Positions 1 through 64,000 of a stretch of 64,000 bases of DNA are shown here, in pieces. A model generated the notes under the pieces. That model had not been told where the DNA came from, ran no database searches, and worked only from the letters and a program-made list of their open reading frames with translations. Source of the DNA: Photobacterium halotolerans DSM 18316 (GTDB lineage Bacteria; Pseudomonadota; Gammaproteobacteria; Enterobacterales; Vibrionaceae); contig NZ_KE384321.1 in NCBI RefSeq assembly GCF_000425165.1, positions 6,235-70,234 of the forward strand, read 5' to 3'. Each line of letters opens with the position of its first letter. Position 1 is the stretch's first letter. A program made the position numbers and the translations under genes.

Positions 1-128
1 TTTCGGTGAATAGGAAAAAGAGACATTAATCTCTCTAACCCATCATCTGAACCTTCAACTTGATCTAACATATAACTCGTTGCACGACCACTTTCTTTTA
101 ACATGTAGTATTGACTATCATATTTCAT
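1..128 (-). CDS. Imm11-like immunity protein, cut by window edge
   Basis: Only the first 42 codons are inside the window; the gene runs off position 1. The visible N-terminus (MKYDSQYYMLKESG, then SYMLDQ and DGLERLMSL) aligns closely with the N-termini of the three full paralogues at 251-847, 1004-1612 and 1732-2358. It is therefore a further member of the same immunity-like array downstream of the type VI effector. I cannot tell whether it is full length or a truncated remnant. After codon 35 the sequence reads LFPIHRK where the paralogues read SIKHRVLGPG, so it may already be diverging or broken here. Confidence 0.6.
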   Translation of the reverse strand, partial: MKYDSQYYMLKESGRATSYMLDQVEGSDDGLERLMSLFPIHR

Positions 129-250
129 TTTCTTGCCATTATACGATTTGTCTTCAAATCGACTATCTCTCAACCTATTGACAATTCTGAATATTGAAAA
201 AACATATGGCCACCAGAAGCACTTTAGGCAGCCATTGTAGTAATAGTCTA

Positions 251-847
251 TTATTCAAAAGCCGAACCAATTGACCATTCATCTACCCGCTGAAAACTCA
301 AACCTGTGAGATTCGCCTCACGAAGTGCCTGCACAACTGTTTCATGAAACAGGAATTTTGGCTTCTCTTCCAATGTGAATACTAAACGTTTTTCTAGAGG
401 TATTTTATCTAGTACATTTTCATCTAATGATAATACTTCTAGAATAAAATCATCATCCACATAAGTTCCATCAATTTTTGATCTACCTTTATGAATTGCC
501 TGATAGTTATTCCATATATGCATATAGTAATGTTCTGACCAAGTTTTATTTCCGCTAACAATATTTGTTTGGTAAAAATCCACACCCGGCAAATTGAACC
601 CTTGCAACACCTGCATGAATTTTTCTGAAACTAATTGCTCTGCAGTCTCATGATAATCTGATGGTGTAAAAAAATCTGGATTTCCCTCAATAATTTCAAC
701 CACACCAGGACCAAGAACACGATGTTTAATTGAACGAATCGACATCAAATGCCTTAACCCCTGATCAGAAGTTCTTTTTTGTTCTAGCATGTAGCTGGAT
801 GAGTTACCACTTTCTCTTAAAAAGTAATAATCGCTATCATATTTCAT
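251..847 (-). CDS. Imm11-like immunity protein paralogue
   Basis: A 198-residue cytoplasmic-looking protein with no signal peptide or membrane segment. It shares the pattern MKYDxxYY, LGPG, LPGVDFYQTNI, HYYMHIWN, LVFTLEEKP, LFHE and WSIGSAFE with the 208-residue protein at 1732-2358, at high identity along the whole length. The layout (MKYY start, a central HxxxHxW segment, a C-terminal 'V.AL..A..TG..F' helix) resembles the Imm11/DUF1629 immunity family as I remember it. The start is supported by GGAAG upstream of the ATG. It lies in a same-strand array behind a PAAR effector, so neutralising a related nuclease toxin is the likely role; this is inference. Confidence 0.65.
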   Translation of the reverse strand: MKYDSDYYFLRESGNSSSYMLEQKRTSDQGLRHLMSIRSIKHRVLGPGVVEIIEGNPDFFTPSDYHETAEQLVSEKFMQVLQGFNLPGVDFYQTNIVSGNKTWSEHYYMHIWNNYQAIHKGRSKIDGTYVDDDFILEVLSLDENVLDKIPLEKRLVFTLEEKPKFLFHETVVQALREANLTGLSFQRVDEWSIGSAFE

Positions 848-1003
848 TATTTACGACTTCCGATGCGTTTGGATATGCTGGTCACTTGCTATGTCCCTTC
901 GATGAAATCAAACAGAAGTACTGTATCACTTAGTAAGCTTAAAATTCGTTTTCACTAAAATTCCGCCACTTCTTGTGGCGGAAAATGTACTCATAAAATA
1001 ATT

Positions 1004-1612
1004 TTAAATAAAAGCACTATTGGGGCCCCAATCCTGAACATTCAAGAACCCAACACCAGTTAACCCTGCTGCCTTTAATGCAACGACAACCGACTCATGA
1101 TATAGATAATGAGGCTTTTCGTTTAGTCTAAAGACAAGCCGTTCATTTAAAGGTACTTTGTCTAACACATCTTCATTTAAGCACATTTTTTCCAACTGAA
1201 AGCGATCATTTTCATACGTTCCATCATAAACAGAACGTTTTGGGTGCAAAGCTCGATGATTTTGCCAGACATGAAGTAGATAATGGCCATCCCAAGTCCG
1301 CCCCCTGTTTTCAATATATGTTGGATAGAAATCCACTCCGGGGAGCTGAAAGGACTCTAATACCTGTTTGAATTTATCTGAAACCAGACCAGAAGGTAAA
1401 ACTTCATGATAATCACAAGGGTTGAAATGCCCATCATCACCATAGGTAATATGTACATATCCTGGGCCGAGAACTTTGCGTTTTATTGAACGCATCACTA
1501 ACAAATCATCAAGACCTTCATCTGATTTCTCACTTTCAGATAACATATATGAACCAGATAAAGAATCACCCGTCAATAAATAATATTGACTATCATATTT
1601 ATTTTCGTACAT
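1004..1612 (-). CDS. Imm11-like immunity protein paralogue (diverged)
   Basis: About 202 residues from the ATG at 1612 (MYENKYDSQYYLL); an in-frame TTG at 1624 extends it by four codons, but GGGA seven bases before the ATG favours the shorter form. It has the same block order as its neighbours (LGPG, LVSDKF, LPGVDFYPT, HYLLHVW, LVFRLNEKP, LYHESVV, GVGFLNV) but is clearly more diverged than the copies at 251 and 1732. The divergence suggests protection against a different toxin variant. No catalytic motif is visible. It is cotranscribed in orientation with the effector, with about 120 bases to the next immunity gene. Confidence 0.65.
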   Translation of the reverse strand: MYENKYDSQYYLLTGDSLSGSYMLSESEKSDEGLDDLLVMRSIKRKVLGPGYVHITYGDDGHFNPCDYHEVLPSGLVSDKFKQVLESFQLPGVDFYPTYIENRGRTWDGHYLLHVWQNHRALHPKRSVYDGTYENDRFQLEKMCLNEDVLDKVPLNERLVFRLNEKPHYLYHESVVVALKAAGLTGVGFLNVQDWGPNSAFI

Positions 1613-1731
1613 GTAATTTCCCAATGAACAGACTCAGCCACAGCCCTCTGAGTCAAGGTTCATTAAATCCAGAAGTATCTATCATTAAAGCCCCACTGAA
1701 GGGGCCAATATCAATAACATATTTATATCAA

Positions 1732-2358
1732 TTACAAATCATCATAGGAATCATCATCGTCGTCTTCAAAGGCAGAACCGATAGACCAGCTATCTACACG
1801 ACGAAAGCCTAAACCACTGAGGTCAGCGGCTCTGAGGGCTGCAACGACAGATTCATGGAACAAAAAAACAGGTTTTTCTTCCAAGGTGAAAACAAGCCTT
1901 TTTTCTAAAGGGACTTGGTCAAGGACTTTTTCATCTAAGGACAGTTTCAACAGGGTAAATCTGTTCCTAACATAAGTTCCTAATATTTCACTTCGTTTTT
2001 TATCAATCGCTTTATGATGATTCCAGATATGCATGTAATAGTGTTCTGACCAAATTTTATCTCCATTGACGATATTTGTTTGATAAAAATCTACGCCTGG
2101 TAAGTTAAACGGTACCAGAACTTGTCTGAATTTTTCAGATACCAGCTGCTCTGCGGTTTCATGATAGTCACACGGTTGAAATTTGTCGCGATTTCCTTCT
2201 GTAATTTCAACGATTCCAGGTCCAAGGACATGACTTTTCAATGACCATAGAGACATTAAATGGTCTAACCCTTCATCAGAATTCTCCGCCATATCTAGCA
2301 TATAAACACTAGAGTCATAATTTTCTTCCAATATATAGTACTGGCGATCATATTTCAT
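1732..2358 (-). CDS. Imm11-like immunity protein paralogue
   Basis: A 208-residue paralogue, nearly collinear with the protein at 251-847 but with an acidic tail (EDDDDDSYDDL). It contains LGPGIVEITEG, LPGVDFYQTNIVNG, HYYMHIWNHHKAI and RLVFTLEEKPVFLFHE. The ATG is preceded by GGAAG and begins two bases after the stop of the 121-residue gene upstream (2361-2726), so the two are probably translated from one transcript. The function as an immunity protein follows from its position and from similarity to the gene next to the effector. An acidic tail is common in proteins that bind basic nuclease toxins, but here that is only suggestive. Confidence 0.65.
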   Translation of the reverse strand: MKYDRQYYILEENYDSSVYMLDMAENSDEGLDHLMSLWSLKSHVLGPGIVEITEGNRDKFQPCDYHETAEQLVSEKFRQVLVPFNLPGVDFYQTNIVNGDKIWSEHYYMHIWNHHKAIDKKRSEILGTYVRNRFTLLKLSLDEKVLDQVPLEKRLVFTLEEKPVFLFHESVVAALRAADLSGLGFRRVDSWSIGSAFEDDDDDSYDDL

Positions 2359-2360
2359 GA

Positions 2361-2726
2361 TTACAGCTTCCGGTGAATCCGAATATGTTGATCTGCATGC
2401 TGAATCTTATACGCCAAATCTGGATGAAAATATAATGCCTCATCATCATAAGCCAACCAAACTTGTTCTCCAGATTGAATGGCAGCCGCTACCCTATGCA
2501 ATGGCTTTGCCTGAACAAACTCGTATTCCCAATCCTCTTCATCGAAACGTACCATAGCCGGCAGGGTATCGATATTCTCAGTAATCTCTAATTCATCGCT
2601 TATGTAAACGCCAGGAAAAAGAGTGAAATCAAGGATAACTCTTGGCTCGTCTGAATAAAATTTTGTCTTTGCCACTTCCGCAAGTGGACCCTGTTGTTGA
2701 AAGCTTTGTTTGATCCAGTTTTCCAT
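2361..2726 (-). CDS. hypothetical protein within the immunity operon
   Basis: I do not recognise this 121-residue acidic protein. It has no signal peptide, membrane segment or cysteine-based motif. Its ATG overlaps the stop codon of the preceding Imm11-like gene by one base (TAATG), a strong sign of translational coupling. It sits between two immunity-type genes, which suggests either a second kind of immunity protein or an accessory to the effector. It is unlike the MKYD paralogues in sequence. The tight coupling and protein-like composition make it a real gene. Confidence 0.6.
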   Translation of the reverse strand: MENWIKQSFQQQGPLAEVAKTKFYSDEPRVILDFTLFPGVYISDELEITENIDTLPAMVRFDEEDWEYEFVQAKPLHRVAAAIQSGEQVWLAYDDEALYFHPDLAYKIQHADQHIRIHRKL

Positions 2727-3283
2727 TAGACGATCTCCACAGGGAAAGCAACAACACCGGTGATATTGTTTTCTTCAATGATATTTTTAACTTTCTCGTT
2801 GATAACAATTGAGCTACTAAATTCTTTGATTCTGAATATATCATGATTAATATCAACTTTATTTACTTTATTTGAGTCAAATACCATATCCATGATAAAG
2901 CCATATGTCTCAAAATAATCACTATAGCTACTAGCTTGTGATTTAACGACGTCTAATAGTGAATACGTCGGAAATACATTCATATGAAAATAATCGTGAT
3001 ATTGATTTCCATCAACATCTACAACAACAGGAATAAATTGAACACCCGAAATAAAATGCTTAATAAAAATATTGACTAAACGTTGATTTGGTATGAAGTC
3101 TATAGCTTTAAGCACATCAGACATATTACGCTGTCGATATACTTTCCTAACTTTTATTAAAGGGGCATCAGAATACATTTTAATTGACAAATCACTTTTA
3201 TCAAGAATATTCCTATGCTTGTTATCAAAAGCAAATGAAGCTTCGTCACTTATAAAGTCACTTTTTAATTGATAATATTTCAC
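2726..3283 (-). CDS. Imm11-family immunity protein next to the AHH effector
   Basis: 185 residues starting at a GTG directly after the effector's TAA stop (no spacer). The effector's last codons carry GGAGG five bases before the GTG, so translation is coupled. The protein has the MKYY start, a central DYFHMNVFP segment and a C-terminal 'EKVKNIIEENNITGVVAFPVE' type ending, broken here as VNEKV-like helix then TGVVAF, matching the Imm11/DUF1629 layout. As the first gene after the toxin it is the most likely cognate immunity protein. It is AT-rich compared with the N-terminal half of the effector gene, as is usual for swapped toxin-immunity ends. Confidence 0.75.
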   Translation of the reverse strand: MKYYQLKSDFISDEASFAFDNKHRNILDKSDLSIKMYSDAPLIKVRKVYRQRNMSDVLKAIDFIPNQRLVNIFIKHFISGVQFIPVVVDVDGNQYHDYFHMNVFPTYSLLDVVKSQASSYSDYFETYGFIMDMVFDSNKVNKVDINHDIFRIKEFSSSIVINEKVKNIIEENNITGVVAFPVEIV

Positions 3284-6200
3284 TTAGCCTCCAATTTTTG
3301 CCTTGTTATTTTTCGATAGTAATTTTTGATTTTTATCAAAATCTAAGAACTGATGCCTTGTGTGATTTTTACGATGTTCACACATTTCTACTTCTGTATT
3401 GGTTTTTTCTGATTCAAGTAACTGGTCGCGGCAGCCCGCATTACCTGGATGATAATCTTTACCGAACTTTTTAGGTAAACTAATTATCCCTTCATGCTTA
3501 AACTCATTAATCAGACTTAACATATCAACTGATATACGATTCATCCTTTCTCTTATAAGTTTTCTAGCACCTTGCATATCATTACAATATTTTGAAGATT
3601 GAATTTCATTTCCAAGTTCATCAAGCCTTCTAAACACCTCATCCGTATAAGGTGACGGATGACCACTATTATGCAACGGTACTCCAAGAGCACAAGCTAG
3701 CTCAGGAACTCTTGGCAGAACTGTAACATTATATTTCTCATTTATGTTATATCCAACTTGAGGTAATAATTCATATAAGAATTCACTATCTTCCATTTCA
3801 TTAATCGTAATAATATGGTGTGCGGCTAATACATTCGATGGATAGCTCGCATCATGCTCTGGACGGCGCCAATTACCATGCTCATCTTTATCTGCACTTC
3901 TTGCCCACCAATCATGTTCAATGGGTTTAATGCCTAAATATTTCCACGGTGAATGTTGCCGCTGCTCTTTATCAGAACCTTTTCCTGTGTATCCTCTGCG
4001 AGTAAAGCCATACTCCCTGTCAGTTTCTTTATACAACTTGCCTTTATAGCCATCGTGCTTGCAAAGATTCTTAGTTTTCTTTTTCGGCTTTTTACCTTTT
4101 TTCAGTACTTTCTTGCCACATAACGGACAAGGCTCTCCATTTCGGCGTTCAAGATGAGTTTCATTGTCTCTTTCATGCTGTTTTTTAGGGTGATAATTCA
4201 GCATTTTCTTATTGTTTTCGAAGATCTTCATCAGCACCTTGATCAAGCCTTCCATGCCCTTACCTGCGTTACGGGCTGTGACCACTCCCGTCATTGCTGC
4301 AGCAGCAATTGGTGCGCCAACTCCAGCACTAACAGCTCCCGCGACGGCTGTACTGCCTGCAACAGCTGCTATATCTATCCCTTTTTGGGTCATTTGAGAT
4401 ACAGTAAAACGAGCCAGCTCATCTGGTGGCATGGATTCCATGAAACGGCGTGGCAGGCTGGCAAGATATTGTCGTGTCTCTGGATCCGAGGCCAGTAGCA
4501 ATAAAACTTCCATCGCCATACTGGCTTGCTGCAAACCCAGCTTGGCACGATCAACATGCTTTAGTTTACGTTGAAGGATGTCAATTTCACCCTTGTAAAT
4601 GGCTTCCACGAGGACATCGATACCAATATCTGCCGCTTCCATCAGCTCGCCAAATTCGCCAAAATCTGGGATATATTCGGTAACGCCTGTGCTTACACCC
4701 AATCCTGCACTTTTCGCATAAGACCAGCTTTGCTCCAGGAAAGACAAGTCATCAAAGGCATCTTTGCGGCTTTCCATCTCAGCTAATTCGGCTTCAACAG
4801 AGGCCTTCACCAATGCAAACGTTTCAGGCGCAACGTCAACTGCCATTGCTGCCTGCCGGTGTGCTATCGGTTTAAAATCTTCAACCATATTATCGAGTGC
4901 TTCTGATAACTGATTTTTCAGCTCGGCTTGTTCCTTTTCTGCCTTTTTCGCTGCTTCTTTGTCACCAAACGTCACTTCTGCGCCAACTTGAGGTACGCCG
5001 TACAGCATCACACTGCCGTTCGCATCCAGCTTTCCTTCCTGTTTTTCGCCATTGGCGAACATGACAGAGTAAGGCACATAACCTGCTGGCGTTTGCTCAA
5101 TGTCATCGTAGGTCAGTCGAATCGCCAGCGGCGCTGGCAATGCGTTCAGCGAGTGCACCACATCGGTAATGCTGCCGCCCTGCGTGGTGCGCTGGTTATT
5201 GGTCGGCACCACCATGATGTTTTCGCCCTTGCTGCGGATGGTGGCGATTTTCTGTTTCAGGCCGTTCATCGCCGCTGAAATGTCATCAGGCAGGTTTTTA
5301 CGGACCGTTTTCACCGATTCCCGATGGGCTTTGATGTTGTTTGAGATATAGGTATATCCACGGGTATCTGAGTGAAAAAGGATCGTTTCCAGCCGGGCAT
5401 CCGTTTTTTCCAGAATGCTGCCGCATTCGCGACTGAGCAGGGTTGCCTTGGCGTCCCAGTCCAGGTTGTCCAGCCACTCACTCGGGTTGCCAGTGCCCAG
5501 ATGACGCATGGAAGCCAGCAGGTTGTTGCCGGATTCCTCTTTGTGATAATTGACGAACAGATCAAACAAGACGCCGTCTGCTTCCAGTATCGGCAGCATG
5601 GTGCTGATCAGACCGAGGATGTCCTGCTCCGACACAGGCTGCTGGTCAAAGAAGTTGATCAGTCGCGCTGCGATCTCTTCTGCCTGACCCGGTTTGGGGT
5701 TCAATGGCAGGTGGGTGCGAATCTCCACTTCCAGCATGTGGCGAAATTCAAGGCTGTCTGCCAGCGTTTCGCCCAAATAACCCCAGTGACGCTCTTGCAG
5801 ATCGCCTCTTGGGACCCAGAATGGCACGCACATATGCGATGCGCGGTCAAAAAACACCTCGTCATCAAGCGTGGCTTTTTCAGGATTGGCAGGGCGAGGA
5901 TAATTGATTTTATAAGGCGCTGGCGCTTCACCGTATTCAACGGTGCAGCCTTTGGTGGGCAAGCCATCAACGATGGCTTCACCTGCGTTGTTCAATGTGC
6001 CTTCTGCCAGAACAGCACCGGATTCATCTTTCAGTTTGAAAGGGGCATTGGCGAGCGGTTTACCGGACGTGTAACGACATTGAACACGCAGCGCATGGGT
6101 TTTATCTTCATCTGGCTGAACGGTCACCGACGGATTTTCACAACCAAAACACATAGTATTGCCTGCGTTCATGGTCATCATGTCGGTTTTACGAGCCACC

Positions 6201-6532
6201 CCGACACCTTCAATTTTCACTGTGGAAGATGCCGTGGTGAATTTGGCTTCCGCTTCGGTCGTACCGGACACAATGCCTTTTTTATCGCCGCCTGCATCGC
6301 CGGTGCTGCACGAAAACTGGCTGCTTTTCAGTGCAATGCTGTTACCACCATCGGCGGTGACTGTTGTGCTTCCATCGGCCAGATCGGCCGACTTGGCATT
6401 GTTTCCGTAAGGGATAGGAACAACGGGTGGCCCGACCGTTGTCATACATACATCAGGGACGGCAGCATTCGCTTCACCGCCAGACCCTTTATGAACAATA
6501 CTCAGACCATCAGCACTGATAGTGACTCCCAT
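3284..6532 (-). CDS. type VI secretion PAAR-like (DUF4150) effector with AHH nuclease domain
   Basis: A 1082-residue modular effector. Residues 1-140 form a DUF4150/PAAR-like spike-tip domain (GPPVVPIPYGN, NTMCFGCENPS). Two short beta domains of transthyretin-like type follow near 150-205 and 455-520 (PLANAPFKLKDE..GTLNNAGEA; PYSVMFANGE..GKLDANGSV). A charged helical part (about 525-600) leads to a hydrophobic Ala/Gly-rich segment near 720-752 that may insert in the target membrane. A CPLCG zinc-ribbon-like motif lies near 802. The C-terminus holds AAHHIITI (about 902) and LHNSGHPSPY (about 954), the signature of the AHH nucleases of the HNH/EndoVII fold. It is presumably delivered with VgrG; no VgrG is in the window. 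GGAAAG precedes the ATG. Confidence 0.85.
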   Translation of the reverse strand: MGVTISADGLSIVHKGSGGEANAAVPDVCMTTVGPPVVPIPYGNNAKSADLADGSTTVTADGGNSIALKSSQFSCSTGDAGGDKKGIVSGTTEAEAKFTTASSTVKIEGVGVARKTDMMTMNAGNTMCFGCENPSVTVQPDEDKTHALRVQCRYTSGKPLANAPFKLKDESGAVLAEGTLNNAGEAIVDGLPTKGCTVEYGEAPAPYKINYPRPANPEKATLDDEVFFDRASHMCVPFWVPRGDLQERHWGYLGETLADSLEFRHMLEVEIRTHLPLNPKPGQAEEIAARLINFFDQQPVSEQDILGLISTMLPILEADGVLFDLFVNYHKEESGNNLLASMRHLGTGNPSEWLDNLDWDAKATLLSRECGSILEKTDARLETILFHSDTRGYTYISNNIKAHRESVKTVRKNLPDDISAAMNGLKQKIATIRSKGENIMVVPTNNQRTTQGGSITDVVHSLNALPAPLAIRLTYDDIEQTPAGYVPYSVMFANGEKQEGKLDANGSVMLYGVPQVGAEVTFGDKEAAKKAEKEQAELKNQLSEALDNMVEDFKPIAHRQAAMAVDVAPETFALVKASVEAELAEMESRKDAFDDLSFLEQSWSYAKSAGLGVSTGVTEYIPDFGEFGELMEAADIGIDVLVEAIYKGEIDILQRKLKHVDRAKLGLQQASMAMEVLLLLASDPETRQYLASLPRRFMESMPPDELARFTVSQMTQKGIDIAAVAGSTAVAGAVSAGVGAPIAAAAMTGVVTARNAGKGMEGLIKVLMKIFENNKKMLNYHPKKQHERDNETHLERRNGEPCPLCGKKVLKKGKKPKKKTKNLCKHDGYKGKLYKETDREYGFTRRGYTGKGSDKEQRQHSPWKYLGIKPIEHDWWARSADKDEHGNWRRPEHDASYPSNVLAAHHIITINEMEDSEFLYELLPQVGYNINEKYNVTVLPRVPELACALGVPLHNSGHPSPYTDEVFRRLDELGNEIQSSKYCNDMQGARKLIRERMNRISVDMLSLINEFKHEGIISLPKKFGKDYHPGNAGCRDQLLESEKTNTEVEMCEHRKNHTRHQFLDFDKNQKLLSKNNKAKIGG

Positions 6533-6752
6533 GACGCTTTCCTCGCAACACAGACTAATTAATAGCCATTATTCTACCAGATGCCCATCACTCTATCCCA
6601 TTGATAAAAAATAGGAAATACTAGTCAATATGACTTTTTACCCAGTCAATCTGACAGTTGTTCAATTCTTGTGAGGAATATCAAGATAACAACTAAAAAG
6701 TCTGGATTTGCCTCGCAACACGACTATACACAGTGAAAATAGAAGACGGTCA

Positions 6753-7349
6753 TCAGTCTGCCTGTATCTGATAAATCATGGTCGTTGAGCCAGAAAAGCC
6801 AACAAGCCATTTCAGATAAGGAAAACGATCGGTTCTGACCGGAAGGAAACCTTTTTCGTCATACAGTTTTCTGGCTCTTGGGTTACTGTCGATAACGTCG
6901 AGCCGCACTTTCTGATACTGATTTTCACTGGCATACGCAATAATGTGCGATAGCAGTTTCGAACCGAGCCCCAGGCCACGACAAGCAGGATCCACCACGA
7001 TGCCGTCCATGATCAGCTCTTTGGGATCAGGCTTGCGTTCAAACAAATTCAGGACAACCGCTGCCCAGGTTCCGCGCCAGACGCCCAGTACTCGCCATAA
7101 CCGTCTTAAGGTTATCCCGCCCGTCAGTGATCCCTGCGCTGTCTGATACCCGGCAATCCCCACGATGTTTCCATTCGCTATTACCACAAAAGAAAAATCC
7201 GGATTAAAGGATTCAGCCAGTAAATGAATCCGCTGCGCTTTGCTGGGAATCGCGGCTTTAAACTTATGTCCAAACGCATTTTCATACAGTGAGGCAACGG
7301 CTAAAGCATGGGACGCATGCCAGCCTTGCTGAATCATTGAATAGTCCAT
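6753..7349 (-). CDS. GNAT-family N-acetyltransferase
   Basis: 198 residues. The start is placed at 7349 (MDYSMIQQGW) because AGAGG lies seven bases upstream; the frame stays open to 7430 without a better site. The acetyl-CoA motif A is visible as VDPACRGLGLGSKLL, followed by VRLDVIDSNPRARKLYDEKGF, the usual motif B. The substrate cannot be read from the sequence. It stands alone on the minus strand between the type VI effector and an ACT-domain gene. Confidence 0.8.
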   Translation of the reverse strand: MDYSMIQQGWHASHALAVASLYENAFGHKFKAAIPSKAQRIHLLAESFNPDFSFVVIANGNIVGIAGYQTAQGSLTGGITLRRLWRVLGVWRGTWAAVVLNLFERKPDPKELIMDGIVVDPACRGLGLGSKLLSHIIAYASENQYQKVRLDVIDSNPRARKLYDEKGFLPVRTDRFPYLKWLVGFSGSTTMIYQIQAD

Positions 7350-7657
7350 GGAAAAACCTCTGAGCAGCCTTTTTGCAGGAAATAATAACCCGGGCAGCAT
7401 TGACTTTAATCGACAAAACATCGTCATCAAAACGAGATAACGCTATGCGTGCGCCAAGCCACACAATACGCAATCAGATGTCTATATTAGGGTACAGGAT
7501 CACATATCCTGCAAAGTCATTGCCCCCCCAGTGACGCCGCCTGGTTATGCCTTAGATAATCAATATCCGCCAGATAAGCTGCGTGGTGATTCGGGACAGG
7601 CATGAAACCCCTGTTGGTGCAGATAACGTAACAAGCGGTGAACCGTCGCAGACCAAA
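7350..7657. other. intergenic, no gene seen
   Basis: About 300 bases between the acetyltransferase and the ACT-domain gene. An imperfect dyad CAGGAT-N5-ATCCTG near 7497 is the only structure noticed. No protein-like frame or RNA gene was recognised. Confidence 0.4.
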
Positions 7658-8056
7658 TTATTGATTGGTCAGATCAGTCAGCACCTGCAAAGCCAGGTCT
7701 GCTTTGTCCGCCGGTACAAAGACGTGATCGTGATAATACGCGGCAATCACATTGGCGCTGATGCCATGCTTTGCCAACGCAGTAGACACCGCCGCCGTCA
7801 GCCCAACGGCTTCGAGGCTGGAATGTACCGTCAGTGTGATACAGCGAAAGGTCGATTCATACTTCATGGCACCCTTTTCAGCCGCCTGAGCCGTGACCAC
7901 CAGCGTTAACCCTTCCTGCTCCTGAAATGTCGCCAGAGGCGCATACTGAAGATACTCGGTAATATCCCCGTTGACCGTACAAAATACATATTCTTCTTCC
8001 CGCGTTACCGGCGACATGGTTTGCAGCAGCCGTTTTAAATCCATGATTCCTGACAT
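7658..8056 (-). CDS. ACT-domain protein (COG3602 type)
   Basis: 132 residues from the ATG at 8056, chosen because GGGAGGAAAT directly precedes it; an earlier in-frame start lacks such a site. The N-terminal half (DLKRLLQTMSPVTREEEYVF) and the C-terminal ACT fold (CITLTVHSSLEAVGLTAAVS, AYYHDHVFVPADKADLAL) match the small two-part ACT proteins of COG3602. These are thought to bind amino acids or similar ligands, but no reaction is established. No neighbour gives a pathway clue. Confidence 0.75.
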   Translation of the reverse strand: MSGIMDLKRLLQTMSPVTREEEYVFCTVNGDITEYLQYAPLATFQEQEGLTLVVTAQAAEKGAMKYESTFRCITLTVHSSLEAVGLTAAVSTALAKHGISANVIAAYYHDHVFVPADKADLALQVLTDLTNQ

Positions 8057-8096
8057 ATTTCCTCCCAGCCCTGTCATCATGCTCTGTGATCAATAG

Positions 8097-8582
8097 TTAC
8101 GTAAGCTGTTTGTACATCACGTAGCAATCGACCAAGCCTTTATTTTTGTGCCGGTAGGCGCCCGGTAAGGTGCCGACTATCTCAAAACCCAGCTTCTGCC
8201 AGAGTTTCACGGCAACCTCATTGGTCGATACCACTGAATTAAACTGCATTGCGCTGAACCCCAGCTCAAGCGCCACTTGTTGTGAATGCTCGCACATGGC
8301 ACGCGCAACGCCTTTGCCCCGCGCTGCCGGCGTTACCATATAGCCGCAATTACAAACATGGTTTCCCGGCCCCATGGCATTGGCTTTGAGATAATAAGAG
8401 CCCAGCACTGTGCCGTCTTGCACGCATACAAATGTCTTTAGCGGCAACTCGCCCCACAAGGTAAAAGCTTGCTCACGACTCATCTCCGGATCAAAGGCGT
8501 AGGTTTCCTGCGCCTGAATAATGCGCCTGAAATCTGGCCAGAATTGTTCGAAATCGGCGGCATCCATTTCACGTATCAGCAT
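8097..8582 (-). CDS. GNAT-family N-acetyltransferase
   Basis: 161 residues with a full GNAT fold: MLIREMDAADFEQFW at the start, motif A as VTPAARGKGVARAMCEHS, and motif B NEVAVKLWQKLGFEIVGTLPGAYRH. This ending is typical of the phosphinothricin/RimL-like groups with small substrates. GGGAAC precedes the ATG. It lies just upstream of the ACT-domain gene on the same strand (40 bases apart), so the two may share a transcript. Confidence 0.8.
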   Translation of the reverse strand: MLIREMDAADFEQFWPDFRRIIQAQETYAFDPEMSREQAFTLWGELPLKTFVCVQDGTVLGSYYLKANAMGPGNHVCNCGYMVTPAARGKGVARAMCEHSQQVALELGFSAMQFNSVVSTNEVAVKLWQKLGFEIVGTLPGAYRHKNKGLVDCYVMYKQLT

Positions 8583-9314
8583 GTCTGTGTTCCCTTTACT
8601 GTTATTGACTGAATTTACGACGAAAACCTCTGGCTGTCATGCCTTGGTATAACGTAAACAGACACGCAAAAACAATAGATGGTAAAGACAATCGCGTCGA
8701 TGGCCGTTTACGGAAAAGCGCGGCTTTGCCCTGTGATGCAGGGTGAAATATTTAAATGATTTGAGGAATCAGGCTGATGTATTTGACGTCAGAGAAGGTA
8801 AAGATGAAGTAATCTGAAGCGAAAAAAATCGGGGCTGTGAAGCCCCGCACTCAAGGAACCATTGTTCAGTTTCTTATTATAATTCCGTTGGCTTACGGCA
8901 TGATGCCGCAAGGCCTTATACCTTAAGAGTATCCAATCGTTCTAAATATGGCGAGCGATCACCCTGATATTGCGGAAAAATCACGTTATGATCACGGTAA
9001 CTCTTCAAAATTTATCCCAACCCAAGCACAGCACGAGCGCTGGTACGGCGTACTCGGTTTAAATCCAGAGCCAGTTCAATCAATTATGCTGTACTGCCAG
9101 CCTGATACCTGTCTGCGACAGACCTGACCGGGTTCACCGGCACTGAGCCTCTATGGCAGGGCTGAAAAGCATACCTTTTCCTATATCGGCTGACAATTTC
9201 TCCTTGCGGATTTATTGCCTGAACAGTTTGAATGCCTGATTCTGGCGGATTCGTCACGCTGGCGAAAGGATTTCATCAACGACCGATCCGCTTTAATCAG
9301 CCCACCCCACGCGC
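8583..9314. other. long intergenic region with a possible gene remnant
   Basis: About 730 bases without a clear gene. It contains a Rho-independent hairpin (8822-8847), a 59-codon frame on the plus strand (8948-9127) and, beyond its stop, further protein-like but interrupted reading (for example LLPEQFECLILADSSRW then RKDFINDRSALISPPH, about 9211-9320). This looks like a decayed coding region of unknown family rather than regulatory DNA. Confidence 0.4.
8822..8847 (-). terminator. Rho-independent terminator
   Basis: Perfect 7-bp stem CGGGGCT / AGCCCCG with a GTGA loop; on the minus strand it is followed by a run of seven T. It points away from the lipoprotein gene at 9315-9620, which is the nearest minus-strand gene upstream. 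Confidence 0.65.
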
Positions 9315-9322
9315 TTATCGCC
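8948..9322 (+). pseudogene. possible decayed gene, family unknown
   Basis: A 59-codon open frame (8948-9127) begins MASDHPDIAEKSRYDHG and includes HERWYGVLGLNPEPVQSIM. After its TGA, protein-like sequence continues in other frames to about 9320. I do not recognise the family. The mixture of plausible protein sequence and stops suggests a broken gene. No ribosome site is evident. Confidence is low. Confidence 0.25.
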
Positions 9323-9620
9323 AGGACATCCGACAGAAACTGGTTTTATTATTGCCATTATCTTCCAGGATGAGATCGAACGGCAATAAAGCGGTATCTA
9401 AAGCAGCCGACGTCACTATATCTGCAACGGAAAGTGGAATAGTGACAACAATGATGGGTGGAAATGCCAGAAGCGCATAAACATTACAGTCTGCATTATC
9501 TACAGCATATTCAAGGCCACCGTAAGGCTGCCCGACCTGATAACCCGAGCCAACTCTCGACGCGATACTTGAACAACCGGTTAATATACAAACGTATAGC
9601 AATAGACTGACCCATTTCAT
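9315..9620 (-). CDS. YceK/YidQ-type lipoprotein (DUF1375)
   Basis: 101 residues with a lipoprotein signal peptide: MKWVSLLLYVCILTGC, lipobox LTGC with Cys16 as the lipidation site. The mature part (YGGLEYAVDNADCN, FPPIIVVTIPLSVADIVTSAALDTALLPFDL) matches the DUF1375 family, in which a conserved 'D...LDT.LLP.D' stretch follows a hydrophobic segment. Members are small outer-membrane lipoproteins of unknown function. It is a single gene ending near the terminator at 8822. Confidence 0.75.
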   Translation of the reverse strand: MKWVSLLLYVCILTGCSSIASRVGSGYQVGQPYGGLEYAVDNADCNVYALLAFPPIIVVTIPLSVADIVTSAALDTALLPFDLILEDNGNNKTSFCRMSWR

Positions 9621-9720
9621 GAATACATATGCCTTTGATTTTATTCAACATGAGCCTTCTATATCATGTTTTTCAATCAAAGCGTTCTGCCATAGAAACT
9701 TATGGAGTGCATCTCGCAAG

Positions 9721-9743
9721 AAAAACGGCCCCGCAGGGCCGTT
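9721..9743 (-). terminator. Rho-independent terminator of the EamA gene
   Basis: Stem AACGGCCC / GGGCCGTT with a CGCA loop, followed on the minus strand by TTT and a C-containing tail. It lies about 55 bases after the stop of the EamA-family gene. Confidence 0.7.
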
Positions 9744-9798
9744 GTCATTCATATATGGAGAGCAAGTATTATTAACATTTGTTCATTGCCATTGGGTT

Positions 9799-10689
9799 TT
9801 ATGCCTGCTGCCGGGCAGCACGACTTTTTGCCCGTATCAGTCGTCCCCCTAAAATACAGCATGTCAAACCGAGAAAAATCAGTCCTGCGCCTGCCATTTC
9901 TGTTTCAGTCATGCGCTCGTTCAGTACCAGTGTGGATGTGAACATCCCGACGACGGGAATGAGCAAAGCAAAAGGCGTCACTGTGGCTGCGGGATAGCTT
10001 TTCAGTAAATGCCCCCACAATGCGAAGGCCAGCAACGTTGAAATATAGCTCACGTAAAGCAGTGCCAGCCATGTGTCCGACGTGGCAGCGAGCAGCACAT
10101 CCAAAGGCTGTGCCGTTTCTGTGAAATACGAGATTAACAGCAAAGGCAGCGGAGGAACCACACTGACCCATACCATAAAGTGAAGCAAATTGACGCCTTG
10201 CATCCGCTTCATCATGGTGTTGGCGGTTGCCCAGCAAAAAGCGGCCGCCAGAATCATCATCAGGCCCATGGCCGTAATGTTGCCGTCGGCATCAAGAAAA
10301 AACAGCCCAAAACCTGCCACGGCAACCAGGATGCCGAGTGCCTGATACCGACTGACCATTTCTTTATATAGTAAGACACTCAAACTAATAGTGAAAAACA
10401 CCTGAGCTTGCAATATCAGGGATGATAAGCCGGCTGAAGCATCCGCTTTCATGGCGATAAACAGTAAGCCGAATTTCAGCACACCCAGAAATACGCCGAC
10501 ACCCAGCACATTCCATACGGACGTTTTCGGGAAGGGGATGAAAAACACAGCCGGGACAGCCACCACAGCAAATCGTAATGCAGAAAATAATATCGGCGGC
10601 AGTGTTTCCAGCCCTATCTTAATGACAGAAAAATTGACACCCCAAATGACGACAACCAGCAGCGCAATAACCATGTCCCTTGATTTCAT
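9799..10689 (-). CDS. EamA-family (drug/metabolite) transporter
   Basis: 296 residues forming ten predicted membrane helices in two EamA repeats. Typical marks are VVIWGVNFSVIKIGLETLPP at the start of the first repeat and FCWATANTMMKRM at the start of the second. This is the DMT superfamily; members export amino acids or other metabolites from the cytoplasm, but the substrate cannot be read here. AGGAACGGG lies before the ATG. The gene sits just downstream of the O-methyltransferase gene (28 bases) and probably shares its transcript. Confidence 0.85.
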   Translation of the reverse strand: MKSRDMVIALLVVVIWGVNFSVIKIGLETLPPILFSALRFAVVAVPAVFFIPFPKTSVWNVLGVGVFLGVLKFGLLFIAMKADASAGLSSLILQAQVFFTISLSVLLYKEMVSRYQALGILVAVAGFGLFFLDADGNITAMGLMMILAAAFCWATANTMMKRMQGVNLLHFMVWVSVVPPLPLLLISYFTETAQPLDVLLAATSDTWLALLYVSYISTLLAFALWGHLLKSYPAATVTPFALLIPVVGMFTSTLVLNERMTETEMAGAGLIFLGLTCCILGGRLIRAKSRAARQQA

Positions 10690-10717
10690 TTACCCGTTCC
10701 TTCTTCGAGCTTCGCGT

Positions 10718-11329
10718 TCATGCTTTATACACGACAAACTCACCTTTACCGACAGGCAACAGACAGGTCGTTAACCCTTCCCGGCGGCACAGATAGTCGG
10801 TGAAGGCTTCGAGTTCATGACGATGTGAAATCGCATTGTCACACACTAATACCCCACCGGCTGAGAGTTTACTTAGCAGCAGGTCAATATAATCCATGTA
10901 AGCTGAACGATCGGCGTCGAGAAAAATAAAATCAAAGCTCAGATCTGTGCTTTGTATGAATTCGCCGGCATCTGCCTGAATCTGTTCGATACGATCCTGT
11001 AATCCGGCCCGTACGAAGTTTTCTGTCGCCATTGTGATTTTATCTGTCTGCTTTTCAACGGTTACCACTTTGCCTGCAGCGGGCAGTGACGAAGCCAGCC
11101 ACAGGGTTGAGTAACCATTGGACGTGCCAATTTCCAGTACATTCACAGCACGTGTCGCCTTCACCATGACAGAGAGGAACTCACCTGTGTCCCGGGTAAT
11201 ATTCAGCAGTTTTTTCGATCGGTCTGATTCAGTTGCGTCATTTTGTTCACCTAACGCCTCTAACTCAGCCAGTAATAATGCTAACGACATCCATTTCTCC
11301 CCGCTCATCATTTCGTGCGGATCAAACAT
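10718..11329 (-). CDS. SAM-dependent O-methyltransferase (family 3 type)
   Basis: About 203 residues from the ATG at 11329 (MFDPHEMMSG). The frame is open to a GTG at 11374 that has no ribosome site, and a further ATG 24 bases downstream of 11329 is also possible. The Rossmann SAM site is clear: VLEIGTSNGYSTLWLA, then VVTVEK, then FDFIFLDADRSAYMDYID with the metal-binding DAD. This is the pattern of catechol/caffeoyl-CoA-type O-methyltransferases. The substrate is unknown. Confidence 0.8.
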   Translation of the reverse strand: MFDPHEMMSGEKWMSLALLLAELEALGEQNDATESDRSKKLLNITRDTGEFLSVMVKATRAVNVLEIGTSNGYSTLWLASSLPAAGKVVTVEKQTDKITMATENFVRAGLQDRIEQIQADAGEFIQSTDLSFDFIFLDADRSAYMDYIDLLLSKLSAGGVLVCDNAISHRHELEAFTDYLCRREGLTTCLLPVGKGEFVVYKA

Positions 11330-11407
11330 CCGCCCAACAATCATATGAACATGGAAACATATCAATGGCATCACATTTCATCAACTATAACCGCGTATAG
11401 CAGACAT

Positions 11408-11432
11408 AAAAAAAAGGCTGCCAAAGGCAGCC
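11408..11432 (-). terminator. Rho-independent terminator
   Basis: Perfect stem GGCTGCC / GGCAGCC with AAA loop, followed on the minus strand by a run of T. It lies after the lipoprotein gene at 11551-11934 and before the O-methyltransferase gene, so it isolates the two. Confidence 0.8.
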
Positions 11433-11550
11433 AAGCATCACAACTTATAGGGTTTGGTAACCCATTCTTATACCGTTCAACATCTTTCTGTTACTGGCAG
11501 ATTGATGTATCAGTATAAAGAGACGACTGTATGATGCTGAGTATTAAACA

Positions 11551-11934
11551 TTATTTTGTCAGAGAGCACGGCGTTATCCGATTTTCTTTGTACCCGCACA
11601 TCACAGGATAAGTCCCCGCCTGCTTGAGATCCGGGGAATCCTCCAGCACATGATCTTTATAATGACGCCAGGTGTATTCCGCCATCAGCACACAGTAGCG
11701 GGGATCGGTATCTTTTTCGCACTGCTGCCTTGCCCGTAACAATGCCGACATCTCTACTTCGCACTGATAAATCTGGGCCTCATCCTTGTAAAGCTCTCTG
11801 CACAGCGACAAAGGCTCCTCGGCGGCGTTTGCTTGCACGGCATTTTGCGAAATATCCCGCCAATGTACCTGAGATGAAGAACAGGCCGTGAGCAAACAGA
11901 AAAACGGTATGATCAGCAACCACTGAAATCGCAT
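11551..11934 (-). CDS. hypothetical lipoprotein
   Basis: 127 residues from the ATG at 11934 with AAGGAAGGG upstream. The N-terminus MRFQWLLIIPFFCLLTAC is a lipoprotein signal peptide with lipobox LTAC. The mature part has six cysteines (for example CRELYKDEAQIYQCEVE, QQCEKDTDPRYC), spaced as if forming disulfides in the periplasm. I do not recognise the family. It is a single gene with its own terminator. Confidence 0.65.
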   Translation of the reverse strand: MRFQWLLIIPFFCLLTACSSSQVHWRDISQNAVQANAAEEPLSLCRELYKDEAQIYQCEVEMSALLRARQQCEKDTDPRYCVLMAEYTWRHYKDHVLEDSPDLKQAGTYPVMCGYKENRITPCSLTK

Positions 11935-12143
11935 TGTCAGCCCTTCCTTTTGCATTGAACGCTATAAAATGGCGACCGTTCAGGAAAAATTCATAAATGC
12001 ACAATAGTGAATGCAAAAGGTGATGGGCGACTCAGTGCGGCAGCCATAACGGCTTATTCGTGATAACAAGGACACCTGCCCGGCATGCAGACAGGCCGGA
12101 TAACACATCAGCGTGCAATTAATAAGTAAGCTAATTACAGATA

Positions 12144-12177
12144 CGGCAGGTGCTCGCCTTCATCTGAGCACCTGCCG
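12144..12177 (-). terminator. long hairpin at the helicase gene 3' end
   Basis: Perfect 12-bp stem CGGCAGGTGCTC / GAGCACCTGCCG with a 10-base loop, overlapping the last codons and stop of the helicase gene. It lacks a good T run on the minus strand, so it may act as an mRNA 3' stabiliser or a weak terminator. Confidence 0.5.
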
Positions 12178-14520
12178 ACGCGCGTGGGACACCGCAATCA
12201 AACGTTTAACCAGCACAGATTTTTTACTGTCCGCTGCCGTTTCCAGATCACGTAACAAGCGGGTAATTTCTGCGTCAAGGTAACGGGCATTTTTGGTTCG
12301 GATCAAGGAACGAATCACCTTCTCGGCGTTATCAGGCAAAGGCTGCTCAATGGCCCACAGGTAGCTGTAAGCAGCAGTGTTGACATGATTGGCCTGACTG
12401 GCCTTGGCATGGTTAAGGCTATGGTTGTTTGCCCTGGATAGCGTTTTGTGTGGCGTGCGACTGCTCGCACTTTGCGCTGCATCTGCGGCCCGGCCGACAC
12501 GTTCATAATACCTTTCCGTCACCGGGTATTGTGCAGCGGGTAATGGCCCGTTCTGATACAGGGCTGGCCCAATGGCTTTGGCCTGCTCAATGGCGGCTTC
12601 CCGAACGAAGGTACTGGCATTACGTTTGCCTTTCTTTTCCGCATCGGTGTAATAGACAGCCGAATACGCTTTCGCCCGCGTTAACGCAACATAAGCCAAT
12701 CGCCGCTCTTCTTCCTTATCTGTTTTCATGTCTGTGGCTGCCGGATTACGATACGGAAAGGCATCTTTATCCCAGAACGGCAGGAACACACGCTGGTATT
12801 CACACCCTTTTGCCCGGAATATAGTGGTGACTTGCACGCTGGCCGAACGCGGCTTCTGATCTGCCTGTCCCTGACCGGTATCGCGGGATTGCGCCGTGTA
12901 GAACTCAAAATACTGTAAGGCTTTTTCGCAGCGTTGATCCATAGACTCCAGCACGGTTGATACCGCATCCAGCCTGTCTATCGCTTCTTCTATCTCACTG
13001 GCTGTGGCTTCGGTTTTCCATATCCAGCTGTCCAGCCCGCTTTCGCGCCGATACTGCTCAAACACATCAAATGCTTTCTGCCCGCCTTTGCGCTGCAACC
13101 GGGTAAAAAGCTCAAGGCGTTCAATCAGGTTATCCAGTTTCAGATTAGGGTTCACCTGGGCATGTCGCTCAGCAAAACCAACCCAGCGACTATCCGGTAT
13201 TTTCACCAGTTGATCACATAATGGTCTGAGCGCTTTATTGGGTACGTAACAATGGGGAAACGACAGCAGGCTGAACAGCAGTGCGGATCTGTCCTGATCA
13301 TTTAACTGGGCAAATCGCCCGATGGCCAGGGTCATGACTTCCATCAGTAAGCGCACTTCGCGGCTGTTTGCCAGCACAGAAGGTACAGGCATGTGGTACG
13401 GAATCTGTTTGCTGAGAAACGCCAGTTCAAACAGCAGCGTCTGAGACCAGCGCCTGACCAGAATGGCGATGTCGTCCGGCTGACCACCCTGTTCAATATA
13501 CGCCTGTACCGCACTGACAATTTCCCCCACCTGCCGGGGCGAGCCTATCAGGTTAACCTGAGTATCAGGGATATTGTCAGCGGGCACGGTCAGAAAATCT
13601 GAAAAGCGTGCCTGGTTATGCGCAATCAGATGGCTGGCGGCCAGCGCCAGGCTATGACCAAAGCGAAAAGTCTGCGACAGCGAATAGACCTGCGCGGGGG
13701 CAAAGTCACGTTCGAAATTCAGCATGAACTGCGGCGCACTGCCCCGCCAGGTGTAAATGCACTGATCCACATCGCCCACGGCAATCAGCTGACAGTCAGG
13801 CCCAAGCAACTGCTTCAGTAACCGGTACTGCGCATTGTTGATATCCTGAAATTCATCTACCACCAGTAATCGGCACTGTTGCTGACAATGCGCACGCAGT
13901 GAGGCATTTTGTTCAAGCAGTGACACGACAGTCACCAGCCAGTCATCAAAAAACAGTAACTTCTGCGCCTGCCGCAAGTGTTCAAAGGCTGTGTAGGCAT
14001 CCAGAATGAAGCGATAGTCATTGTTGATGCCCGCCATGGCAAATACTTCATGAGGCGGCAACATATGCGCTTTCACCAGACCGACAAAACTAAGCAGCAG
14101 TTCAAGGGTTTTCGGCTCTTTCAATTGCTGCTGTTTGCTGTAAGCCGTCTCTTTCCCCGCCATTTGTCGCAGCACTTGTTTCGCCAGACTTTTGTCGTTT
14201 TCGCCGGGATTGAAATCAACACGGTATCCGGTTTCAGCCAGGTAACCCGACTGATTCAACACCCGCAGACAGAAACTGTGGAAGGTATGAACAGGGACAG
14301 GCTGAGTAATGCCGGACTGGTTGAGTTTCTGCTGAAAATCACGGCGTATATCGCTGTTAAACATCAGGACCAGCATCTCGCTGGCCGGTCGCATGTCGAG
14401 CTGAGTCTGAATCAGGCCGACAAGGGTCGTCGTTTTACCCGTCCCCGCACCGGCAATACATAAGGCATTTCCCTCGCGATGCTGAATAAAACACTGCTGC
14501 TCGGATGTAAAATGCATCAT
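12160..14520 (-). CDS. UvrD/Rep-family superfamily I DNA helicase
   Basis: 786 residues. Helicase motifs appear in order: Walker A GAGTGKTTTL (residues 22-31), motif Ia, motif II VVDEFQD with Gln following, motif III GDVDQCIYTWRGS, motif IV SLSQTFRFG, and motifs V/VI VTTIFRAKGCEYQRVFLP and RRLAYVALTRAK. These give an ATP-dependent 3'-5' helicase. The last 110 residues, after the helicase core, are an Ala/Ser/Asn-rich stretch followed by a basic helical end (RTKNARYLDAEITRLLRDL) that I do not match to UvrD, Rep or RecB. It stands alone, so its repair pathway cannot be named. Confidence 0.88.
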   Translation of the reverse strand: MMHFTSEQQCFIQHREGNALCIAGAGTGKTTTLVGLIQTQLDMRPASEMLVLMFNSDIRRDFQQKLNQSGITQPVPVHTFHSFCLRVLNQSGYLAETGYRVDFNPGENDKSLAKQVLRQMAGKETAYSKQQQLKEPKTLELLLSFVGLVKAHMLPPHEVFAMAGINNDYRFILDAYTAFEHLRQAQKLLFFDDWLVTVVSLLEQNASLRAHCQQQCRLLVVDEFQDINNAQYRLLKQLLGPDCQLIAVGDVDQCIYTWRGSAPQFMLNFERDFAPAQVYSLSQTFRFGHSLALAASHLIAHNQARFSDFLTVPADNIPDTQVNLIGSPRQVGEIVSAVQAYIEQGGQPDDIAILVRRWSQTLLFELAFLSKQIPYHMPVPSVLANSREVRLLMEVMTLAIGRFAQLNDQDRSALLFSLLSFPHCYVPNKALRPLCDQLVKIPDSRWVGFAERHAQVNPNLKLDNLIERLELFTRLQRKGGQKAFDVFEQYRRESGLDSWIWKTEATASEIEEAIDRLDAVSTVLESMDQRCEKALQYFEFYTAQSRDTGQGQADQKPRSASVQVTTIFRAKGCEYQRVFLPFWDKDAFPYRNPAATDMKTDKEEERRLAYVALTRAKAYSAVYYTDAEKKGKRNASTFVREAAIEQAKAIGPALYQNGPLPAAQYPVTERYYERVGRAADAAQSASSRTPHKTLSRANNHSLNHAKASQANHVNTAAYSYLWAIEQPLPDNAEKVIRSLIRTKNARYLDAEITRLLRDLETAADSKKSVLVKRLIAVSHARRQVLR

Positions 14521-14670
14521 GTACCGTTTTTACCTGTTGGTCTGAAAGGACAGTGATTTTGCCACAGTTCGGCCCGTCGCACTAACACCTGTCAGTCTTT
14601 TGCGATTACCACTGAAAATTCAGGCAAAATAGCGGTACTGTTGCATTTAGCGTCACTCAGAGAAACATCG

Positions 14671-14686
14671 AGGCAAACGTTTGCTT
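14671..14686 (+). promoter_or_regulatory. PurR operator upstream of purC
   Basis: AGGCAAACGTTTGCTT, a near-perfect match to the PurR palindrome (ACGCAAACGTTTGCGT in the known enterobacterial form; 13 of 16 positions agree). It lies about 120 bases before the purC start, where purine-biosynthesis genes usually carry it. Repression by PurR with hypoxanthine or guanine is the expected control. Confidence 0.8.
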
Positions 14687-14806
14687 TTTTGCTGAAAGGG
14701 GAAAACACTTCTGCTATCATCTGCCTCGCCAACAGGATATGCGCTGATTGGGCGACACCCAAACAGCGATTTTCATCGAATTGACTCTTGAAATAGGAAC
14801 TTCACC

Positions 14807-15910
14807 ATGAGCCTTGCTGATCAAGTTCTTGCTGTAAATGATGATCTCCCAATCCGTACCGACCAGCCGGTTCACAGCGGTAAAGTCCGCTCCGTATACT
14901 GGCTGACTGAGGCTGACAGCCGCCGGCTGATTGAAGAGAAAGGCTACAATGTTCGCCCGGATGCGCCTTTGGCAATCATGGTTATCAGCGATCGTATTTC
15001 TGCGTTCGACTGCATCTGGCATGGTGAAGGTGGCCTGAAAGGTGTACCGGGTAAAGGTGCAGCACTGAATGCGATTTCCAATCACTGGTTCCGCCTGTTC
15101 CGCGAGAAAGGCCTGGCAGACAGCCATATTCTGGATATCCCTCACCCGTTTGTCTGGATCGTTCAGAAAGCCCGCCCAATCAAAGTAGAAGCTATCTGCC
15201 GCCAGTACATCACAGGCTCCATGTGGCGTGCCTATGCGAACGGCGACCGTGAATTTTGCGGCATTCAGGTGCCTGATGGCCTGACCAAAGATCAGAAGTT
15301 GCCAGAGGTTCTGATCACCCCATCCACCAAAGGGATTCTGCACGACATTCCGGGCGTACCCGCTGTGGATGACGTTAATGTCACGCGCAACGACTTGCTG
15401 AACAATTATCAGGCCTTCAATTTCAGCCAGCCAGAAGATATTGATCACTACGAAGTGCTGCTGAAAGAAGGGTTTGCTGTTATCAGCGACGCGTTAGCGC
15501 AACTTGACCAGATTTTTGTCGATACAAAATTTGAGTTCGGTTATGTCACCGACGCACAAGGCCAGGAAAAGATGATCTACATGGATGAAGTCGGCACACC
15601 GGACTCATCCCGCATCTGGGATGGTCCTTCATACCGCGAAGGCAAGATAGTCGAAAACTCTAAAGAAGATTTCCGCCAGTTACTGCTGAACCACTTCCCT
15701 GATCCGGACATTCTGCTGAACAAAGAACGCATGGATGAGCGTGAAGCACTGGCCCGTGACAATGCGCTGCCTGAAGATGTACTGATGCAGGTTTCCCGCA
15801 TTTACACCGGCATTGCCGAGAAAGTTACAGGCAAAAAAATCGAGCTTAGCGGTAACCCGAAGGAAGAAATCATCACTGTGCTACGCAATGAGTATGGCCT
15901 GATCGACTAA
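14807..15910 (+). CDS. purC: phosphoribosylaminoimidazole-succinocarboxamide synthase
   Basis: 367 residues of SAICAR synthetase, which joins aspartate to CAIR with ATP in purine synthesis. Recognisable blocks are SGKVRSVYW (nucleotide loop), [40 protein letters not shown] and the catalytic DTKFEFGYV followed by [18 protein letters not shown]. At 367 residues it is the long form found in Vibrionaceae rather than the 237-residue enterobacterial form. It is monocistronic, with a PurR box upstream and a terminator downstream. Confidence 0.95.
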
Positions 15911-15931
15911 TATTCCCTTAATGGAATATCA

Positions 15932-15955
15932 GGGCAGCTTATCGCTGCCCTTTTT
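15932..15955 (+). terminator. Rho-independent terminator of purC
   Basis: Stem GGGCAGC / GCTGCCC with TTATC loop followed by TTTTT, about 20 bases after the purC stop. Confidence 0.85.
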
Positions 15956-16121
15956 CATTGTGTTCTGGGTTAATATTCGGTTCAGGAATGCATTATTCCT
16001 CACAAAATCATCCCAAAAATATATTCACCATCACAATTACATATTTTTGCTATTAAGACTTTTCGAGCCAGCGCCGACAATGGGGGAACAATAATAGCAA
16101 TTGCAGTAGTTGAGGGACTCC

Positions 16122-17990
16122 ATGAAGTTTAGCCACAAAATCGTTGCCACTTCGTCGGCAATACTGTTCGCCGCTTTAGTTCTGCTTTCCGGCATCCAGT
16201 ACGTTCACACCAGAGACGATGTGCATAAGCTGGTAGACCACAGCATTGATGAAATCGTTTCCGGCGTAAATCAAACCTTAGTCACAGAGATTGCCAGCCG
16301 TACGAAATTAGCCAATATCACCGCAGGGATCGTAGAACAAAATTTATCCCCTGATAGCATTCGCCAGATTATCAGCCAGCCTGTACTCAAAGACACCTTT
16401 GTGCTGACAGGTGTAGGGTTTGAAAAAGACGGTTCTTCCATTATCAACGACCCGTCCTGGAAGCCAGCACCAGGCTGGGATCCCCGCGCTCGTCCCTGGT
16501 ATACCCAGGCAAAAGAAGCCGGGCATATGATCATTACATCGCCATACCGGGATTCGGTTACAAACGAAATTCTGGTCTCTTTTGCAGCGCCCATCAAAGA
16601 CAACGGCCAGTTTACAGGGGCCATCTTCTTTGATGTCAGTATGAGCAAAATTGCCAATCTGATTAACCAGGCTTCTTTGTTTAATGCCGGTTATCTCTTT
16701 TTGGTCTCAGAGAAAGGTGTCATCATCGCGCACCCTGACAAAGAGTTTAATGGTAAATCACTGTCGGAAGCGTATCCCGGCATACAAATCTCTGAGCAAT
16801 CTTTAGACACAGTTTTTGATAATGAATCCGTCAATATCAGTTTCCATCAAGTGCAGGGACAAACACTGTATATAGGTGCAGTCCTGAAAACTGACATCGC
16901 GTTTGCCGCTGTCGACCAGATTAAAAACAACGCCATCACCTATTCTCTGCTGTTCATTATTATCGGTATCGTGGCTGTCTTCTTGCTGGTTAAACGCCTG
17001 ATGCGTCCTTTGGATGTTATCAATCAGGCCATGAAAAACATTGCAACCGGACAGGCCGATCTGACCCAGCGCCTGAGCACCAATACCGAGCCGGAATTTG
17101 CGTCACTGGCACAAAGTTTTAATCAGTTCACTGAACGTATGCAGCAACAGATCATACGCTCGCAAGCGCTGAGTAACGACATAATGCAAGGCACTGAGCT
17201 GACGGCTCAGGGTGCGAATCGCTCATCCGAGGCCATGAACAGCCAGCTGCAACAGCTTGAGCTGCTGGCAACGGCCATGAATGAAATGGCTTCAACATCG
17301 GCTAACGTGGCAGACAATGCGCACAGTGCTGCGTCTGCGGCCTCGGCGGCAGAACTGGCTGCACAAGAAGGCGGCGATATTGTCTCACGGACATCTGTGT
17401 CTATTCATGATTTGTCCGATCAAATTGATCAGGCTGTTGATGTCGTCAAGGAGCTGGAGTCTGCCACAGGTAACATTGAACGCATTCTTCAGGTGATCAA
17501 TGACATTGCCGATCAGACGAACCTGCTGGCACTGAATGCTGCCATTGAAGCTGCAAGGGCTGGCGATTCCGGCCGGGGTTTTGCGGTTGTCGCCGATGAA
17601 GTCCGGACACTGGCGCAACGTACTCAGCAATCGACGACCGAAATCCGTCAGATGATTGAGCAACTTCAGGCAGGCGCCAGTTCAGCCACCAGCACCATGG
17701 CGCTGAGTAAAAACACGGCCAGCGAAACCGTCGCTACGGCACAGGAAGCCGATGAAGCACTGTCGCGCATCCGTGAAGCCATTCAACAGATCAATGATAT
17801 GAATATACAAATCGCCTCGGCGGCTGAGGAGCAGAGCCTGGTTGCTGAGGATATTAATGGCAATACCATCAATATTAAGGACTTGTCGGTTCAGGTTGCA
17901 GAAACCGCCAATGAAACCAGTGTGGCGATGGAAACCCAGATCAAGAACGTGCGTGAACAAAACGCACTGATGAAGCAGTTTACTGTGTAA
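16122..17990 (+). CDS. methyl-accepting chemotaxis protein with dCache sensor
   Basis: 622 residues from the ATG at 16122; GAGGG six bases upstream decides this over an in-frame TTG at 16110. TM1 lies near residues 10-30, then a periplasmic double-Cache domain (about 35-270, with [21 protein letters not shown] typical of these sensors), TM2 (about 275-295, [15 protein letters not shown]), a HAMP linker and the signalling coiled coil with the conserved tip around [18 protein letters not shown]. The DPRxRPWY motif is frequent in Cache receptors for amino acids or carboxylates. It signals to CheA through CheW; no che genes are nearby. Confidence 0.92.
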
Positions 17991-17996
17991 GCAATG

Positions 17997-18026
17997 CAAA
18001 GCCGCCGGCAGCGACTGGCGGCTTTG
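17997..18026 (+). terminator. terminator of the chemoreceptor gene
   Basis: Perfect 10-bp stem CAAAGCCGCC / GGCGGCTTTG with a 10-base loop, seven bases after the stop, followed by a T-rich tail (CTTTCAC). It also lies between convergent genes. Confidence 0.75.
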
Positions 18027-18055
18027 CTTTCACTTTGGTTTTTTCGAAATAACGC

Positions 18056-18565
18056 CTATGACGCTCGCTGATAAACATGATCCGCGTACAGCTCACCGCC
18101 AATTTCGTATGCTTCAGGAATCTTCTTCTGTAACCTGAAACCACATTTTTCCAGCACTCGTTCTGAAGCGATATTGCCTTCTGTTACCACAGCCCTGAAC
18201 AAAACAAGCCCTAGTGCTTCTTCCGCCCAGTGAATCACTGCACGCAGGGATTCTGTGCCATAGCCTTTGCCATAAAACTCAGGCATCAGCAGATAACCCA
18301 TTTCCGCAATACCCTGATCAACAACAAAACCAGTGATACCGACTTTTTCTCCCGACGCTTTTTCTTTGATGACCAGGGTTAACCATGCGCCGCTTTCAGG
18401 CGTCCACGTCTGAAGACGTGAATGAAATTTTGCCTTTATTTCATCGTCAGATGGCGCATCAAAACATTTTTCGATTACAGCCGGTATCGTATGAAGCGCC
18501 TTAAAAAGCGGCCAGTCTGTTTCAGTGATGGGCTCTAATACTAATTGTTGTGTTGCTAAATTCAT
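18056..18565 (-). CDS. GNAT-family (RimJ/RimL-like) acetyltransferase
   Basis: 169 residues. LVLEPITETDWPLFKALH at the start and the acetyl-CoA site LLMPEFYGKGYGTESLRAVIHWA followed by NIASERVLEKCGFRLQKKIPEAYEIGG are the RimJ/RimL pattern, whose members acetylate protein N-termini or small molecules. AGAGGTGA precedes the ATG. It is convergent with the chemoreceptor gene across the shared terminator. Confidence 0.82.
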   Translation of the reverse strand: MNLATQQLVLEPITETDWPLFKALHTIPAVIEKCFDAPSDDEIKAKFHSRLQTWTPESGAWLTLVIKEKASGEKVGITGFVVDQGIAEMGYLLMPEFYGKGYGTESLRAVIHWAEEALGLVLFRAVVTEGNIASERVLEKCGFRLQKKIPEAYEIGGELYADHVYQRAS

Positions 18566-18653
18566 CCTGAATCACCTCTTAAAACTGCCTTAAGATTCAA
18601 TATTTATCTATTTTCACAATTTCGTACAACAGTAAATCTATCCCTCAGGTTAG

Positions 18654-19250
18654 TCATGCTTCTGAAAGTGTACGGCTGATTAATGTTTCAAACATTTCTG
18701 ACTGGCCAGCCGGAATCAGCTGTCGATGAATTTCCCGACGTTTGTCCACACCATACAAACGCTCTGCCAGCCAACCTGTAAGGTACAATTGCGACAAGCA
18801 CCCACCTGCTGTGGCAAGATTTCCATGCACTACCAGCGCCTTATCCAGAACATGAATACCTTCAGCTTCAAGCGCTGATTTTGCATCCGGATGAGTCGTA
18901 GCAGTCATACCATCCAGCAACCCCAGTTTGGCCAGAATAAATGCACCTGCACAAATTGACCCAATAAGCTGGTTTTGAGGATCCAGCTTAAGCGATGCCA
19001 TAAATTCATGATTATTTAACGCCGCCGGCACCCCTTTGTAACCACTGCTGAATAATACAACATCGGCCTCCGAGGTCTCTGCAACATGCCCGTCTGTTTT
19101 TACTTCCATTCCTAAAGAAGATCTATGGAACGGCTTAGTACCCAAGATTTTAACGACCCAGTCCATCTGGCTTCTTCCCAAAATATCCCTTAGCAGGAAA
19201 AAATCGATATCCGTGAAGTCATCAAAAATGACGATAGCTATTTGATACAT
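18654..19250 (-). CDS. DJ-1/PfpI-family protein
   Basis: 198 residues from the ATG at 19250 (MYQIAIVIFDDFTD), with GTGAGAG upstream. The glutamine-amidotransferase-like fold shows VVLFSSGYKGVPAAL and the nucleophile elbow GSICAGAFILA with Cys100, followed by TTHPDAKSALE. This matches the DJ-1/PfpI group that includes cyclohexyl-isocyanide-hydratase-like and AraC-regulator N-terminal domains; the activity is not known. It stands alone. Confidence 0.78.
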   Translation of the reverse strand: MYQIAIVIFDDFTDIDFFLLRDILGRSQMDWVVKILGTKPFHRSSLGMEVKTDGHVAETSEADVVLFSSGYKGVPAALNNHEFMASLKLDPQNQLIGSICAGAFILAKLGLLDGMTATTHPDAKSALEAEGIHVLDKALVVHGNLATAGGCLSQLYLTGWLAERLYGVDKRREIHRQLIPAGQSEMFETLISRTLSEA

Positions 19251-19368
19251 ATTACTCTCACCCACTAAGCTGCTTGTTCTTTCTAACGGCAAAAGTTAAC
19301 ACATAAGCATCGGAGTGCATAAATAAGTGTGCCTTGCACTGCTTTATTTGAGTAAACGCCTTAAACAG

Positions 19369-19394
19369 CAAAGGCCAGCAAATGCTGGCCTTTG
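19369..19394 (-). terminator. terminator of the symporter gene
   Basis: Perfect stem CAAAGGCCAGCA / TGCTGGCCTTTG about 30 bases after the stop of the alanine/sodium symporter gene, with a moderately T-rich tail (CTGTTTAAGG) on the minus strand. Confidence 0.7.
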
Positions 19395-19422
19395 ATAGTT
19401 AGTGAATGTCTGTCAATTCATA

Positions 19423-20970
19423 TTATAAGGTTGATTTGGCTGTACCTATTGTAGAAGAATCTTGACCCAGGTCTGGCGCTTTCTGGCCTTTACGCTTCAT
19501 ACGCTCTTCCCAGTAATCAGCACCTTTGATACCTAATTTCACTGGATCGAACACGTATTCTTTCACACCGGCTTTCTTCTGCATTTCATAGTCTTTCAAC
19601 GCTTTCAGCGCAGGTTTTGCCATGAAGAAGATAATCAGAATACCGATGATGTTCAGCCAGGCCATCAGGCCAACACCTACATCACCCAGTGCCCATGCCA
19701 GGTTTGCCGTTTTCACTGCGCCGTAGAATACGGAAGCTAGCAACGCAATTTTCAGAACGAATGTCAGCCCAGGAACATGAATGGTACGGTGAATGTACGC
19801 AATGTTAGTTTCTGCGATGTAGTAGTACGCCAGAATCGTGGTAAATGAGAAGAAGAACAACGCAATTGCCACAAAAGGTTTACCCAGGCCAGGCATTGCT
19901 GTTTCAATCGCCATCTGAGTAAATACCGGGCTGTTGGCTGCGATTTCCGCAGGCAGATTCTGCACCAGGAACGCCCCTTCTGCACCATGGACGTTGAATG
20001 CACCCGTGATGATAATCATGAATGCCGTCGCACTACAAACCAGCAGCGTATCAATGTAAATAGAGAACGCTTGAACCATACCTTGCTGAGCAGGGTGATC
20101 AACCTGAGCTGCTGCTGCTGCATGCGGGCCTGTGCCCTGACCGGCTTCATTGGAGTAAACACCACGTTTTACACCCCAGCCGATAGCCGCACCGACACCT
20201 GCCATTGGCGAGAAGGCATCACCCACAATGGTGGCAAACACACTTGGCACCATGTCAATGTTCAGCAGAATGACAACGAAGGCAATAACGATATAGCCCA
20301 GCGCCATGAAAGGAACAACGATCTGAGTAAAGTGCGCAATACGCTTAACACCACCAAAGATGATGAAAGCCAGTACCACACATACAATCGCGCCAGTGAT
20401 GATCTTCGCAGAGCTGAATGTACCCAAAGTGGTTTCGATCACATCACCAGAACCAAATGCCGCTTCAACCGCGTTACCGATACTGTTTGACTGCACACCA
20501 GGAAGCATCAGACCGCAGGCGACAATTGTCGCAATCGCGAAGATCCATGCATACCACTTCTGACCCATTGCTTTTTCAATGTAGTACGCAGGGCCACCAC
20601 GGAACTGGCCTTCATCTTCTTCTTTATAAATCTGAGCAAGTGTTGATTCATAGTAAGCTGTAGAAGCTCCCAGGAAGGCAACAACCCACATCCAGAATAC
20701 AGCGCCCGGACCACCAAAACCAATGGCGGCAGCAACACCGGCAATGTTACCTGTACCGACACGGCCTGACAGTGAAACCGCCAGTGCCTGGAATGAGGAA
20801 ATCCCCTTATCTGAACTCTGACCAGCGAACAGCAGGCGGATCATTTCGCCGAAATGGCGAACCTGCATAAAACGTGTTGTGATGGAATAAAATAAACCGG
20901 CACCCAGGCAAAGATAAATCAATGCCGGACTCCATATTATCCCGTTGATAAAATCGACCAATGACTGCAT
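19423..20970 (-). CDS. sodium/alanine (glycine) symporter, AGCS family
   Basis: 515 residues with about eleven membrane helices. The family signature is plain: FQALAVSLSGRVGTGNIAGVAAAIGFGGPGAVFWMW near the N-terminus and GVKRGVYSNEAGQGTGPHAAAAA in the middle. AGCS proteins take up alanine or glycine with sodium at the inner membrane. GGGAGACT precedes the ATG. I looked for a glycine riboswitch in the leader, as some Vibrio relatives have one, and did not see it. Single gene with its own terminator. Confidence 0.9.
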   Translation of the reverse strand: MQSLVDFINGIIWSPALIYLCLGAGLFYSITTRFMQVRHFGEMIRLLFAGQSSDKGISSFQALAVSLSGRVGTGNIAGVAAAIGFGGPGAVFWMWVVAFLGASTAYYESTLAQIYKEEDEGQFRGGPAYYIEKAMGQKWYAWIFAIATIVACGLMLPGVQSNSIGNAVEAAFGSGDVIETTLGTFSSAKIITGAIVCVVLAFIIFGGVKRIAHFTQIVVPFMALGYIVIAFVVILLNIDMVPSVFATIVGDAFSPMAGVGAAIGWGVKRGVYSNEAGQGTGPHAAAAAQVDHPAQQGMVQAFSIYIDTLLVCSATAFMIIITGAFNVHGAEGAFLVQNLPAEIAANSPVFTQMAIETAMPGLGKPFVAIALFFFSFTTILAYYYIAETNIAYIHRTIHVPGLTFVLKIALLASVFYGAVKTANLAWALGDVGVGLMAWLNIIGILIIFFMAKPALKALKDYEMQKKAGVKEYVFDPVKLGIKGADYWEERMKRKGQKAPDLGQDSSTIGTAKSTL

Positions 20971-21398
20971 ATGAGTCTCCCTGTTATAGTCTGTTTGGTT
21001 ACAACTCGAGCAGTATAATACGCAAATTGTAACCTGATTGTTAAGAATTTTATTTCATCAGCATTGATTTGCTTGATGTAGGCATCAAATAGCAACAAAT
21101 CCACAACATCCAGTCATTGAAACTATGATTAACGACAAATACAACACACCCCACCAATCATCACCTGTTAGGCCTGTGATAATTTGTATAAGTATTAGCC
21201 AGGTGATTCACAAAAGATGTCAATAATGTGCGGCATGTCAGCATAAAGAGGCCGTGACAGATAATAATCAGGCATCAACAGACACAAGATACTGTATTTC
21301 AAGCATATGCCATCAAGAGCATTTGTGTGAAATGTGGCGCATGAACTGCCTCCCAAAAAAAGCAGTTCAGCTTAGAAGATGTAAACAGTGAGTGGATA
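20971..21398. other. intergenic between symporter and yejF
   Basis: About 430 AT-rich bases holding the symporter leader. Near 21343-21368 there is an inverted repeat GAACTGC / GCAGTTC with a 12-base loop that contains seven A; it may end the yej transcript. No gene was seen. Confidence 0.4.
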
Positions 21399-22994
21399 TC
21401 AGTTAATCGCAGACAAATTCACTAAGTGGCGGGTATATTCGGCTTCGGGGTGGCTGAACATCTGACGGGTTGGCCCCTGCTCTACCACACAGCCATCTTT
21501 TAATACCAGGGTATAATGGCACAATGACTTAACGACAGTCAGATCATGGCTGATAAACAGGTAACTCAGACCGTACTTCAACTGCAACTCTTTCAGTAAA
21601 TTCAGCACCTGATGCTGCACGGTGCGATCCAGTGAGGAGGTGGGTTCATCGAGCAGAATAAACTCAGGTTTCAATACCAGCGCCCTTGCTATGGCTATCC
21701 GCTGACGTTGCCCACCTGAAAATTCATTGGGATAACGAAAACGGGTGGATGGGTCCAGTTCCACATCTTTCATCGCCTGACAAATCGCAGCGTCTTCTTC
21801 CTCATCCGACAGTGCCTGATGGACTTTCAGACCTTCGCCAATGATCTGCGCAACAGACATTCTTGGATTCAGTGCGGAAAACGGGTCCTGAAATACAACT
21901 TGCAATCGACTGCGAAAAGGTAACATGCCTTTGCGGTTAAGATGACTGATCTCCTGGCCGTCAAAACGAATGCTCCCTTCGCTGTTGAGCAATCTAAGTA
22001 TCGCCATCCCGGTCGTCGACTTCCCTGAGCCACTTTCCCCGACCAGCCCGACACTCTGCCCCTGCTTAAGCTGGAAGCTCACATCAGTCACGGCTTTAAT
22101 ATGACTGATCACACGTTTCATAATCCCCCCTTTCACGGGAAACCAGACACGTAATTTGTCTATTTCAAACAGCGCGGAAGGATTCCCGTTTACCGGAACA
22201 GGCTCGCCGGTGGGATCAGAGTTAATGAGTTTCTGGGTATAAGGATGGGAAGGCGACGCAAAAAGGATATCTCTCTCATTGGTTTCCACTAACTGCCCGA
22301 GTTGCATCACCGCTACCCGATCGGCAATTTTTCGCACAATACTCAAATCATGCGTAATAAAAAGCATGGCCATGCCCAGTTCCTGCTGCAGATTTTTCAG
22401 CAAATCGAGGATCTGGGCCTGAACAGAAACATCGAGAGCGGTCGTCGGCTCATCGGCAATCAGAAGATCAGGCTCATTGATCAGCGCCATGGCAATCATT
22501 ACACGCTGGCGCTCACCGCCTGACAACTCATGAGGATAGGCATACATACGCTGCTCGGGGTTACGGATACCCACTTTTTTTAACCAGCTCAGCGCACGTT
22601 TCTCTGCCGGCCTCTGACGCACTCCCTTGTGTATAGACAGCGTTTCACACAGCTGGCGGCCAATTTTATGCAGCGGGTTCAGCGACATCATAGGTTCCTG
22701 AAAGATCATGCCGATTTTGTTTCCGCGTAACCCGCGCATCTGGCGTTCACTACACCGCAGCATATCCACGCCATCGTAATAAATATGACCGTCCAGATAA
22801 CGCGCCGACGCTTTCGGCAGCAAGCGCAGAATGGCATTGGCCGTGACAGACTTGCCAGAACCACTTTCCCCCACCAGTGCCAGGGTTTCTCCCCGCTTGA
22901 TTGTCAGGCAGACTTTCTCTGTTACCGGGCGGACAGGCTTACCGTTGGCAAAGCCCACAGAGAGATTTTCAATAGTCAGTAAAGCATCACTCAT
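21399..22994 (-). CDS. yejF: peptide ABC transporter ATP-binding protein YejF
   Basis: 531 residues from the ATG at 22994 ([15 protein letters not shown]). It carries two fused ABC ATPase domains: Walker [14 protein letters not shown] with [15 protein letters not shown] and [11 protein letters not shown] in the first half, and [13 protein letters not shown] with [15 protein letters not shown] and [12 protein letters not shown] in the second. This is the YejF arrangement, energising YejBE for import of oligopeptides, including microcin C-type peptides in E. coli. It begins 16 bases after yejE and closes the yejABEF operon. Confidence 0.92.
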
Positions 22995-23010
22995 TGCAGT
23001 ATCCCGGTCA

Positions 23011-24057
23011 TTACGATTGATGGTGTGGGTCGAAAGCATCGCGCACCGCCTCGCCGATAAAGACCAGCAGGCTCAGCATGATAGAAAGCACAACGAACGC
23101 AGACAGCCCCAGCCAGGGTGCCTGAAGGTTGGTTTTACCCTGAGCAAGCAATTCTCCGAGAGACGGTGAACCCACAGGCAAACCGAACCCGAGGAAGTCC
23201 AATGATGTCAGTGTGGTCACTGACCCGCTGAGAATAAAAGGCATCATAGTCAGTGAGGCCACCATAGCATTTGGCAGCATATGACGGAGCATTATGCGCC
23301 TGTCATTCACGCCCAGCGCCTGCGCGGCACGCACATAATCCAGGTTCCGGCAGCGGAGAAATTCCGCCCGCACAACGCCCACCAGCCCCATCCAGCTAAA
23401 CAGCACCATGATGCCCAGCAGCCACCAGAAGTTAGGTTCTACGAAACTGGACAGGATAATCAGCAAGAACAAAGTCGGCATACCTGACCAGACTTCGATG
23501 AAACGCTGACCAAACAGATCCAGCCAGCCGCCATAGTAGCCCTGCCCGGCTCCGACCATGACACCGACAATGGTTGAGATCACCGTCAGCGCAAAACCAA
23601 ACAGCACAGATATCCGAAAACCGTAAATGATGCGAGCAAGCACATCGCGGCCTTTATCATCTGTCCCCAGCCAGTTCACATTGTCCGGTGCAGAGGGCGC
23701 CGGACCGGACAAGTTGTAGTTAATCGTGTCATAGCTGAAATGGATCAGTGGCCAGATCATATAGCCGTCTTCGTTGATCAATTCCTGCACATACGGATCG
23801 GTATAATCGGCTTCTGTGGCAAACTCACCGCCAAATTGCGTTTCGGCGTACTGTTCGGTTATCGGAAAATACCAGTCCCCTTTGAAGCTGACAAACAAGG
23901 GCTTATCGTTGGCGATCACTTCAGCAAACAGGCTGATAATAAAAAGCACGGCGAACAGCCACATTGACCAGTAGCCGCGTCTGTGTGCTTTAAACCGGGC
24001 CCAGCGCTCTTTTGTCAGTGGATTGAAGGTAAACAAAGTTGCGAATGTCTTTCTCAT
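23011..24057 (-). CDS. yejE: peptide ABC transporter permease YejE
   Basis: 348 residues from the ATG at 24057, four bases after the yejB stop, with AGGTAAT upstream. N-terminal FNPLTKERWARFKAHRRGYWS precedes TM1, a long periplasmic segment follows (GDWYFPITEQYAETQFGGEF, NWLGTDDKGRDVLARIIYGFR), and the permease core carries the EAA loop around RAAQALGVNDRRIMLRHMLPNA. This order is diagnostic of YejE among the DppC-like permeases. Inner membrane, partner of YejB. Confidence 0.92.
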   Translation of the reverse strand: MRKTFATLFTFNPLTKERWARFKAHRRGYWSMWLFAVLFIISLFAEVIANDKPLFVSFKGDWYFPITEQYAETQFGGEFATEADYTDPYVQELINEDGYMIWPLIHFSYDTINYNLSGPAPSAPDNVNWLGTDDKGRDVLARIIYGFRISVLFGFALTVISTIVGVMVGAGQGYYGGWLDLFGQRFIEVWSGMPTLFLLIILSSFVEPNFWWLLGIMVLFSWMGLVGVVRAEFLRCRNLDYVRAAQALGVNDRRIMLRHMLPNAMVASLTMMPFILSGSVTTLTSLDFLGFGLPVGSPSLGELLAQGKTNLQAPWLGLSAFVVLSIMLSLLVFIGEAVRDAFDPHHQS

Positions 24058-24061
24058 GGTA

Positions 24062-25159
24062 TTACCTGGCCTCGAAATCAATACGTGGATCGACCAGGGT
24101 ATAAGTCAGGTCAGAAATAATATTCAGGATAAGTCCCAGCAATGTCATGATGTAAAGCGAGCTGAATACCACGGGGTAATCACGCTGAATCGTTGATTCA
24201 AAGCCCAGTAAGCCAATTCCCTCCAGCGAAAACATCACTTCAATGAGCATAGAGCCGGTAAAGAAAATACTGATAAACGCACTGGGAAAACCGGCAATAA
24301 TAATCAGCATGGCATTACGAAACACATGCTTATATAAGATGCTTCTGTCATCGAGCCCTTTCGCACGGGCGGTGACAACGTATTGCTTGTTGATCTCATC
24401 CAGAAACGAGTTTTTAGTCAGCATAGTCAGCGTTGCGAAACCGCCGATGACCATGGCAAAGATTGGCAGCGCAAGGTGCCAGAAGTAATCACCGACTTGC
24501 TGATACCAGGTCATCTGATCGAAATCAGCCGAAAACAATCCCCGTAACGGAAACCAGCTGAAATAATTACCGCTGGCAAAGAAAATAATCAATACAATGG
24601 CGAACAGGAAACCGGGAATCGCATACCCGGCTATCACTAATGCGCTGCTCCAGATATCAAAACGGCTACCATGATTCACCGCTTTCGCAATCCCCAGCGG
24701 GATAGAGACGAAATAAATGATCAAGGTGCTCCACAGACCCAGCGAAATCGACACCGGCAGCCGTTCGATAATCAGATCAATCACATTGCCGCCACGAAAA
24801 AGGCTTTCGCCGAAATTGAAGGTAATATAATTCGTCAGCATATCGACATAACGTTCCCAGAGCGGTTTATCAAAACCAAACTGCTTACGTATTTCTGCCA
24901 CCACTTCCGGATCCAGACCACGGGAACCACGATAGCCCGTTCCGCCATTGCCGTTTTGCTGCGAACCTTCCGACTGCTGTACTTCCTGCCCGCCGCCGGT
25001 AAAGCGCTCCATAATGCCGGAAGTATGCCCTTCAAGCTGTGCCACGGCCTGTTCAACAGGCCCGCCCGGTGCAATCTGAATCACGAAAAAGTTAATCGTA
25101 ATAATCGCCCAGAGCGTTGGGATCACCAGCAAAAGGCGCCGGATAATATATGCCGTCAT
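24062..25159 (-). CDS. yejB: peptide ABC transporter permease YejB
   Basis: 365 residues, close to the 364 of E. coli Yej[20 protein letters not shown] opens a DppB-like permease; a periplasmic loop rich in Gly/Gln ([20 protein letters not shown], about 55-75) is a YejB feature and varies among species. The EAA loop is seen around [22 protein letters not shown]. Inner-membrane half of the YejBE channel. It follows yejA by 27 bases. Confidence 0.92.
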
Positions 25160-25186
25160 ACTGCTCTACCTGTTTCCACGTTTTGA

Positions 25187-27013
25187 TTAACGGCGTTTTT
25201 CCGGCAATTTGACCGCCTTGGCCGTATCCACCCACCAAGTATCAACACCCAGTGCATACTTAGGTCGGACCGCAGGACGATCAAATTTATCCCAGGTCGC
25301 TACACGGAATTTGCTTAAATGCCACTGGGGAATGACAAAAAAGTTCCATTGCAGCACCCGGTCCAGCGCCGGGCCTAATGCCGCCAGCGCGGCAGGATCT
25401 TGCTGATGCGCAGCGATTTGTTCTGTCAGCGCATCAATAGCCGGATCCTGAACCCCGGCAGTATTATAGGTGGAATCCAGATAGTTACTGTTCCAGGCAA
25501 TCAGCAGATTCTGTGTCGGGTAGGCATTCGCGCTGTAACCGGAAGACACCATGTCAAAATCCCGGTCACGCAGGCGCTTGATGTACTGCGTAGTGTCAAC
25601 CGTACGGATTTTCATCTCGATACCCAGCTGCTTCAGGTTTTTCTGCAGCGGAATAGCGATGCGCTCCGAGGTCGGGCTGTAGATCAGCAACTCAAAAGCC
25701 AGGGGCTCCCCGGTCTTCACATTGGTCATGACCTGATTTTTCAGCTCCCAGCCCGCAGCCTTTAACAATGCAAACGCTTTACGCGATTGTGCACGAACAC
25801 GGCCTGAGCCATCAGTGACCGGCGGCTGGTAAGATTCAGTAAAGACACGTGCCGGGATCTTGTCTTTCAACGGATCCAGATATTTCAACTCAGCAGGCGT
25901 GGGCAGGCCTTTTGCTTCATAGGGGGTATTCTGGAAAAAACTGCGGGAACGTGAATACTGGTTATAGAAAAGCGTTTTATTCATCCACTCAAAATCCATG
26001 GCGTAATTGAGCGCTTCCCTGACCCGAACATCACTGAATACAGGGCGCTGAGTATTAAAGACAAACGCCTGCATCGCCTGAGGGATTTCGTGCGGGATTT
26101 CTTCCTTCTTTATATAACCGTTATCAAAATTATTGCCCTCATAGAGAGTGGCCCAGAACTTGGCGACATTCTCCTGACGGAAGTCATATTCTCCGGCTTT
26201 GAACGCTTCCAGGGTCACAGTATCATCACGGTAGTAGTCGTACCGGATGGTGTCGAAATTATGCCGCCCGACATTCACCGGAAGATTGGCCGCCCAGTAA
26301 TCTTTCACTCTGGAGTAAGTCACACTCTGACCCGACTGATAACTGGTTACCTTGTACGCACTGCTGCCAATCGGTGGTTCGTTGAGCGGCTCGCTGAGTT
26401 TCTTGTCTTTCCAGTAATGTTCCGGTAAGACGTTCATGCCTTCAACCAGAGAAAACAGTTTTTCCCTGTTGGCAACAGACATTTCAACCCGCGCGGTCAG
26501 CGGCGATACCGCCGTCACTGACTTCACCTCTTTATAAAACACACGAAACTGAGGCACACCCTCAGCCATGAACTTATCAAAGGTGAAGGCGACATCTTTC
26601 GCTGTAATAGGTTGGCCGTCATGAAATCGCGCTTTAGGGTTGATATCAATTTCCATCCAGGAAAAATCGTCGGCATAACGTACTTTTTCTGCAATTAACG
26701 GGTAATAGCTGTCAATTTCGTCACTCGCTGGTGCAAATAAGGTGTCATACATTTCGTCCGCGCCGGCGACCGAAACCCCTCTTGATGCATAGCGGTTAAA
26801 ACTGTCGTATGTTCCTACTTCCGCATAGGTGATGGCTCCGCCTTTTGGCGCATCCGGATTGACATAGTCAAAGTGTTTAAATTCAGGTGCGTACTTTGCC
26901 GTACCAAACCCCACTAAACTGGTGGTTTCTATCACCTCTTGTGCCAGTGCACTGGTACTTCCCAGCAATAATCCAGCCATTATTGACAGGCTTACAGTCA
27001 ATCCATTCTTCAT
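25187..27013 (-). CDS. yejA: periplasmic peptide-binding protein YejA
   Basis: 608 residues with a signal peptide MKNGLTVSLSIMAGLLLGS..SALAQ cleaved near residue 24. The SBP_bac_5 fold shows FDYVNPDAPKGGAITYAEVGTYDSFNRYA, FHDGQPITAKDVAFTFDKFM and REALNYAMDFEWMNKTLFY, the typical YejA blocks. It delivers peptides to YejBEF. First gene of the operon; GGAGGGG lies upstream of the ATG. Confidence 0.92.
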   Translation of the reverse strand: MKNGLTVSLSIMAGLLLGSTSALAQEVIETTSLVGFGTAKYAPEFKHFDYVNPDAPKGGAITYAEVGTYDSFNRYASRGVSVAGADEMYDTLFAPASDEIDSYYPLIAEKVRYADDFSWMEIDINPKARFHDGQPITAKDVAFTFDKFMAEGVPQFRVFYKEVKSVTAVSPLTARVEMSVANREKLFSLVEGMNVLPEHYWKDKKLSEPLNEPPIGSSAYKVTSYQSGQSVTYSRVKDYWAANLPVNVGRHNFDTIRYDYYRDDTVTLEAFKAGEYDFRQENVAKFWATLYEGNNFDNGYIKKEEIPHEIPQAMQAFVFNTQRPVFSDVRVREALNYAMDFEWMNKTLFYNQYSRSRSFFQNTPYEAKGLPTPAELKYLDPLKDKIPARVFTESYQPPVTDGSGRVRAQSRKAFALLKAAGWELKNQVMTNVKTGEPLAFELLIYSPTSERIAIPLQKNLKQLGIEMKIRTVDTTQYIKRLRDRDFDMVSSGYSANAYPTQNLLIAWNSNYLDSTYNTAGVQDPAIDALTEQIAAHQQDPAALAALGPALDRVLQWNFFVIPQWHLSKFRVATWDKFDRPAVRPKYALGVDTWWVDTAKAVKLPEKRR

Positions 27014-27392
27014 ATCCCCTCCAAGGCAACTTCACCTAACCACCCAGCCGACGCCAGAAAATCGTTCTTTTTCATTATTGTAAGAGTTATCAATGACGAA
27101 CACTGACATGTAACACAAATATATACCATAAGAAAACACGCCGCCTGAATCGCTGGGCATATCATCAAGAAATTTGTTGCTCTGCCCGACAGGGATGCAA
27201 CACCTTGTCACAATCAGTTAACAGACATTTTCTGTATTTTTATTGAGCAATCATCCAGTTCCTGCCTGAATCAATGGGTTAAAAGCCAACGAATACTCAT
27301 TAAATTACTCAGATCTATGTTCTGATAGTTGTAAGTAGTGCTATACTCCCCACCCTGACATGTGACAACAATTGTTCATATAGAGAAAAACA
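27014..27392. other. divergent promoter region yejA / fusA2
   Basis: About 380 bases between divergent genes. A TATACT at 27342-27347, some 45 bases before the EF-G start, is a plausible -10 for that gene; a convincing -35 was not found. No gene or RNA was seen. Confidence 0.4.
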
Positions 27393-29480
27393 ATGGCAGA
27401 TCTATCTAAATACAGAAACATTGGTATTTTCGCGCACGTAGATGCGGGTAAAACCACTACCACTGAGCGTATCCTGAAGCTGACCGGTAAAATCCACCGT
27501 ACGGGTGAAGTACACGACGGTGCTTCTACCATGGACTTCATGGATCAGGAAGCAGAGCGTGGTATCACCATCCAGTCAGCTGCGACTACCTGTTTCTGGA
27601 AAGACCACCGTTTTAACGTTATCGATACTCCGGGACACGTTGACTTCACCGTTGAAGTTTACCGTTCTCTGAAAGTACTTGACGGTGGTGTAGGTGTATT
27701 CTGTGGTTCAGGTGGTGTTGAGCCTCAGTCTGAAACTAACTGGCGTTACGCGAACGAATCAGAAGTATCTCGTCTGATCTTCGTTAACAAACTGGACCGT
27801 ATGGGCGCAGACTTCTTCAGCGTTGTTGAGCAAGTGAAGAAAGTTCTGGGCGCTAACCCTCTGGTTATGACCCTGCCTATCGGCCGCGAAGACGATTTCG
27901 TTGGTGTTGTTGACGTTCTGACTCGCCAGGCATACGTGTGGGACGATTCAGGTCAGCCAGAAAACTACGAAATCAAAGAAATCCCAGCGGATATGGTTGA
28001 TGACGTAGAAGCTTACCGCGAAGAGCTGATCGAGACTGCCGTTGAGCAAGACGACGACCTGATGGAAGCTTACATGGAAGGTGAAGAGCCTTCTATCGAA
28101 GACCTGAAACGTTGTATCCGTAAAGGTACTCGTGATCTGGCCTTCTTCCCAACCTACTGTGGTTCAGCGTTCAAGAACAAAGGTATGCAGCTGCTGCTTG
28201 ACGCCGTTGTTGACTACCTGCCAAACCCAACAGAAGTTGACCCTCAGGATCTGACTGATCCAGAAACTGGTGAACCAACTGGTAAAGTTGCTACCGTTTC
28301 TGTTGACGAACCATTCCGTGCGCTTGCGTTTAAGATCATGGATGACCGTTTCGGCGCCCTGACCTTCGTACGTGTTTACTCTGGTAAGCTGAAGAAGGGT
28401 GACACCATCCTGAACTCTGCGACAGGTAAAACTGAGCGTGTTGGCCGTATGGTGGAAATGCACGCTAACGACCGTAACGAGCTGGATGCTGCGCAAGCAG
28501 GTGACATCATCGCTATCGTTGGTATGAAGAACGTTCAGACTGGTCACACTCTGTGTGATCCTAAGCACGAATGTACTCTGGAACCAATGATCTTCCCAGA
28601 TCCAGTAATCTCTATCGCTGTTGCTCCTAAGGACAAAACAGCTTCTGAGAAACTGGGTATCGCACTGGGTAAGATGATCGCAGAAGATCCATCATTCCAG
28701 GTTGAAACTGATGAAGATTCTGGCGAAACCATCCTGAAAGGTATGGGTGAGCTGCACCTGGACATCAAAGTTGACATCCTGAAGCGTACTCACGGTGTTG
28801 AACTGACTGTAGGTGCTCCACAGGTTGCTTACCGTGAAACTATCACCAAAGCAATCGAAGACAGCTACACGCACAAGAAGCAGTCTGGTGGTTCTGGTCA
28901 GTTCGGTAAGATCGATTACCGTATCAAACCAGGCGAAGCAAACTCTGGCTTCAAGTTCGTTTCTACCGTTGTTGGTGGTAACGTTCCTAAAGAATTCTGG
29001 CCTGCAATCGAAAAAGGCTTCGCTGGTATGATGAGTACTGGTGTTCTGGCTGGCTTCCCAGTGCTGGACGTTGAAGTTGAGCTGTTCGACGGTGGTTTCC
29101 ACGCAGTTGACTCCTCTGCTGTAGCGTTTGAAATTGCTGCACGTGGCGCATTCCGTCAGTCTATGCCTAAAGCGGGTGCTCAGCTGCTTGAGCCTATCAT
29201 GCACGTTGACGTGTTCACTCCGGAAGATCACGTTGGTGATGTTATCGGTGACCTGAACCGTCGTCGCGGTATGATCAAAGATCAGGTTGCAGCTGCAACG
29301 GGTGTTCGTATTAAAGCTGACGTACCTCTGTCTGAGATGTTCGGCTATATCGGTCACCTGCGCACCATGACTTCTGGCCGTGGTCAGTTCTCAATGGAAT
29401 TCTCTCACTACTCTGCATGCCCAGCGAACGTTGCTGAAGCAGTTATCGCAGAAGTGAAAGAGCGTAACGCTAAGAAATAA
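27393..29480 (+). CDS. fusA: elongation factor G 2
   Basis: 695 residues of translational GTPase EF-G. G1 [15 protein letters not shown], switch regions [14 protein letters not shown] and [20 protein letters not shown] and the later domains II-V are all present ([32 protein letters not shown]). The gene is not next to rpsL, rpsG or tuf, so it is the second, non-str EF-G that Vibrionaceae carry. It may favour ribosome recycling or translocation under special conditions, but which is not established here. Codon use is strongly biased, as in highly expressed genes. Confidence 0.93.
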
Positions 29481-29502
29481 TTTATTTTCTTAACGTAACG
29501 AC

Positions 29503-29534
29503 AAAAAAACCCCAGCTCAGGCTGGGGTTTTTTT
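29503..29534. terminator. bidirectional terminator between fusA2 and Ap4A phosphorylase
   Basis: Stem CCCCAGC / GCTGGGG, loop TCAG, flanked by seven A on one side and seven T on the other, so it works for both convergent genes. Confidence 0.92.
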
Positions 29535-29577
29535 AGTGCTGTAACAACAGATGCGTTCCTAATTCCCAGCCTGTGAT

Positions 29578-30360
29578 TTACTCGCTGCATTCACGTAAAA
29601 ACCGCATTAAACCGTATTCCTGTAACCACACCAGCTGTTCTGCTTGTTTTACCAGGAAACGTCCGCTGTAGTTAATACCATTGGCAAAAAGCCCCTGCAC
29701 ATTGTTAGCGGTACGAGGCAGTATCAGCAGCCAGCGCTCAGTCAGAAGGATGTTATGTGGCTTGCACGCATCGTCCGCCTCATTAAAGAGCGACAAGGCT
29801 TTCATCCCCTTCAGATAGGCGTCATACAGCTCATCAGTGGTCATAGCTTCAACCAGATACAACCAGTGAGCAAATGGCAGCTTTCCACCCGCGATCACTT
29901 TTTCCAGCGGAATGTCGCTTCGGACCAACTGCATGTGACGGTGTGACTGGCTCGCTCCGGCTAACGGCCCACTGTTATAAAAGCCGAGCACATCTGAGTG
30001 TGTAAATCCCCCCAGCCAGGCATGCCAGTCTTCCCAGCTTAATGGCGACTCCTGAGGCACAAAATCTTTTGAGCAAATCAGTAAGTGTGGCGAGATAACG
30101 GGAAACTTATTGAGCAGACACACATGGTGCTCCCCTGCTTCGCAAACATACATAGATTTCTCGTAGGGCAGAAAGGGGTTAGAGGTATGCTTAGCCGTCA
30201 GATTCAGTAACTTCTTGCCCGCATTCTCTGTGACCAGATGACCAAGATAACGGACACCCTGTTCTTCAATCTGCTCCGCTTCTGTGGCGATTGGCATAAG
30301 GCTACCTTCTGCCAGTGCCTTTGCAGCCACCTGATCCGCAAGTTTCCAGTTCATATCCAT
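29578..30360 (-). CDS. ATP adenylyltransferase (Ap4A phosphorylase)
   Basis: 260 residues of the HIT-related Ap4A phosphorylase family. FLPYEKSMYVCEAGEHHVCLLNKFPV, then the catalytic GASQSHRHMQLV (HxHxH-like histidine cluster) and HNILLTERWLLILPRT are visible. It splits Ap4A with phosphate to ADP and ATP in the cytoplasm. It ends 44 bases from the shared terminator and is convergent with fusA2. Confidence 0.85.
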   Translation of the reverse strand: MDMNWKLADQVAAKALAEGSLMPIATEAEQIEEQGVRYLGHLVTENAGKKLLNLTAKHTSNPFLPYEKSMYVCEAGEHHVCLLNKFPVISPHLLICSKDFVPQESPLSWEDWHAWLGGFTHSDVLGFYNSGPLAGASQSHRHMQLVRSDIPLEKVIAGGKLPFAHWLYLVEAMTTDELYDAYLKGMKALSLFNEADDACKPHNILLTERWLLILPRTANNVQGLFANGINYSGRFLVKQAEQLVWLQEYGLMRFLRECSE

Positions 30361-30749
30361 ATCCCATCTTTTTTAACCAAGATACTCTAACTTGGCATGC
30401 GTGTCATAGGAGAAAAGTGTGTATAAAAAAGTTTACGTTATGGCGAATTTTGTCTCTTCAGGAAAACAGGCCCAAGCCTAGCACCAGTAAAGGAAAGTCG
30501 GTAAGATTCGCTCAACTTTTTGAGGATACGTCACTAGCTGCTTACTCTGTGTCAACAGATCACTACTCCTGCAGATAGGTTATTTCAGCGTTCGGTCAAA
30601 CCTGAAACGACACCTGACGATATCGGTCTTGTTCGGTCAAACAAATCGTTAGCATCCTCAAAGCAATGTCGCTAATACGATATTGAGCTCCACAAAAAAA
30701 GGCGCTTCCAATCGGAAGCGCCTTTTTACATCTTATCGGTACTCACTGA
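30361..30749. other. intergenic with a direct repeat
   Basis: About 390 bases upstream of the Ap4A phosphorylase gene. It holds an exact direct repeat GTTCGGTCAAAC at 30590-30601 and 30631-30642 (41 bases apart, about four helix turns) and the permease terminator. Short frames here do not look like protein. Confidence 0.45.
30694..30727 (-). terminator. terminator of the aromatic amino acid permease gene
   Basis: Perfect stem GGCGCTTCC / GGAAGCGCC with AATC loop, flanked by A7 and T5 runs, about 25 bases after the permease stop. Confidence 0.88.
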
Positions 30750-31931
30750 TTAAATCAGTTCAGCCATCAATAAAAAACAACCGAACAGAAAGCTCAGCGC
30801 CAGCGCCATGACTCCGCCGCCCGCCTGATACACAGCTTCGTTACCCTCTTTTTGTGTCACTGTCGCCTCATCGCCATCCTTTCTGACTTTGACTGTCATT
30901 GCCATCGGGACAAAAATAGCCAGGAACACAAGAATGATACCGGCATAGCTCAGCACTGACAGGAATTGATTCGCCGCCAGAAGCGCCCCCAGCATAGGCA
31001 AAATAAAGGTCAGTACATACGTCACTGCCCGATTCTGGCGAAAGGCATCCGCGTTCTGATCAAACAGTGCCATTGCCACACCCAGAAAAGAAGTCAGCAA
31101 TGCCAGGCCGGTGAAGACAGACAGGATCAGCTGCATACTGCCGTGATTCACACTCAGCGCAGCAATCAGCTCAGAAACATTCGCAAAGCCCACCAGTTGC
31201 TCAGGCGACAGATTGCCTACAGCCGCGTAGAGCCAGAACAGGTAACAGAATAATGGGATGACAGAACCTGCAATCACCATATTTCTCAGCTGCTTTTGAG
31301 TGGCTTCAGGGTTATAAGTTACCAGCGATGGGATAACCACCATAAAACCGAAGCTGGTAAACAGCACAGAGCTGGTTTTGATGAGTGCGACTTTGTTATC
31401 GCTGCCAACCGATGCCAGGTTGTCAGGATTGATGCCAGGCACCAGAGTCACCAGAGTCATGGCCAGCATGATCACCATTGCCGCAAACAGCAGACGGTTG
31501 AGCCGGTCAATCACACCGGTTCCGGCAGCAACAACAACACCCGCTACCACGGTAAACGCAATTTGTGCCTGCGTGGCACTTAATACCACTCCAAGGCCAT
31601 CGGTCAGCTTTTTGAGCAGATCGCCAGCGCCGATAATGTAGGCCATCAGCAGACACACAAGCAGCGCGTACAGCAAGCCATTTGTCACCAGTTGGCCACC
31701 TTTACCCAGTGTTTTACGGGCAATGGAATTCATGCCCAGGCCACCACCAGACTTGATACTGGCTTCAAGCAACAGCAGTGCCGCGTAGGTCGTACCTACC
31801 CAGATCAGCAGCATTAACAGGGTGCCCCACAGTAAGCCAAACTGGGCCAATACCATAGGAATAGCAAGCATACCTGCACCCAGTGCTGTACCTGCAATAA
31901 TCAGGGAACTGCCTAACAATTTCATATTCAC
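30750..31931 (-). CDS. tyrP: aromatic amino acid (tyrosine-type) permease
   Basis: About 393 residues, eleven membrane helices, HAAAP family. The opening LLGSSLIIAGTALGAGMLAIPMVLAQFG is the hallmark of TyrP/TnaB/Mtr permeases; later SSVLFTSFGFMVVIPSLVTYN is also typical. I place the start at the GTG at 31931, because AAGGA lies seven bases before it; ATGs at 31946 and 31925 are alternatives with worse spacing. It imports tyrosine (or tryptophan) with protons. The choice of tyrosine is from overall resemblance only. No TyrR box was recognised. Confidence 0.82.
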   Translation of the reverse strand: MNMKLLGSSLIIAGTALGAGMLAIPMVLAQFGLLWGTLLMLLIWVGTTYAALLLLEASIKSGGGLGMNSIARKTLGKGGQLVTNGLLYALLVCLLMAYIIGAGDLLKKLTDGLGVVLSATQAQIAFTVVAGVVVAAGTGVIDRLNRLLFAAMVIMLAMTLVTLVPGINPDNLASVGSDNKVALIKTSSVLFTSFGFMVVIPSLVTYNPEATQKQLRNMVIAGSVIPLFCYLFWLYAAVGNLSPEQLVGFANVSELIAALSVNHGSMQLILSVFTGLALLTSFLGVAMALFDQNADAFRQNRAVTYVLTFILPMLGALLAANQFLSVLSYAGIILVFLAIFVPMAMTVKVRKDGDEATVTQKEGNEAVYQAGGGVMALALSFLFGCFLLMAELI

Positions 31932-32527
31932 GGAATTTTCCTTCATGTCCTTAACTGCGGCTTATGTCAAAAGCGCACTCAAGCGTTATCTTTATAACTA
32001 TCTGATTTAATTTTATTTAAAAGCACTCTGACACGACTCAGGCGCAATCAGTTGTGTTCTGTATGGGCTAACAATGGCCAAAACATCTAAATCGACGAAA
32101 GAATTGAAGGCGATAGGCAGAAAACGGGCGTGAAAAAGGCAGCAAGGTCAAAGCGCAGCGGCTGAGCAAAGCATTCAGAAGGGAAATGGTGAGAATAGCG
32201 CCCCTACCCGGCAACAATGCCTGGCATGAAAGCGAGCAGTGTAATGTCATTTATCGTACTCCTAACACGATAGAACTTCGGTCATTTCTGATAAAAACCA
32301 GCCAAACTGGCTGATATTTCATCTCTTGCCAGGTCAAGGCAAGGCGTTCGGTCAGGAAGCAAAATAATGAGGTACCGCACAAACTACAACCTGCATTGTT
32401 GAAATATTTGATTTTGATCTTGTAAGAAATGGAATACAGGTCAAATTGCCTGTTTGGGCGAGCATAAGAAGCAGATCAATCTGAGTAAATCTTACCCAGA
32501 TTGATGGTAAATTCACAGCAGGCAGCT
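31932..32527. other. intergenic, no gene seen
   Basis: About 590 bases between the permease and the ArsR-type regulator. A small hairpin CAGCCA / TGGCTG (32298-32312) could be the terminator of a neighbouring transcript but lacks a strong T run. Open frames here do not look like protein. Confidence 0.4.
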
Positions 32528-32827
32528 TCAGTCGGCACAATAATGCTTATGAAGCATCGCGATGATGTCGATAACAGCAGCATTATCGAGCCGGTAATAG
32601 ATAGTCTGCGCTTCCCGTCTCGTTTTCACAAAACCGGCCCGGCGCAGCCAGGCCAGATGCTGTGACAAAGACGACTGAGGGATAGGAAATCGCTCATTCA
32701 GCTGAGAAACAGACAATTCCTCTTCCTGGAGTACACACAGTATCATCAGCCGGTGCTGATTGCCCATGGCTTTGAGCAGCTCAACCGCCTGCTCGACATT
32801 TGCCTCCATGTTGGAATAATCCCGCAT
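32528..32827 (-). CDS. ArsR-family persulfide-responsive repressor (BigR/SqrR/YgaV-like)
   Basis: 99 residues from the ATG at 32827 (MRDYSNMEANVEQAVELLKAM), supported by GAGGG upstream; the frame stays open into the preceding gene. The winged-helix core shows LMILCVLQEEELSVSQL, IPQSSLSQHLAWLRRAGFV and REAQTIYYRL. Two cysteines, Cys31 and Cys97, are 66 residues apart. This is the spacing of the reactive pair in BigR (42/108) and SqrR (41/107), which form a tetrasulfide link with persulfide and leave DNA. The neighbouring sulfur genes fit. The probable operator is at 34686-34706. Confidence 0.85.
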   Translation of the reverse strand: MRDYSNMEANVEQAVELLKAMGNQHRLMILCVLQEEELSVSQLNERFPIPQSSLSQHLAWLRRAGFVKTRREAQTIYYRLDNAAVIDIIAMLHKHYCAD

Positions 32828-32843
32828 TCTACCCTCATAATTT

Positions 32844-33269
32844 TCAAGACTTTTTAAGCAGACGGTCGATAGTGCCAGAAAACTGCATTCCCGCCAACAT
32901 CGCGATAACGAAGCCGAAAATTTTAGCATTACCTCCCAGCAGATTACTCACAGCGGGCCCAGGGCAAATCCCCACTAAACCCCACCCCAGGCCAAATAAA
33001 ATAGCGCCTATGATCAAAGGTTTACCGATAATTTTATTGACAGGAATATAAAACTGATCGGCTATCAGAGGCTTTGAGCGGGGTTTCACCAAAAAGTGAT
33101 AACCCAGGCCAAAAACGACCAATGCTGAACCCATCACCAAAATTAAACTGGGATCCCACTGTCCTGCTATATCCAGGAAATTTAACACTTTATCCGGATT
33201 GACCATTTGAGAAATCGTTAATCCGGCACCAAACAATAAACCGGCAATAAGAGCAATTAGCATCTGCAT
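32844..33269 (-). CDS. half-size YeeE/YedE sulfur transporter (DUF6691 type)
   Basis: 141 residues from the ATG at 33269, with GGAGTGTAAGGG upstream, four bases after the preceding YeeE-like gene. Four membrane helices; GAGLTISQMVNPDKVLNFLDI near the start and GWGLVGICPGPAVSNL near the end are the conserved blocks, the latter with the cysteine thought to pass thiosulfate in YeeE/TsuA. It probably forms one transporter unit with the neighbouring half. Second-to-last gene of the persulfide operon. Confidence 0.85.
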   Translation of the reverse strand: MQMLIALIAGLLFGAGLTISQMVNPDKVLNFLDIAGQWDPSLILVMGSALVVFGLGYHFLVKPRSKPLIADQFYIPVNKIIGKPLIIGAILFGLGWGLVGICPGPAVSNLLGGNAKIFGFVIAMLAGMQFSGTIDRLLKKS

Positions 33270-33273
33270 ACCC

Positions 33274-33696
33274 TTACACTCCTGACAGATGGCGAACAAC
33301 AAACACCACAACAACAGCGACCAACATGAAGGTTGCTGTTGCGACAATAGATCGGGGAGATAGACGCCCGATACCGCAAATACCGTGTCCGCTGGTACAG
33401 CCAGACCCTAATCTTGTTCCGACACCAACCAGCAGCCCACCAGCTATGATGAGAGGCCAGCCAGCATCGATACGTTCTGGCAAATACGTTCCAAAAGGGG
33501 CAGCCAGCAATGGGCCGATAACCAGTCCCACTATAAACATCCAACGCCATTTGACATTTGGATCACTGGCATCCATCGCGCCGCTGACAATACCTGAAAT
33601 ACCCGCTATGCGACCATTCAGCAGCAGCAGTATCAGTGCACTAATACCCAACACTGCCCCACCTGCCAGCGCCGTCCAAGGTGTGAATTCTGTCAT
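33274..33696 (-). CDS. half-size YeeE/YedE sulfur transporter
   Basis: 140 residues with four membrane helices. The motif GTRLGSGCTSGHGICGIGRLSPRS holds the conserved YeeE cysteines. GAGAG lies upstream of the ATG. It pairs with the half at 32844-33269: together they cover what is a single protein in E. coli YeeE. The same two-half arrangement stands next to bigR and the Blh hydrolase in Xylella and Agrobacterium, where they are taken to move sulfur compounds across the inner membrane. Confidence 0.85.
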   Translation of the reverse strand: MTEFTPWTALAGGAVLGISALILLLLNGRIAGISGIVSGAMDASDPNVKWRWMFIVGLVIGPLLAAPFGTYLPERIDAGWPLIIAGGLLVGVGTRLGSGCTSGHGICGIGRLSPRSIVATATFMLVAVVVVFVVRHLSGV

Positions 33697-33772
33697 TTCA
33701 TTACTCTCACTAATGCAGTTAATCGTTTCAGTTTGGCGACAACCGAGTGGCGCACAAACAGCGTTGAGTGGT

Positions 33773-34654
33773 TCAATCTGCCTGACTTGGCCGCTCGAGG
33801 GTTAACGGAATCTTGATGTAGGCTGTATCGTTACTCTCGGCAGCCGGTAAATGACCGCCACGTATATTCACCTGCACAGAGGGATACAGCAGTTTAGGCA
33901 CATCCAGATGCTTGTCTCTGGCTTGTCTCACCTGAATAAACGCGTCTTTCTCTACGCCCTGGTGAATGTGGATATTGTTACGGCGGCTCTCTGCAACTGT
34001 CGTGACATAAGCCAGCTCCCGGCCATCAGGTTGATAATCATGGCACATCCATAACCTGGTCTCGGCCGGCAGGCTGTGTAACCGGGACACACTGTCATAC
34101 AACACGCCTGCATCACCGCCGGGAAAATCACACCGGGCTGTACCGCCGTCCGGCATGAATAAGGTATCTCCGACGAAGGCATTACCTTCAATAAGGTAAG
34201 TCACACTGTCATTCGTGTGTCCTGGTGTCGACATCACCTTGCCGGTTAATGCGCCAATCGTAAAAACCTCACCATCTTTAAACAGATGATCGAAGACCTG
34301 ACCATCTGCCATTAACTCATCGTCACCGATATTAAATACCGCTTTAAAGGTTTTTTGTACCTTGACGATTCCTTCGCCAACACCAAGAGGGCTACCGAGC
34401 TGCTCGCGGAGATAATGTGCCGCTGATAAGTGATCGGCATGGGCGTGCGTTTCCAAAATCCAGTCGACAGTCAGTTGCTGTTCTTTGATAAACGCCAGTT
34501 GCTGATCAGCAAATGCAGTCCAGACCTTGCCGGAGTGAGCCGCAAAATCCAGGACACTGTCCACAATGGCAGCGTGTCCGCCCTGTTTGTCGTAGACAAC
34601 ATAACTGATGGTACTGGTGTCAGTGTGATAGAAAGCTTTAATCATCGCATTCAT
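33773..34654 (-). CDS. metallo-beta-lactamase-fold persulfide dioxygenase-like hydrolase
   Basis: 293 residues from the ATG at 34654, with GGAAGAG upstream. The metal site THAHADH (residues 69-75), then MSTPGHTNDSVTYLI and VGDTLFMPDGGTARCDFPGGDAGVLYDSV match the ETHE1/Blh group. Such enzymes oxidise glutathione persulfide to sulfite with a mononuclear iron. It is the first gene of a four-gene operon ending with the ArsR repressor. The distance to a palindromic operator is about 30 bases. Activity is inferred from family and context. Confidence 0.85.
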   Translation of the reverse strand: MNAMIKAFYHTDTSTISYVVYDKQGGHAAIVDSVLDFAAHSGKVWTAFADQQLAFIKEQQLTVDWILETHAHADHLSAAHYLREQLGSPLGVGEGIVKVQKTFKAVFNIGDDELMADGQVFDHLFKDGEVFTIGALTGKVMSTPGHTNDSVTYLIEGNAFVGDTLFMPDGGTARCDFPGGDAGVLYDSVSRLHSLPAETRLWMCHDYQPDGRELAYVTTVAESRRNNIHIHQGVEKDAFIQVRQARDKHLDVPKLLYPSVQVNIRGGHLPAAESNDTAYIKIPLTLERPSQAD

Positions 34655-34685
34655 CAGACTCTTCCTTTGCATTAATATCTATATA

Positions 34686-34706
34686 TCGTATATTACACAT
34701 ATACGA
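34686..34706. promoter_or_regulatory. perfect palindromic operator in the divergent sulfur promoter
   Basis: Eight-base perfect inverted repeat TCGTATAT-N5-ATATACGA in the 79-base gap between the hydrolase gene (minus) and the TauE-like gene (plus). Size, AT content and place match ArsR-type operators, and BigR/SqrR in particular bind AT-rich palindromes over their promoters. Binding by the repressor at 32528-32827 is inference. Confidence 0.7.
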
Positions 34707-34733
34707 ACAATCATAGCAAGTTTTGAGGTCTCT

Positions 34734-35508
34734 ATGATCACCCTTTTTTTTGGTGCAATAGCTGTCGGGCTTAGCCTGGGCATGCTTGGCTCCGGCGGCG
34801 CTATTCTCACGCTACCAATTCTGGCTTACGGTTTGGGACAGACAGAGAAACAAGCAATAGCCAGTGCCTTAATTATTGTCGGAATAATCAGCAGTATCAC
34901 TTCATTCAATGGTATCAGACAGCGATTAGTGAACTGGTCTTTAGTGATGCTGTTCGGTTTTCCCGGTATGGCAGGAACTTACCTGGGAGCCTGGTTCGCC
35001 AGCTATCTGGATGGCGCTATCCAGATGACAGTATTTGCCGTCGTGATGTTGGCAGCAGCGTGGCGAATGTTCCAGCCGGTTGGCCTTACATCCTCTCACG
35101 CTCAGACTCAGTCATATTGGTTGACCGGATTGCAGGGACTGCTGGTCGGAGTGCTGACCGGATTTGTCGGAGTGGGCGGTGGGTTTCTGATTGTCCCTGC
35201 GCTTGTACTGCTCAGTGGTCTGACGATGCAAACTGCGGTGGCGACCAGCCTGGTGATCATCGTCATGAACTCGTTGATCGGTTTTCTGACATACCAGGAT
35301 GTCCTCGCTCTTACACACCCAGCTGGATTGGCCTGTGATTGCGATCATGGCTGTCATTGGTGTGGCGGGCAGTTTAGCCGGGCAACGACTGTCCGGGCGG
35401 TTACCCCAACATCGCTTACAACGTATTTTTTCTGTGTGTTTGATTCTGATGGCAGGATTCATTCTTTACCAGTCACTGCCTTCACTGCTCCCTTCGATGA
35501 CTCTCTGA
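34734..35508 (+). pseudogene. TauE/SafE sulfite exporter gene with a frameshift
   Basis: Eight-helix TauE/SafE-type exporter: LGSGGAILTLPILAYGLGQTEKQAIASALIIV and [19 protein letters not shown] are the two conserved repeats. The frame that starts at 34734 is normal to about codon 192 ([13 protein letters not shown]), then becomes non-protein. The next frame (+1) continues the family sequence as [20 protein letters not shown] and ends at 35508 (LPSLLPSMTL). One extra base around 35308-35314 explains this. It may be a sequencing error, a real mutation or, less likely, programmed shifting. Corrected length is about 257 residues. In this regulon it would export sulfite made by the dioxygenase. 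Confidence 0.8.
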
Positions 35509-35521
35509 AGTTAAGAGGAAT

Positions 35522-35926
35522 ATGATTATGCTTGTCAATGGACGCGACTTAGCCAACCGGGCTAAACAAAGTATTGAAGAAATTCACTGCCATGAATTAG
35601 CGTTACTGCTCACTCAGGAGATTATTTTAATCGATGTTCGCGAACGTCATGAAGTCGACACAGGCATGCTGCCAGGCGCCATCCATATTGCCCGGGGCGT
35701 ACTTGAAATGCAGCTTGATACGCACCCAGCGGTTGCCCATCACAGCAATCCGCTTGAAGTGATGGCTCAGCAGCCTGTTTACCTTTACTGTCGATCCGGT
35801 GTCCGCTCGGCCTTAGCCGCAGAATCGCTGCAAAAAATGGGATTTACGCGGGTGTTTTCACTGGCCGGCGGCATACAGGCCTGGCAAGACGCCAAACTGC
35901 CTGTGGTCAATGCCAAAGCACAGTGA
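35522..35926 (+). CDS. rhodanese-like sulfurtransferase
   Basis: 134 residues, single rhodanese domain with the active-site loop YCRSGVRSA (Cys90), IDVRERHEVDTGMLPGAIHIARG and VFSLAGGIQAWQ. AGAGGA lies upstream of the ATG. It follows the TauE-like gene by 13 bases and is presumably under the same persulfide-controlled promoter. Rhodaneses in such operons move sulfane sulfur between glutathione persulfide, sulfite and thiosulfate. No signal peptide, so cytoplasmic. Confidence 0.88.
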   Translation: MIMLVNGRDLANRAKQSIEEIHCHELALLLTQEIILIDVRERHEVDTGMLPGAIHIARGVLEMQLDTHPAVAHHSNPLEVMAQQPVYLYCRSGVRSALAAESLQKMGFTRVFSLAGGIQAWQDAKLPVVNAKAQ

Positions 35927-36340
35927 AGTCACATGGAGCCTTATTATCAGGCAAACGCCTGATCAGTGTCTTCCGTACATACCGCACTGCCCGACAGTCA
36001 ACCAGTTAGTTTGTGCCAGTCATGCTGTGGAAAATTTTTTCCTCCACAGCATGCTCTCAGAGACTGTCACTGCACCGCCATCCCGCTGAGTCTCTGCTGT
36101 CTGTCCCGATATCATCCTCTTAGTTTGAAAGCAGTTCAAAAAGTCATAATCAATCGCTTGATATTCAATCTATTCCATTTATGTTTATGTCTCCTTGCTG
36201 GCGAGTTCGATTGACAAGACCGAGGACATTCTGTGGCCCATTTTATCTGCCATCGCTCATCCGCTTATTTACACAGATGATTAATGCTCTTTAATGCAGT
36301 GGTCTGCCAGCTCATCTTTCTTTTTCTATAAGCCATAAAC
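35927..36340. other. intergenic with two hairpins
   Basis: About 410 bases. A hairpin ATCAGGC-AAAC-GCCTGAT (35946-35963) follows the rhodanese gene and may be a weak terminator. A second, perfect 11-bp stem is at 36021-36053. No protein-like frame was found. Confidence 0.45.
36021..36053. repeat. perfect 11-bp inverted repeat
   Basis: CATGCTGTGGA / TCCACAGCATG around an 11-base loop rich in T. There is no T run after either arm, so it is not a standard terminator. It may be an RNA hairpin or a protein site. Confidence 0.5.
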
Positions 36341-37036
36341 ATGAAGAATCAGCACGAATCAGAATCTAACCGGCGTCCCCTTGCCGTCAGGGAGACGGCT
36401 TTAACCAAGCGCATTGCAGTCTGGTTAAGCCAGAAAAACATCACACCGAACCAGATCTCCCTGATGAGCATAGTCTTTGCCGTCATCGGCCTGCTCTCAA
36501 TGCTGTGGTACAAAGCCTCCGCGTTCAGTGTCCTGTTGCTTGTCGCTGCAGCCTGTATCCAGTTGCGGCTGCTGTGCAATCTGTTCGACGGTATGGTGGC
36601 TGTAGAAGGCGGCAAGAAAACCCCGGCAGGTGAATTATTCAATGACGTGCCCGATCGTATTGCTGACCCGCTGTTGATTCTGGCCGCTGGCTTTGCAACT
36701 CAGTCTGATATCGGTATGACACTGGCATGGCTGTGCGCCCTGGTCGCCGTGCTGACGGCGTACGTTCGCGTATTAGGGGTCAGCATGGGCTGTCCGGCCG
36801 ACTTCCGCGGGCCTATGGCCAAACAGCACAGAATGGCGCTGCTGACAGTGAGCTTCCTGGTCTTGTTCGTCAGCCAGGTGTTCGCCTTGCTGCCAGAGGT
36901 GCTGGCCTACACGCTGGATGCCGCGCTGGCGATCATGCTGGTTGGGTCTGTAATGACCACCTGGCGCCGTCTGGTGGGTATTTATCGCTTTAAAGCGGCA
37001 GAGCAGACTGATAAGGAAAGCGCAGACAATGAATAG
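36341..37036 (+). CDS. CDP-alcohol phosphatidyltransferase-family protein
   Basis: 231 residues with about six membrane helices. The CDP-alcohol motif is present in altered form as NLFDGMVAVEGGKKTPAGELFNDVPDR: the first and third of the four usual aspartates are Asn. The remaining DG and the last Asp are kept. I recall this Asn form from the group near E. coli YnbA, so it may define a subfamily rather than a dead enzyme. It is the first of three lipid genes and overlaps the next by eight bases. The head group it would attach is unknown. Confidence 0.75.
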   Translation: MKNQHESESNRRPLAVRETALTKRIAVWLSQKNITPNQISLMSIVFAVIGLLSMLWYKASAFSVLLLVAAACIQLRLLCNLFDGMVAVEGGKKTPAGELFNDVPDRIADPLLILAAGFATQSDIGMTLAWLCALVAVLTAYVRVLGVSMGCPADFRGPMAKQHRMALLTVSFLVLFVSQVFALLPEVLAYTLDAALAIMLVGSVMTTWRRLVGIYRFKAAEQTDKESADNE

Positions 37037-37961
37037 TATTCCTTCCCATTCGCTGTACCTGATGCTCGCCATCATTGCCGTACTGGTAACAGGTACGCTG
37101 GTGTATTTGTGGAAATCGCGCGCCCATCCGGACAGGGATTACCTTGAACTGAAGCTGCGTATCCGCTCCTGGTGGTGGATGATTGGGATTGTTTTTGTCG
37201 TCCTCTACCTGCCGTTAACCTATACGCTGTTTTTTGTCGGTTTTCTGAGTTTTATGGCGCTGAAAGAATTTTTGTCTATCGTGCCGACCCGAATGACAGA
37301 CCGTCGCGTGATCTTTTGGGCCTACCTGTCCATTCCCTTTCAGTATTACTGGCTGTCAATTGGCTGGTACGGCATGTTCATCATTTTCATCCCTGTGTAT
37401 GTGTTCCTGTACCTGCCGATGGTGATGGTACTGATTGGCGATACCAAAGGCTTCATCCGCTCCGCCGGTATTATTCACTGGGCCATGATGCTGACCGTGT
37501 TCTGTATCAGCCATATGGCCTATCTGCTGGTCTTGCCAAGCCTGAACCCGGACGCCGGATCCTTGGGCATGCTGCTGTTTCTTCTGGTGTTCACCCAGTT
37601 TAACGATGTGTGCCAGTACGTATGGGGCAAGTCTTTCGGCAAACACAAGATAGTGCCGAAAGTCAGCCCGAACAAAACCTGGGAAGGTTTTATCGGCGGC
37701 AGCGCAACCGTGATTCTGGTGTCCTATTTCGTCGCGCCCTATCTCACGCCCCTCACCTCGCTGCAGGGTCTGGTAGCCGGTATGATCATTGCGTTCAGTG
37801 GGTTTATCGGGGATTTAGTGATTTCTTCGGTGAAACGTGATTTGCAGATCAAAGACACCAGCCAGTTTATTCCGGGTCACGGTGGCATCCTGGATCGCAT
37901 CGACAGCCTGATGTTCACAGCACCGCTGTTCTTCCATTACATTTACTATCTCTACTATTGA
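37029..37961 (+). CDS. CdsA-like phosphatidate cytidylyltransferase
   Basis: 310 residues, eight or so membrane helices. VSPNKTWEGFIGG and the full CdsA signature SSVKRDLQIKDTSQFIPGHGGILDRIDS are present, so it should make CDP-diacylglycerol from phosphatidate and CTP. It differs from the housekeeping CdsA in its neighbours and its longer N-terminus. Its start codon overlaps the end of the CDP-alcohol gene, which points to translational coupling. It would supply the CDP-diacylglycerol for that enzyme. Confidence 0.85.
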   Translation: MNSIPSHSLYLMLAIIAVLVTGTLVYLWKSRAHPDRDYLELKLRIRSWWWMIGIVFVVLYLPLTYTLFFVGFLSFMALKEFLSIVPTRMTDRRVIFWAYLSIPFQYYWLSIGWYGMFIIFIPVYVFLYLPMVMVLIGDTKGFIRSAGIIHWAMMLTVFCISHMAYLLVLPSLNPDAGSLGMLLFLLVFTQFNDVCQYVWGKSFGKHKIVPKVSPNKTWEGFIGGSATVILVSYFVAPYLTPLTSLQGLVAGMIIAFSGFIGDLVISSVKRDLQIKDTSQFIPGHGGILDRIDSLMFTAPLFFHYIYYLYY

Positions 37962-37968
37962 GGATCCC

Positions 37969-38619
37969 ATGGCTCACGTGCTCAAGGTGTTATTTATCCT
38001 CTTCATTGTTAAGCCGCTGGTATTTATTGGCCTTGGGCTGAACATCATCCAGCGGCAAAACCTGCCTGTAAATGGTCCGGTTGTGGTGGCAGCCAACCAT
38101 AACAGCCATTTAGATACCCTGGTGTTACTGGCGCTGTTTCCCATTTCCATCGTCCATAAAGTTCGCCCGGTCGCCGCGGCAGATTACTTTCTGGCCAATA
38201 AAATCGTTGCCTGGCTGTCGCTGAACGTCATTGGCATTATTCCGCTGAGACGATCCCCTTCACCCAGCCAGCGGGAAGCGGTATTACAGGAGTGCCATCA
38301 GGCATTGGCACAAGGGGATATACTGATCATCTTCCCGGAAGGCAGCCGGGGCGAACCGGAAACCATGAGCGGCATTAAGAAAGGCATTTACCATTTAGTG
38401 AAAGATCATGAGGGCTGCCCGGTTATTCCGGTGGTCATGCGCGGGCTGGGCCGTTCTTTACCCAGAGGCACCGCGATGTTTGTGCCCTTTAACTGTGATG
38501 TGGTGATTGGTGAGCCGGTCAGTCATTTTGACGATGCCAGCGATTTCGTCGATACCATGCAGGCCAGGTATCATGAGTTGGCCAAGCATTGCATTACGCA
38601 GACCAGCAGCGAAAATTAA
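37969..38619 (+). CDS. PlsC-type 1-acylglycerol-3-phosphate acyltransferase
   Basis: 216 residues. Acyltransferase block I is NHNSHLDTLVL (HX4D), block III FPEGSRGEPETM, with a hydrophobic N-terminal anchor. It acylates lysophosphatidate or a related acceptor at the inner membrane. It starts seven bases after the cytidylyltransferase gene. Together the three genes can take a lysophosphatidate-like lipid to a phospholipid with a head group set by the first gene. Confidence 0.85.
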   Translation: MAHVLKVLFILFIVKPLVFIGLGLNIIQRQNLPVNGPVVVAANHNSHLDTLVLLALFPISIVHKVRPVAAADYFLANKIVAWLSLNVIGIIPLRRSPSPSQREAVLQECHQALAQGDILIIFPEGSRGEPETMSGIKKGIYHLVKDHEGCPVIPVVMRGLGRSLPRGTAMFVPFNCDVVIGEPVSHFDDASDFVDTMQARYHELAKHCITQTSSEN

Positions 38620-38634
38620 TACCGACTCAAAAGC

Positions 38635-38661
38635 AACAAGCCTGTCTCAGACAGGCTTGTT
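38635..38661. terminator. terminator after the lipid operon
   Basis: Perfect 12-bp stem AACAAGCCTGTC / GACAGGCTTGTT with TCA loop between convergent genes. The T tail is short, but the stem is strong and symmetrical. Confidence 0.7.
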
Positions 38662-38687
38662 ATCAGGGGTGAATCATTACAAAGGCA

Positions 38688-40115
38688 TTACGCCGATTGC
38701 GGACGCGCTCTGTGACACTGAGCAGGTCGCTTGTTGCCGCCAGCTGCGTTACCGGCAGGTCTTGCATTGCCCGCTGATTGACCCGCCTCAGAACGTCCGG
38801 CACCATTTTTGTTTGCAGCATTAGCCTGACCATTCGTTCTGCGCCTTGGCTTTTGCGCAGAATTCCCACTGGCATTGTTTCTCTCACCTTGAGCCTGGCC
38901 TGAGCGCGGTTTATTCGACTTCGGTTTCTTCGGCTTTTTCGGTTTAATTGGACGCGAATCCAGCTTAGACTCCGGCAATGGATTACTCGGTTTGTAACCG
39001 TCCAGTTCCATACGCGGCAGCAGTTGCTGAATTAAACGCTCAATGCCAAACAACTCGTCGGCTTCCTGAGCGCACACCAGCGAAATCGCTTTACCTGTTT
39101 CACCCGCACGGCCTGTACGTCCGATACGGTGAACATAATCTTCCGCCACATTGGGCAGCTCAAAGTTCACCACTTGTGGTAACTGAGGAATATCGATACC
39201 GCGTGCCGCAATGTCTGTCGCCACTAACACGCGAATTTTGCCCGATTTAAAATCAGCCAGCGCTTTGGTTCGTGCGCCCTGACTCTTATTACCGTGAATG
39301 GCCGCAGAAGCCAGCTTCTCTTCAGACAAAAATGCTGCCAGGCGGTTTGCGCCGTGCTTCGTACGGGTAAACACCAACACCTGCTGCCAGTCGCCATCCT
39401 TGATCAGTTTGACCAGCATAGGCGCTTTCTTCTTCACATCAGCCGGATAGATACACTGCTCAACCGTTCTTGCCGTTGAGTTCGCGGTATTGACAGAAAT
39501 TTCAACAGGGTTGTTTACCAGGCCTTTCGCCAGGGTGCGAATTTCTTCAGAAAACGTTGCTGAAAACAGCAAGTTCTGACGTTTCGCAGGAAGCAATTTG
39601 AGAATTTTTTGAATATCGCGGATGAAACCCATATCCAGCATGCGGTCAGCTTCATCCAGCACCAGGACTTCCAGCTGATCAAATTTCACTGCATTCTGGT
39701 TATACAAATCCATCAGACGCCCTGGTGTTGCCACCAGAATATCTGCGCCTTTGCGCAAACGCAGCATCTGCGGATTAATCTTTACCCCACCAAACACCAC
39801 AGCACTGCTCAACGGCAGATGACGGCTGTAGACAGACACGCTTTCCTGCACCTGTGCTGCCAGCTCGCGTGTCGGCGTTAAGATAAGCGCACGCACTTGG
39901 TTACTGCGAACCTGCGGGCCCTGATAAAGACGCTCAAGAATCGGTAATGTAAAGCCAGCGGTTTTACCTGTTCCCGTCTGAGCTGCAGCCATGACGTCTT
40001 TTCCATCTAACACTGCCGGAATTGCCTGTGCTTGAATTGGTGAGGGAGTGTCGTATCCTTTTTCTTGAATAGCTTTCAGGATTGGCGCAGAAAGACCTGT
40101 TGAGGCAAAACCCAT
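38688..40115 (-). CDS. rhlE: DEAD-box RNA helicase, RhlE-like
   Basis: 475 residues. Q motif [14 protein letters not shown], motif [24 protein letters not shown] ([13 protein letters not shown]), SAT and HRIGRTGR are all present. The order and flanking residues match the RhlE group, including a basic low-complexity tail ([20 protein letters not shown], then Ala/Gly/Asn-rich) that binds RNA. It works in ribosome assembly or RNA decay. Single gene, convergent with the lipid operon. Confidence 0.9.
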
Positions 40116-40452
40116 ATATGATTCTCAATTGTTAATGATGTGAATGTTCGCCTAACTCTCTGACGGCGAAAAGTCCGACATTCTGAGGCTTTCACTCCCC
40201 GGTAGCAACCTATTATTGTGATTTGTTTCGTGTCAGGTTGAGAGAAAGAACGTCAACAGAACAATATTCTCAGCGAAAAACCGCGAGAGCTTGCGAGAAA
40301 TTCATCGAAAAATCAGCAAGGATCAGTAGCCAGAATGAAGCATGGGTGCCATTTCTTCAGCATGTCATCGTGAAGAAATAGCACCAGCCCAATGCGTCAC
40401 GCGCATTTCGCTCAATATCTATCAGATCAAACTGAGCTTTATCTTTTCATCG
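40116..40452. other. intergenic, no gene seen
   Basis: About 340 bases between the helicase and the PAS chemoreceptor genes. It is the 5' leader of the helicase gene; a cold-regulated leader is possible for this family, but no defined structure was recognised. Confidence 0.4.
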
Positions 40453-41763
40453 CTATAGCTGTTTGGTAAAGCTGCCAACCGCCATATCCACTTTCTCGGC
40501 CCCTTTGCGAATATCACTCATCATTTGCCCCGCTTTGTTTGACAAAGTGAGTGTTTCAGATGCCTGAGACAAACCCTGTTCAATCAAATGAACCGCATTT
40601 CCGGTTAAGGTTAAATTCTCAGATACCACAGCAACAATTTCTTCAGTGGTCTGGCTTGTCCTTGATGCGAGTTGACGGACTTCATCAGCCACAACGGCAA
40701 AACCACGTCCCTGCTCACCAGCTCTGGCCGCTTCAATGGCAGCATTCAGCGCCAGAAGGTTAGTTTGCGCCGCTATCCCATTAATGCTGCCCACCAACTC
40801 GTTAATTTTCTGAGATTGCTCATACAGTGCCTGGATACCTGCATTCGCTTTTTCCATCACTTTTGTTAACTCTTCCATTTTCTCTATGGTTGAATCAATA
40901 ACTTGCTTGCCTTGCGTCGTCTGCTGACCGGTCTCTGTCGAGACTTCATGCGCAATGTCAGCGGCTTCCGCAATCGCAATCTCACGATTAATCTGATCTG
41001 TAATCACGGTGGCAAATTTAACGACTTTATATAACTCACCATGTGCGTTATATATGGGATTGTAAGACGCTTCTAACCAAACAACATTTCCATAGCTGTC
41101 GATACGTTTAAACCGGTCAGAGACAAATTCCCCTTGTCCCAGCCTTTGCCAAAACGCACGATACTCAGGAGAGCTGGCCTCTGAACTTTCACAGAAAATG
41201 CGATGATGCTGCCCGACAATTTTCGTTTTTTCATAACCCATAGACGCCAGAAAATTGCTGTTAGCATCAAGAATAATACCGTCTAATGTGAACTCGATGA
41301 CTGCCGTAGAACGGTGCAAAGCATTAATAAGATCCTCTTGCTCCCGGGACATTGCAATGGTTCTGGTAAGCTCAGAGGCATAAATAACAATATGCTTAAT
41401 GCCGCCACCCGCAGACAAAATAGGTTGAAGAATAGCCCTCAACCAGGCTTCTTCACCATTTCCTTTTAAAATTTGCAATGCACCATTCCAGTGCTTCCGC
41501 TGCCTGATTGCATCAGACATCAAATGAAAGTGGCGAGTGTCCCGCGCCTGCAGAGGAACTAAATCGGCAATATGTTTACCTTTAATCTCTTCCAGCGGCA
41601 ACAAAATGTCACTTTGAAACAATGTGTTAGCTGAAATTACATTCCCACCCTCATCCAGAGTCAGTCGGAGCATATCAGACTCTATACTCTCTTCAACTTG
41701 CGATAATGCATATAGCTCTGCTTTCAGCTCATGGTTTTGTTGCTTTATTTTTCTGAAAAACAT
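40453..41763 (-). CDS. soluble PAS-PAS chemotaxis receptor, BdlA-like
   Basis: 436 residues with no membrane segment. Two PAS domains occupy about residues 25-130 and 145-255 (second with [30 protein letters not shown] and [22 protein letters not shown]). The signalling coiled coil follows, with the conserved tip [36 protein letters not shown], split here only for listing. This PAS-PAS-MA order is that of Pseudomonas BdlA, which links redox or c-di-GMP state to biofilm dispersal. Ligand and haem or FAD binding cannot be seen. Confidence 0.88.
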
Positions 41764-42138
41764 ATCACTTGTCCTGCGAATCTTGTCATGGGTGAGTGAA
41801 GTAAAATTAGGAATGATACAAAAAAACCAGAACGATCGCTCTGGTTAAGAATGACACTGTTATTGTTTGGCAAGCTTTACGCTGATACAAGACATAGCCT
41901 GCCGGCAATTAGTCTACCTGATTGTCAATGTGAGATCACACACTTTGAGAATTAACTTAAATGAATGATTTTAATGAACTTTATCGAAATTTCTCTTTGA
42001 TGATTTTTACCAACTAAGACATTAATATTGAGCTCAAATGCTTTGAATATGTATGCTGGCCCAAACAGCGGGACAGGCATTGGGCACGAAATGGCTGCCC
42101 TCTGCCATCGAAACAACTCAGATGGCGAGCGTTACGGA
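41764..42138. other. intergenic, no gene seen
   Basis: About 375 bases between the PAS chemoreceptor and the TerC gene. Apart from the terminator at 41820 nothing protein-like or structured was recognised. Confidence 0.4.
41820..41846 (-). terminator. Rho-independent terminator
   Basis: Stem AACCAGA / TCTGGTT with an 8-base loop, followed on the minus strand by a T run. It lies about 300 bases past the TerC stop and just before the chemoreceptor start. Confidence 0.6.
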
Positions 42139-43164
42139 TCATTTCGGGCTTTTCGGGGGTTGTTTGGCCTTATCCGATCGTGCCGGACTGCCAGGCACCC
42201 ACCATGATCCAACCTTGTCAGCTTCTGCTGTCCGCTCTGCCTCAGTGAGATTACGCGTACGGACAATGGAAATCAGCATTGAGCCGCCGATCAGAACAGC
42301 TGTGATCAATAACGCCAATTCCGTCGGAATGAGCTTAGTGCCGAAATACGCGTTCACCAGCATCTTCACTCCAACGAAGATGAGCACCAGTGAGAGTCCG
42401 TACTTTAAGTAATGAAAGCGGTGTATCACCCCCACCAACGCAAAATACAGTGCCCGCAAACCGAGAATGGCGAACACGTTTGACGTGTAAATAATAAATG
42501 GGTCGGTTGTGATAGCAAAAATAGCAGGAATGGAATCCAGTGCGAACACCACGTCGGTCAGTTCCACCAGCACCAGCGTAATGAACAAAGGTGTCATATA
42601 AAGCAGGCCATTCCGGCGGACGAAAAATTGCTGACCGACAAAACCTTCCGTCACCCGAAAATGTCGCCGCATAAACACCGCTACGCGGTTTTTGTCCAGA
42701 TCCGGCGTCTGACTCACAGTGACCAGCATTTTGATGCCGGTAAAGACCAGAAATGCACCAAACAGATAGATCATCCAATGGAAGGTATCAATTACAGCAG
42801 TCCCTGCCCAAATGAGGCTCCCGCGCAAAACCAGAGCGAACAGCACTCCCCAGAATAGCACCCGATACTGAGATTGAGGCGGCACCGAAAAATGCATAAA
42901 AATCAGCACAAAGACAAATATATTGTCGACGCTTAAGCTCTTCTCAATGAAATAACCCGTCAGGAACGCGTACCCTGCTTCCCGGCTCATAAAAGCAAAG
43001 ATCCCGGCCGCAAAAAGCAGCGCCAACATGACATAGCCAAGACTAAGCAACAGTGCTTCACGTACCGCAATCACCCGGTCGCCCCGGTGCAGGACACCAA
43101 GGTCCAAAGCCAGCAACAAAATGACGAACAGGTTAAAACCGATCCACAGCCAAATCATGTCCAT
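42139..43164 (-). CDS. TerC/Alx-family membrane protein
   Basis: 341 residues, about nine membrane helices. The family marks are FIEKSLSVDNIFVFVLIF near residue 70-90 and VELTDVVFALDSIPAIFAIT in the middle, both carrying the acidic residues taken to bind metal. E. coli Alx exports manganese; TerC proteins may also load metal into secreted enzymes. I looked upstream for a yybP-ykoY manganese riboswitch and could not recognise one. The C-terminal 40 residues are hydrophilic and charged. Confidence 0.88.
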   Translation of the reverse strand: MDMIWLWIGFNLFVILLLALDLGVLHRGDRVIAVREALLLSLGYVMLALLFAAGIFAFMSREAGYAFLTGYFIEKSLSVDNIFVFVLIFMHFSVPPQSQYRVLFWGVLFALVLRGSLIWAGTAVIDTFHWMIYLFGAFLVFTGIKMLVTVSQTPDLDKNRVAVFMRRHFRVTEGFVGQQFFVRRNGLLYMTPLFITLVLVELTDVVFALDSIPAIFAITTDPFIIYTSNVFAILGLRALYFALVGVIHRFHYLKYGLSLVLIFVGVKMLVNAYFGTKLIPTELALLITAVLIGGSMLISIVRTRNLTEAERTAEADKVGSWWVPGSPARSDKAKQPPKSPK

Positions 43165-43372
43165 ATTATTGCCCGGTCACCTTGAGGTTAAAATTGCCAA
43201 AGAGTGCCACCTCGGATTAAGTAACCTGTACTGTCATCACTAACGCCGAAAGACTACGCACCCAAACTCATCACCGAAAGTGTAGCGGGTGTTTGGCAAC
43301 CGGGAGATTTATCAGCCATTTTAAGCAGCTAAACCTTTAAGCAACTGAACACAGCTGGCTAGAATTTACCCG

Positions 43373-43738
43373 TTATATGCTGGCCGTTTCATTAAATAAT
43401 ATCCGGTTAGAAAATGGATCTGTCACAGTAAAACACCGCGCTCCCCAGGGGGCATCTTCAATGGTTGGCTTGTTATATTTATAAGGCTTTAACGTGATCT
43501 CTGAAAATAACGTATCCAGCTCACTGACATTAACAAAAACTTTGCTTCCAGGCGTGCAGTCGCCTGAATGCTCACTGAGATGAAGAACAAAATCTCCCTT
43601 AGACACTTGCATGTAAATCGGAAAATCTTCTTCAAAACGGTGCTCCCAGTCCAGCTCCATGCCCAAAAATTCCAAATAAAATTCTTTGGCTTTATCCTCA
43701 TCAAAAATCCGAATGACGGGTATCGTCTGACACTTCAT
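43373..43738 (-). CDS. glyoxalase/bleomycin-resistance superfamily protein
   Basis: 121 residues from the ATG at 43738, with GAGGAG upstream. VOC fold: PVIRIFDEDKAKEFYLEFLGMELDWEHRF, IYMQVSKGDFVLHLSEH and CFTVTDPFSNRILFNE carry the paired beta-alpha-beta modules. Family members bind drugs or act as metal-dependent lyases; the substrate here is unknown. Small stand-alone gene, in line with an acetyltransferase 115 bases away on the same strand. Confidence 0.75.
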   Translation of the reverse strand: MKCQTIPVIRIFDEDKAKEFYLEFLGMELDWEHRFEEDFPIYMQVSKGDFVLHLSEHSGDCTPGSKVFVNVSELDTLFSEITLKPYKYNKPTIEDAPWGARCFTVTDPFSNRILFNETASI

Positions 43739-43854
43739 AGCCACTGCTCCTCACACATTGCACAGGTATCGATATCATCTGATCGTGCCATTTCCATGTA
43801 CGATCCCACGGCATCCAACCGACACTTGCAGAATACTCACACTAAAGCCGTTAG

Positions 43855-44337
43855 TTAACGGGCGAAGGCTTCAAGTGCTTTACCTGTTAGCCTGTAAATT
43901 ACCCACTCATCTTGCGCATTCGCCCCAATTGACTTGTAAAACTCTATTGCAGGCTCGTTCCAATCCAATACACACCACTCGAAACGACCACACTTTTTTT
44001 CAACGGCCAGCTTAGCCAGGTATTTCAATATCGCTTTTCCTGCCCCGACTTTACGGTACTCAGGTGATACATACAGATCCTCTAAATACAGACCATGTTT
44101 ACCTAACCAGGTGGAATAGTTATAAAAATAGACGGCAAAACCAATAGGCTCGTTGTTCAGCATGCAGATAATTGAATGAACAGTGGCGTCTTGCGCAAAG
44201 AGACTGTTTTCTATATGTTCCAGAGTGGCTTTGACTTCACTCTCCTGCTTTTCGTAGATGGCTAATTCAGTGATGAATTTCAGTATAGTGGCTGCGTCAT
44301 TGACAGTTGCCTTCCTGATTTCAATCTTATTGGTCAT
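43855..44337 (-). CDS. GNAT acetyltransferase, diamine/thialysine type
   Basis: 160 residues. IRKATVNDAATILKFITELAIYEK at the start and LYLEDLYVSPEYRKVGAGKAILKYLAKLAVEKKCGR, split in motif A, with WNEPAIEFYKSIGA in motif B resemble the spermidine/spermine or thialysine acetyltransferase group. GAGGAG precedes the ATG. The reaction on a polyamine or lysine analogue is inference from resemblance. Confidence 0.8.
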   Translation of the reverse strand: MTNKIEIRKATVNDAATILKFITELAIYEKQESEVKATLEHIENSLFAQDATVHSIICMLNNEPIGFAVYFYNYSTWLGKHGLYLEDLYVSPEYRKVGAGKAILKYLAKLAVEKKCGRFEWCVLDWNEPAIEFYKSIGANAQDEWVIYRLTGKALEAFAR

Positions 44338-44497
44338 CTTCCATGACTCCTCTAACGTAGATCAAGTAACAATAAATCGAGTGGTATCAACCCAGTTATC
44401 TGTAATCTGCCTTATTTTATGACACAAGACATCTTCTCACGTAATTAAGAAACGTAAAGCTCTGTTCTCGATAAGAATTACGATGATAAATAGTCAT

Positions 44498-44884
44498 TTA
44501 TTCATCCTGATTCAGGCCGAGTTCTTTTTGTTTTTTCTTACTTAACCCTAAAGACACAATACGGTATGACTCTTTGAGGTAATATCTTAACGCTTCATCT
44601 TTTGTGCTGGCGGTATCGGTCTGCTGAATCCATTTCATCCCCCGCGAAGCCAGATAGGGCGCAGGTCTGAATCCGGATTCATCTTTTAAGATATTAAAAT
44701 TAAGCTCAGAGGCTTTGAAGGTGTATGCGGGCCCGCCCGATTTGTCCCAACCACCAATGGCGAAAACTTTACCACCCACTTTCCAGACATGGGCGCCTCC
44801 CCACTGAACAACGTATGTCGTTGCGGGCAAAGAGCGGCAAAATGCATTGTATTCATCATATGTCACAGGAATAATCCTTTTCAT
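44498..44884 (-). CDS. MmcQ/YjbR-family DNA-binding protein
   Basis: 128 residues of the YjbR fold: YNAFCRSLPATTYVVQWGGAHVWKVGGKVFAI, and FKASELNFNILKDESGFRPAPYLASRGMKWIQ. Family members have a double-wing DNA-binding-like fold; the biological role is not known. The ribosome site is weak. Part of a group of small same-strand enzymes (43.4-45.5 kb). Confidence 0.78.
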   Translation of the reverse strand: MKRIIPVTYDEYNAFCRSLPATTYVVQWGGAHVWKVGGKVFAIGGWDKSGGPAYTFKASELNFNILKDESGFRPAPYLASRGMKWIQQTDTASTKDEALRYYLKESYRIVSLGLSKKKQKELGLNQDE

Positions 44885-44949
44885 TCATCATCGATGGCAC
44901 AGCATCCCTTATTCATCCTGCCATTCATTATGGTCAAAGCCAATGGCCC

Positions 44950-45471
44950 TTAAAACATGTAACCCAGCCAATCTAGCTGCCCGGACTCCCAGTGTTTACC
45001 ACTAATAGGCTTAATGAAAAGATCATCAAGATGTTCAAAGGCGACACCGAAGTTTTTATGCTCATGCAACCTCAGCCAAGCACTTGGTGCATGTATCTGC
45101 CTGAAGCCATTATCCGTGTAAAACTTAGTCAGATCAGAGACTAACATAATGAAATCGACATCCCGACTCTTCGAATATTCGCTGAGTTGCGACAACATAG
45201 CCGACCCGATGCCCTGCCCCTGATGCGCTTTGGCTACACAAAAATCGATAACGCCAAGCACTTTAAATGCGTATTCCCCAACGCCAATAACACGATAGTC
45301 CAGCCCCAGGTAGCCCACTAACCTTTCATCTTTGTATTCCAGCGCGCGCATATGCGGTAACTGTTTGTAATATGAACGGGCAACTTGATGATCGGGAAAT
45401 GCTTCATTCCGGAGTGCGGTTATCGCGGCATGCTCATCGCTTGTTACGTCTAACTCAGGTTTGATGTTCAC
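44950..45471 (-). CDS. GNAT-family N-acetyltransferase
   Basis: 173 residues starting at a GTG with GAGGAG upstream. VLGVIDFCVAKAHQGQGIGSAMLSQLSEYSKSRDVDFI is the acetyl-CoA site (motif A), followed by FYTDNGFRQIHAPS. The central segment YKDERLVGYLGLDYRVIGVGE resembles aminoglycoside 2'-acetyltransferase-like GNATs, but the match is not firm enough to name it. Substrate unknown. Confidence 0.78.
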   Translation of the reverse strand: MNIKPELDVTSDEHAAITALRNEAFPDHQVARSYYKQLPHMRALEYKDERLVGYLGLDYRVIGVGEYAFKVLGVIDFCVAKAHQGQGIGSAMLSQLSEYSKSRDVDFIMLVSDLTKFYTDNGFRQIHAPSAWLRLHEHKNFGVAFEHLDDLFIKPISGKHWESGQLDWLGYMF

Positions 45472-45563
45472 AGTTTACTCCTCAGAGACTGGCGGTCATG
45501 AACATTATGTTACAGACACAGAGGTTTTCGGCTGTTTTATCTGAAAGTTAGGACAGAATTGGC

Positions 45564-45594
45564 AAAAAAAAACGCCCCCGCTAATGCGGAGGCG
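45564..45594 (-). terminator. terminator of the aminotransferase/oxidoreductase/MFS operon
   Basis: Stem CGCCCCCGC / GCGGAGGCG (one mismatch) with TAAT loop, followed on the minus strand by nine T. It lies about 45 bases past the aminotransferase stop and closes the three-gene operon. Confidence 0.82.
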
Positions 45595-45640
45595 GTGCTC
45601 AATGGAACAGCCATCTCATCAAAAATTATTGTGTGCCGGA

Positions 45641-46900
45641 TTACTTTTTATAGTGCTCGTACACTTTATTAAATGCAGCGGCGAATTTTTCCATGTGCTG
45701 CTCTGAATAAACAGGATGGGTATGGAACACAATCGAGCTGTCTCCCAGTTGTCTGGCCACCTTGCAGTCCGTTAAGGTGTAATCAATCTGCCGGTGGGCC
45801 GGGTCGTTAAACGGGTAATTATTCGTGCCAAACCCATTTTGCTTCTGGAATGCATCTTCATTGTAAACTTCTGGCCAGGGCACCGGATAACCAGGTACAC
45901 CTTCTGCATCAATGGCTTTGGTGAAGGTCTTGATGTCACAACTAAGCTTGCTCATATCCAGAACAAACGGCGCCCACCAGAAAGCATTGCCACGTATTTC
46001 ATCATCAGCCGGTGCATGCGTAACTAAAGGGTGTTCCTTCAGTAACACAGTCAGGAAGCGGCCATTACGGATTCGCTGTTCCAATGCCGTTGCCTTGAAG
46101 CGGGATAACTCCCTGATACCAATGGCAGACTGAATTTCTGTCATCCGATAATTAAAGCCAACCTGAGTATGGATGTAAGGCAATTTCTGTGAGATTTCAA
46201 ACAGACCCAGTCTTTTGGCTACGTCGTAACCGTGATCGCGGAACGAGCGGCATTTCCAGACCAGATCTTCTGAATTGACGTACACAGCACCGCCTTCACC
46301 GCCTGTTGTAATGTGCTTGCTCTGACAAAAACTGAAGCAACCGGCATCACCAATAGTACCCAGGTAAGCCCCTTTGTATCTGGCTCCCAATGCCTGCGCA
46401 CAATCTTCAATGACCTTTAAATCATACTTTCTGGCGATCGCCATGATAGCGTCCATATCGGTCGGCACCCCGAATGTATGCACAACCACAATGGCTTTGG
46501 TTTTATCGCTGATTTTGCTTTCTACCGACCTGGGATCAAGGGTATGGGTATGATCAACATCGGCAAATACAGGCAGCGCACCCGCTTGCAGAATAGAAAA
46601 TGCGGTAGCAATAAAGGTATAGGACTGACAAATCACTTCATCACCCGAACCAATACCCAGTGCGGAAAATGCCGTATGTAAAGCTGATGTACCATTGGTG
46701 GTAGTGACGACATAACCCTCGCCCAGATAGGCCGCTAAGTCCTTTTCAAAGGCCATTCCACGTTTGCCGGTCCAATAGTTAATTTCACCGGTTTTTAAGA
46801 TGGCTTCAATATCATCCATCACGGATAAATCCAGACTTGGCCAGGCTGGCAATGCCTCTGAAATGACAGGGCTACCGCCCAGAATCGCGAGTTTATTCAT
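45641..46900 (-). CDS. DegT/DnrJ/EryC1/StrS-family PLP aminotransferase
   Basis: 419 residues. PLP features are visible: TTNGTSALHTAF (phosphate side), Asp166 in VIEDCAQALGARYKG, and the Schiff-base lysine Lys195 in FCQSKHITTGGEGG. The wording around INYWTGKRGMAFEKDLAAYLG and the C-terminal YPVPWPEVYNEDAFQK resembles scyllo-inosose and 3-amino-5-hydroxybenzoate aminotransferases more than the sugar-nucleotide ones. It transfers an amino group to a keto-sugar or keto-cyclitol. It begins 12 bases after the oxidoreductase gene. Confidence 0.85.
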   Translation of the reverse strand: MNKLAILGGSPVISEALPAWPSLDLSVMDDIEAILKTGEINYWTGKRGMAFEKDLAAYLGEGYVVTTTNGTSALHTAFSALGIGSGDEVICQSYTFIATAFSILQAGALPVFADVDHTHTLDPRSVESKISDKTKAIVVVHTFGVPTDMDAIMAIARKYDLKVIEDCAQALGARYKGAYLGTIGDAGCFSFCQSKHITTGGEGGAVYVNSEDLVWKCRSFRDHGYDVAKRLGLFEISQKLPYIHTQVGFNYRMTEIQSAIGIRELSRFKATALEQRIRNGRFLTVLLKEHPLVTHAPADDEIRGNAFWWAPFVLDMSKLSCDIKTFTKAIDAEGVPGYPVPWPEVYNEDAFQKQNGFGTNNYPFNDPAHRQIDYTLTDCKVARQLGDSSIVFHTHPVYSEQHMEKFAAAFNKVYEHYKK

Positions 46901-46912
46901 AAATTTTCCTGC

Positions 46913-48271
46913 TTAAAGATGTGATGCAAGCCAACGGGACAATGCGCATATGGTAAAGGCCGGATTGGCGATGCCCAGACGAGGAAAAGCGCCAGGCCCA
47001 ATGGCATACACGCCCGGCATGGCGGTTAATTCCAAATCGTTTGTTAAAGCAATATCACCGGTTCCGCCTATGGGGTGCGTACAGCTTTCGTGTTCGTACG
47101 AGCCGTAAGGGAAGATAAACCGCGTATACACGTTGGATTGTTCCGTTTCACTCAGTGCTGCCAGTGCCTGCTCTATCTCGGTACTTTCTGTCGATCCGAA
47201 GAAAGCGCCCGATTGTTCTGTCGGTGTGTCAAACAACGGTACTAAGTCTGCGCTTAACTGCTCACTGGCAAATTCAACAATGCGTCTGGCAACACGGTTG
47301 TAGTTTTCAATCCCTGCCTCTGAATGGTGTGACTGAATTTCCAGCTTTGTCTGTCCCTGACTGTAATGACAATGGAGCTGGCTGAATTCAGACTGATGCG
47401 GGTTTTGCTCAACCACGGCCATCAGTAACAAAAGGCGATCGCCGCTGTCGAGATTCGGTCGCTCAACCACAAAGATGTTGGTATTCAGGTCATGATGCTC
47501 GCTGAAACCATGCCACAACATTTCATGGCGGTATTGAGCAATGCGTTCACCCTGACCAATCTTAACGGCGATACCAATACAGTAATGATCGGTAACCTGT
47601 GCTGTGGTGGATTTTTCCAGCGATGTGGAAATAATCTTGTTATTCACCAAAGCCGATGCCGACAAAATACATTTATCGAACGGTAACGGATTCACAGTCC
47701 GCCCTTCCTGATCGATAAGAAAAAAACCTTCCGGTTTCTTTTCCACCTTGGCGACAGTCGCTCTTTCAATTCGGATCACCCCATCCCTGATAAAGGGTTC
47801 AAGCTGATATAAAGGACTGTATGACGAGAATGCTGCATTCTCGCCGACAACGGCCGCCTGAGGTGCATGAATTAAAGGCATGCCAACCGGCTGTTGCCTG
47901 GTCATTTCAGGGTATTTACCGGTAAATTCCTTCTGCAACCGCCGATACAGTCCATCATGGCCATTTAAACGCTGTTGCCAAACTTCAGGCCAGCTTGCCA
48001 GTGCCTGCGGTTCCAGCGGCAGCATGACCCCGTGATAACACAGCGAACGTCCTCCCAAACGCTCACTGATGCCACCGATGGCCCAATGCTCATCCGCCGT
48101 CCAGTGCACTTTCTTTTCATCCCCTTGCAAAACACGGGTATCGCAATGCACATGTTCTTTACGCAAATCCGGTCCGGCTTCATAAATCACAATCTTATTT
48201 CCCTGAATGGCGGAATAAAGCGCAAACTCAAGGCCAGACAGTCCCCCTCCGACTACACAAAACGTCGACAT
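46913..48271 (-). CDS. FAD-dependent GMC-like oxidoreductase
   Basis: 452 residues. The FAD dinucleotide site VVGGGLSGLEFALYSAIQG is at residues 6-24. The C-terminus PGVYAIGPGAFPRLGIANPAFTICALSRWLA resembles the GMC ending in which a His lies just before (HPIGGTGDIALT). It differs from classic GMC enzymes in the middle. It probably oxidises an alcohol of a sugar or cyclitol to a ketone, which the next enzyme would aminate. TAAGGAG precedes the ATG. Confidence 0.75.
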   Translation of the reverse strand: MSTFCVVGGGLSGLEFALYSAIQGNKIVIYEAGPDLRKEHVHCDTRVLQGDEKKVHWTADEHWAIGGISERLGGRSLCYHGVMLPLEPQALASWPEVWQQRLNGHDGLYRRLQKEFTGKYPEMTRQQPVGMPLIHAPQAAVVGENAAFSSYSPLYQLEPFIRDGVIRIERATVAKVEKKPEGFFLIDQEGRTVNPLPFDKCILSASALVNNKIISTSLEKSTTAQVTDHYCIGIAVKIGQGERIAQYRHEMLWHGFSEHHDLNTNIFVVERPNLDSGDRLLLLMAVVEQNPHQSEFSQLHCHYSQGQTKLEIQSHHSEAGIENYNRVARRIVEFASEQLSADLVPLFDTPTEQSGAFFGSTESTEIEQALAALSETEQSNVYTRFIFPYGSYEHESCTHPIGGTGDIALTNDLELTAMPGVYAIGPGAFPRLGIANPAFTICALSRWLASHL

Positions 48272-48308
48272 ATTCTCTCCTTAATTAAATCCCCTTTCGG
48301 GCGAAGAA

Positions 48309-49499
48309 TTACCGTCTGTCAGCCAGGTATAAAATAGTCAACCCGAACAAACCAACAGCCGATGAAATAAATATTGTCGTGCTGATATCAAAGAAATAAT
48401 TACCAAAGAAATAGACAACTGATGAAACCGAAGACGATACAAAGAAAGAGATCGACAGCAACGAACTGCCAACCCCCGGCCTTCCTTCTGCCAGCGACTG
48501 CAAAAATCCGATAGGGATACTGATCAGACACGCCGCACCCAGCGCGATCAATGGAACCAATATATAAACATGAACGATATTCTGAGTCACAGACAACAAC
48601 ATGGTAGATAATGAGAATATTACCGCACCCATAATTATTACACTGGATGTTTTCTTTTTTTGTGCCGTCTTAGACCAATAAAAAATAAAGAAAACCTCAA
48701 ACACAGCAATACCAGCTTCGAATACCCCGATGTCTGAATACTCACCCTTCACCTGATTAACAATAATAAAAGGTACAGTCGCATCTAAGGTAAATAGCAT
48801 GTTGGTGACAAGCGATACGCTTATCAGTTTAATAATATTCGAAGTATGGAATACTTTAGAGATAGGTTCGGAAGACAACATGGATTTATGGCTTTCATTG
48901 ACAAACTTTTCTTTAAAGTACAACATAAAAATCAGACAGCACATAATCCCAGAGAACAACCAGATAAAAATCAGCTGTTCTTTTTGCAGCGCTAGCATAC
49001 CAATCATACCCAGGGTTAACACATACCCCATCGAGTAGGTCGAACGCAGTGCCGCATTCTCATTGTGCGCATTATCAGTACCATCTACATTGCGCTTCGC
49101 CGCGGCATAACCAAAAATCAATGAGTTCAATACACAAAATACAGGCAGCAACAGACAATTAGCTAAAAAGTACGTATACTCGTTCGGCCAGACATAAAGT
49201 GTAATATTTCCAAACACACCACAGACACTGCAAATAATAATATACTTTACAAAACTGCCTTCTTTATCTGATCGCATACCAAAGTAAATACTAAAGAAGG
49301 TAATGATTACTCCAGAAAGCAGAATCACTAAACTGTAATAAATCTCCTGCAAACCAATAACATCGACACCAAAAATATTTTTATAGGGATTCACAGCAGC
49401 ATTTGCACTGGCAAACAATAAAATTGCAAATACCTGTTTGTTCATAAACAGAGAAACAGGCGAATCTGAGCGACCGAACGATTTTAAAATATTGAACAT
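48309..49499 (-). CDS. MFS transporter, sugar-efflux-like
   Basis: 396 residues from the ATG at 49499, with AAAGG upstream; an in-frame start further upstream is not supported. Twelve membrane helices in two halves. Marks of the family include YSLVILLSGVIITFFSIYFGMRSDKEG (loop 2-3 motif) and the later ISIPIGFLQSLAEGRPGVGSSLL. Its nearest look is SetA-like sugar efflux, so it is a natural exporter for the product of the two enzymes downstream. First gene of the operon; GC content is lower than its neighbours. Confidence 0.82.
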   Translation of the reverse strand: MFNILKSFGRSDSPVSLFMNKQVFAILLFASANAAVNPYKNIFGVDVIGLQEIYYSLVILLSGVIITFFSIYFGMRSDKEGSFVKYIIICSVCGVFGNITLYVWPNEYTYFLANCLLLPVFCVLNSLIFGYAAAKRNVDGTDNAHNENAALRSTYSMGYVLTLGMIGMLALQKEQLIFIWLFSGIMCCLIFMLYFKEKFVNESHKSMLSSEPISKVFHTSNIIKLISVSLVTNMLFTLDATVPFIIVNQVKGEYSDIGVFEAGIAVFEVFFIFYWSKTAQKKKTSSVIIMGAVIFSLSTMLLSVTQNIVHVYILVPLIALGAACLISIPIGFLQSLAEGRPGVGSSLLSISFFVSSSVSSVVYFFGNYFFDISTTIFISSAVGLFGLTILYLADRR

Positions 49500-50179
49500 A
49501 TAAAGCCTTTGTGTCGCATGCACTGATAAGAGCATGGTCAATTAAGGTGTGAATCTGAAATCCTGACAATTAACCGATAAGTCAGTTGGCGGAAGATTAA
49601 ACACAAGAATATGTTTTTTATATATGCAAAAGAACTTCTCTCGAGTCACTTAATACTATTTAAAGAAACAAACAGAGCTCAACAATTAAAAGCGTGATCA
49701 AGAGTAGATACCAAAAAAGGAAGCAATAAAATATAACTCTCAGCCTGATCATCATCAACAACAAACTCTCCGACAAACCACCAATGGAAGCGACAATAAT
49801 CTGCTTATCTATCGGATATAGCTACTTTATACCAAGAACAATAACACTGTTAGATCAGCCCATTAAAGATAGAATTATCATTAATTATATTTACAATCAA
49901 AGCATAATGAACCATGTACTTTTTTATAGAAAAATAATACCAGGACAGACATAAGAAGGAGGAATATCAGAAAGGAAATCAGGACAGACACAGCAGGAAA
50001 CTATCGGCAAACTATCGGGACAGGCACAGTAAAGCTCCAAGCTATCAGGACAGACACCAGATGAAACGATAAGCTATCAGGACAGACCGATTAATGCTAC
50101 GCGTCACAAGCGACTTATCGTCAGCGCCGCGTAACAATAATATGGAGAATGCGGACTCTTTATGATCAGGCACTCTGAT
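49500..50179. other. AT-rich intergenic with a repeat cluster
   Basis: About 680 bases. The first 430 (49500-49930) are AT-rich with no protein-like frame. From 49936 to 50088 five short repeats stand in line. The rest (50090-50179) is the 3' flank of the DUF2007 gene. Confidence 0.5.
49936..50088 (-). repeat. five-copy cluster of GTGTCTGTCCTGATAG-type repeats
   Basis: Five same-orientation copies of the dispersed repeat (read on the minus strand as GTGTCTGTCCTGATAGCTT). The shared GGACAG core starts at 49943, 49982, 50018, 50048 and 50080, so copies are 30-39 bases apart. The last three share CTATC before the core. Confidence 0.75.
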
Positions 50180-50596
50180 TCAAAGCTTTTCAGTGAACTC
50201 GCCACAAGCTTCGCATTGATAGCCATGGCGGTAAAAAAACAAGGGAAAGCCCAGTAAAAGGAAAACGACAAATGCAGGTCGTTTTCCCTTTGTGTACGGC
50301 AGTAAATCATGGCTGCCGCAACGCGGACAGGCATCCGCTTCCCCGGTGAAGATATGACTGTCCTCGACAGCTTGTGACTCAACAGCTTGCGAGAAGTCGC
50401 AGCTCAAAATATCACGGGCTTGTTCAGCCTGTTGTTTCGCGACCATCAGGCGTACGCCACCCATCGCATTGGAATACAGCCACTGCACATTCACTGTATG
50501 CTCGTCAGCCAGATGGCTATGAATACCGGCAGCCTCAAGGCTGGCTTTCGCAATATGCGCTTCGTGGGGAAACGAAAAACGGGCAACAACAATCAT
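50180..50596 (-). CDS. DUF2007-domain protein with zinc ribbon
   Basis: 138 residues. The N-terminal DUF2007 part (VVARFSFPHEAHIAKASLEAAGIHSHLADE, GVRLMVAKQQAEQARDIL) is a small ferredoxin-like domain also called a putative signal-transducing domain. The C-terminus has CPRCGSHD, one membrane helix (FVVFLLLGFPLFFY) and CEACGE, a zinc ribbon split by the helix. AAGGAAG precedes the ATG. It follows the DUF1428 gene on the same strand and may belong to the same ECF-controlled group. Confidence 0.75.
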   Translation of the reverse strand: MIVVARFSFPHEAHIAKASLEAAGIHSHLADEHTVNVQWLYSNAMGGVRLMVAKQQAEQARDILSCDFSQAVESQAVEDSHIFTGEADACPRCGSHDLLPYTKGKRPAFVVFLLLGFPLFFYRHGYQCEACGEFTEKL

Positions 50597-50683
50597 ATAT
50601 TCTTCCTTGTGCTTAACCAGACTGAGCGGTGCATGGCAGCACCGCGTTTCTTAGCCCCTGTCTACAGCTCCGCGCAACCGTTG

Positions 50684-51037
50684 CTAGCAATCTACGATAG
50701 TTTCGAACCCGCCATAAATAAGGCGCTTGCCATCAAACGGCATGGGGTTCAGATTCTGATCACAGATAGGATCTTTCATAAACAGAGCCATGCCTTCGTC
50801 TCGTGCCGCTTTTGAAGGCCATTGGATCCATGAAAACACCACTGTCTCACTGTCTTTACATTTAACTGCCATAGGAAAAGACGTGACTTCGCCATCTGGT
50901 ATATCATCGCCCCAGGTTTCGACCACACGCTCGGCGCCGTACTTTTTAAAGACCTGTGCGGCTTCTGCGGCATGTTGTCGGTATTCCTCTCGTTTGTCTG
51001 TTGGCACAGCGCAAACAAAGCCATCAACATAACTCAT
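50684..51037 (-). CDS. DUF1428 (YbaA-like) protein
   Basis: 117 residues: YVDGFVCAVPTDKREEYRQHAAEAAQVFKKYGA, then ERVVETWGDDIPDGEVTSFPMAVK and IQWPSKAARDEGMA match the DUF1428 family of dimeric alpha+beta-barrel proteins (YbaA in E. coli). The activity is unknown. GAGGAG precedes the ATG. It starts 17 bases after a YciI gene and is often found with ECF42-linked sets. Confidence 0.85.
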   Translation of the reverse strand: MSYVDGFVCAVPTDKREEYRQHAAEAAQVFKKYGAERVVETWGDDIPDGEVTSFPMAVKCKDSETVVFSWIQWPSKAARDEGMALFMKDPICDQNLNPMPFDGKRLIYGGFETIVDC

Positions 51038-51053
51038 GATCTTTCTCCTCTGC

Positions 51054-51452
51054 CTATGGTGCGCTACGCACCTCTGTGTCTTGATAACTCACGTTATTCT
51101 CGCCCTGCAACTCGCGTACCGGACGGATTTCTACGCTGCCGTAGCGTGCAGGCGGGATCTTACTGGCCATCTGAATCGCTTCGTTCAGATCCCGGACATC
51201 TAACAGGTAGAACCCTGCCAGCTGTTCTTTGGTTTCAGCAAACGGGCCGTCCGTAATGTCCACCTTGCCATTCCGCACGCGTAACGTGGTGGCCGTCTGG
51301 ACAGATAGCAGCGCCTCGCCTCCGATCATATAGTCACGCGACCGCAGGGATTCACCGCAATCGATACACTCACGGTTGAGCGCATCCCACTCGTCTTGCG
51401 TCAGCGCCTTCATTACTGATTCGTCGTAATAGACCAAAGCTACATATTTCAT
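51054..51452 (-). CDS. YciI-family (DGPF domain) protein
   Basis: 132 residues with the family's DGPFAETKEQLAGFYLLDVRDLNEAIQMA, here DITDGPFAETKEQ, and the opening YVALVYYDESVM. YciI-like/DGPF proteins are dimeric alpha+beta-barrels of unknown activity and are the standard genomic partners of ECF42 sigma factors. CAGGGAG lies upstream of the ATG. It is the second gene after the ECF42-type promoter. Confidence 0.88.
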   Translation of the reverse strand: MKYVALVYYDESVMKALTQDEWDALNRECIDCGESLRSRDYMIGGEALLSVQTATTLRVRNGKVDITDGPFAETKEQLAGFYLLDVRDLNEAIQMASKIPPARYGSVEIRPVRELQGENNVSYQDTEVRSAP

Positions 51453-51499
51453 CGCCCTGATACTCCCTGTCTGATTTAAGAAGCCAGCTACTGCTACTG

Positions 51500-52357
51500 C
51501 TACTGCTGGTGCTGGCTGTCGTCGCCTGGTAACATCACCATCCAGCCCATGCCAAACTTATCCGTTACCTGGCCATATAACGGTGACCAGAAGGTTTTTT
51601 CCAGCGGCATACGTACTGAACCACCGTCTGCCAGTGCATCAAATACACGACGCGCTTCCGCTTCGGAGTCAATCGTTAATGCCAGATTGAACCCGGTAAA
51701 CGGACCCTCGTCACCGCAGCCGTCTGAGGCAAAAAGTGTCATGTTTCCGACCGTAAATTCGCAGTGCATCACCTTGTTTTCAAAACCGGGAGGTAACATA
51801 CCCTCGGGCACAGGATCCGGGCTTTCATTGAACCGAAATAACATGCCCACACTGGCGCCGAGGTGTTTCTGATAATATTCCAGCGCCTCATCACAGCGGC
51901 CAGAGAAAAACAGATAGCAGTGTGATTGCGCTTTTTGCATCGAAAGCGTTTGCCGTAACTGAGTTTCTTGTGCACGAACCGTTCCGTCACTGTCGATCTC
52001 GTCAAAGTCTTCCATTTCATAAAAAGGGCGGATTTCAATGTCGGACGCTTCTTCCATCGGGTTCGGGCATTTTTTTACCCATTCAACGGCTTCATCCATC
52101 GAGTTGACGTTCCAGACCCAATAACCGGCCACTAACTCATTGGTTTCAGCAAATGGCCCTTTGGTCACGATGCGTTCACTGCCATTAAAACGCACACGAA
52201 TGCCCTCACTGCTGGGTTTTAAACCGTCGCCCGATGCCATAATGCCGGCTTTCACCAGAGTTTCGTTGAACTCGCCCATGGCCATTAACAATTCCTGGGT
52301 TGGCATCTTGCCGGCTTCCGAACTTTCACTGGCTTTCACAATTACCATGACTTTCAT
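51500..52357 (-). CDS. fusion of YciI/DGPF domain and PhnB-like glyoxalase domain
   Basis: 285 residues. Residues 1-115 are a YciI/DGPF domain (MKVMVIVKASESSEAGKMP, RIVTKGPFAETNELVAGYWVWNVNSMDEAVEWVKK). Residues 140-280 are a VOC/PhnB-type domain (CYLFFSGRCDEALEYYQKHLGA, VMHCEFTVGNMTLFASDG, FWSPLYGQVTDKFGMGWMVM). Separate genes for these two are usual in ECF42 loci, so a fusion is worth noting. AGGAG precedes the ATG. It is the first gene after the promoter at 52423-52450. Confidence 0.87.
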   Translation of the reverse strand: MKVMVIVKASESSEAGKMPTQELLMAMGEFNETLVKAGIMASGDGLKPSSEGIRVRFNGSERIVTKGPFAETNELVAGYWVWNVNSMDEAVEWVKKCPNPMEEASDIEIRPFYEMEDFDEIDSDGTVRAQETQLRQTLSMQKAQSHCYLFFSGRCDEALEYYQKHLGASVGMLFRFNESPDPVPEGMLPPGFENKVMHCEFTVGNMTLFASDGCGDEGPFTGFNLALTIDSEAEARRVFDALADGGSVRMPLEKTFWSPLYGQVTDKFGMGWMVMLPGDDSQHQQ

Positions 52358-52422
52358 TGCGCTTCTCCTGTCTGTGTATTCAGGTTGATTTAAGAGCGGC
52401 TTCTTTTTGCTCTCTACACAAT

Positions 52423-52450
52423 AGTCGAGTGAACCTTCAGAAAATCGACA
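52423..52450 (-). promoter_or_regulatory. ECF42-type sigma promoter
   Basis: On the minus strand TGTCGA (-35), 17 bases, then CGAC (-10), 70-95 bases before the YciI-PhnB start. As I recall it, the published ECF42 promoter in Streptomyces is TGTCGA with CGA or CGTC-type -10, and this matches well. The sigma gene lies immediately upstream. Confidence 0.7.
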
Positions 52451-52489
52451 ACGCGTGAAAAATTTTTTGATCTTTTGACTGGTAACTAT

Positions 52490-53767
52490 TTAAGGTGTTG
52501 TCAGCAGTGCCAACTTTCGTCTGAGAATGCGCTGTTCCGGGGCTTGCTGAGTCAGGCTCAGTGCGAGCTCAAATGCTGAGATAGCTTCTTGCACCCGACC
52601 GGCCCGGCTGAGCAATTCGCCATAGGTCGCATAGGTGAGGTGATAGGTTTGGAGGACTTTTTGTTCAAGCAGGTTTTCAACGATCTCGATCCCTGCCTGC
52701 GGACCATCACGCATCGCCACGGCGACAGCCCGATTGAGTTCAATGACTGGCGAGGGCGCCACTTGAAGCAGCAGGGAATAAAGCGACACTATCCGGGCCC
52801 AATCGGTGCTGGCCATATCCGCTGCCTGAGCATGAGCCGCCGCAATCGCGGCCTGTAATGTGTAATAGCCAATATTTCTGGTTTCCAGGGCACTCTGTAC
52901 TAAGACAATCCCCTCTTCTATCAAAGCGGCATCCCACAACCTGCGATCCTGATCTTCCAGCAATACGATGTCGCCTTGCTGATCCGTTCGGGCACCTCGG
53001 CGCGATTCATTGAGCAGCATCAGCGCCAGCAAGCCAGATACTTCAGCATCGGGCAGCAAGGATCTCACTAAACGCGCCAAACGAATGGCTTCCGCCGTCA
53101 GCTCGGAACGTGTGACACGCTCCCCCGCCGACGCAGAGTAGCCTTCGTTATAGACCAGATAGATGACAGACAGCACGGATTCGATTCTGTCCGGCAACTC
53201 AGTTTCTGAAGGCAGTTGAAAGGGAATGTTCGCTTCGCGGATTTTTGCCTTACCCCGCACAATGCGCTGGGCCATGGTGGATGGCGACGTCAGAAAAGCA
53301 CTGGCAATTTCTTCTGTGGTCAAACCACACACTTCCCTCAGCGTCAGTGCGACCTGCACTTTGGCATCTATGGCCGGATGACAGCAGGTAAAGATCAACC
53401 TCAGCTGATCGTCTTCAATCACCTGATCATCGAATTCGAATGGGCTTTCAGTGTCAGTGCGGATAAAGGATGTGTTATTGGGAGCATCGAGCAGCTCTGA
53501 GACAATCTCGACTTGCCGTTTTTGCCGGCGCAGATGATCGATGGCTTTGAAGCGCCCGACAGACACCAGCCAGGCACTGGGGTTATCAGGAATCCCCTCT
53601 TTCGGCCACTGAGTTAACGCCGTGCTGAACGCATCGTGCAGCGCCTCTTCTGCGAGATTAAAGTCACCCAGCAAACGAATTAAGCTCGCATACACTTTAC
53701 GGGCCTCGTTGCGATACAGGTTCTCTACTTTGCTTTGTACCGCTTCGCTTGTTACAGGTGATTTCAT
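52490..53767 (-). CDS. ECF42-group RNA polymerase sigma factor with C-terminal helical domain
   Basis: 425 residues from the ATG at 53767, with GAGAGAGACGA upstream. Sigma-2 region: VYASLIRLLGDFNLAEEALHDAFSTALTQW; sigma-4: ALTLREVCGLTTEEIASAFLTSPSTMAQRIVRGKAKIRE. After about residue 180 there is a long TPR-like/DUF6596 tail (YLVYNEGYSASAG, LLALMLLNESRRGARTD), the ECF42 hallmark, in place of an anti-sigma gene. The tail is needed for activity in known members. It stands upstream of three DGPF-type genes, its likely targets. Confidence 0.92.
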   Translation of the reverse strand: MKSPVTSEAVQSKVENLYRNEARKVYASLIRLLGDFNLAEEALHDAFSTALTQWPKEGIPDNPSAWLVSVGRFKAIDHLRRQKRQVEIVSELLDAPNNTSFIRTDTESPFEFDDQVIEDDQLRLIFTCCHPAIDAKVQVALTLREVCGLTTEEIASAFLTSPSTMAQRIVRGKAKIREANIPFQLPSETELPDRIESVLSVIYLVYNEGYSASAGERVTRSELTAEAIRLARLVRSLLPDAEVSGLLALMLLNESRRGARTDQQGDIVLLEDQDRRLWDAALIEEGIVLVQSALETRNIGYYTLQAAIAAAHAQAADMASTDWARIVSLYSLLLQVAPSPVIELNRAVAVAMRDGPQAGIEIVENLLEQKVLQTYHLTYATYGELLSRAGRVQEAISAFELALSLTQQAPEQRILRRKLALLTTP

Positions 53768-53827
53768 TCGTCTCTCTCGCGCTGTTCGGTTTTCTCTGAG
53801 CAATCTGAAGCGGGCGCTTACAGCACT

Positions 53828-54520
53828 TCACGACATTGCCCATTCCACGGCTTTGGCGGCATGGATGGCCGTTGTGTCGTACAAAGGAATACCAGCATGC
53901 TCCTGAGAGATTAACATACCTATTTCAGTACACCCCAAAATAACAGCATCAACACCAGCCAGCTCTAACTCATGGACGATACGAATATACTCATGACGAG
54001 ATGTCGCATTAATATTACCCAGGCAAAGTTCGTTATAAATAATGTCATGAACCTGCTTTCGATCTTTTTCGCTGGGTATGACAACCTCAAGACCGTACTT
54101 TTCCGATAAACGATCTTTATAGAAAGATTGCTCCATTGTAAAAGCGGTGCCTAAAAGGCCCACCTTGCTGATCCCGTCCTTTACAAGCTCTTCACCAGTG
54201 GCATCAGCAATATGAAGCAGGGGAATACTGATGCTCTGTTCTACCTCTGGGGCAACTTTGTGCATGGTATTCGTGCAGATCAACACAAAGTCGGCCCCCG
54301 CAGATTCCACACTTCTTGCCGCATCAACCAGTATCTCAGCCGCACCTGTCCAGTTGCCGCTGTGCTGTAATTTTTCAATAGGAGCAAAATCAACACTATG
54401 AAGAAATATTTTAGCTGAGTGGAGACCACCCAACGTATTTTTTACACCTTGGTTAATTTTCCGATAGTACCCGATCGTACTTTCCCAGCTCATTCCGCCT
54501 ATCAGCCCAATTGTCTTCAT
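53828..54520 (-). CDS. aspartate/glutamate racemase-family protein
   Basis: 230 residues. Both catalytic cysteines of the family are present: CTNTMHK (about Cys83) and LGCTEIGML (about Cys194). MKTIGLIGGMSWESTIGYYRKIN opens the protein. This is the aspartate-racemase (YgeA-like) group, which interconverts L- and D-amino acids without a cofactor. The exact substrate is not known. GGAGCGGTGAGAG lies upstream. Confidence 0.87.
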   Translation of the reverse strand: MKTIGLIGGMSWESTIGYYRKINQGVKNTLGGLHSAKIFLHSVDFAPIEKLQHSGNWTGAAEILVDAARSVESAGADFVLICTNTMHKVAPEVEQSISIPLLHIADATGEELVKDGISKVGLLGTAFTMEQSFYKDRLSEKYGLEVVIPSEKDRKQVHDIIYNELCLGNINATSRHEYIRIVHELELAGVDAVILGCTEIGMLISQEHAGIPLYDTTAIHAAKAVEWAMS

Positions 54521-54560
54521 GCGCTCTCACCGCTCCCTGAATATAGTCCTGTATCAAAAA

Positions 54561-54656
54561 TTACGCGGACAGACACAACAAATGAATCACTCAGCCTGTT
54601 TAACGTGCCTGTCCTTGTTAGTAGTTATCCCTCTTTAACATGTCTGTCCCTGCAAT
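54561..54656. repeat. three copies of the dispersed GTGNCTGTCC repeat
   Basis: One copy in minus orientation (54561-54579) followed by two in plus orientation (54604-54622 and 54639-54656). The first two form an inverted pair, like REP/BIME units. They lie between the racemase gene and the PagL-like gene. Confidence 0.7.
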
Positions 54657-54665
54657 CCCAAGCAG

Positions 54666-55214
54666 TCAAAACCGATAGCTCAATTCAATCATGTGGAAAT
54701 CAGCCCCTGTTGTATCAGATCCATTCACGCCGGCATCGGAATAATGAAGAAAACGATAGCCTAACCCCAGATTGTTAAACAGCGGCACACCAACGCCAAA
54801 AGTCAGAGCAAACTGGAAAGGCCCGCCATAGTCTTGCACTCCAAAGCGATACTTACTGAATAGTGCCCCACCGACTCCTAAATCCAGCGTAAACCGGCCG
54901 TCTTCACTGCCCAGGGTCAATTCGGGGATAGCAGAGACAACAAAAGCATTTCCCCCGTTCGCCTGCAGCATTCCGGCACTCACCATCAAGCGCGTGCCCA
55001 TTCCCCAACCAAAAGTGGAATAATCTTGCCATGGTAAGCTGAAGTTCGCCGCCAGGTCGTACACCTCAAAATCCTCCGGCGCATCATCTCCAAGTAATGT
55101 CTGCTCTGAAACACGGGCGCGAATACTGAGACTCTGTAATTTCAGCTCTTCCGGGTAGCTCTGGCTGGGGCAGGAAAGGCAACAAATGGCGATCAACATC
55201 CGTCTGAGCGACAT
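54666..55214 (-). CDS. PagL-like outer membrane acyloxyacyl hydrolase
   Basis: About 182 residues from the ATG at 55214 (MSLRRMLIAICCLSCPSQSY as signal peptide). The frame is open to 55406, but that extension runs through two copies of the dispersed repeat and has no protein character. Alternating hydrophobic strands (ELTLGSEDGRFTLDLGVGGALFSKYRF, FNNLGLGYRFLHYSDAGV) and a terminal aromatic (ELSYRF) mark a beta-barrel. HYSDAG fits the His-x-Ser active-site pair of lipid A 3-O-deacylase. No good ribosome site, so the start is uncertain. Confidence 0.68.
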   Translation of the reverse strand: MSLRRMLIAICCLSCPSQSYPEELKLQSLSIRARVSEQTLLGDDAPEDFEVYDLAANFSLPWQDYSTFGWGMGTRLMVSAGMLQANGGNAFVVSAIPELTLGSEDGRFTLDLGVGGALFSKYRFGVQDYGGPFQFALTFGVGVPLFNNLGLGYRFLHYSDAGVNGSDTTGADFHMIELSYRF

Positions 55215-55254
55215 TAAATGGCGATGAGAACCGATCACAGATCTACCAGAGGAT

Positions 55255-55294
55255 CTACCAGGACAGACATCAGTTCTACAAGGACAGACAGGTG
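55255..55294 (-). repeat. two copies of the dispersed repeat, left of the transposase
   Basis: CTACCAGGACAGACATCAG (55255-55273) and CTACAAGGACAGACAGGTG (55276-55294), both in minus orientation. A third, partial unit (CTACCAGAG) precedes them. They stand about 130 bases before the transposase start. Confidence 0.75.
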
Positions 55295-55421
55295 AAGAAA
55301 AAAACAACTTCATCAATTTCATGAGATTCTGACCCAGATCCCCACTTCGTGATTTGCTCCTTTTTTCGGCCAGCACAGACATATACTGTATATTCATCCA
55401 GCTCAATTATTGTGACTCCCA

Positions 55422-56378
55422 ATGACGACAGCACGCAGCCAACTTATCAGTATAGAAGCTACGCCCTACTACCATTGCGTTTCCCGATGTGTTCGCCGCT
55501 CCTTTCTTTGCGGCTACGATGAACTGACCCAGACCAGCTATGAACACCGGCGGGGGTGGGTTGAGAAACGCTTGAAACGGATTGCCAGTGTCTTTTGTGT
55601 GGATGTTTGCGCCTACGCCATTATGAGTAATCACTACCATGTCGTTCTGCATATCAACAAGGATCAGGCCCACCGCCTCTCGAACCATGAAGTTATAAAG
55701 CGCTGGCTCACCTTACATCGCGCCCCTGCGCTGATTCAGCGGTTTTTGAAGCACGAGGCCTTATCCGAGGCCGAACAGTCTGCTTGCTTAACCATCATCA
55801 AAACCTGGCGGGAGCGGCTTTGTTCCATCAGCTGGTTCATGCGCCTGCTCAATCAGTACATCGCCAGCAAAGCCAATCAGGAAGACGACTGCACTGGCCA
55901 CTTTTGGGAAGGCCGCTTCAAAAGCCAGGCACTGCTGGATGACAATGCTTTAGCTGCCGCCATGGCGTACGTCGATTTAAACCCGATCCGGGCCGGTATC
56001 GCGGAGACACCGGAAACCTCCGCCTACACTTCCGTAAAAGCGCGCATTAAATCGCTTCAAAAGAACGAAACAACGGCGCCCAATCTGTTTCCCTTCGCGG
56101 GCACCTCACGCAACAACATGCCAGAAGGACTGCCTTTTCACCTGTTCGATTATATTGAGCTGGTTGAGTGGACCGGACGGCAAATCAGGGAAGGAAAACA
56201 TCACCATATCCGCTCAACCCAGCATCCCATCCTTGAACGGCTCGGTTTACACTCTGATGTGTGGCTCAATATCTGCACCAAAATAGAAACAGGCATCCTC
56301 ATTGGCACAGCCTCATCAATTCAAGCCGTTTTGCCGAAATTGAACCGGCAACGACGAACCGGTTTACAGATCCCTTAA
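55422..56378 (+). CDS. Y1 (HUH) transposase, REP-associated type
   Basis: 318 residues. The single-tyrosine HUH transposase fold (Y1_Tnp) is shown by the metal motif MSNHYHVVL (His-x-His) and PYYHCVSRCVRRSFL at the N-terminus, with the catalytic Tyr region near NQYIASKANQEDDCTGHFWEGRFKSQ, split in two blocks. The long C-terminal extension is usual for the larger Vibrio/Shewanella members. No IS200/605 ends or TnpB were found. Instead it is flanked by short inverted repeats of the dispersed family, so it looks like a RAYT-type enzyme acting on them. Confidence 0.88.
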   Translation: MTTARSQLISIEATPYYHCVSRCVRRSFLCGYDELTQTSYEHRRGWVEKRLKRIASVFCVDVCAYAIMSNHYHVVLHINKDQAHRLSNHEVIKRWLTLHRAPALIQRFLKHEALSEAEQSACLTIIKTWRERLCSISWFMRLLNQYIASKANQEDDCTGHFWEGRFKSQALLDDNALAAAMAYVDLNPIRAGIAETPETSAYTSVKARIKSLQKNETTAPNLFPFAGTSRNNMPEGLPFHLFDYIELVEWTGRQIREGKHHHIRSTQHPILERLGLHSDVWLNICTKIETGILIGTASSIQAVLPKLNRQRRTGLQIP

Positions 56379-56560
56379 CCCATTCACAGCAAGCAGATCC
56401 TCAACAGCGATACATTCGTATGCTGCTGCTCGCCTGGAAATCATGCCAGATGCATAAAATCTCACTTTGCATTCCAACACGCTGTCAATCAGTCTTTATA
56501 AAAAGCAAATGAAAGCGAATTTTTGAATCTGGTACAGGCCTTCCTGGCTCTGATTTATGC

Positions 56561-56600
56561 GTGACTGTCCTATTAACTATCATGACTGTCCTTATTAATT
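56561..56600 (+). repeat. two copies of the dispersed repeat, right of the transposase
   Basis: GTGACTGTCCTATTAACT (56561-56578) and CATGACTGTCCTTATTAATT (56581-56600), in plus orientation, i.e. inverted relative to the pair on the left side of the transposase. Confidence 0.75.
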
Positions 56601-56610
56601 ATCTCTCGCG

Positions 56611-57081
56611 CTATACCTGCGCTAAAACGTGCTCAATAAACGTCGACTTCTTCTCACGGTACTCGTCGTGTGACAAACCCTCACACGATTTCTTTAACTC
56701 ATTGTACTGAACCACTAAATCTGGAGATGTGCGTAACCTGTCACGAAAATCTACAAAGCACTCAAACTCTGAGCCTATCGCTACCACCTGAAAAGCCACA
56801 TCTTCGCTTGTTGACTCAAGCATGCATAGTTCAGCTGTTCTCAGTGTGTTTTTCTTTTCTTGAAACCCCAAGGTGAGCAAAATACGCGCAGAATCTTCCA
56901 GTTCGTGCGCATCAACGCCGATCAAGATATCAAGATCACCTTTTGAAATAGCGCCTGGAACGGATGACGCTCCCACATGCTCGACTCTTGCTGCTGGCAA
57001 CAGCCTCCGTACTTGATTCAGATAATAATCAAACCGCTCATGACAGGCTTTCTGATACTGATACGGACTAAGAAATTTCAT
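56611..57081 (-). CDS. GrpB-family (UPF0157) protein
   Basis: 156 residues: ARVEHVGASSVPGAISKGDLDILIGV is the GrpB block and resembles a nucleotidyltransferase active site (GSSVPG..K..iDi). It continues LRTSPDLVVQYNELKKSC and ends YREKKSTFIEHVL. The family is widespread; the function is not established. AGAGG precedes the ATG. Confidence 0.85.
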   Translation of the reverse strand: MKFLSPYQYQKACHERFDYYLNQVRRLLPAARVEHVGASSVPGAISKGDLDILIGVDAHELEDSARILLTLGFQEKKNTLRTAELCMLESTSEDVAFQVVAIGSEFECFVDFRDRLRTSPDLVVQYNELKKSCEGLSHDEYREKKSTFIEHVLAQV

Positions 57082-57120
57082 CTTTCCTCTTAATCATCAA
57101 TTGTCCTAACTACGAATAGT

Positions 57121-57176
57121 GTGCCTGTCCTGGTAATGGCTATGTAATGCGCTATGCGGTGTCTGTCCTGGTAACG
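57121..57176 (+). repeat. two copies of the dispersed repeat
   Basis: GTGCCTGTCCTGGTAAT (57121-57137) and GTGTCTGTCCTGGTAACG (57159-57176), 38 bases apart and in the same orientation. They lie between GrpB and the S66 peptidase gene. Confidence 0.75.
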
Positions 57177-57194
57177 AGCTCTCTGAATCATTGC

Positions 57195-58199
57195 TTATTT
57201 CCCGACTAACCACGGGCTCTCCAGCTGAAAAACCTGATTATCAAAGTCAATGCTGGCTTGGACACCTAAAGGTGTCACCAACATGGGATGGGTATGACAA
57301 CTGTCAAAGCCATATAATATTGGCATGTTCTGACCATTAAGAATTTCAAGCAGGACGTCTAATGGCGAGCGACTTGTTCCTTTGTCATCAAAAAGCTCAT
57401 GCTTACCAAGCACTATCGCTCCAACCTTGTCAAAGACGCCACAAGCCTTTAAGTGAGCAAACGAGCGTTCAACAGTTTCAATCCCTTTTAATGAGTCTTC
57501 AATGAACAGTATGTCACCTGAATGTATTTCAGGCATATAATAGCTTCCCCAAATACCTGCCATTGTATTCAGGTTACCGCCAATAATACGCCCGGTGATT
57601 TTCCCACCCCCAAGAAATGTCCATTCGTTGCTAAAAACACGCTTTGCCGTGTTTTGTGTTTCCCAATCCAGTTTAACGTCTGTCCAGCGTTCAGGCATAA
57701 CATATTTATATTCACTTTTCTCTGAACTCAATATATCCAGAAATGACTGAAAAGTGTCATCAACTAAAGGCGGAAACTCACCAAACGATGCCACTAAAGC
57801 GGGTCCATAGAAAGTGACAAGACCCGTTTGTGCATAAATACCAAGTAAAAGTGCAGTCACATCGGAATAACCAATAATGATTTTTGGATCTTTTCTAAGT
57901 GCTTCGTAGTCAATATATGGCAATAATGAATTACTGTTATTACCGCCAATGGTCGACATAATGCATCGAATGCTTGGATCTCGGATAAGCTGATTGAACT
58001 CTTCAGCCCTGGCCTGAATTGATCCAGAGCGATATGAGTCTGAACATCCTGTCAAGGCTCCTTCAACCAGCTCAAACCCTTGACCTTCCAGGTAGGCTTT
58101 TGCTCTTGAAAATCGATTGGGCGCGAATACTGTTGCCGGTGATGACGGTGAAAAGAAGCCTATTTTGTCACCAATGGTTAATGCTTTTGGGAATATCAA
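57195..58199 (-). CDS. S66-family peptidase, MccF-like
   Basis: 334 residues starting at a TTG with GGAGG ten bases upstream. The S66 nucleophile is in IIGYSDVTALLLGI, and the catalytic pair (Glu in FIEDSLKGIETVER and His in SCHTHPM) is present. GGNNSNSLLPYIDYEAL and the loop around NEWTFLGGGKITG are closer to MccF, which cleaves microcin C-type peptides and gives immunity, than to LD-carboxypeptidase LdcA. No signal peptide, so cytoplasmic. Confidence 0.85.
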   Translation of the reverse strand: MIFPKALTIGDKIGFFSPSSPATVFAPNRFSRAKAYLEGQGFELVEGALTGCSDSYRSGSIQARAEEFNQLIRDPSIRCIMSTIGGNNSNSLLPYIDYEALRKDPKIIIGYSDVTALLLGIYAQTGLVTFYGPALVASFGEFPPLVDDTFQSFLDILSSEKSEYKYVMPERWTDVKLDWETQNTAKRVFSNEWTFLGGGKITGRIIGGNLNTMAGIWGSYYMPEIHSGDILFIEDSLKGIETVERSFAHLKACGVFDKVGAIVLGKHELFDDKGTSRSPLDVLLEILNGQNMPILYGFDSCHTHPMLVTPLGVQASIDFDNQVFQLESPWLVGK

Positions 58200-58556
58200 A
58201 AGTCACTATCCTCCATGATGCTAAAAATAAAAAACCACATGCAGAATTAACGAGTTCTTTTTGAAGTGGTAATTGCTCGAGTTTGGGACCTTCCTGGTTC
58301 AAAATCACCTCCTTTTATATAGCGCCACAATCTGGGATGAATAAGCACATTTTGTAACTCACCAATGACGTAAACGCTTAAATTGCATTAAACGCCAAAC
58401 GTTTAGTAACAAGTATAAATAACGAGCATGGGGATATGAAAGCTGCCGATATGTTTATACAGACAGTTGAACCAACACATAGAGCCAGCAATTCTCTCAC
58501 TCTATGTGTTGGATGATAAGCAGTAAAAAACCACTTATTTATTGAAAGCTTCTTGC
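58200..58556. other. intergenic with a long hairpin
   Basis: About 360 AT-rich bases between the S66 peptidase and DUF3297 genes. A perfect 13-bp inverted repeat is at 58472-58512. No gene was seen. Confidence 0.45.
58472..58512. repeat. perfect 13-bp inverted repeat
   Basis: CCAACACATAGAG / CTCTATGTGTTGG with a 15-base loop, about 45 bases past the DUF3297 stop. No T run follows on either strand; it may be an mRNA 3' hairpin or Rho-dependent end. Confidence 0.55.
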
Positions 58557-58805
58557 TTATTTATAGAAAGCTTCTACTTGGCCTTTCAGTTTGATCAACA
58601 TTGGCTGACCAAAACGATCTTTTGCTTTCGGTGAAGGGATTTTGACCCAACCCTCACTGATGCAATATTCTTCAACATCAGTACGCTCTTTGCCATTCAG
58701 ACGAATACCGATATGGTGTTCAAAACACTCTGCCACATAGTGTGGGCTGCGAGGGTTACCGGCAAGGTGATCGGGTAAAGCTGGTTTATCGTTAATGTCG
58801 CTCAT
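58557..58805 (-). CDS. DUF3297-family protein
   Basis: 82 residues from the ATG at 58805 (MSDINDKPALPDHLAGNPRSP); an extension to 58829 is open but less like the family. HYVAECFEHHIGIRLNGKERTDVEEYCISEGWV, cut here for length, fits DUF3297, a family of glutathione-peroxidase-linked small proteins in gammaproteobacteria. Function unknown. AGGTC lies upstream. Confidence 0.82.
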   Translation of the reverse strand: MSDINDKPALPDHLAGNPRSPHYVAECFEHHIGIRLNGKERTDVEEYCISEGWVKIPSPKAKDRFGQPMLIKLKGQVEAFYK

Positions 58806-58901
58806 GTTCATGACCTGAAGTATGTACAAAGTGCGCCATTGTAGACAATGCCCGCCCGGTGCTCAACCAGACAGAGGCACTATTTCGACTGTAACTGTAC
58901 G

Positions 58902-58919
58902 GTGACTGTCCTGGTAATT
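58902..58919 (+). repeat. one copy of the dispersed repeat
   Basis: GTGACTGTCCTGGTAATT, very close to the consensus, directly after the stop of the gene at 58926-59243. Confidence 0.75.
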
Positions 58920-58925
58920 TGAACC

Positions 58926-59243
58926 TCAGGCCGCAGCCATTGACCAGATCTGAAAACCAACCGTGCAGAGTAACCCGATGATAACAAGTGCTTTGTCCTT
59001 GAATGTCGTTGCTGAACGCGCCGATAGTGCAGCTAAAAACACGCCGACAGAAGCGCCGGTATTGGCAATCGCAAATGACCGTTCAAAGTTATGAAACCAA
59101 AAAAAGACAGCACACCCAATCAGAGCAAGCAGCATCAACTTAAAAATTACATCAAAAAAATCAAATGCATACTGAATATCTTCTTTACTGTCCAATTTCT
59201 TCTTTCTCCATTTTTTACTTAACGAATAAGCTGGCCTCTTCAT
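58926..59243 (-). CDS. hypothetical small membrane protein
   Basis: 105 residues from the ATG at 59243; a TTG extends the frame to 59261. After a basic N-terminus (RPAYSLSKKWRKKKLDSK) come three hydrophobic segments (FKLMLLALIGCAVFFWF, VGVFLAALSA, ALVIIGLLCTVGFQIWSM). I do not recognise the family. It may be a cassette-borne gene, given the accessory character of this stretch. Weak ribosome site. Confidence 0.55.
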   Translation of the reverse strand: MKRPAYSLSKKWRKKKLDSKEDIQYAFDFFDVIFKLMLLALIGCAVFFWFHNFERSFAIANTGASVGVFLAALSARSATTFKDKALVIIGLLCTVGFQIWSMAAA

Positions 59244-59605
59244 CAGGCTCTGCCAGACCAAACCAGTCTGATTGCGTCGCTCTCATGAACAACCAGGTTA
59301 CAAAGTTTCTATATCACTGATTTGAATATATTTTTATCAGAAATAACTCGCTGTGTGAAGATCACGCTGCAAGTCCGGTTGCGTTCGCAGCATTCTCCTG
59401 ATGCACACCCGACAACGCCGGAAAGAACTCATTAGGTGACTGTCCTTGTAAGCAGCCATCAACGACTTCTGGCTGAAAGAAACCCCAAATAGTGGCGATC
59501 ATCGCCTGTGTCAGGAAGATGGTTGTAATCCTAAATTCTATGTTGCGCGATGGCGTCTTATGGAATGCAGAATCAGCATTTAATGATTGACGCCATGGTC
59601 GTTTG
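59244..59605. other. intergenic with one repeat and an inverted repeat
   Basis: About 360 bases. It includes one dispersed repeat (59436-59453) and the dyad at 59541-59609. No protein-like frame was found. Confidence 0.45.
59436..59453 (+). repeat. one copy of the dispersed repeat
   Basis: GTGACTGTCCTTGTAAGC, in plus orientation as on all the right-hand side. Confidence 0.65.
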
Positions 59606-59612
59606 TTATAAG
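59541..59612 (-). repeat. possible degenerate attC-like dyad
   Basis: On the minus strand it opens with CTTATAACAAACG, identical to the usual left end of Vibrio attC repeats, and holds an 8-bp arm pair ATGGCGTC / GACGCCAT around a loop. The right core (expected GTTAxxx) is not present (CGCAACATAG), so it is at best a decayed site. The stop codon of the gene at 59606 lies in its TAACAA. Confidence 0.25.
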
Positions 59613-59977
59613 CCTACAGCTGACTTCGTAATTCCGACTGAAACAACAGCTAAGAATAATGCGCTCACTAAGAACAGGGGCATTTTTGTCACAACCGCAA
59701 GTATACCCATGTTTTTGGACAAAAAACCGCGATACAAGTAATCCGTATTTGTTTGATTACGTCGTTTTTCATTTAGTTTGATCAAGTTAAGAGGATAACT
59801 AGGATTTTTATACCCCCAAAGACAGATAAATGCGATACAACAGAGTGTAAGCCATTGAGGAGAGTCACCGAGAAAGCAACCCACAGCTAAAGCAAATATC
59901 CACGGAGCCATCGTATAATTAAGGTAATTTACCCAAAGGTTGTATTGCTCATGTAATTCATCAATAAATTGTGACAT
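59606..59977 (-). CDS. hypothetical small membrane protein
   Basis: 123 residues with GGGGAA upstream of the ATG. Hydrophobic segments lie at about 24-36, 43-55 and 95-120 (APWIFALAVGCFLG, TLCCIAFICLWGY, PLFLVSALFLAVVSVG). I do not recognise the family. Its TAA stop falls in TAACAA, as in genes carried by integron cassettes, but the adjacent attC-like dyad is incomplete. Confidence 0.55.
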   Translation of the reverse strand: MSQFIDELHEQYNLWVNYLNYTMAPWIFALAVGCFLGDSPQWLTLCCIAFICLWGYKNPSYPLNLIKLNEKRRNQTNTDYLYRGFLSKNMGILAVVTKMPLFLVSALFLAVVSVGITKSAVGL

Positions 59978-60340
59978 TGTATTCCCCTACTTTAGATTCT
60001 TTTATATGGTCGCATTGTACAAAGGCTTATAACCAATGACATGGACTTCCCCCTCATCATGCTTTGCCACCTTGATAAGTCTGATCCTGTAACGACCGGA
60101 GGCCACCATGTCACAATTTGTCTATGGCATTAACTGAGACTAGCCTAGCTTCAGTATCCACGGCGAAGATCACAGAGGCAATGTATTGATTCACAAAACA
60201 ATAGCACGATCAAATGTTCTCTCGGCATTTGCTAATATCCCGCCAGCCATTACCTAAAGTGAAACCAGTGGTATATCACATCGAAATGTATTTGGGCTGA
60301 TACATCCGGAAAGAACAACTTCATCAGATTTCGCTTTAAT

Positions 60341-60357
60341 GTGCCTATCCTTGTAAT
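60341..60357 (+). repeat. degenerate copy of the dispersed repeat
   Basis: GTGCCTATCCTTGTAAT; the core has TAT in place of TGT. It is the last copy seen. The 25 bases before it (GGAAAGAACAACTTCATCA) resemble the sequence after the copy at 55276-55294. Confidence 0.55.
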
Positions 60358-60360
60358 TCT

Positions 60361-60382
60361 AAGTGTCTGCTGCGCGACACTT
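60361..60382 (-). terminator. hairpin after the DUF2971 gene
   Basis: Stem AAGTGTC / GACACTT with an 8-base loop. There is no T run beyond it on the minus strand, so termination is uncertain. Confidence 0.35.
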
Positions 60383-60395
60383 ATCCTTATTTTTA

Positions 60396-61340
60396 TTATT
60401 TTCTGAATGCATAGTTTTCATCTAAGAGTTCAAAGTCGATTTCAAATCGTTCAACACTTTGCGTTGATCGATAAAAATTTACATTTGAGCTAAACCTTGG
60501 GCTTTCTCTTACACTTTCAATCGTTCTATTAATATCGGCATTATCGACTTTACATCCAAAATAAACGGATCGTATAGCATTAGGAACTATTCTTTTAAAG
60601 AATTTCACATTGGATATAATTCTTCGATTATAGGCCAAGCACAACCACCATTTCAAACTACTCCTAACATCTACACTTTTAGCTTCAATTTTGTAACTAT
60701 TGCCTGATATATTTTCAAATAAAACACCATAATCAGAAATAGATTTCGCCACTTCTAAAGATGATAAGTCGGCAATTATAACATCAGCCTCATTCAAGCT
60801 AAGTAGATAGCGATGTTCTTTTTCATACAACCAGTCATCACCTTTCGTCAAAGCAAAGTGTGAAAAGAAATTATTTTCAAAGTATTCGTATATGCAATCA
60901 TCTGGCATTTCAAAACCAGGTCTACGACTACTGTATGAAACCCTTGCTGGTTTTATTTTAGAAATACCACACGTCATCGTAAAACCATCATGATAGTCAA
61001 ACGTATTTTCGTCACTGGCAATTCCGATAACAACTCCTTTATGTTCACTTGCATAATGTGACCACATCAACAGACTATATGGATTCTCAGTCAATGAAAT
61101 AACACCATAACCATTCAATTTTGATTCTAATTCATTCTTATAATACTCAACGGTATCTGTAGATAATTCGTTATCTGAATCAATTGAATCCTGAAAAAAG
61201 AAATCAACCTTCTTTTCAACGCCAGACTTTGTCGGCTTTGCATCGAATGGGTCATTTAATTCTGATGGAGGTGTTAGGCGTAGCAGAGGATCACTAAACA
61301 TTTCAAACCTCAAGGGCATGTACTTATATAACAAAGTCAA
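60396..61340 (-). CDS. DUF2971-family protein
   Basis: 314 residues from a TTG with AGGAG upstream. LYKYMPLRFEMFSDPLLRLTPPSELNDPFDA at the N-terminus, then VISLTENPYSLLMWSHYASEHKGVVIGI and DDWLYEKEHRYLLSL are the DUF2971 blocks; each is listed in parts. The family is found in accessory and defence-rich regions and its activity is not known. It is markedly AT-rich against the chromosome. It is separated from the next gene by 92 bases that contain an attC-like site. Confidence 0.83.
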   Translation of the reverse strand: MTLLYKYMPLRFEMFSDPLLRLTPPSELNDPFDAKPTKSGVEKKVDFFFQDSIDSDNELSTDTVEYYKNELESKLNGYGVISLTENPYSLLMWSHYASEHKGVVIGIASDENTFDYHDGFTMTCGISKIKPARVSYSSRRPGFEMPDDCIYEYFENNFFSHFALTKGDDWLYEKEHRYLLSLNEADVIIADLSSLEVAKSISDYGVLFENISGNSYKIEAKSVDVRSSLKWWLCLAYNRRIISNVKFFKRIVPNAIRSVYFGCKVDNADINRTIESVRESPRFSSNVNFYRSTQSVERFEIDFELLDENYAFRK

Positions 61341-61378
61341 AGTAACTATAACTCCTGCTACTTAGTAAATATCCAATG

Positions 61379-61437
61379 AAATAACACTTGCAGCAGGGGC
61401 GCAACGTCAGGCGCGTCCCTAGACTGCACTTGTTATC
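61379..61437 (-). repeat. integron attC-like recombination site
   Basis: On the minus strand: left core GATAAC, TAACAAGTGCAGTCTAGGGAC, then about ten bases, then GCGCCCCTGCTGCAAGTGTTAT with right core GTTATTT. The arms pair imperfectly with single extra bases on one arm, as attC sites do, and total length is about 57 bases. TAACAA..GC..TC.AG.GGGAC follows the left part of Vibrio repeats. The TAA stop of the gene at 61433 lies in the left core, as is common for cassettes. No integrase gene was seen. Confidence 0.5.
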
Positions 61438-62131
61438 TGATTGAGTACAATAGAACTTCCCCAAAAGTTGAAACTCTGTAGCTCACAATTTTGGGCAATC
61501 CTGTTTTCGGATCTATGTGCCGCTGACTATTACCCTCATCTCGCTCTTCACGCTCAGCTTCAATCAATCGGTTCCGCTCGAGAGTAAAAATGTGCGTGTC
61601 GAACGAAACCTGCCCAAGTTTAAACTGATATTTCTCATCGTTATTTAGCTTCTCATACTGACCTTCTGTTAGGTGCCCAGGGTAGTAATCTCTTGCTGTA
61701 CTTTGATAGCCATGCCTATCAATTAATCCCAATATTTCAATATCAACATCCGTCAACTCGGCGAGAACCTGTAATATTTTCTTTTTCGTCTCGTACTCAT
61801 TTTCGTCAACATTGATCGATTTAGAAAAGTAATTAGCTAGTAATTTATTTCGATCTTCGGTAATAGCCCTTGACGCCTGCTGCAGAGTATCTTCAAAGAG
61901 ATCGACAGAATACTTGTTCAATTGCACAACGCTTTCCAAAAGCCTCAATCGTTGATCCAACTCATGCAGAAATCCAACGATCCGATCTACCCTCTGATTA
62001 GGAATCACGGCCCCAATTACTTCGGAGAACAAGGGCCCAGCGACAGGCAGTGCCCCCACAACACCTTTCGCAAGCGAAACCAAGCTATCTACCCGATTCT
62101 CGCCTAGTTCAAGTTCACTCTCAGGGTTCAA
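61433..62131 (-). CDS. hypothetical protein with an N-terminal membrane-active-like helix
   Basis: 232 residues from a TTG with GGAG upstream. I do not recognise the family. Residues about 18-47 (SLAKGVVGALPVAGPLFSEV, then IGAVIP) form a Gly/Ala/Val-rich helix like those of small pore-forming or HeLo-type N-termini, then a helical part with LRLLESVVQLNKYSV, and a mixed C-terminal domain (LTDVDIEILGLIDRHGY). It is AT-rich and ends in an attC-like site, so it was probably a gene cassette. A defence or toxin role is possible but unproven. Confidence 0.6.
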   Translation of the reverse strand: MNPESELELGENRVDSLVSLAKGVVGALPVAGPLFSEVIGAVIPNQRVDRIVGFLHELDQRLRLLESVVQLNKYSVDLFEDTLQQASRAITEDRNKLLANYFSKSINVDENEYETKKKILQVLAELTDVDIEILGLIDRHGYQSTARDYYPGHLTEGQYEKLNNDEKYQFKLGQVSFDTHIFTLERNRLIEAEREERDEGNSQRHIDPKTGLPKIVSYRVSTFGEVLLYSIR

Positions 62132-62614
62132 AAATTAAGTCTCCAGATAACATCTTATTCTATGACATCAAGTCATATAACTTTGTAGTATATTTCTTTA
62201 CACAGCTATAAACGTAAGCATTTTATATTAAAGAATTAACAACGATTCACATATAATTTCATCATTCATGTACGTTGCATCGTCAATCAGTGACAAGTGA
62301 TTCGAAATAATAAAGCGATATTCTATAGTCTCAGGTCTGTTCATTTACAGCCGTTCAAATATGACTGACATGCCACCACCGATTCATCAACAATCAAGTA
62401 AGTTTCTTCAACAGACACGCTACCGCCCTTCACATTGAAGTGAATCGTATTATGGAAATTTGACGCTTTTACATGATATTCAGATATGGCTGCTGTTTCA
62501 CGCTTTGATGTGTTTTAAGTTGCATATCTGTGCATTAGGGCAAGTTCTGAGGCGAGAAAAAAGGAGGCTGTGCCTCCTTGGGTAGGTGGAGTGTAAGCTG
62601 TTGACGGGGTTGGA
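62132..62614. other. AT-rich intergenic before the copper locus
   Basis: About 480 bases. Only the terminator at 62555-62579 was recognised. No second attC-like site was found here. Confidence 0.45.
62555..62579 (-). terminator. terminator of the cus-like operon
   Basis: Stem AAGGAGGC / GCCTCCTT with TGT loop and a T run on the minus strand, about 35 bases past the cupredoxin stop. It closes the operon that starts outside the window. Confidence 0.85.
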
Positions 62615-63103
62615 TTACTGCACCATGATGCTCTTCACCATACCGGCTTCGGCGTGGCCGGGGATGTTGCAGGCGAGCTCGACCTCTGGTTCACCGTGGA
62701 AGTGCCAGAGCAGGGTTTTGGCTTTACCCGGTTTCACCGTCACGGTTGAGCCGCTGTCGTGATCATGGCCGGTTGTCATGTTGCGCATCATTTCCCGGTG
62801 TTTCAGTTGTTCTTCTATTGAGCCAATGGAGAACTCATGGTCGATTTTACCTGTGTTCATCACCACAAACTGCACGACATCGTTGGCTTCGATCTGCACA
62901 TCTTTCTTGAAGCGGATCTTCATGTCATCGGAGAGAATAACGTGAACCACTTTGTCGGGTTTGGCGCCTTTGGCGGGCATACCGACAGCAGACATGCCAT
63001 CCATTTTCATCCCTGAATGATCCATTGAGCCGTGGCCCATCTCATCCGCAAGGACGGGCGTCGAGGCCAGTGTGATGATCAGGGCGAGTACTGTTTTTTT
63101 CAT
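62615..63103 (-). CDS. periplasmic cupredoxin, copper-binding
   Basis: 162 residues from the ATG at 63103, with AAGGAAA upstream; the open frame to 63184 is unsupported. Signal peptide MKKTVLALIITLASTPVLA, then a Met/His-rich stretch (MGHGSMDHSGMKMDGM) that binds copper. The cupredoxin copper ligands are visible as DHEF (His), then ACNIPGHAEAGM (Cys, His, Met). It resembles CopI-type periplasmic copper proteins. It starts 88 bases after the RND pump gene. Confidence 0.87.
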   Translation of the reverse strand: MKKTVLALIITLASTPVLADEMGHGSMDHSGMKMDGMSAVGMPAKGAKPDKVVHVILSDDMKIRFKKDVQIEANDVVQFVVMNTGKIDHEFSIGSIEEQLKHREMMRNMTTGHDHDSGSTVTVKPGKAKTLLWHFHGEPEVELACNIPGHAEAGMVKSIMVQ

Positions 63104-63190
63104 CTGTATTTCCTTTCTGTTCAGCAAATTATGTTGATGTAATTGACGTTTGTGCCCTTCTCCCGTCAGGCAGGAGAAAGGCATAGATAA

Positions 63191-64000
63191 TTAACGGTTT
63201 GATGTCACTTCGCGCTGCTTCCACAGCTTGAAAATGGCCGGCAACACCAGCAAGGTGAGAAGCAAGGCTGACGCCATACCGCCAATCATAGGTGCGGCAA
63301 TACGCTGCATGACTTCCGAGCCTGTGCCTGAGCCGTACATAATGGGAATCAAGCCAATGATGACTGTTAGAACTGTCATCATCACAGGGCGGACACGCAG
63401 CCCGGCCCCTTCCCGGATAGCGTCGGTCAGATCCTGTGGCTGCAGGTGATTCTGTTGTTCTTCCGCCTGTAATTTGCGCCAGTGCCAAGCCTGATTGAGG
63501 TACACCAGCATAATGACGCCAATCTCGACCGCCACGCCTGCCAATGCGATAAACCCGACGCCTACCGCAATCGAGAAGTTGTATTGCAGGTGATACATCA
63601 GCCAGACGCCGCCCACCATTGCCAGCGGCAGGGTGGCCATAATGACCAGCACTTCCCCTACCCGCCGGAAGCTGAAATACAGCAGCAGCATAATGATCAT
63701 CAGCGTAACAGGCGTAACCACACTGAGTTTTGCCTTAGCCCGTTCCATATATTCATACTGCCCGGACCAGGTCAGTGAATAACCGGCTGGCAGCGACAGT
63801 TCGCGGGCCACAATCTCTCTGGCTTCGGCAACGTAAGAGCCCAGATCACGATCTTCAATATCCACAAACACCCAGCCGTTGGGACGGGCATTTTCTGTTT
63901 TGATCATCGGCGGCCCGTCTTCGTAGCGAATATCGGCCACATCGGCGAGGGCAATCCGGGCGCCGTTAGGCGTGACCAGTGGCAGGTTCTGCAGTTTCAC
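63191..64000 (-). CDS. cusA: CusA-type heavy-metal RND efflux pump, C-terminal part
   Basis: Only the last 269 residues are in the window; the gene continues past 64000. GARIALADVADIRYEDGPPMIKTENARPNGWVFVDI is the family's periplasmic segment; it is listed in parts. Membrane blocks LMIIMLLLYFSFRR and the helix with GVAVEIGVIMLVYLN, and RVRPVMMTVLTVIIGLIPIM follow. Methionine pairs for Cu(I)/Ag(I) lie mostly outside the window. It pumps copper or silver from the periplasm out with CusB and CusC. The cupredoxin gene follows on the same strand. Confidence 0.9.
   Translation of the reverse strand: MKLQNLPLVTPNGARIALADVADIRYEDGPPMIKTENARPNGWVFVDIEDRDLGSYVAEAREIVARELSLPAGYSLTWSGQYEYMERAKAKLSVVTPVTLMIIMLLLYFSFRRVGEVLVIMATLPLAMVGGVWLMYHLQYNFSIAVGVGFIALAGVAVEIGVIMLVYLNQAWHWRKLQAEEQQNHLQPQDLTDAIREGAGLRVRPVMMTVLTVIIGLIPIMYGSGTGSEVMQRIAAPMIGGMASALLLTLLVLPAIFKLWKQREVTSNR

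Follow-up and report, generated by a model that had tools for sequence, protein, structure and literature searches.

Outward-facing short repeats around Y1 transposase genes in Photobacterium halotolerans and its relatives: a probable TIRtron-like system

Introduction

Known Y1 enzymes use hairpins, and IS200/IS605 elements end in subterminal hairpins. In the window analyzed here, a 64,000-nucleotide stretch of the Photobacterium halotolerans DSM 18316 genome, a Y1 HUH transposase gene (tnpA, 55422–56378, plus strand) lies among copies of a short repeat with little palindrome, which raises the question of what such repeats are to the enzyme. The original prediction, made from the sequence of this stretch, likened the locus to REP/RAYT systems, in which a single-copy transposase tends short palindromic repeats. 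Here, we examine the repeat family, the transposase and its paralogs, the arrangement of both in related genomes, and the explanations that may account for them.

The repeat family in the window

The pattern GTGNCTGTCCTGGTAA, at up to three mismatches, matched 17 times in the window against 1.26 expected, and the highest count among 100 shuffles was four; chance, which the original prediction had named as its own possible undoing, does not account for the family. Fourteen of these matches lie within 49937–60356 and, together with three weaker copies, bear out the predicted family of about 17 copies over 10.4 kb. The three matches outside, all at three mismatches, are at about chance level, in line with the first reading, which noted none elsewhere in the window. 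The 10-base core GTG.CTGTCC, at up to one mismatch, recovered 16 of the 17 sites first listed, the remaining site (near 50080) being a degenerate copy. This core alone is unspecific: the 32 window matches at up to one mismatch include 12 to the left of position 49,900 and four additional ones inside the predicted span (50334, 50354, 53566 and 59868).

All 17 copies are intergenic under our choice of likely genes from the open reading frame list, as had been described for almost all of them; this placement assumes an internal ATG start for the PagL reading frame (54666–55406) and no gene in the antisense frame at 54419–54778. To the right of tnpA, seven of seven copies are in plus orientation, and to its left eight of ten are minus, the other two (54605 and 54640) being plus. 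Inverted pairs flank the gene, again as predicted. Both were located by pattern and core scans: two outward repeats on the 5′ side (55255–55291, minus strand), of which the nearer is the likely left unit end, and two on the 3′ side (56561–56597, plus strand), the likely right unit end. Across relatives, the first 5′ copy stands at a similar distance from the tnpA start codon.

Farther to the left, an array of five outward repeats, one of them degenerate, occupies 49937–50092 on the minus strand with unlike spacers, and genome G007 carries a 5.4 kb insert at this place. Site R2 (54561–54655) combines an inverted pair with an extra copy (54561 minus, 54605 plus and 54640 plus); the pair is present in G000, G007, G015 and G034, and among those four the 54640 copy is found only in G000 and G007. 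On the right, all on the plus strand, site R5 (57121–57174) holds two outward repeats, where G007 has three (one degenerate) and G015 one. Single outward repeats follow at 58902–58917, where homology with G007 and G015 ends at the repeat's 3′ end or 2 bp beyond, at 59436–59451 (pattern and core scans), and at 60341–60356, about 100 bp beyond an IS110-like fragment (60027–60245). Scanning the window crudely for attC sites gave no match, and we make no claim that the right flank is an integron.

Outside the window region, the repeat mainly adjoins tnpA paralogs. The whole-genome search proposed with the original prediction gave 19 matches at up to one mismatch, 15 of them within 10 kb of one of four paralogs; at up to two mismatches, 65 matches were obtained versus 26 for a reversed-pattern control.

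The transposase and its paralogs

The genome carries four tnpA paralogs (A–D), which overturns the predicted single-copy state. Paralog A, the gene in the window, encodes a protein of 318 aa with the motifs NHYH, FWEGRF, YVDLNP and TS. Residues N70, H71, H73, W162, Y183–P188, T203 and S204 are invariant in 64 aligned relatives, and Y72 and E163 are nearly so. Structure comparison identified a Y1 HUH catalytic fold of the IS200/IS605 type (2a6m and others), residues after 278 being barely tested by it, and fold comparison characterized TnpA as RAYT-like. The NCBIfam REP transposase model was the sole profile match, below its cut-off, and a PDB sequence search with TnpA returned no match at E 1.

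Published members of TnpA-Y1 subclass 2.3 carry the HUH motif NHYH, WE, the Y motif YVDLNP and TS in the tail (Quentin 2018, Table 1, PMC6006769); they measure about 325 aa, occur in several copies per genome (mean 3.9) and possess a 55-aa core insert and a subclass-specific C-terminal domain (PMC6006769). The window protein shares NHYH, WE, YVDLNP and TS, and resembles them in length (318 aa) and in copy number (four per genome). As judged by these published motifs, length and copy number, the transposase fits subclass 2.3.

A segment at 55266–56491 (plus strand) is 97% identical to paralog B, 104 kb distant, and is a probable gene-conversion tract. Recent transposition was rejected as the source of the 98% identity between A and B, both places being occupied in G015 and G034; the two G015 copies at the A and B places are sisters in the transposase tree, and those of G034 are not.

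Outward polarity around tnpA loci

Within 1 kb of 108 family loci (five counted twice), the core faced outward 324 times and inward 32 times, with outward/inward counts of 170/26 for repeat variant V1, 88/1 for V2, 35/1 for V3 and 31/4 for V4; two partial loci of the 28 obtained from the tnpA search of genomes were left out of this count. As the motif forms were chosen from the same loci, weight is carried by the genome searches and by a strand-flip control, in which the top outward 8-mer excess involved 37 loci, a figure that never exceeded 19 when strands were flipped at random 40 times.

Locality and polarity were measured in four of six genomes rich in V1 tandem pairs, leaving out G007 and G013, which are split over many contigs. 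In these four, 80 of 86 tandem pairs lay within 40 kb of tnpA; 75 of those 80 pointed away from the gene, as did 41 of 45 merged clusters. Outward polarity in G000 reaches 28 kb, across cargo genes. In Vibrio (V2), the outward bias hardly extends past the ends of the unit; V1 has no such bias at 0.5–3 kb. Among 13 named loci outside Vibrionaceae, four lack the excess and most others are based on one to four matches.

Repeat variants and transposase clades

Repeat variant matches transposase clade in part. On a transposase tree from 108 proteins, leaving out seven by length or stops and four identical ones, the variant labels required 17 changes versus 49.4 in shuffles. V1 and V3 were the two variants searched in 52 genomes, with genus tests that ignore kinship. 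Both concentrate in genomes with the matching clade. Six genomes, each with V1-clade tnpA, have 10–36 V1 tandem pairs, and the remaining 46 have at most one each. The V3 motif gave 6–31 matches in all eight genomes with V3-clade tnpA and none in the six V1 tandem-rich genomes; V3 motifs also occur in genomes without tnpA at E 1e-40, namely G046 (six motifs), G019 and G042 (two each) and G045 (one, within its own control). G021 carries a V1-type tnpA and no tandem pair. V1 and V2 mix in Enterovibrio and one Vibrio group, at times within one locus. Base +10 also varies by paralog, being T in 22 and C in 6 copies near A–C, and T in 6 and C in 15 near D.

Tests for REP structure

The observation that the repeat has little palindrome held over 103 V1 contexts, which gave no hairpin signal (mean z −0.20), though single copies fold (best z −7.85). 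Complementarity of V1 flanks was 2.96, versus 2.94 after partner shuffling, and no column pair across the core stood out in covariation over the 103 contexts. The REP foot GT[AG]G is absent, the fourth base of the core being G in 1% of these V1 contexts. REP-like high copy number with genome-wide dispersal was likewise not found, the six tandem-rich genomes having 10–36 tandem pairs, which lie mostly near tnpA in the four measured. A classic REP was rejected, none of the three features tested (hairpin, GT[AG]G foot and dispersed high copy) being present.

Differences between species

The tnpA genes keep their places between species, and repeat number and neighboring cargo vary at repeat borders. 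Whole-unit differences occur at sites R2, R3 and R5. In G000, direct repeats enclose a 5,975-bp segment that carries urease genes, where G034 has a single joined repeat. Large alignment gaps numbered 17: in eight of them, this segment included, an edge falls no more than 4 bp from the 3′ end of a repeat, in another eight no edge coincides with a repeat, and in the last an edge lies on the 5′ side of a repeat. Alignments tend to pass through a shared repeat anyway, a caveat on these gap-edge counts. In an empty-site comparison for a G040 copy, the sequences were too diverged to reveal one. Transposition itself was not seen, and the four tnpA genes sit at species-shared places, so their mobility today is putative.

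Proposed mechanism and alternative explanations

The recurrence of the outward arrangement at the tnpA genes of many relatives suggests that the enzyme cuts and lands at these repeats. We favor, with a probability of roughly 0.55, a TIRtron-like system in which the repeats are both the ends and the preferred targets of a Y1 transposase family. The cognate site would consist of the conserved core (GTGNCTGTCC in the window) followed, a few bases on, by a weakly conserved TAA, and the inner inverted copies would be the ends of the transposase unit. We infer that TnpA would nick single-stranded DNA on the 3′ flank of the TAA end, excise a unit made of one repeat plus spacer or cargo, and insert it at a repeat already in place, again 3′ of its TAA end. 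With the enzyme's own end also serving as its target and insertion being strand-specific, new units would stack next to earlier ones and share their orientation, producing local clouds that face away from tnpA on both sides. Counting against this reading are the missing hairpin signal of V1, a structure that known Y1 enzymes use, the slippage-like look of some arrays, and the genomes and loci in which repeat variant and transposase clade do not match. It is unusual for a bacterial repeat to keep one polarity across tens of kilobases, and self-targeting, if true, would account for copies staying local. A broader proposal, which we consider improbable, is that an HUH single-strand transposase targeting its own ends builds arrays that grow outward in one direction and gather genes between their repeats, a Y1-run cassette platform that is integron-like in outcome.

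The inverted repeats could also be TIRtron ends surrounded by passive arrays, extra copies arising through slippage and short-direct-repeat recombination and cargo through ordinary recombination, with TnpA uninvolved in array growth. This account is tentative yet deserves serious consideration: a near-identical 38-bp duplication in G007 and tandem runs of 21 bp and 26 bp in G040 and G015 are slippage-like, and recombination also yields cargo differences between direct repeats. However, most neighboring spacers differ, as judged by eye, which simple slippage would not give, and in G000 the polarity persists past cargo genes as far as 28 kb, which also argues against it. That the locus is a classic REP/RAYT system whose repeats are unusual is considerably more doubtful. 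The RAYT-like fold, the NCBIfam match and the grouping of variants by transposase clade fit such a system, but the V1 repeats lack the hairpin signal and the GT[AG]G foot, the transposase is present in four copies, and the repeats are local rather than dispersed. That the repeats are regulatory or structural binding sites of another protein, clustered here by happenstance, agrees with the intergenic position of the window copies; it is very hard to reconcile with repeats that face outward from tnpA across many species and with variants that cluster by transposase clade, and we give it little credence.

Comparison with known systems

The favored TIRtron-like reading shares its catalytic fold with IS200/IS605 elements; subterminal hairpins of their type were not found in the V1 repeats, the variant tested, and the ends here would be inverted linear repeats. 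REPs form hairpins and carry a GTAG guide (PMC8266576). With the REPtrons of REP/RAYT (TnpAREP) systems, as described in the available text of that paper, the system shares a Y1 HUH enzyme and cognate short repeats that co-evolve with it, whereas the V1 repeat has neither hairpin nor GTAG guide. The original REP/RAYT comparison survives as regards a Y1 transposase with clade-linked repeats, and fails on the four gene copies, the local repeats without a hairpin signal, and the subclass 2.3 motifs.

TIRtrons come closer: a TIRYT is a RAYT-like Y1 transposase between inverted non-REP repeats, and in some TIR families additional copies occur singly, in pairs or in groups (Di Nocera 2013, PMC3733652). 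Here, too, a RAYT-like transposase gene lies between inverted repeats without REP structure, with extra copies. Many published TIRs share GGGGWSAS (PMC3733652), a motif of only some of them, from which the consensus here differs, reading inward as AGGACAGNCAC or GGACACACACC; GGACA is shared with the published motif. Outward polarity over tens of kilobases is not among the TIRtron features described in the available text of PMC3733652, and of the 26 TIRYTs published, PMC6006769 assigns 20 to subclass 2.1 rather than 2.3.

Among the literature matches listed, judged by titles and abstract openings with supplements excluded, none reported repeats for subclass 2.3; the repeat's letters occurred in literature text by chance, all the matches listed appearing unrelated. 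With subclass 2.3 the window protein agrees in length, NHYH, WE, YVDLNP, TS and multiple copies per genome. The survey records no REP-like sequences in this subclass (Quentin 2018, PMC6006769), whereas repeats without a hairpin signal flank the gene at most loci examined here. This multi-copy subclass would thereby gain a candidate DNA partner with clade-linked variants, one that is directly testable in vitro.

Repeats and transposase genes in the P. halotolerans genome

The original prediction of a short repeat family around the Y1 HUH transposase gene at 55422-56378 (plus strand) was borne out. In the window, which covers 64 kb of contig C3 in a genome of 4.69 Mb, 17 matches were found at up to three mismatches against 1.26 expected, and 14 of them fall in 49937-60356. 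Sixteen of the 17 predicted places match a 10-base core when a single mismatch is allowed; because this core alone yields 16 further window matches at the same tolerance, the longer repeat form is required for specificity. The proposed strand bias was also recovered, with all seven copies to the right of the transposase gene in plus orientation and eight of the ten to its left in minus orientation.

The transposase gene itself is one of four paralogs. Paralog A lies in the window, B lies 104 kb away and is 98% identical to A, and C and D share 83% and 61% identity with A, D being on the minus strand. Among the genus genomes compared, the surroundings of A are alignable with G015, G034 and G007, those of B with G015 and G034, those of C with G007, and those of D with G007 (split over contigs), G015 and G034. 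The protein tree places A with B as sisters, and likewise the two measured G015 copies, but not the two copies of G034; close DNA identity between A and B is confined to 55266-56491. The likeness of A and B is more in keeping with gene conversion than with recent movement, a reading favored by the shared places, the tree and the limited extent of the identity.

The window repeat (variant V1) has little palindrome, as first described: across 103 V1 contexts, folding energy was not below that of shuffles (mean z -0.20) and complementarity between flanks equaled the partner-shuffled level, while no column pair across the core stood out in covariation. Individual V1 copies are foldable (best z -7.85). 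A weakly conserved TAA follows the core at positions +13 to +15, and, counting only T and C, the +10 base is C in 15 of 21 repeats near D and in 6 of 28 near A, B and C.

Nearby, a fragment at 60027-60245, whose translation resembles the start of an IS110-type transposase, is matched 18 times across this genome; several of the matches, on contigs C24 and C7, form rows with intervals of about 1 kb. The repeat at 60341 is found roughly 100 bp to the right of this fragment. Short inverted repeats at 59547-59625 and 60357-60392 resemble parts of integron attC sites by eye, but a crude scan lent this no support.

Repeat variants across the transposase family

The best 80 matches of a genome-collection scan gave 78 relatives, mostly from Vibrionaceae. 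An unsupervised 8-mer count in their 2-kb flanks found GTGTGTCC pointing outward, away from the transposase gene, in 41 loci and inward in 4, and GTCTGTCC outward in 29 and inward in 8; the top difference was 37, compared with a maximum of 19 in 40 random strand flips. Core forms, selected from those very loci, numbered 212 outward and 42 inward in 3-kb flanks.

Four variants were then scored within 1 kb of the gene at 108 loci (78 relatives, four own and 26 of 28 genus loci, five being counted twice through presence in two collections): V1, [AG]TG[ACT]CTGTCC, 170 outward and 26 inward; V2, GTGTGTCC, 88 and 1; V3, TGGCTGTCC, 35 and 1; and V4, TGGGTGTC, 31 and 4. Outward excess was absent at seven of these loci. 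The case is thinner outside Vibrionaceae, where 4 of 13 named loci lack the excess. The first V1 or V2 copy lies mostly 104-152 bp upstream of the start codon and the first V3 copy mostly 61 bp upstream; on the 3' side, the first copy lies mostly some 170-330 bp past the stop codon. On a 97-protein tree, in which near-identical proteins inflate label clustering, variant labels required 17 changes versus 49.4 in shuffles; V3 forms one clade, and V1 and V2 are partly intermixed.

Transposase presence, called at E 1e-40, was positive in 17 of 52 genus genomes. The V3 motif is present in four genomes where no transposase gene reached this threshold (G046, 6 matches; G019 and G042, 2 each; G045, 1). 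Tandem V1 matches were concentrated in six carriers of V1-clade genes (this genome, 23; G007, 13; G013, 16; G015, 17; G034, 10; G040, 36), with single matches in G001, G009 and G043 and none in the remaining genomes, including G021, which has one V1-type gene; the reversed-pattern control gave at most two per genome. The V3 pattern had 6 to 31 matches in each of the eight carriers of V3-clade genes (control pattern, at most three). Fisher tests gave 3e-7 for tandem V1 and 1e-8 for V3, values that exaggerate the independence of the data because kinship is uncorrected.

At loci L203 and L204, gene rows, mostly on one strand, adjoin what we take to be a thiD-like gene. Several gene junctions carry a 145-bp element ending in inverted V3 repeats; seven copies were found, their flanks diverging just beyond the ends. 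These may be mobile miniature elements or an integron-like array. G024 has, on contig C14 (469703-475373), an integron integrase that scores above its curated cut-off; a V3-clade transposase gene is located some 4 kb away.

Locality and polarity

Zones within 40 kb of a transposase gene, about 7% of each genome, contain 80 of the 86 tandem pairs in four genomes (this one, G015, G034 and G040). Seventy-five of these 80 are directed away from the nearest transposase gene (45/45 in the first three genomes, 30/35 in G040, where nine pairs derive from one 21-bp run). As pairs within one array are not independent, they were merged into clusters, of which 41 of 45 point outward. Because D is on the minus strand, polarity does not track the gene's own strand. 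Among named relatives, V1 shows a strong outward excess below 500 bp (73 to 8), none at 0.5-3 kb (19 to 17), and an excess again at 3-10 kb (55 to 11); at V2 loci it is nearly restricted to the first 500 bp (50 versus 0). On G040 contig C2 (926974-927189), about ten copies stand head-to-tail with a 21-bp period.

Changes between species and their interpretation

Orthologous intergenic stretches vary in their number of complete spacer-plus-repeat units. Around paralog A, stretches R2 and R3 have an additional copy in this genome and G007, and R5 has one copy in G015, two here and three in G007. Of 17 large alignment gaps, eight begin or end no more than 4 bp from a repeat 3' end, one has an edge at a repeat 5' side and eight have no edge at any repeat, raw counts to be read knowing that alignments tend to pass through shared repeats anyway. 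Homology to G007 and G015 stops at 58917 and 58919, respectively, next to where the 58902 copy ends. Near D, a stretch of 5,975 bp carrying urease genes is bounded in this genome by direct repeats; G034 lacks it and has one joined repeat in place. In G007, cargo of about 1.7 kb separates repeats at C, and 5.4 kb is present at the 49.9-kb array. Separately, a G015 LD-carboxypeptidase gene is interrupted by a 1.2-kb gap (L165:12742-13971) holding two ORFs that, by eye, resemble an IS3-type element.

What can be said most safely is that these repeats are cognate end sequences of the transposase family in a TIRtron-like arrangement. The anatomy of the loci suggests that the transposase may insert units behind existing repeats, strand-specifically. 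Such insertion would jointly explain the local copies, the outward polarity over tens of kilobases and the units added beside old ones; for array growth, slippage and recombination are real competitors. Among the papers surveyed, largely by title and abstract and including two that name TIRYT, no report was found of repeats for TnpA-Y1 subclass 2.3 (the subclass indicated by the transposase's motifs), of their clade-linked variants or of the long-range polarity. The underlying arrangement, in which a Y1 transposase is flanked by its cognate repeats, is of a kind already known.
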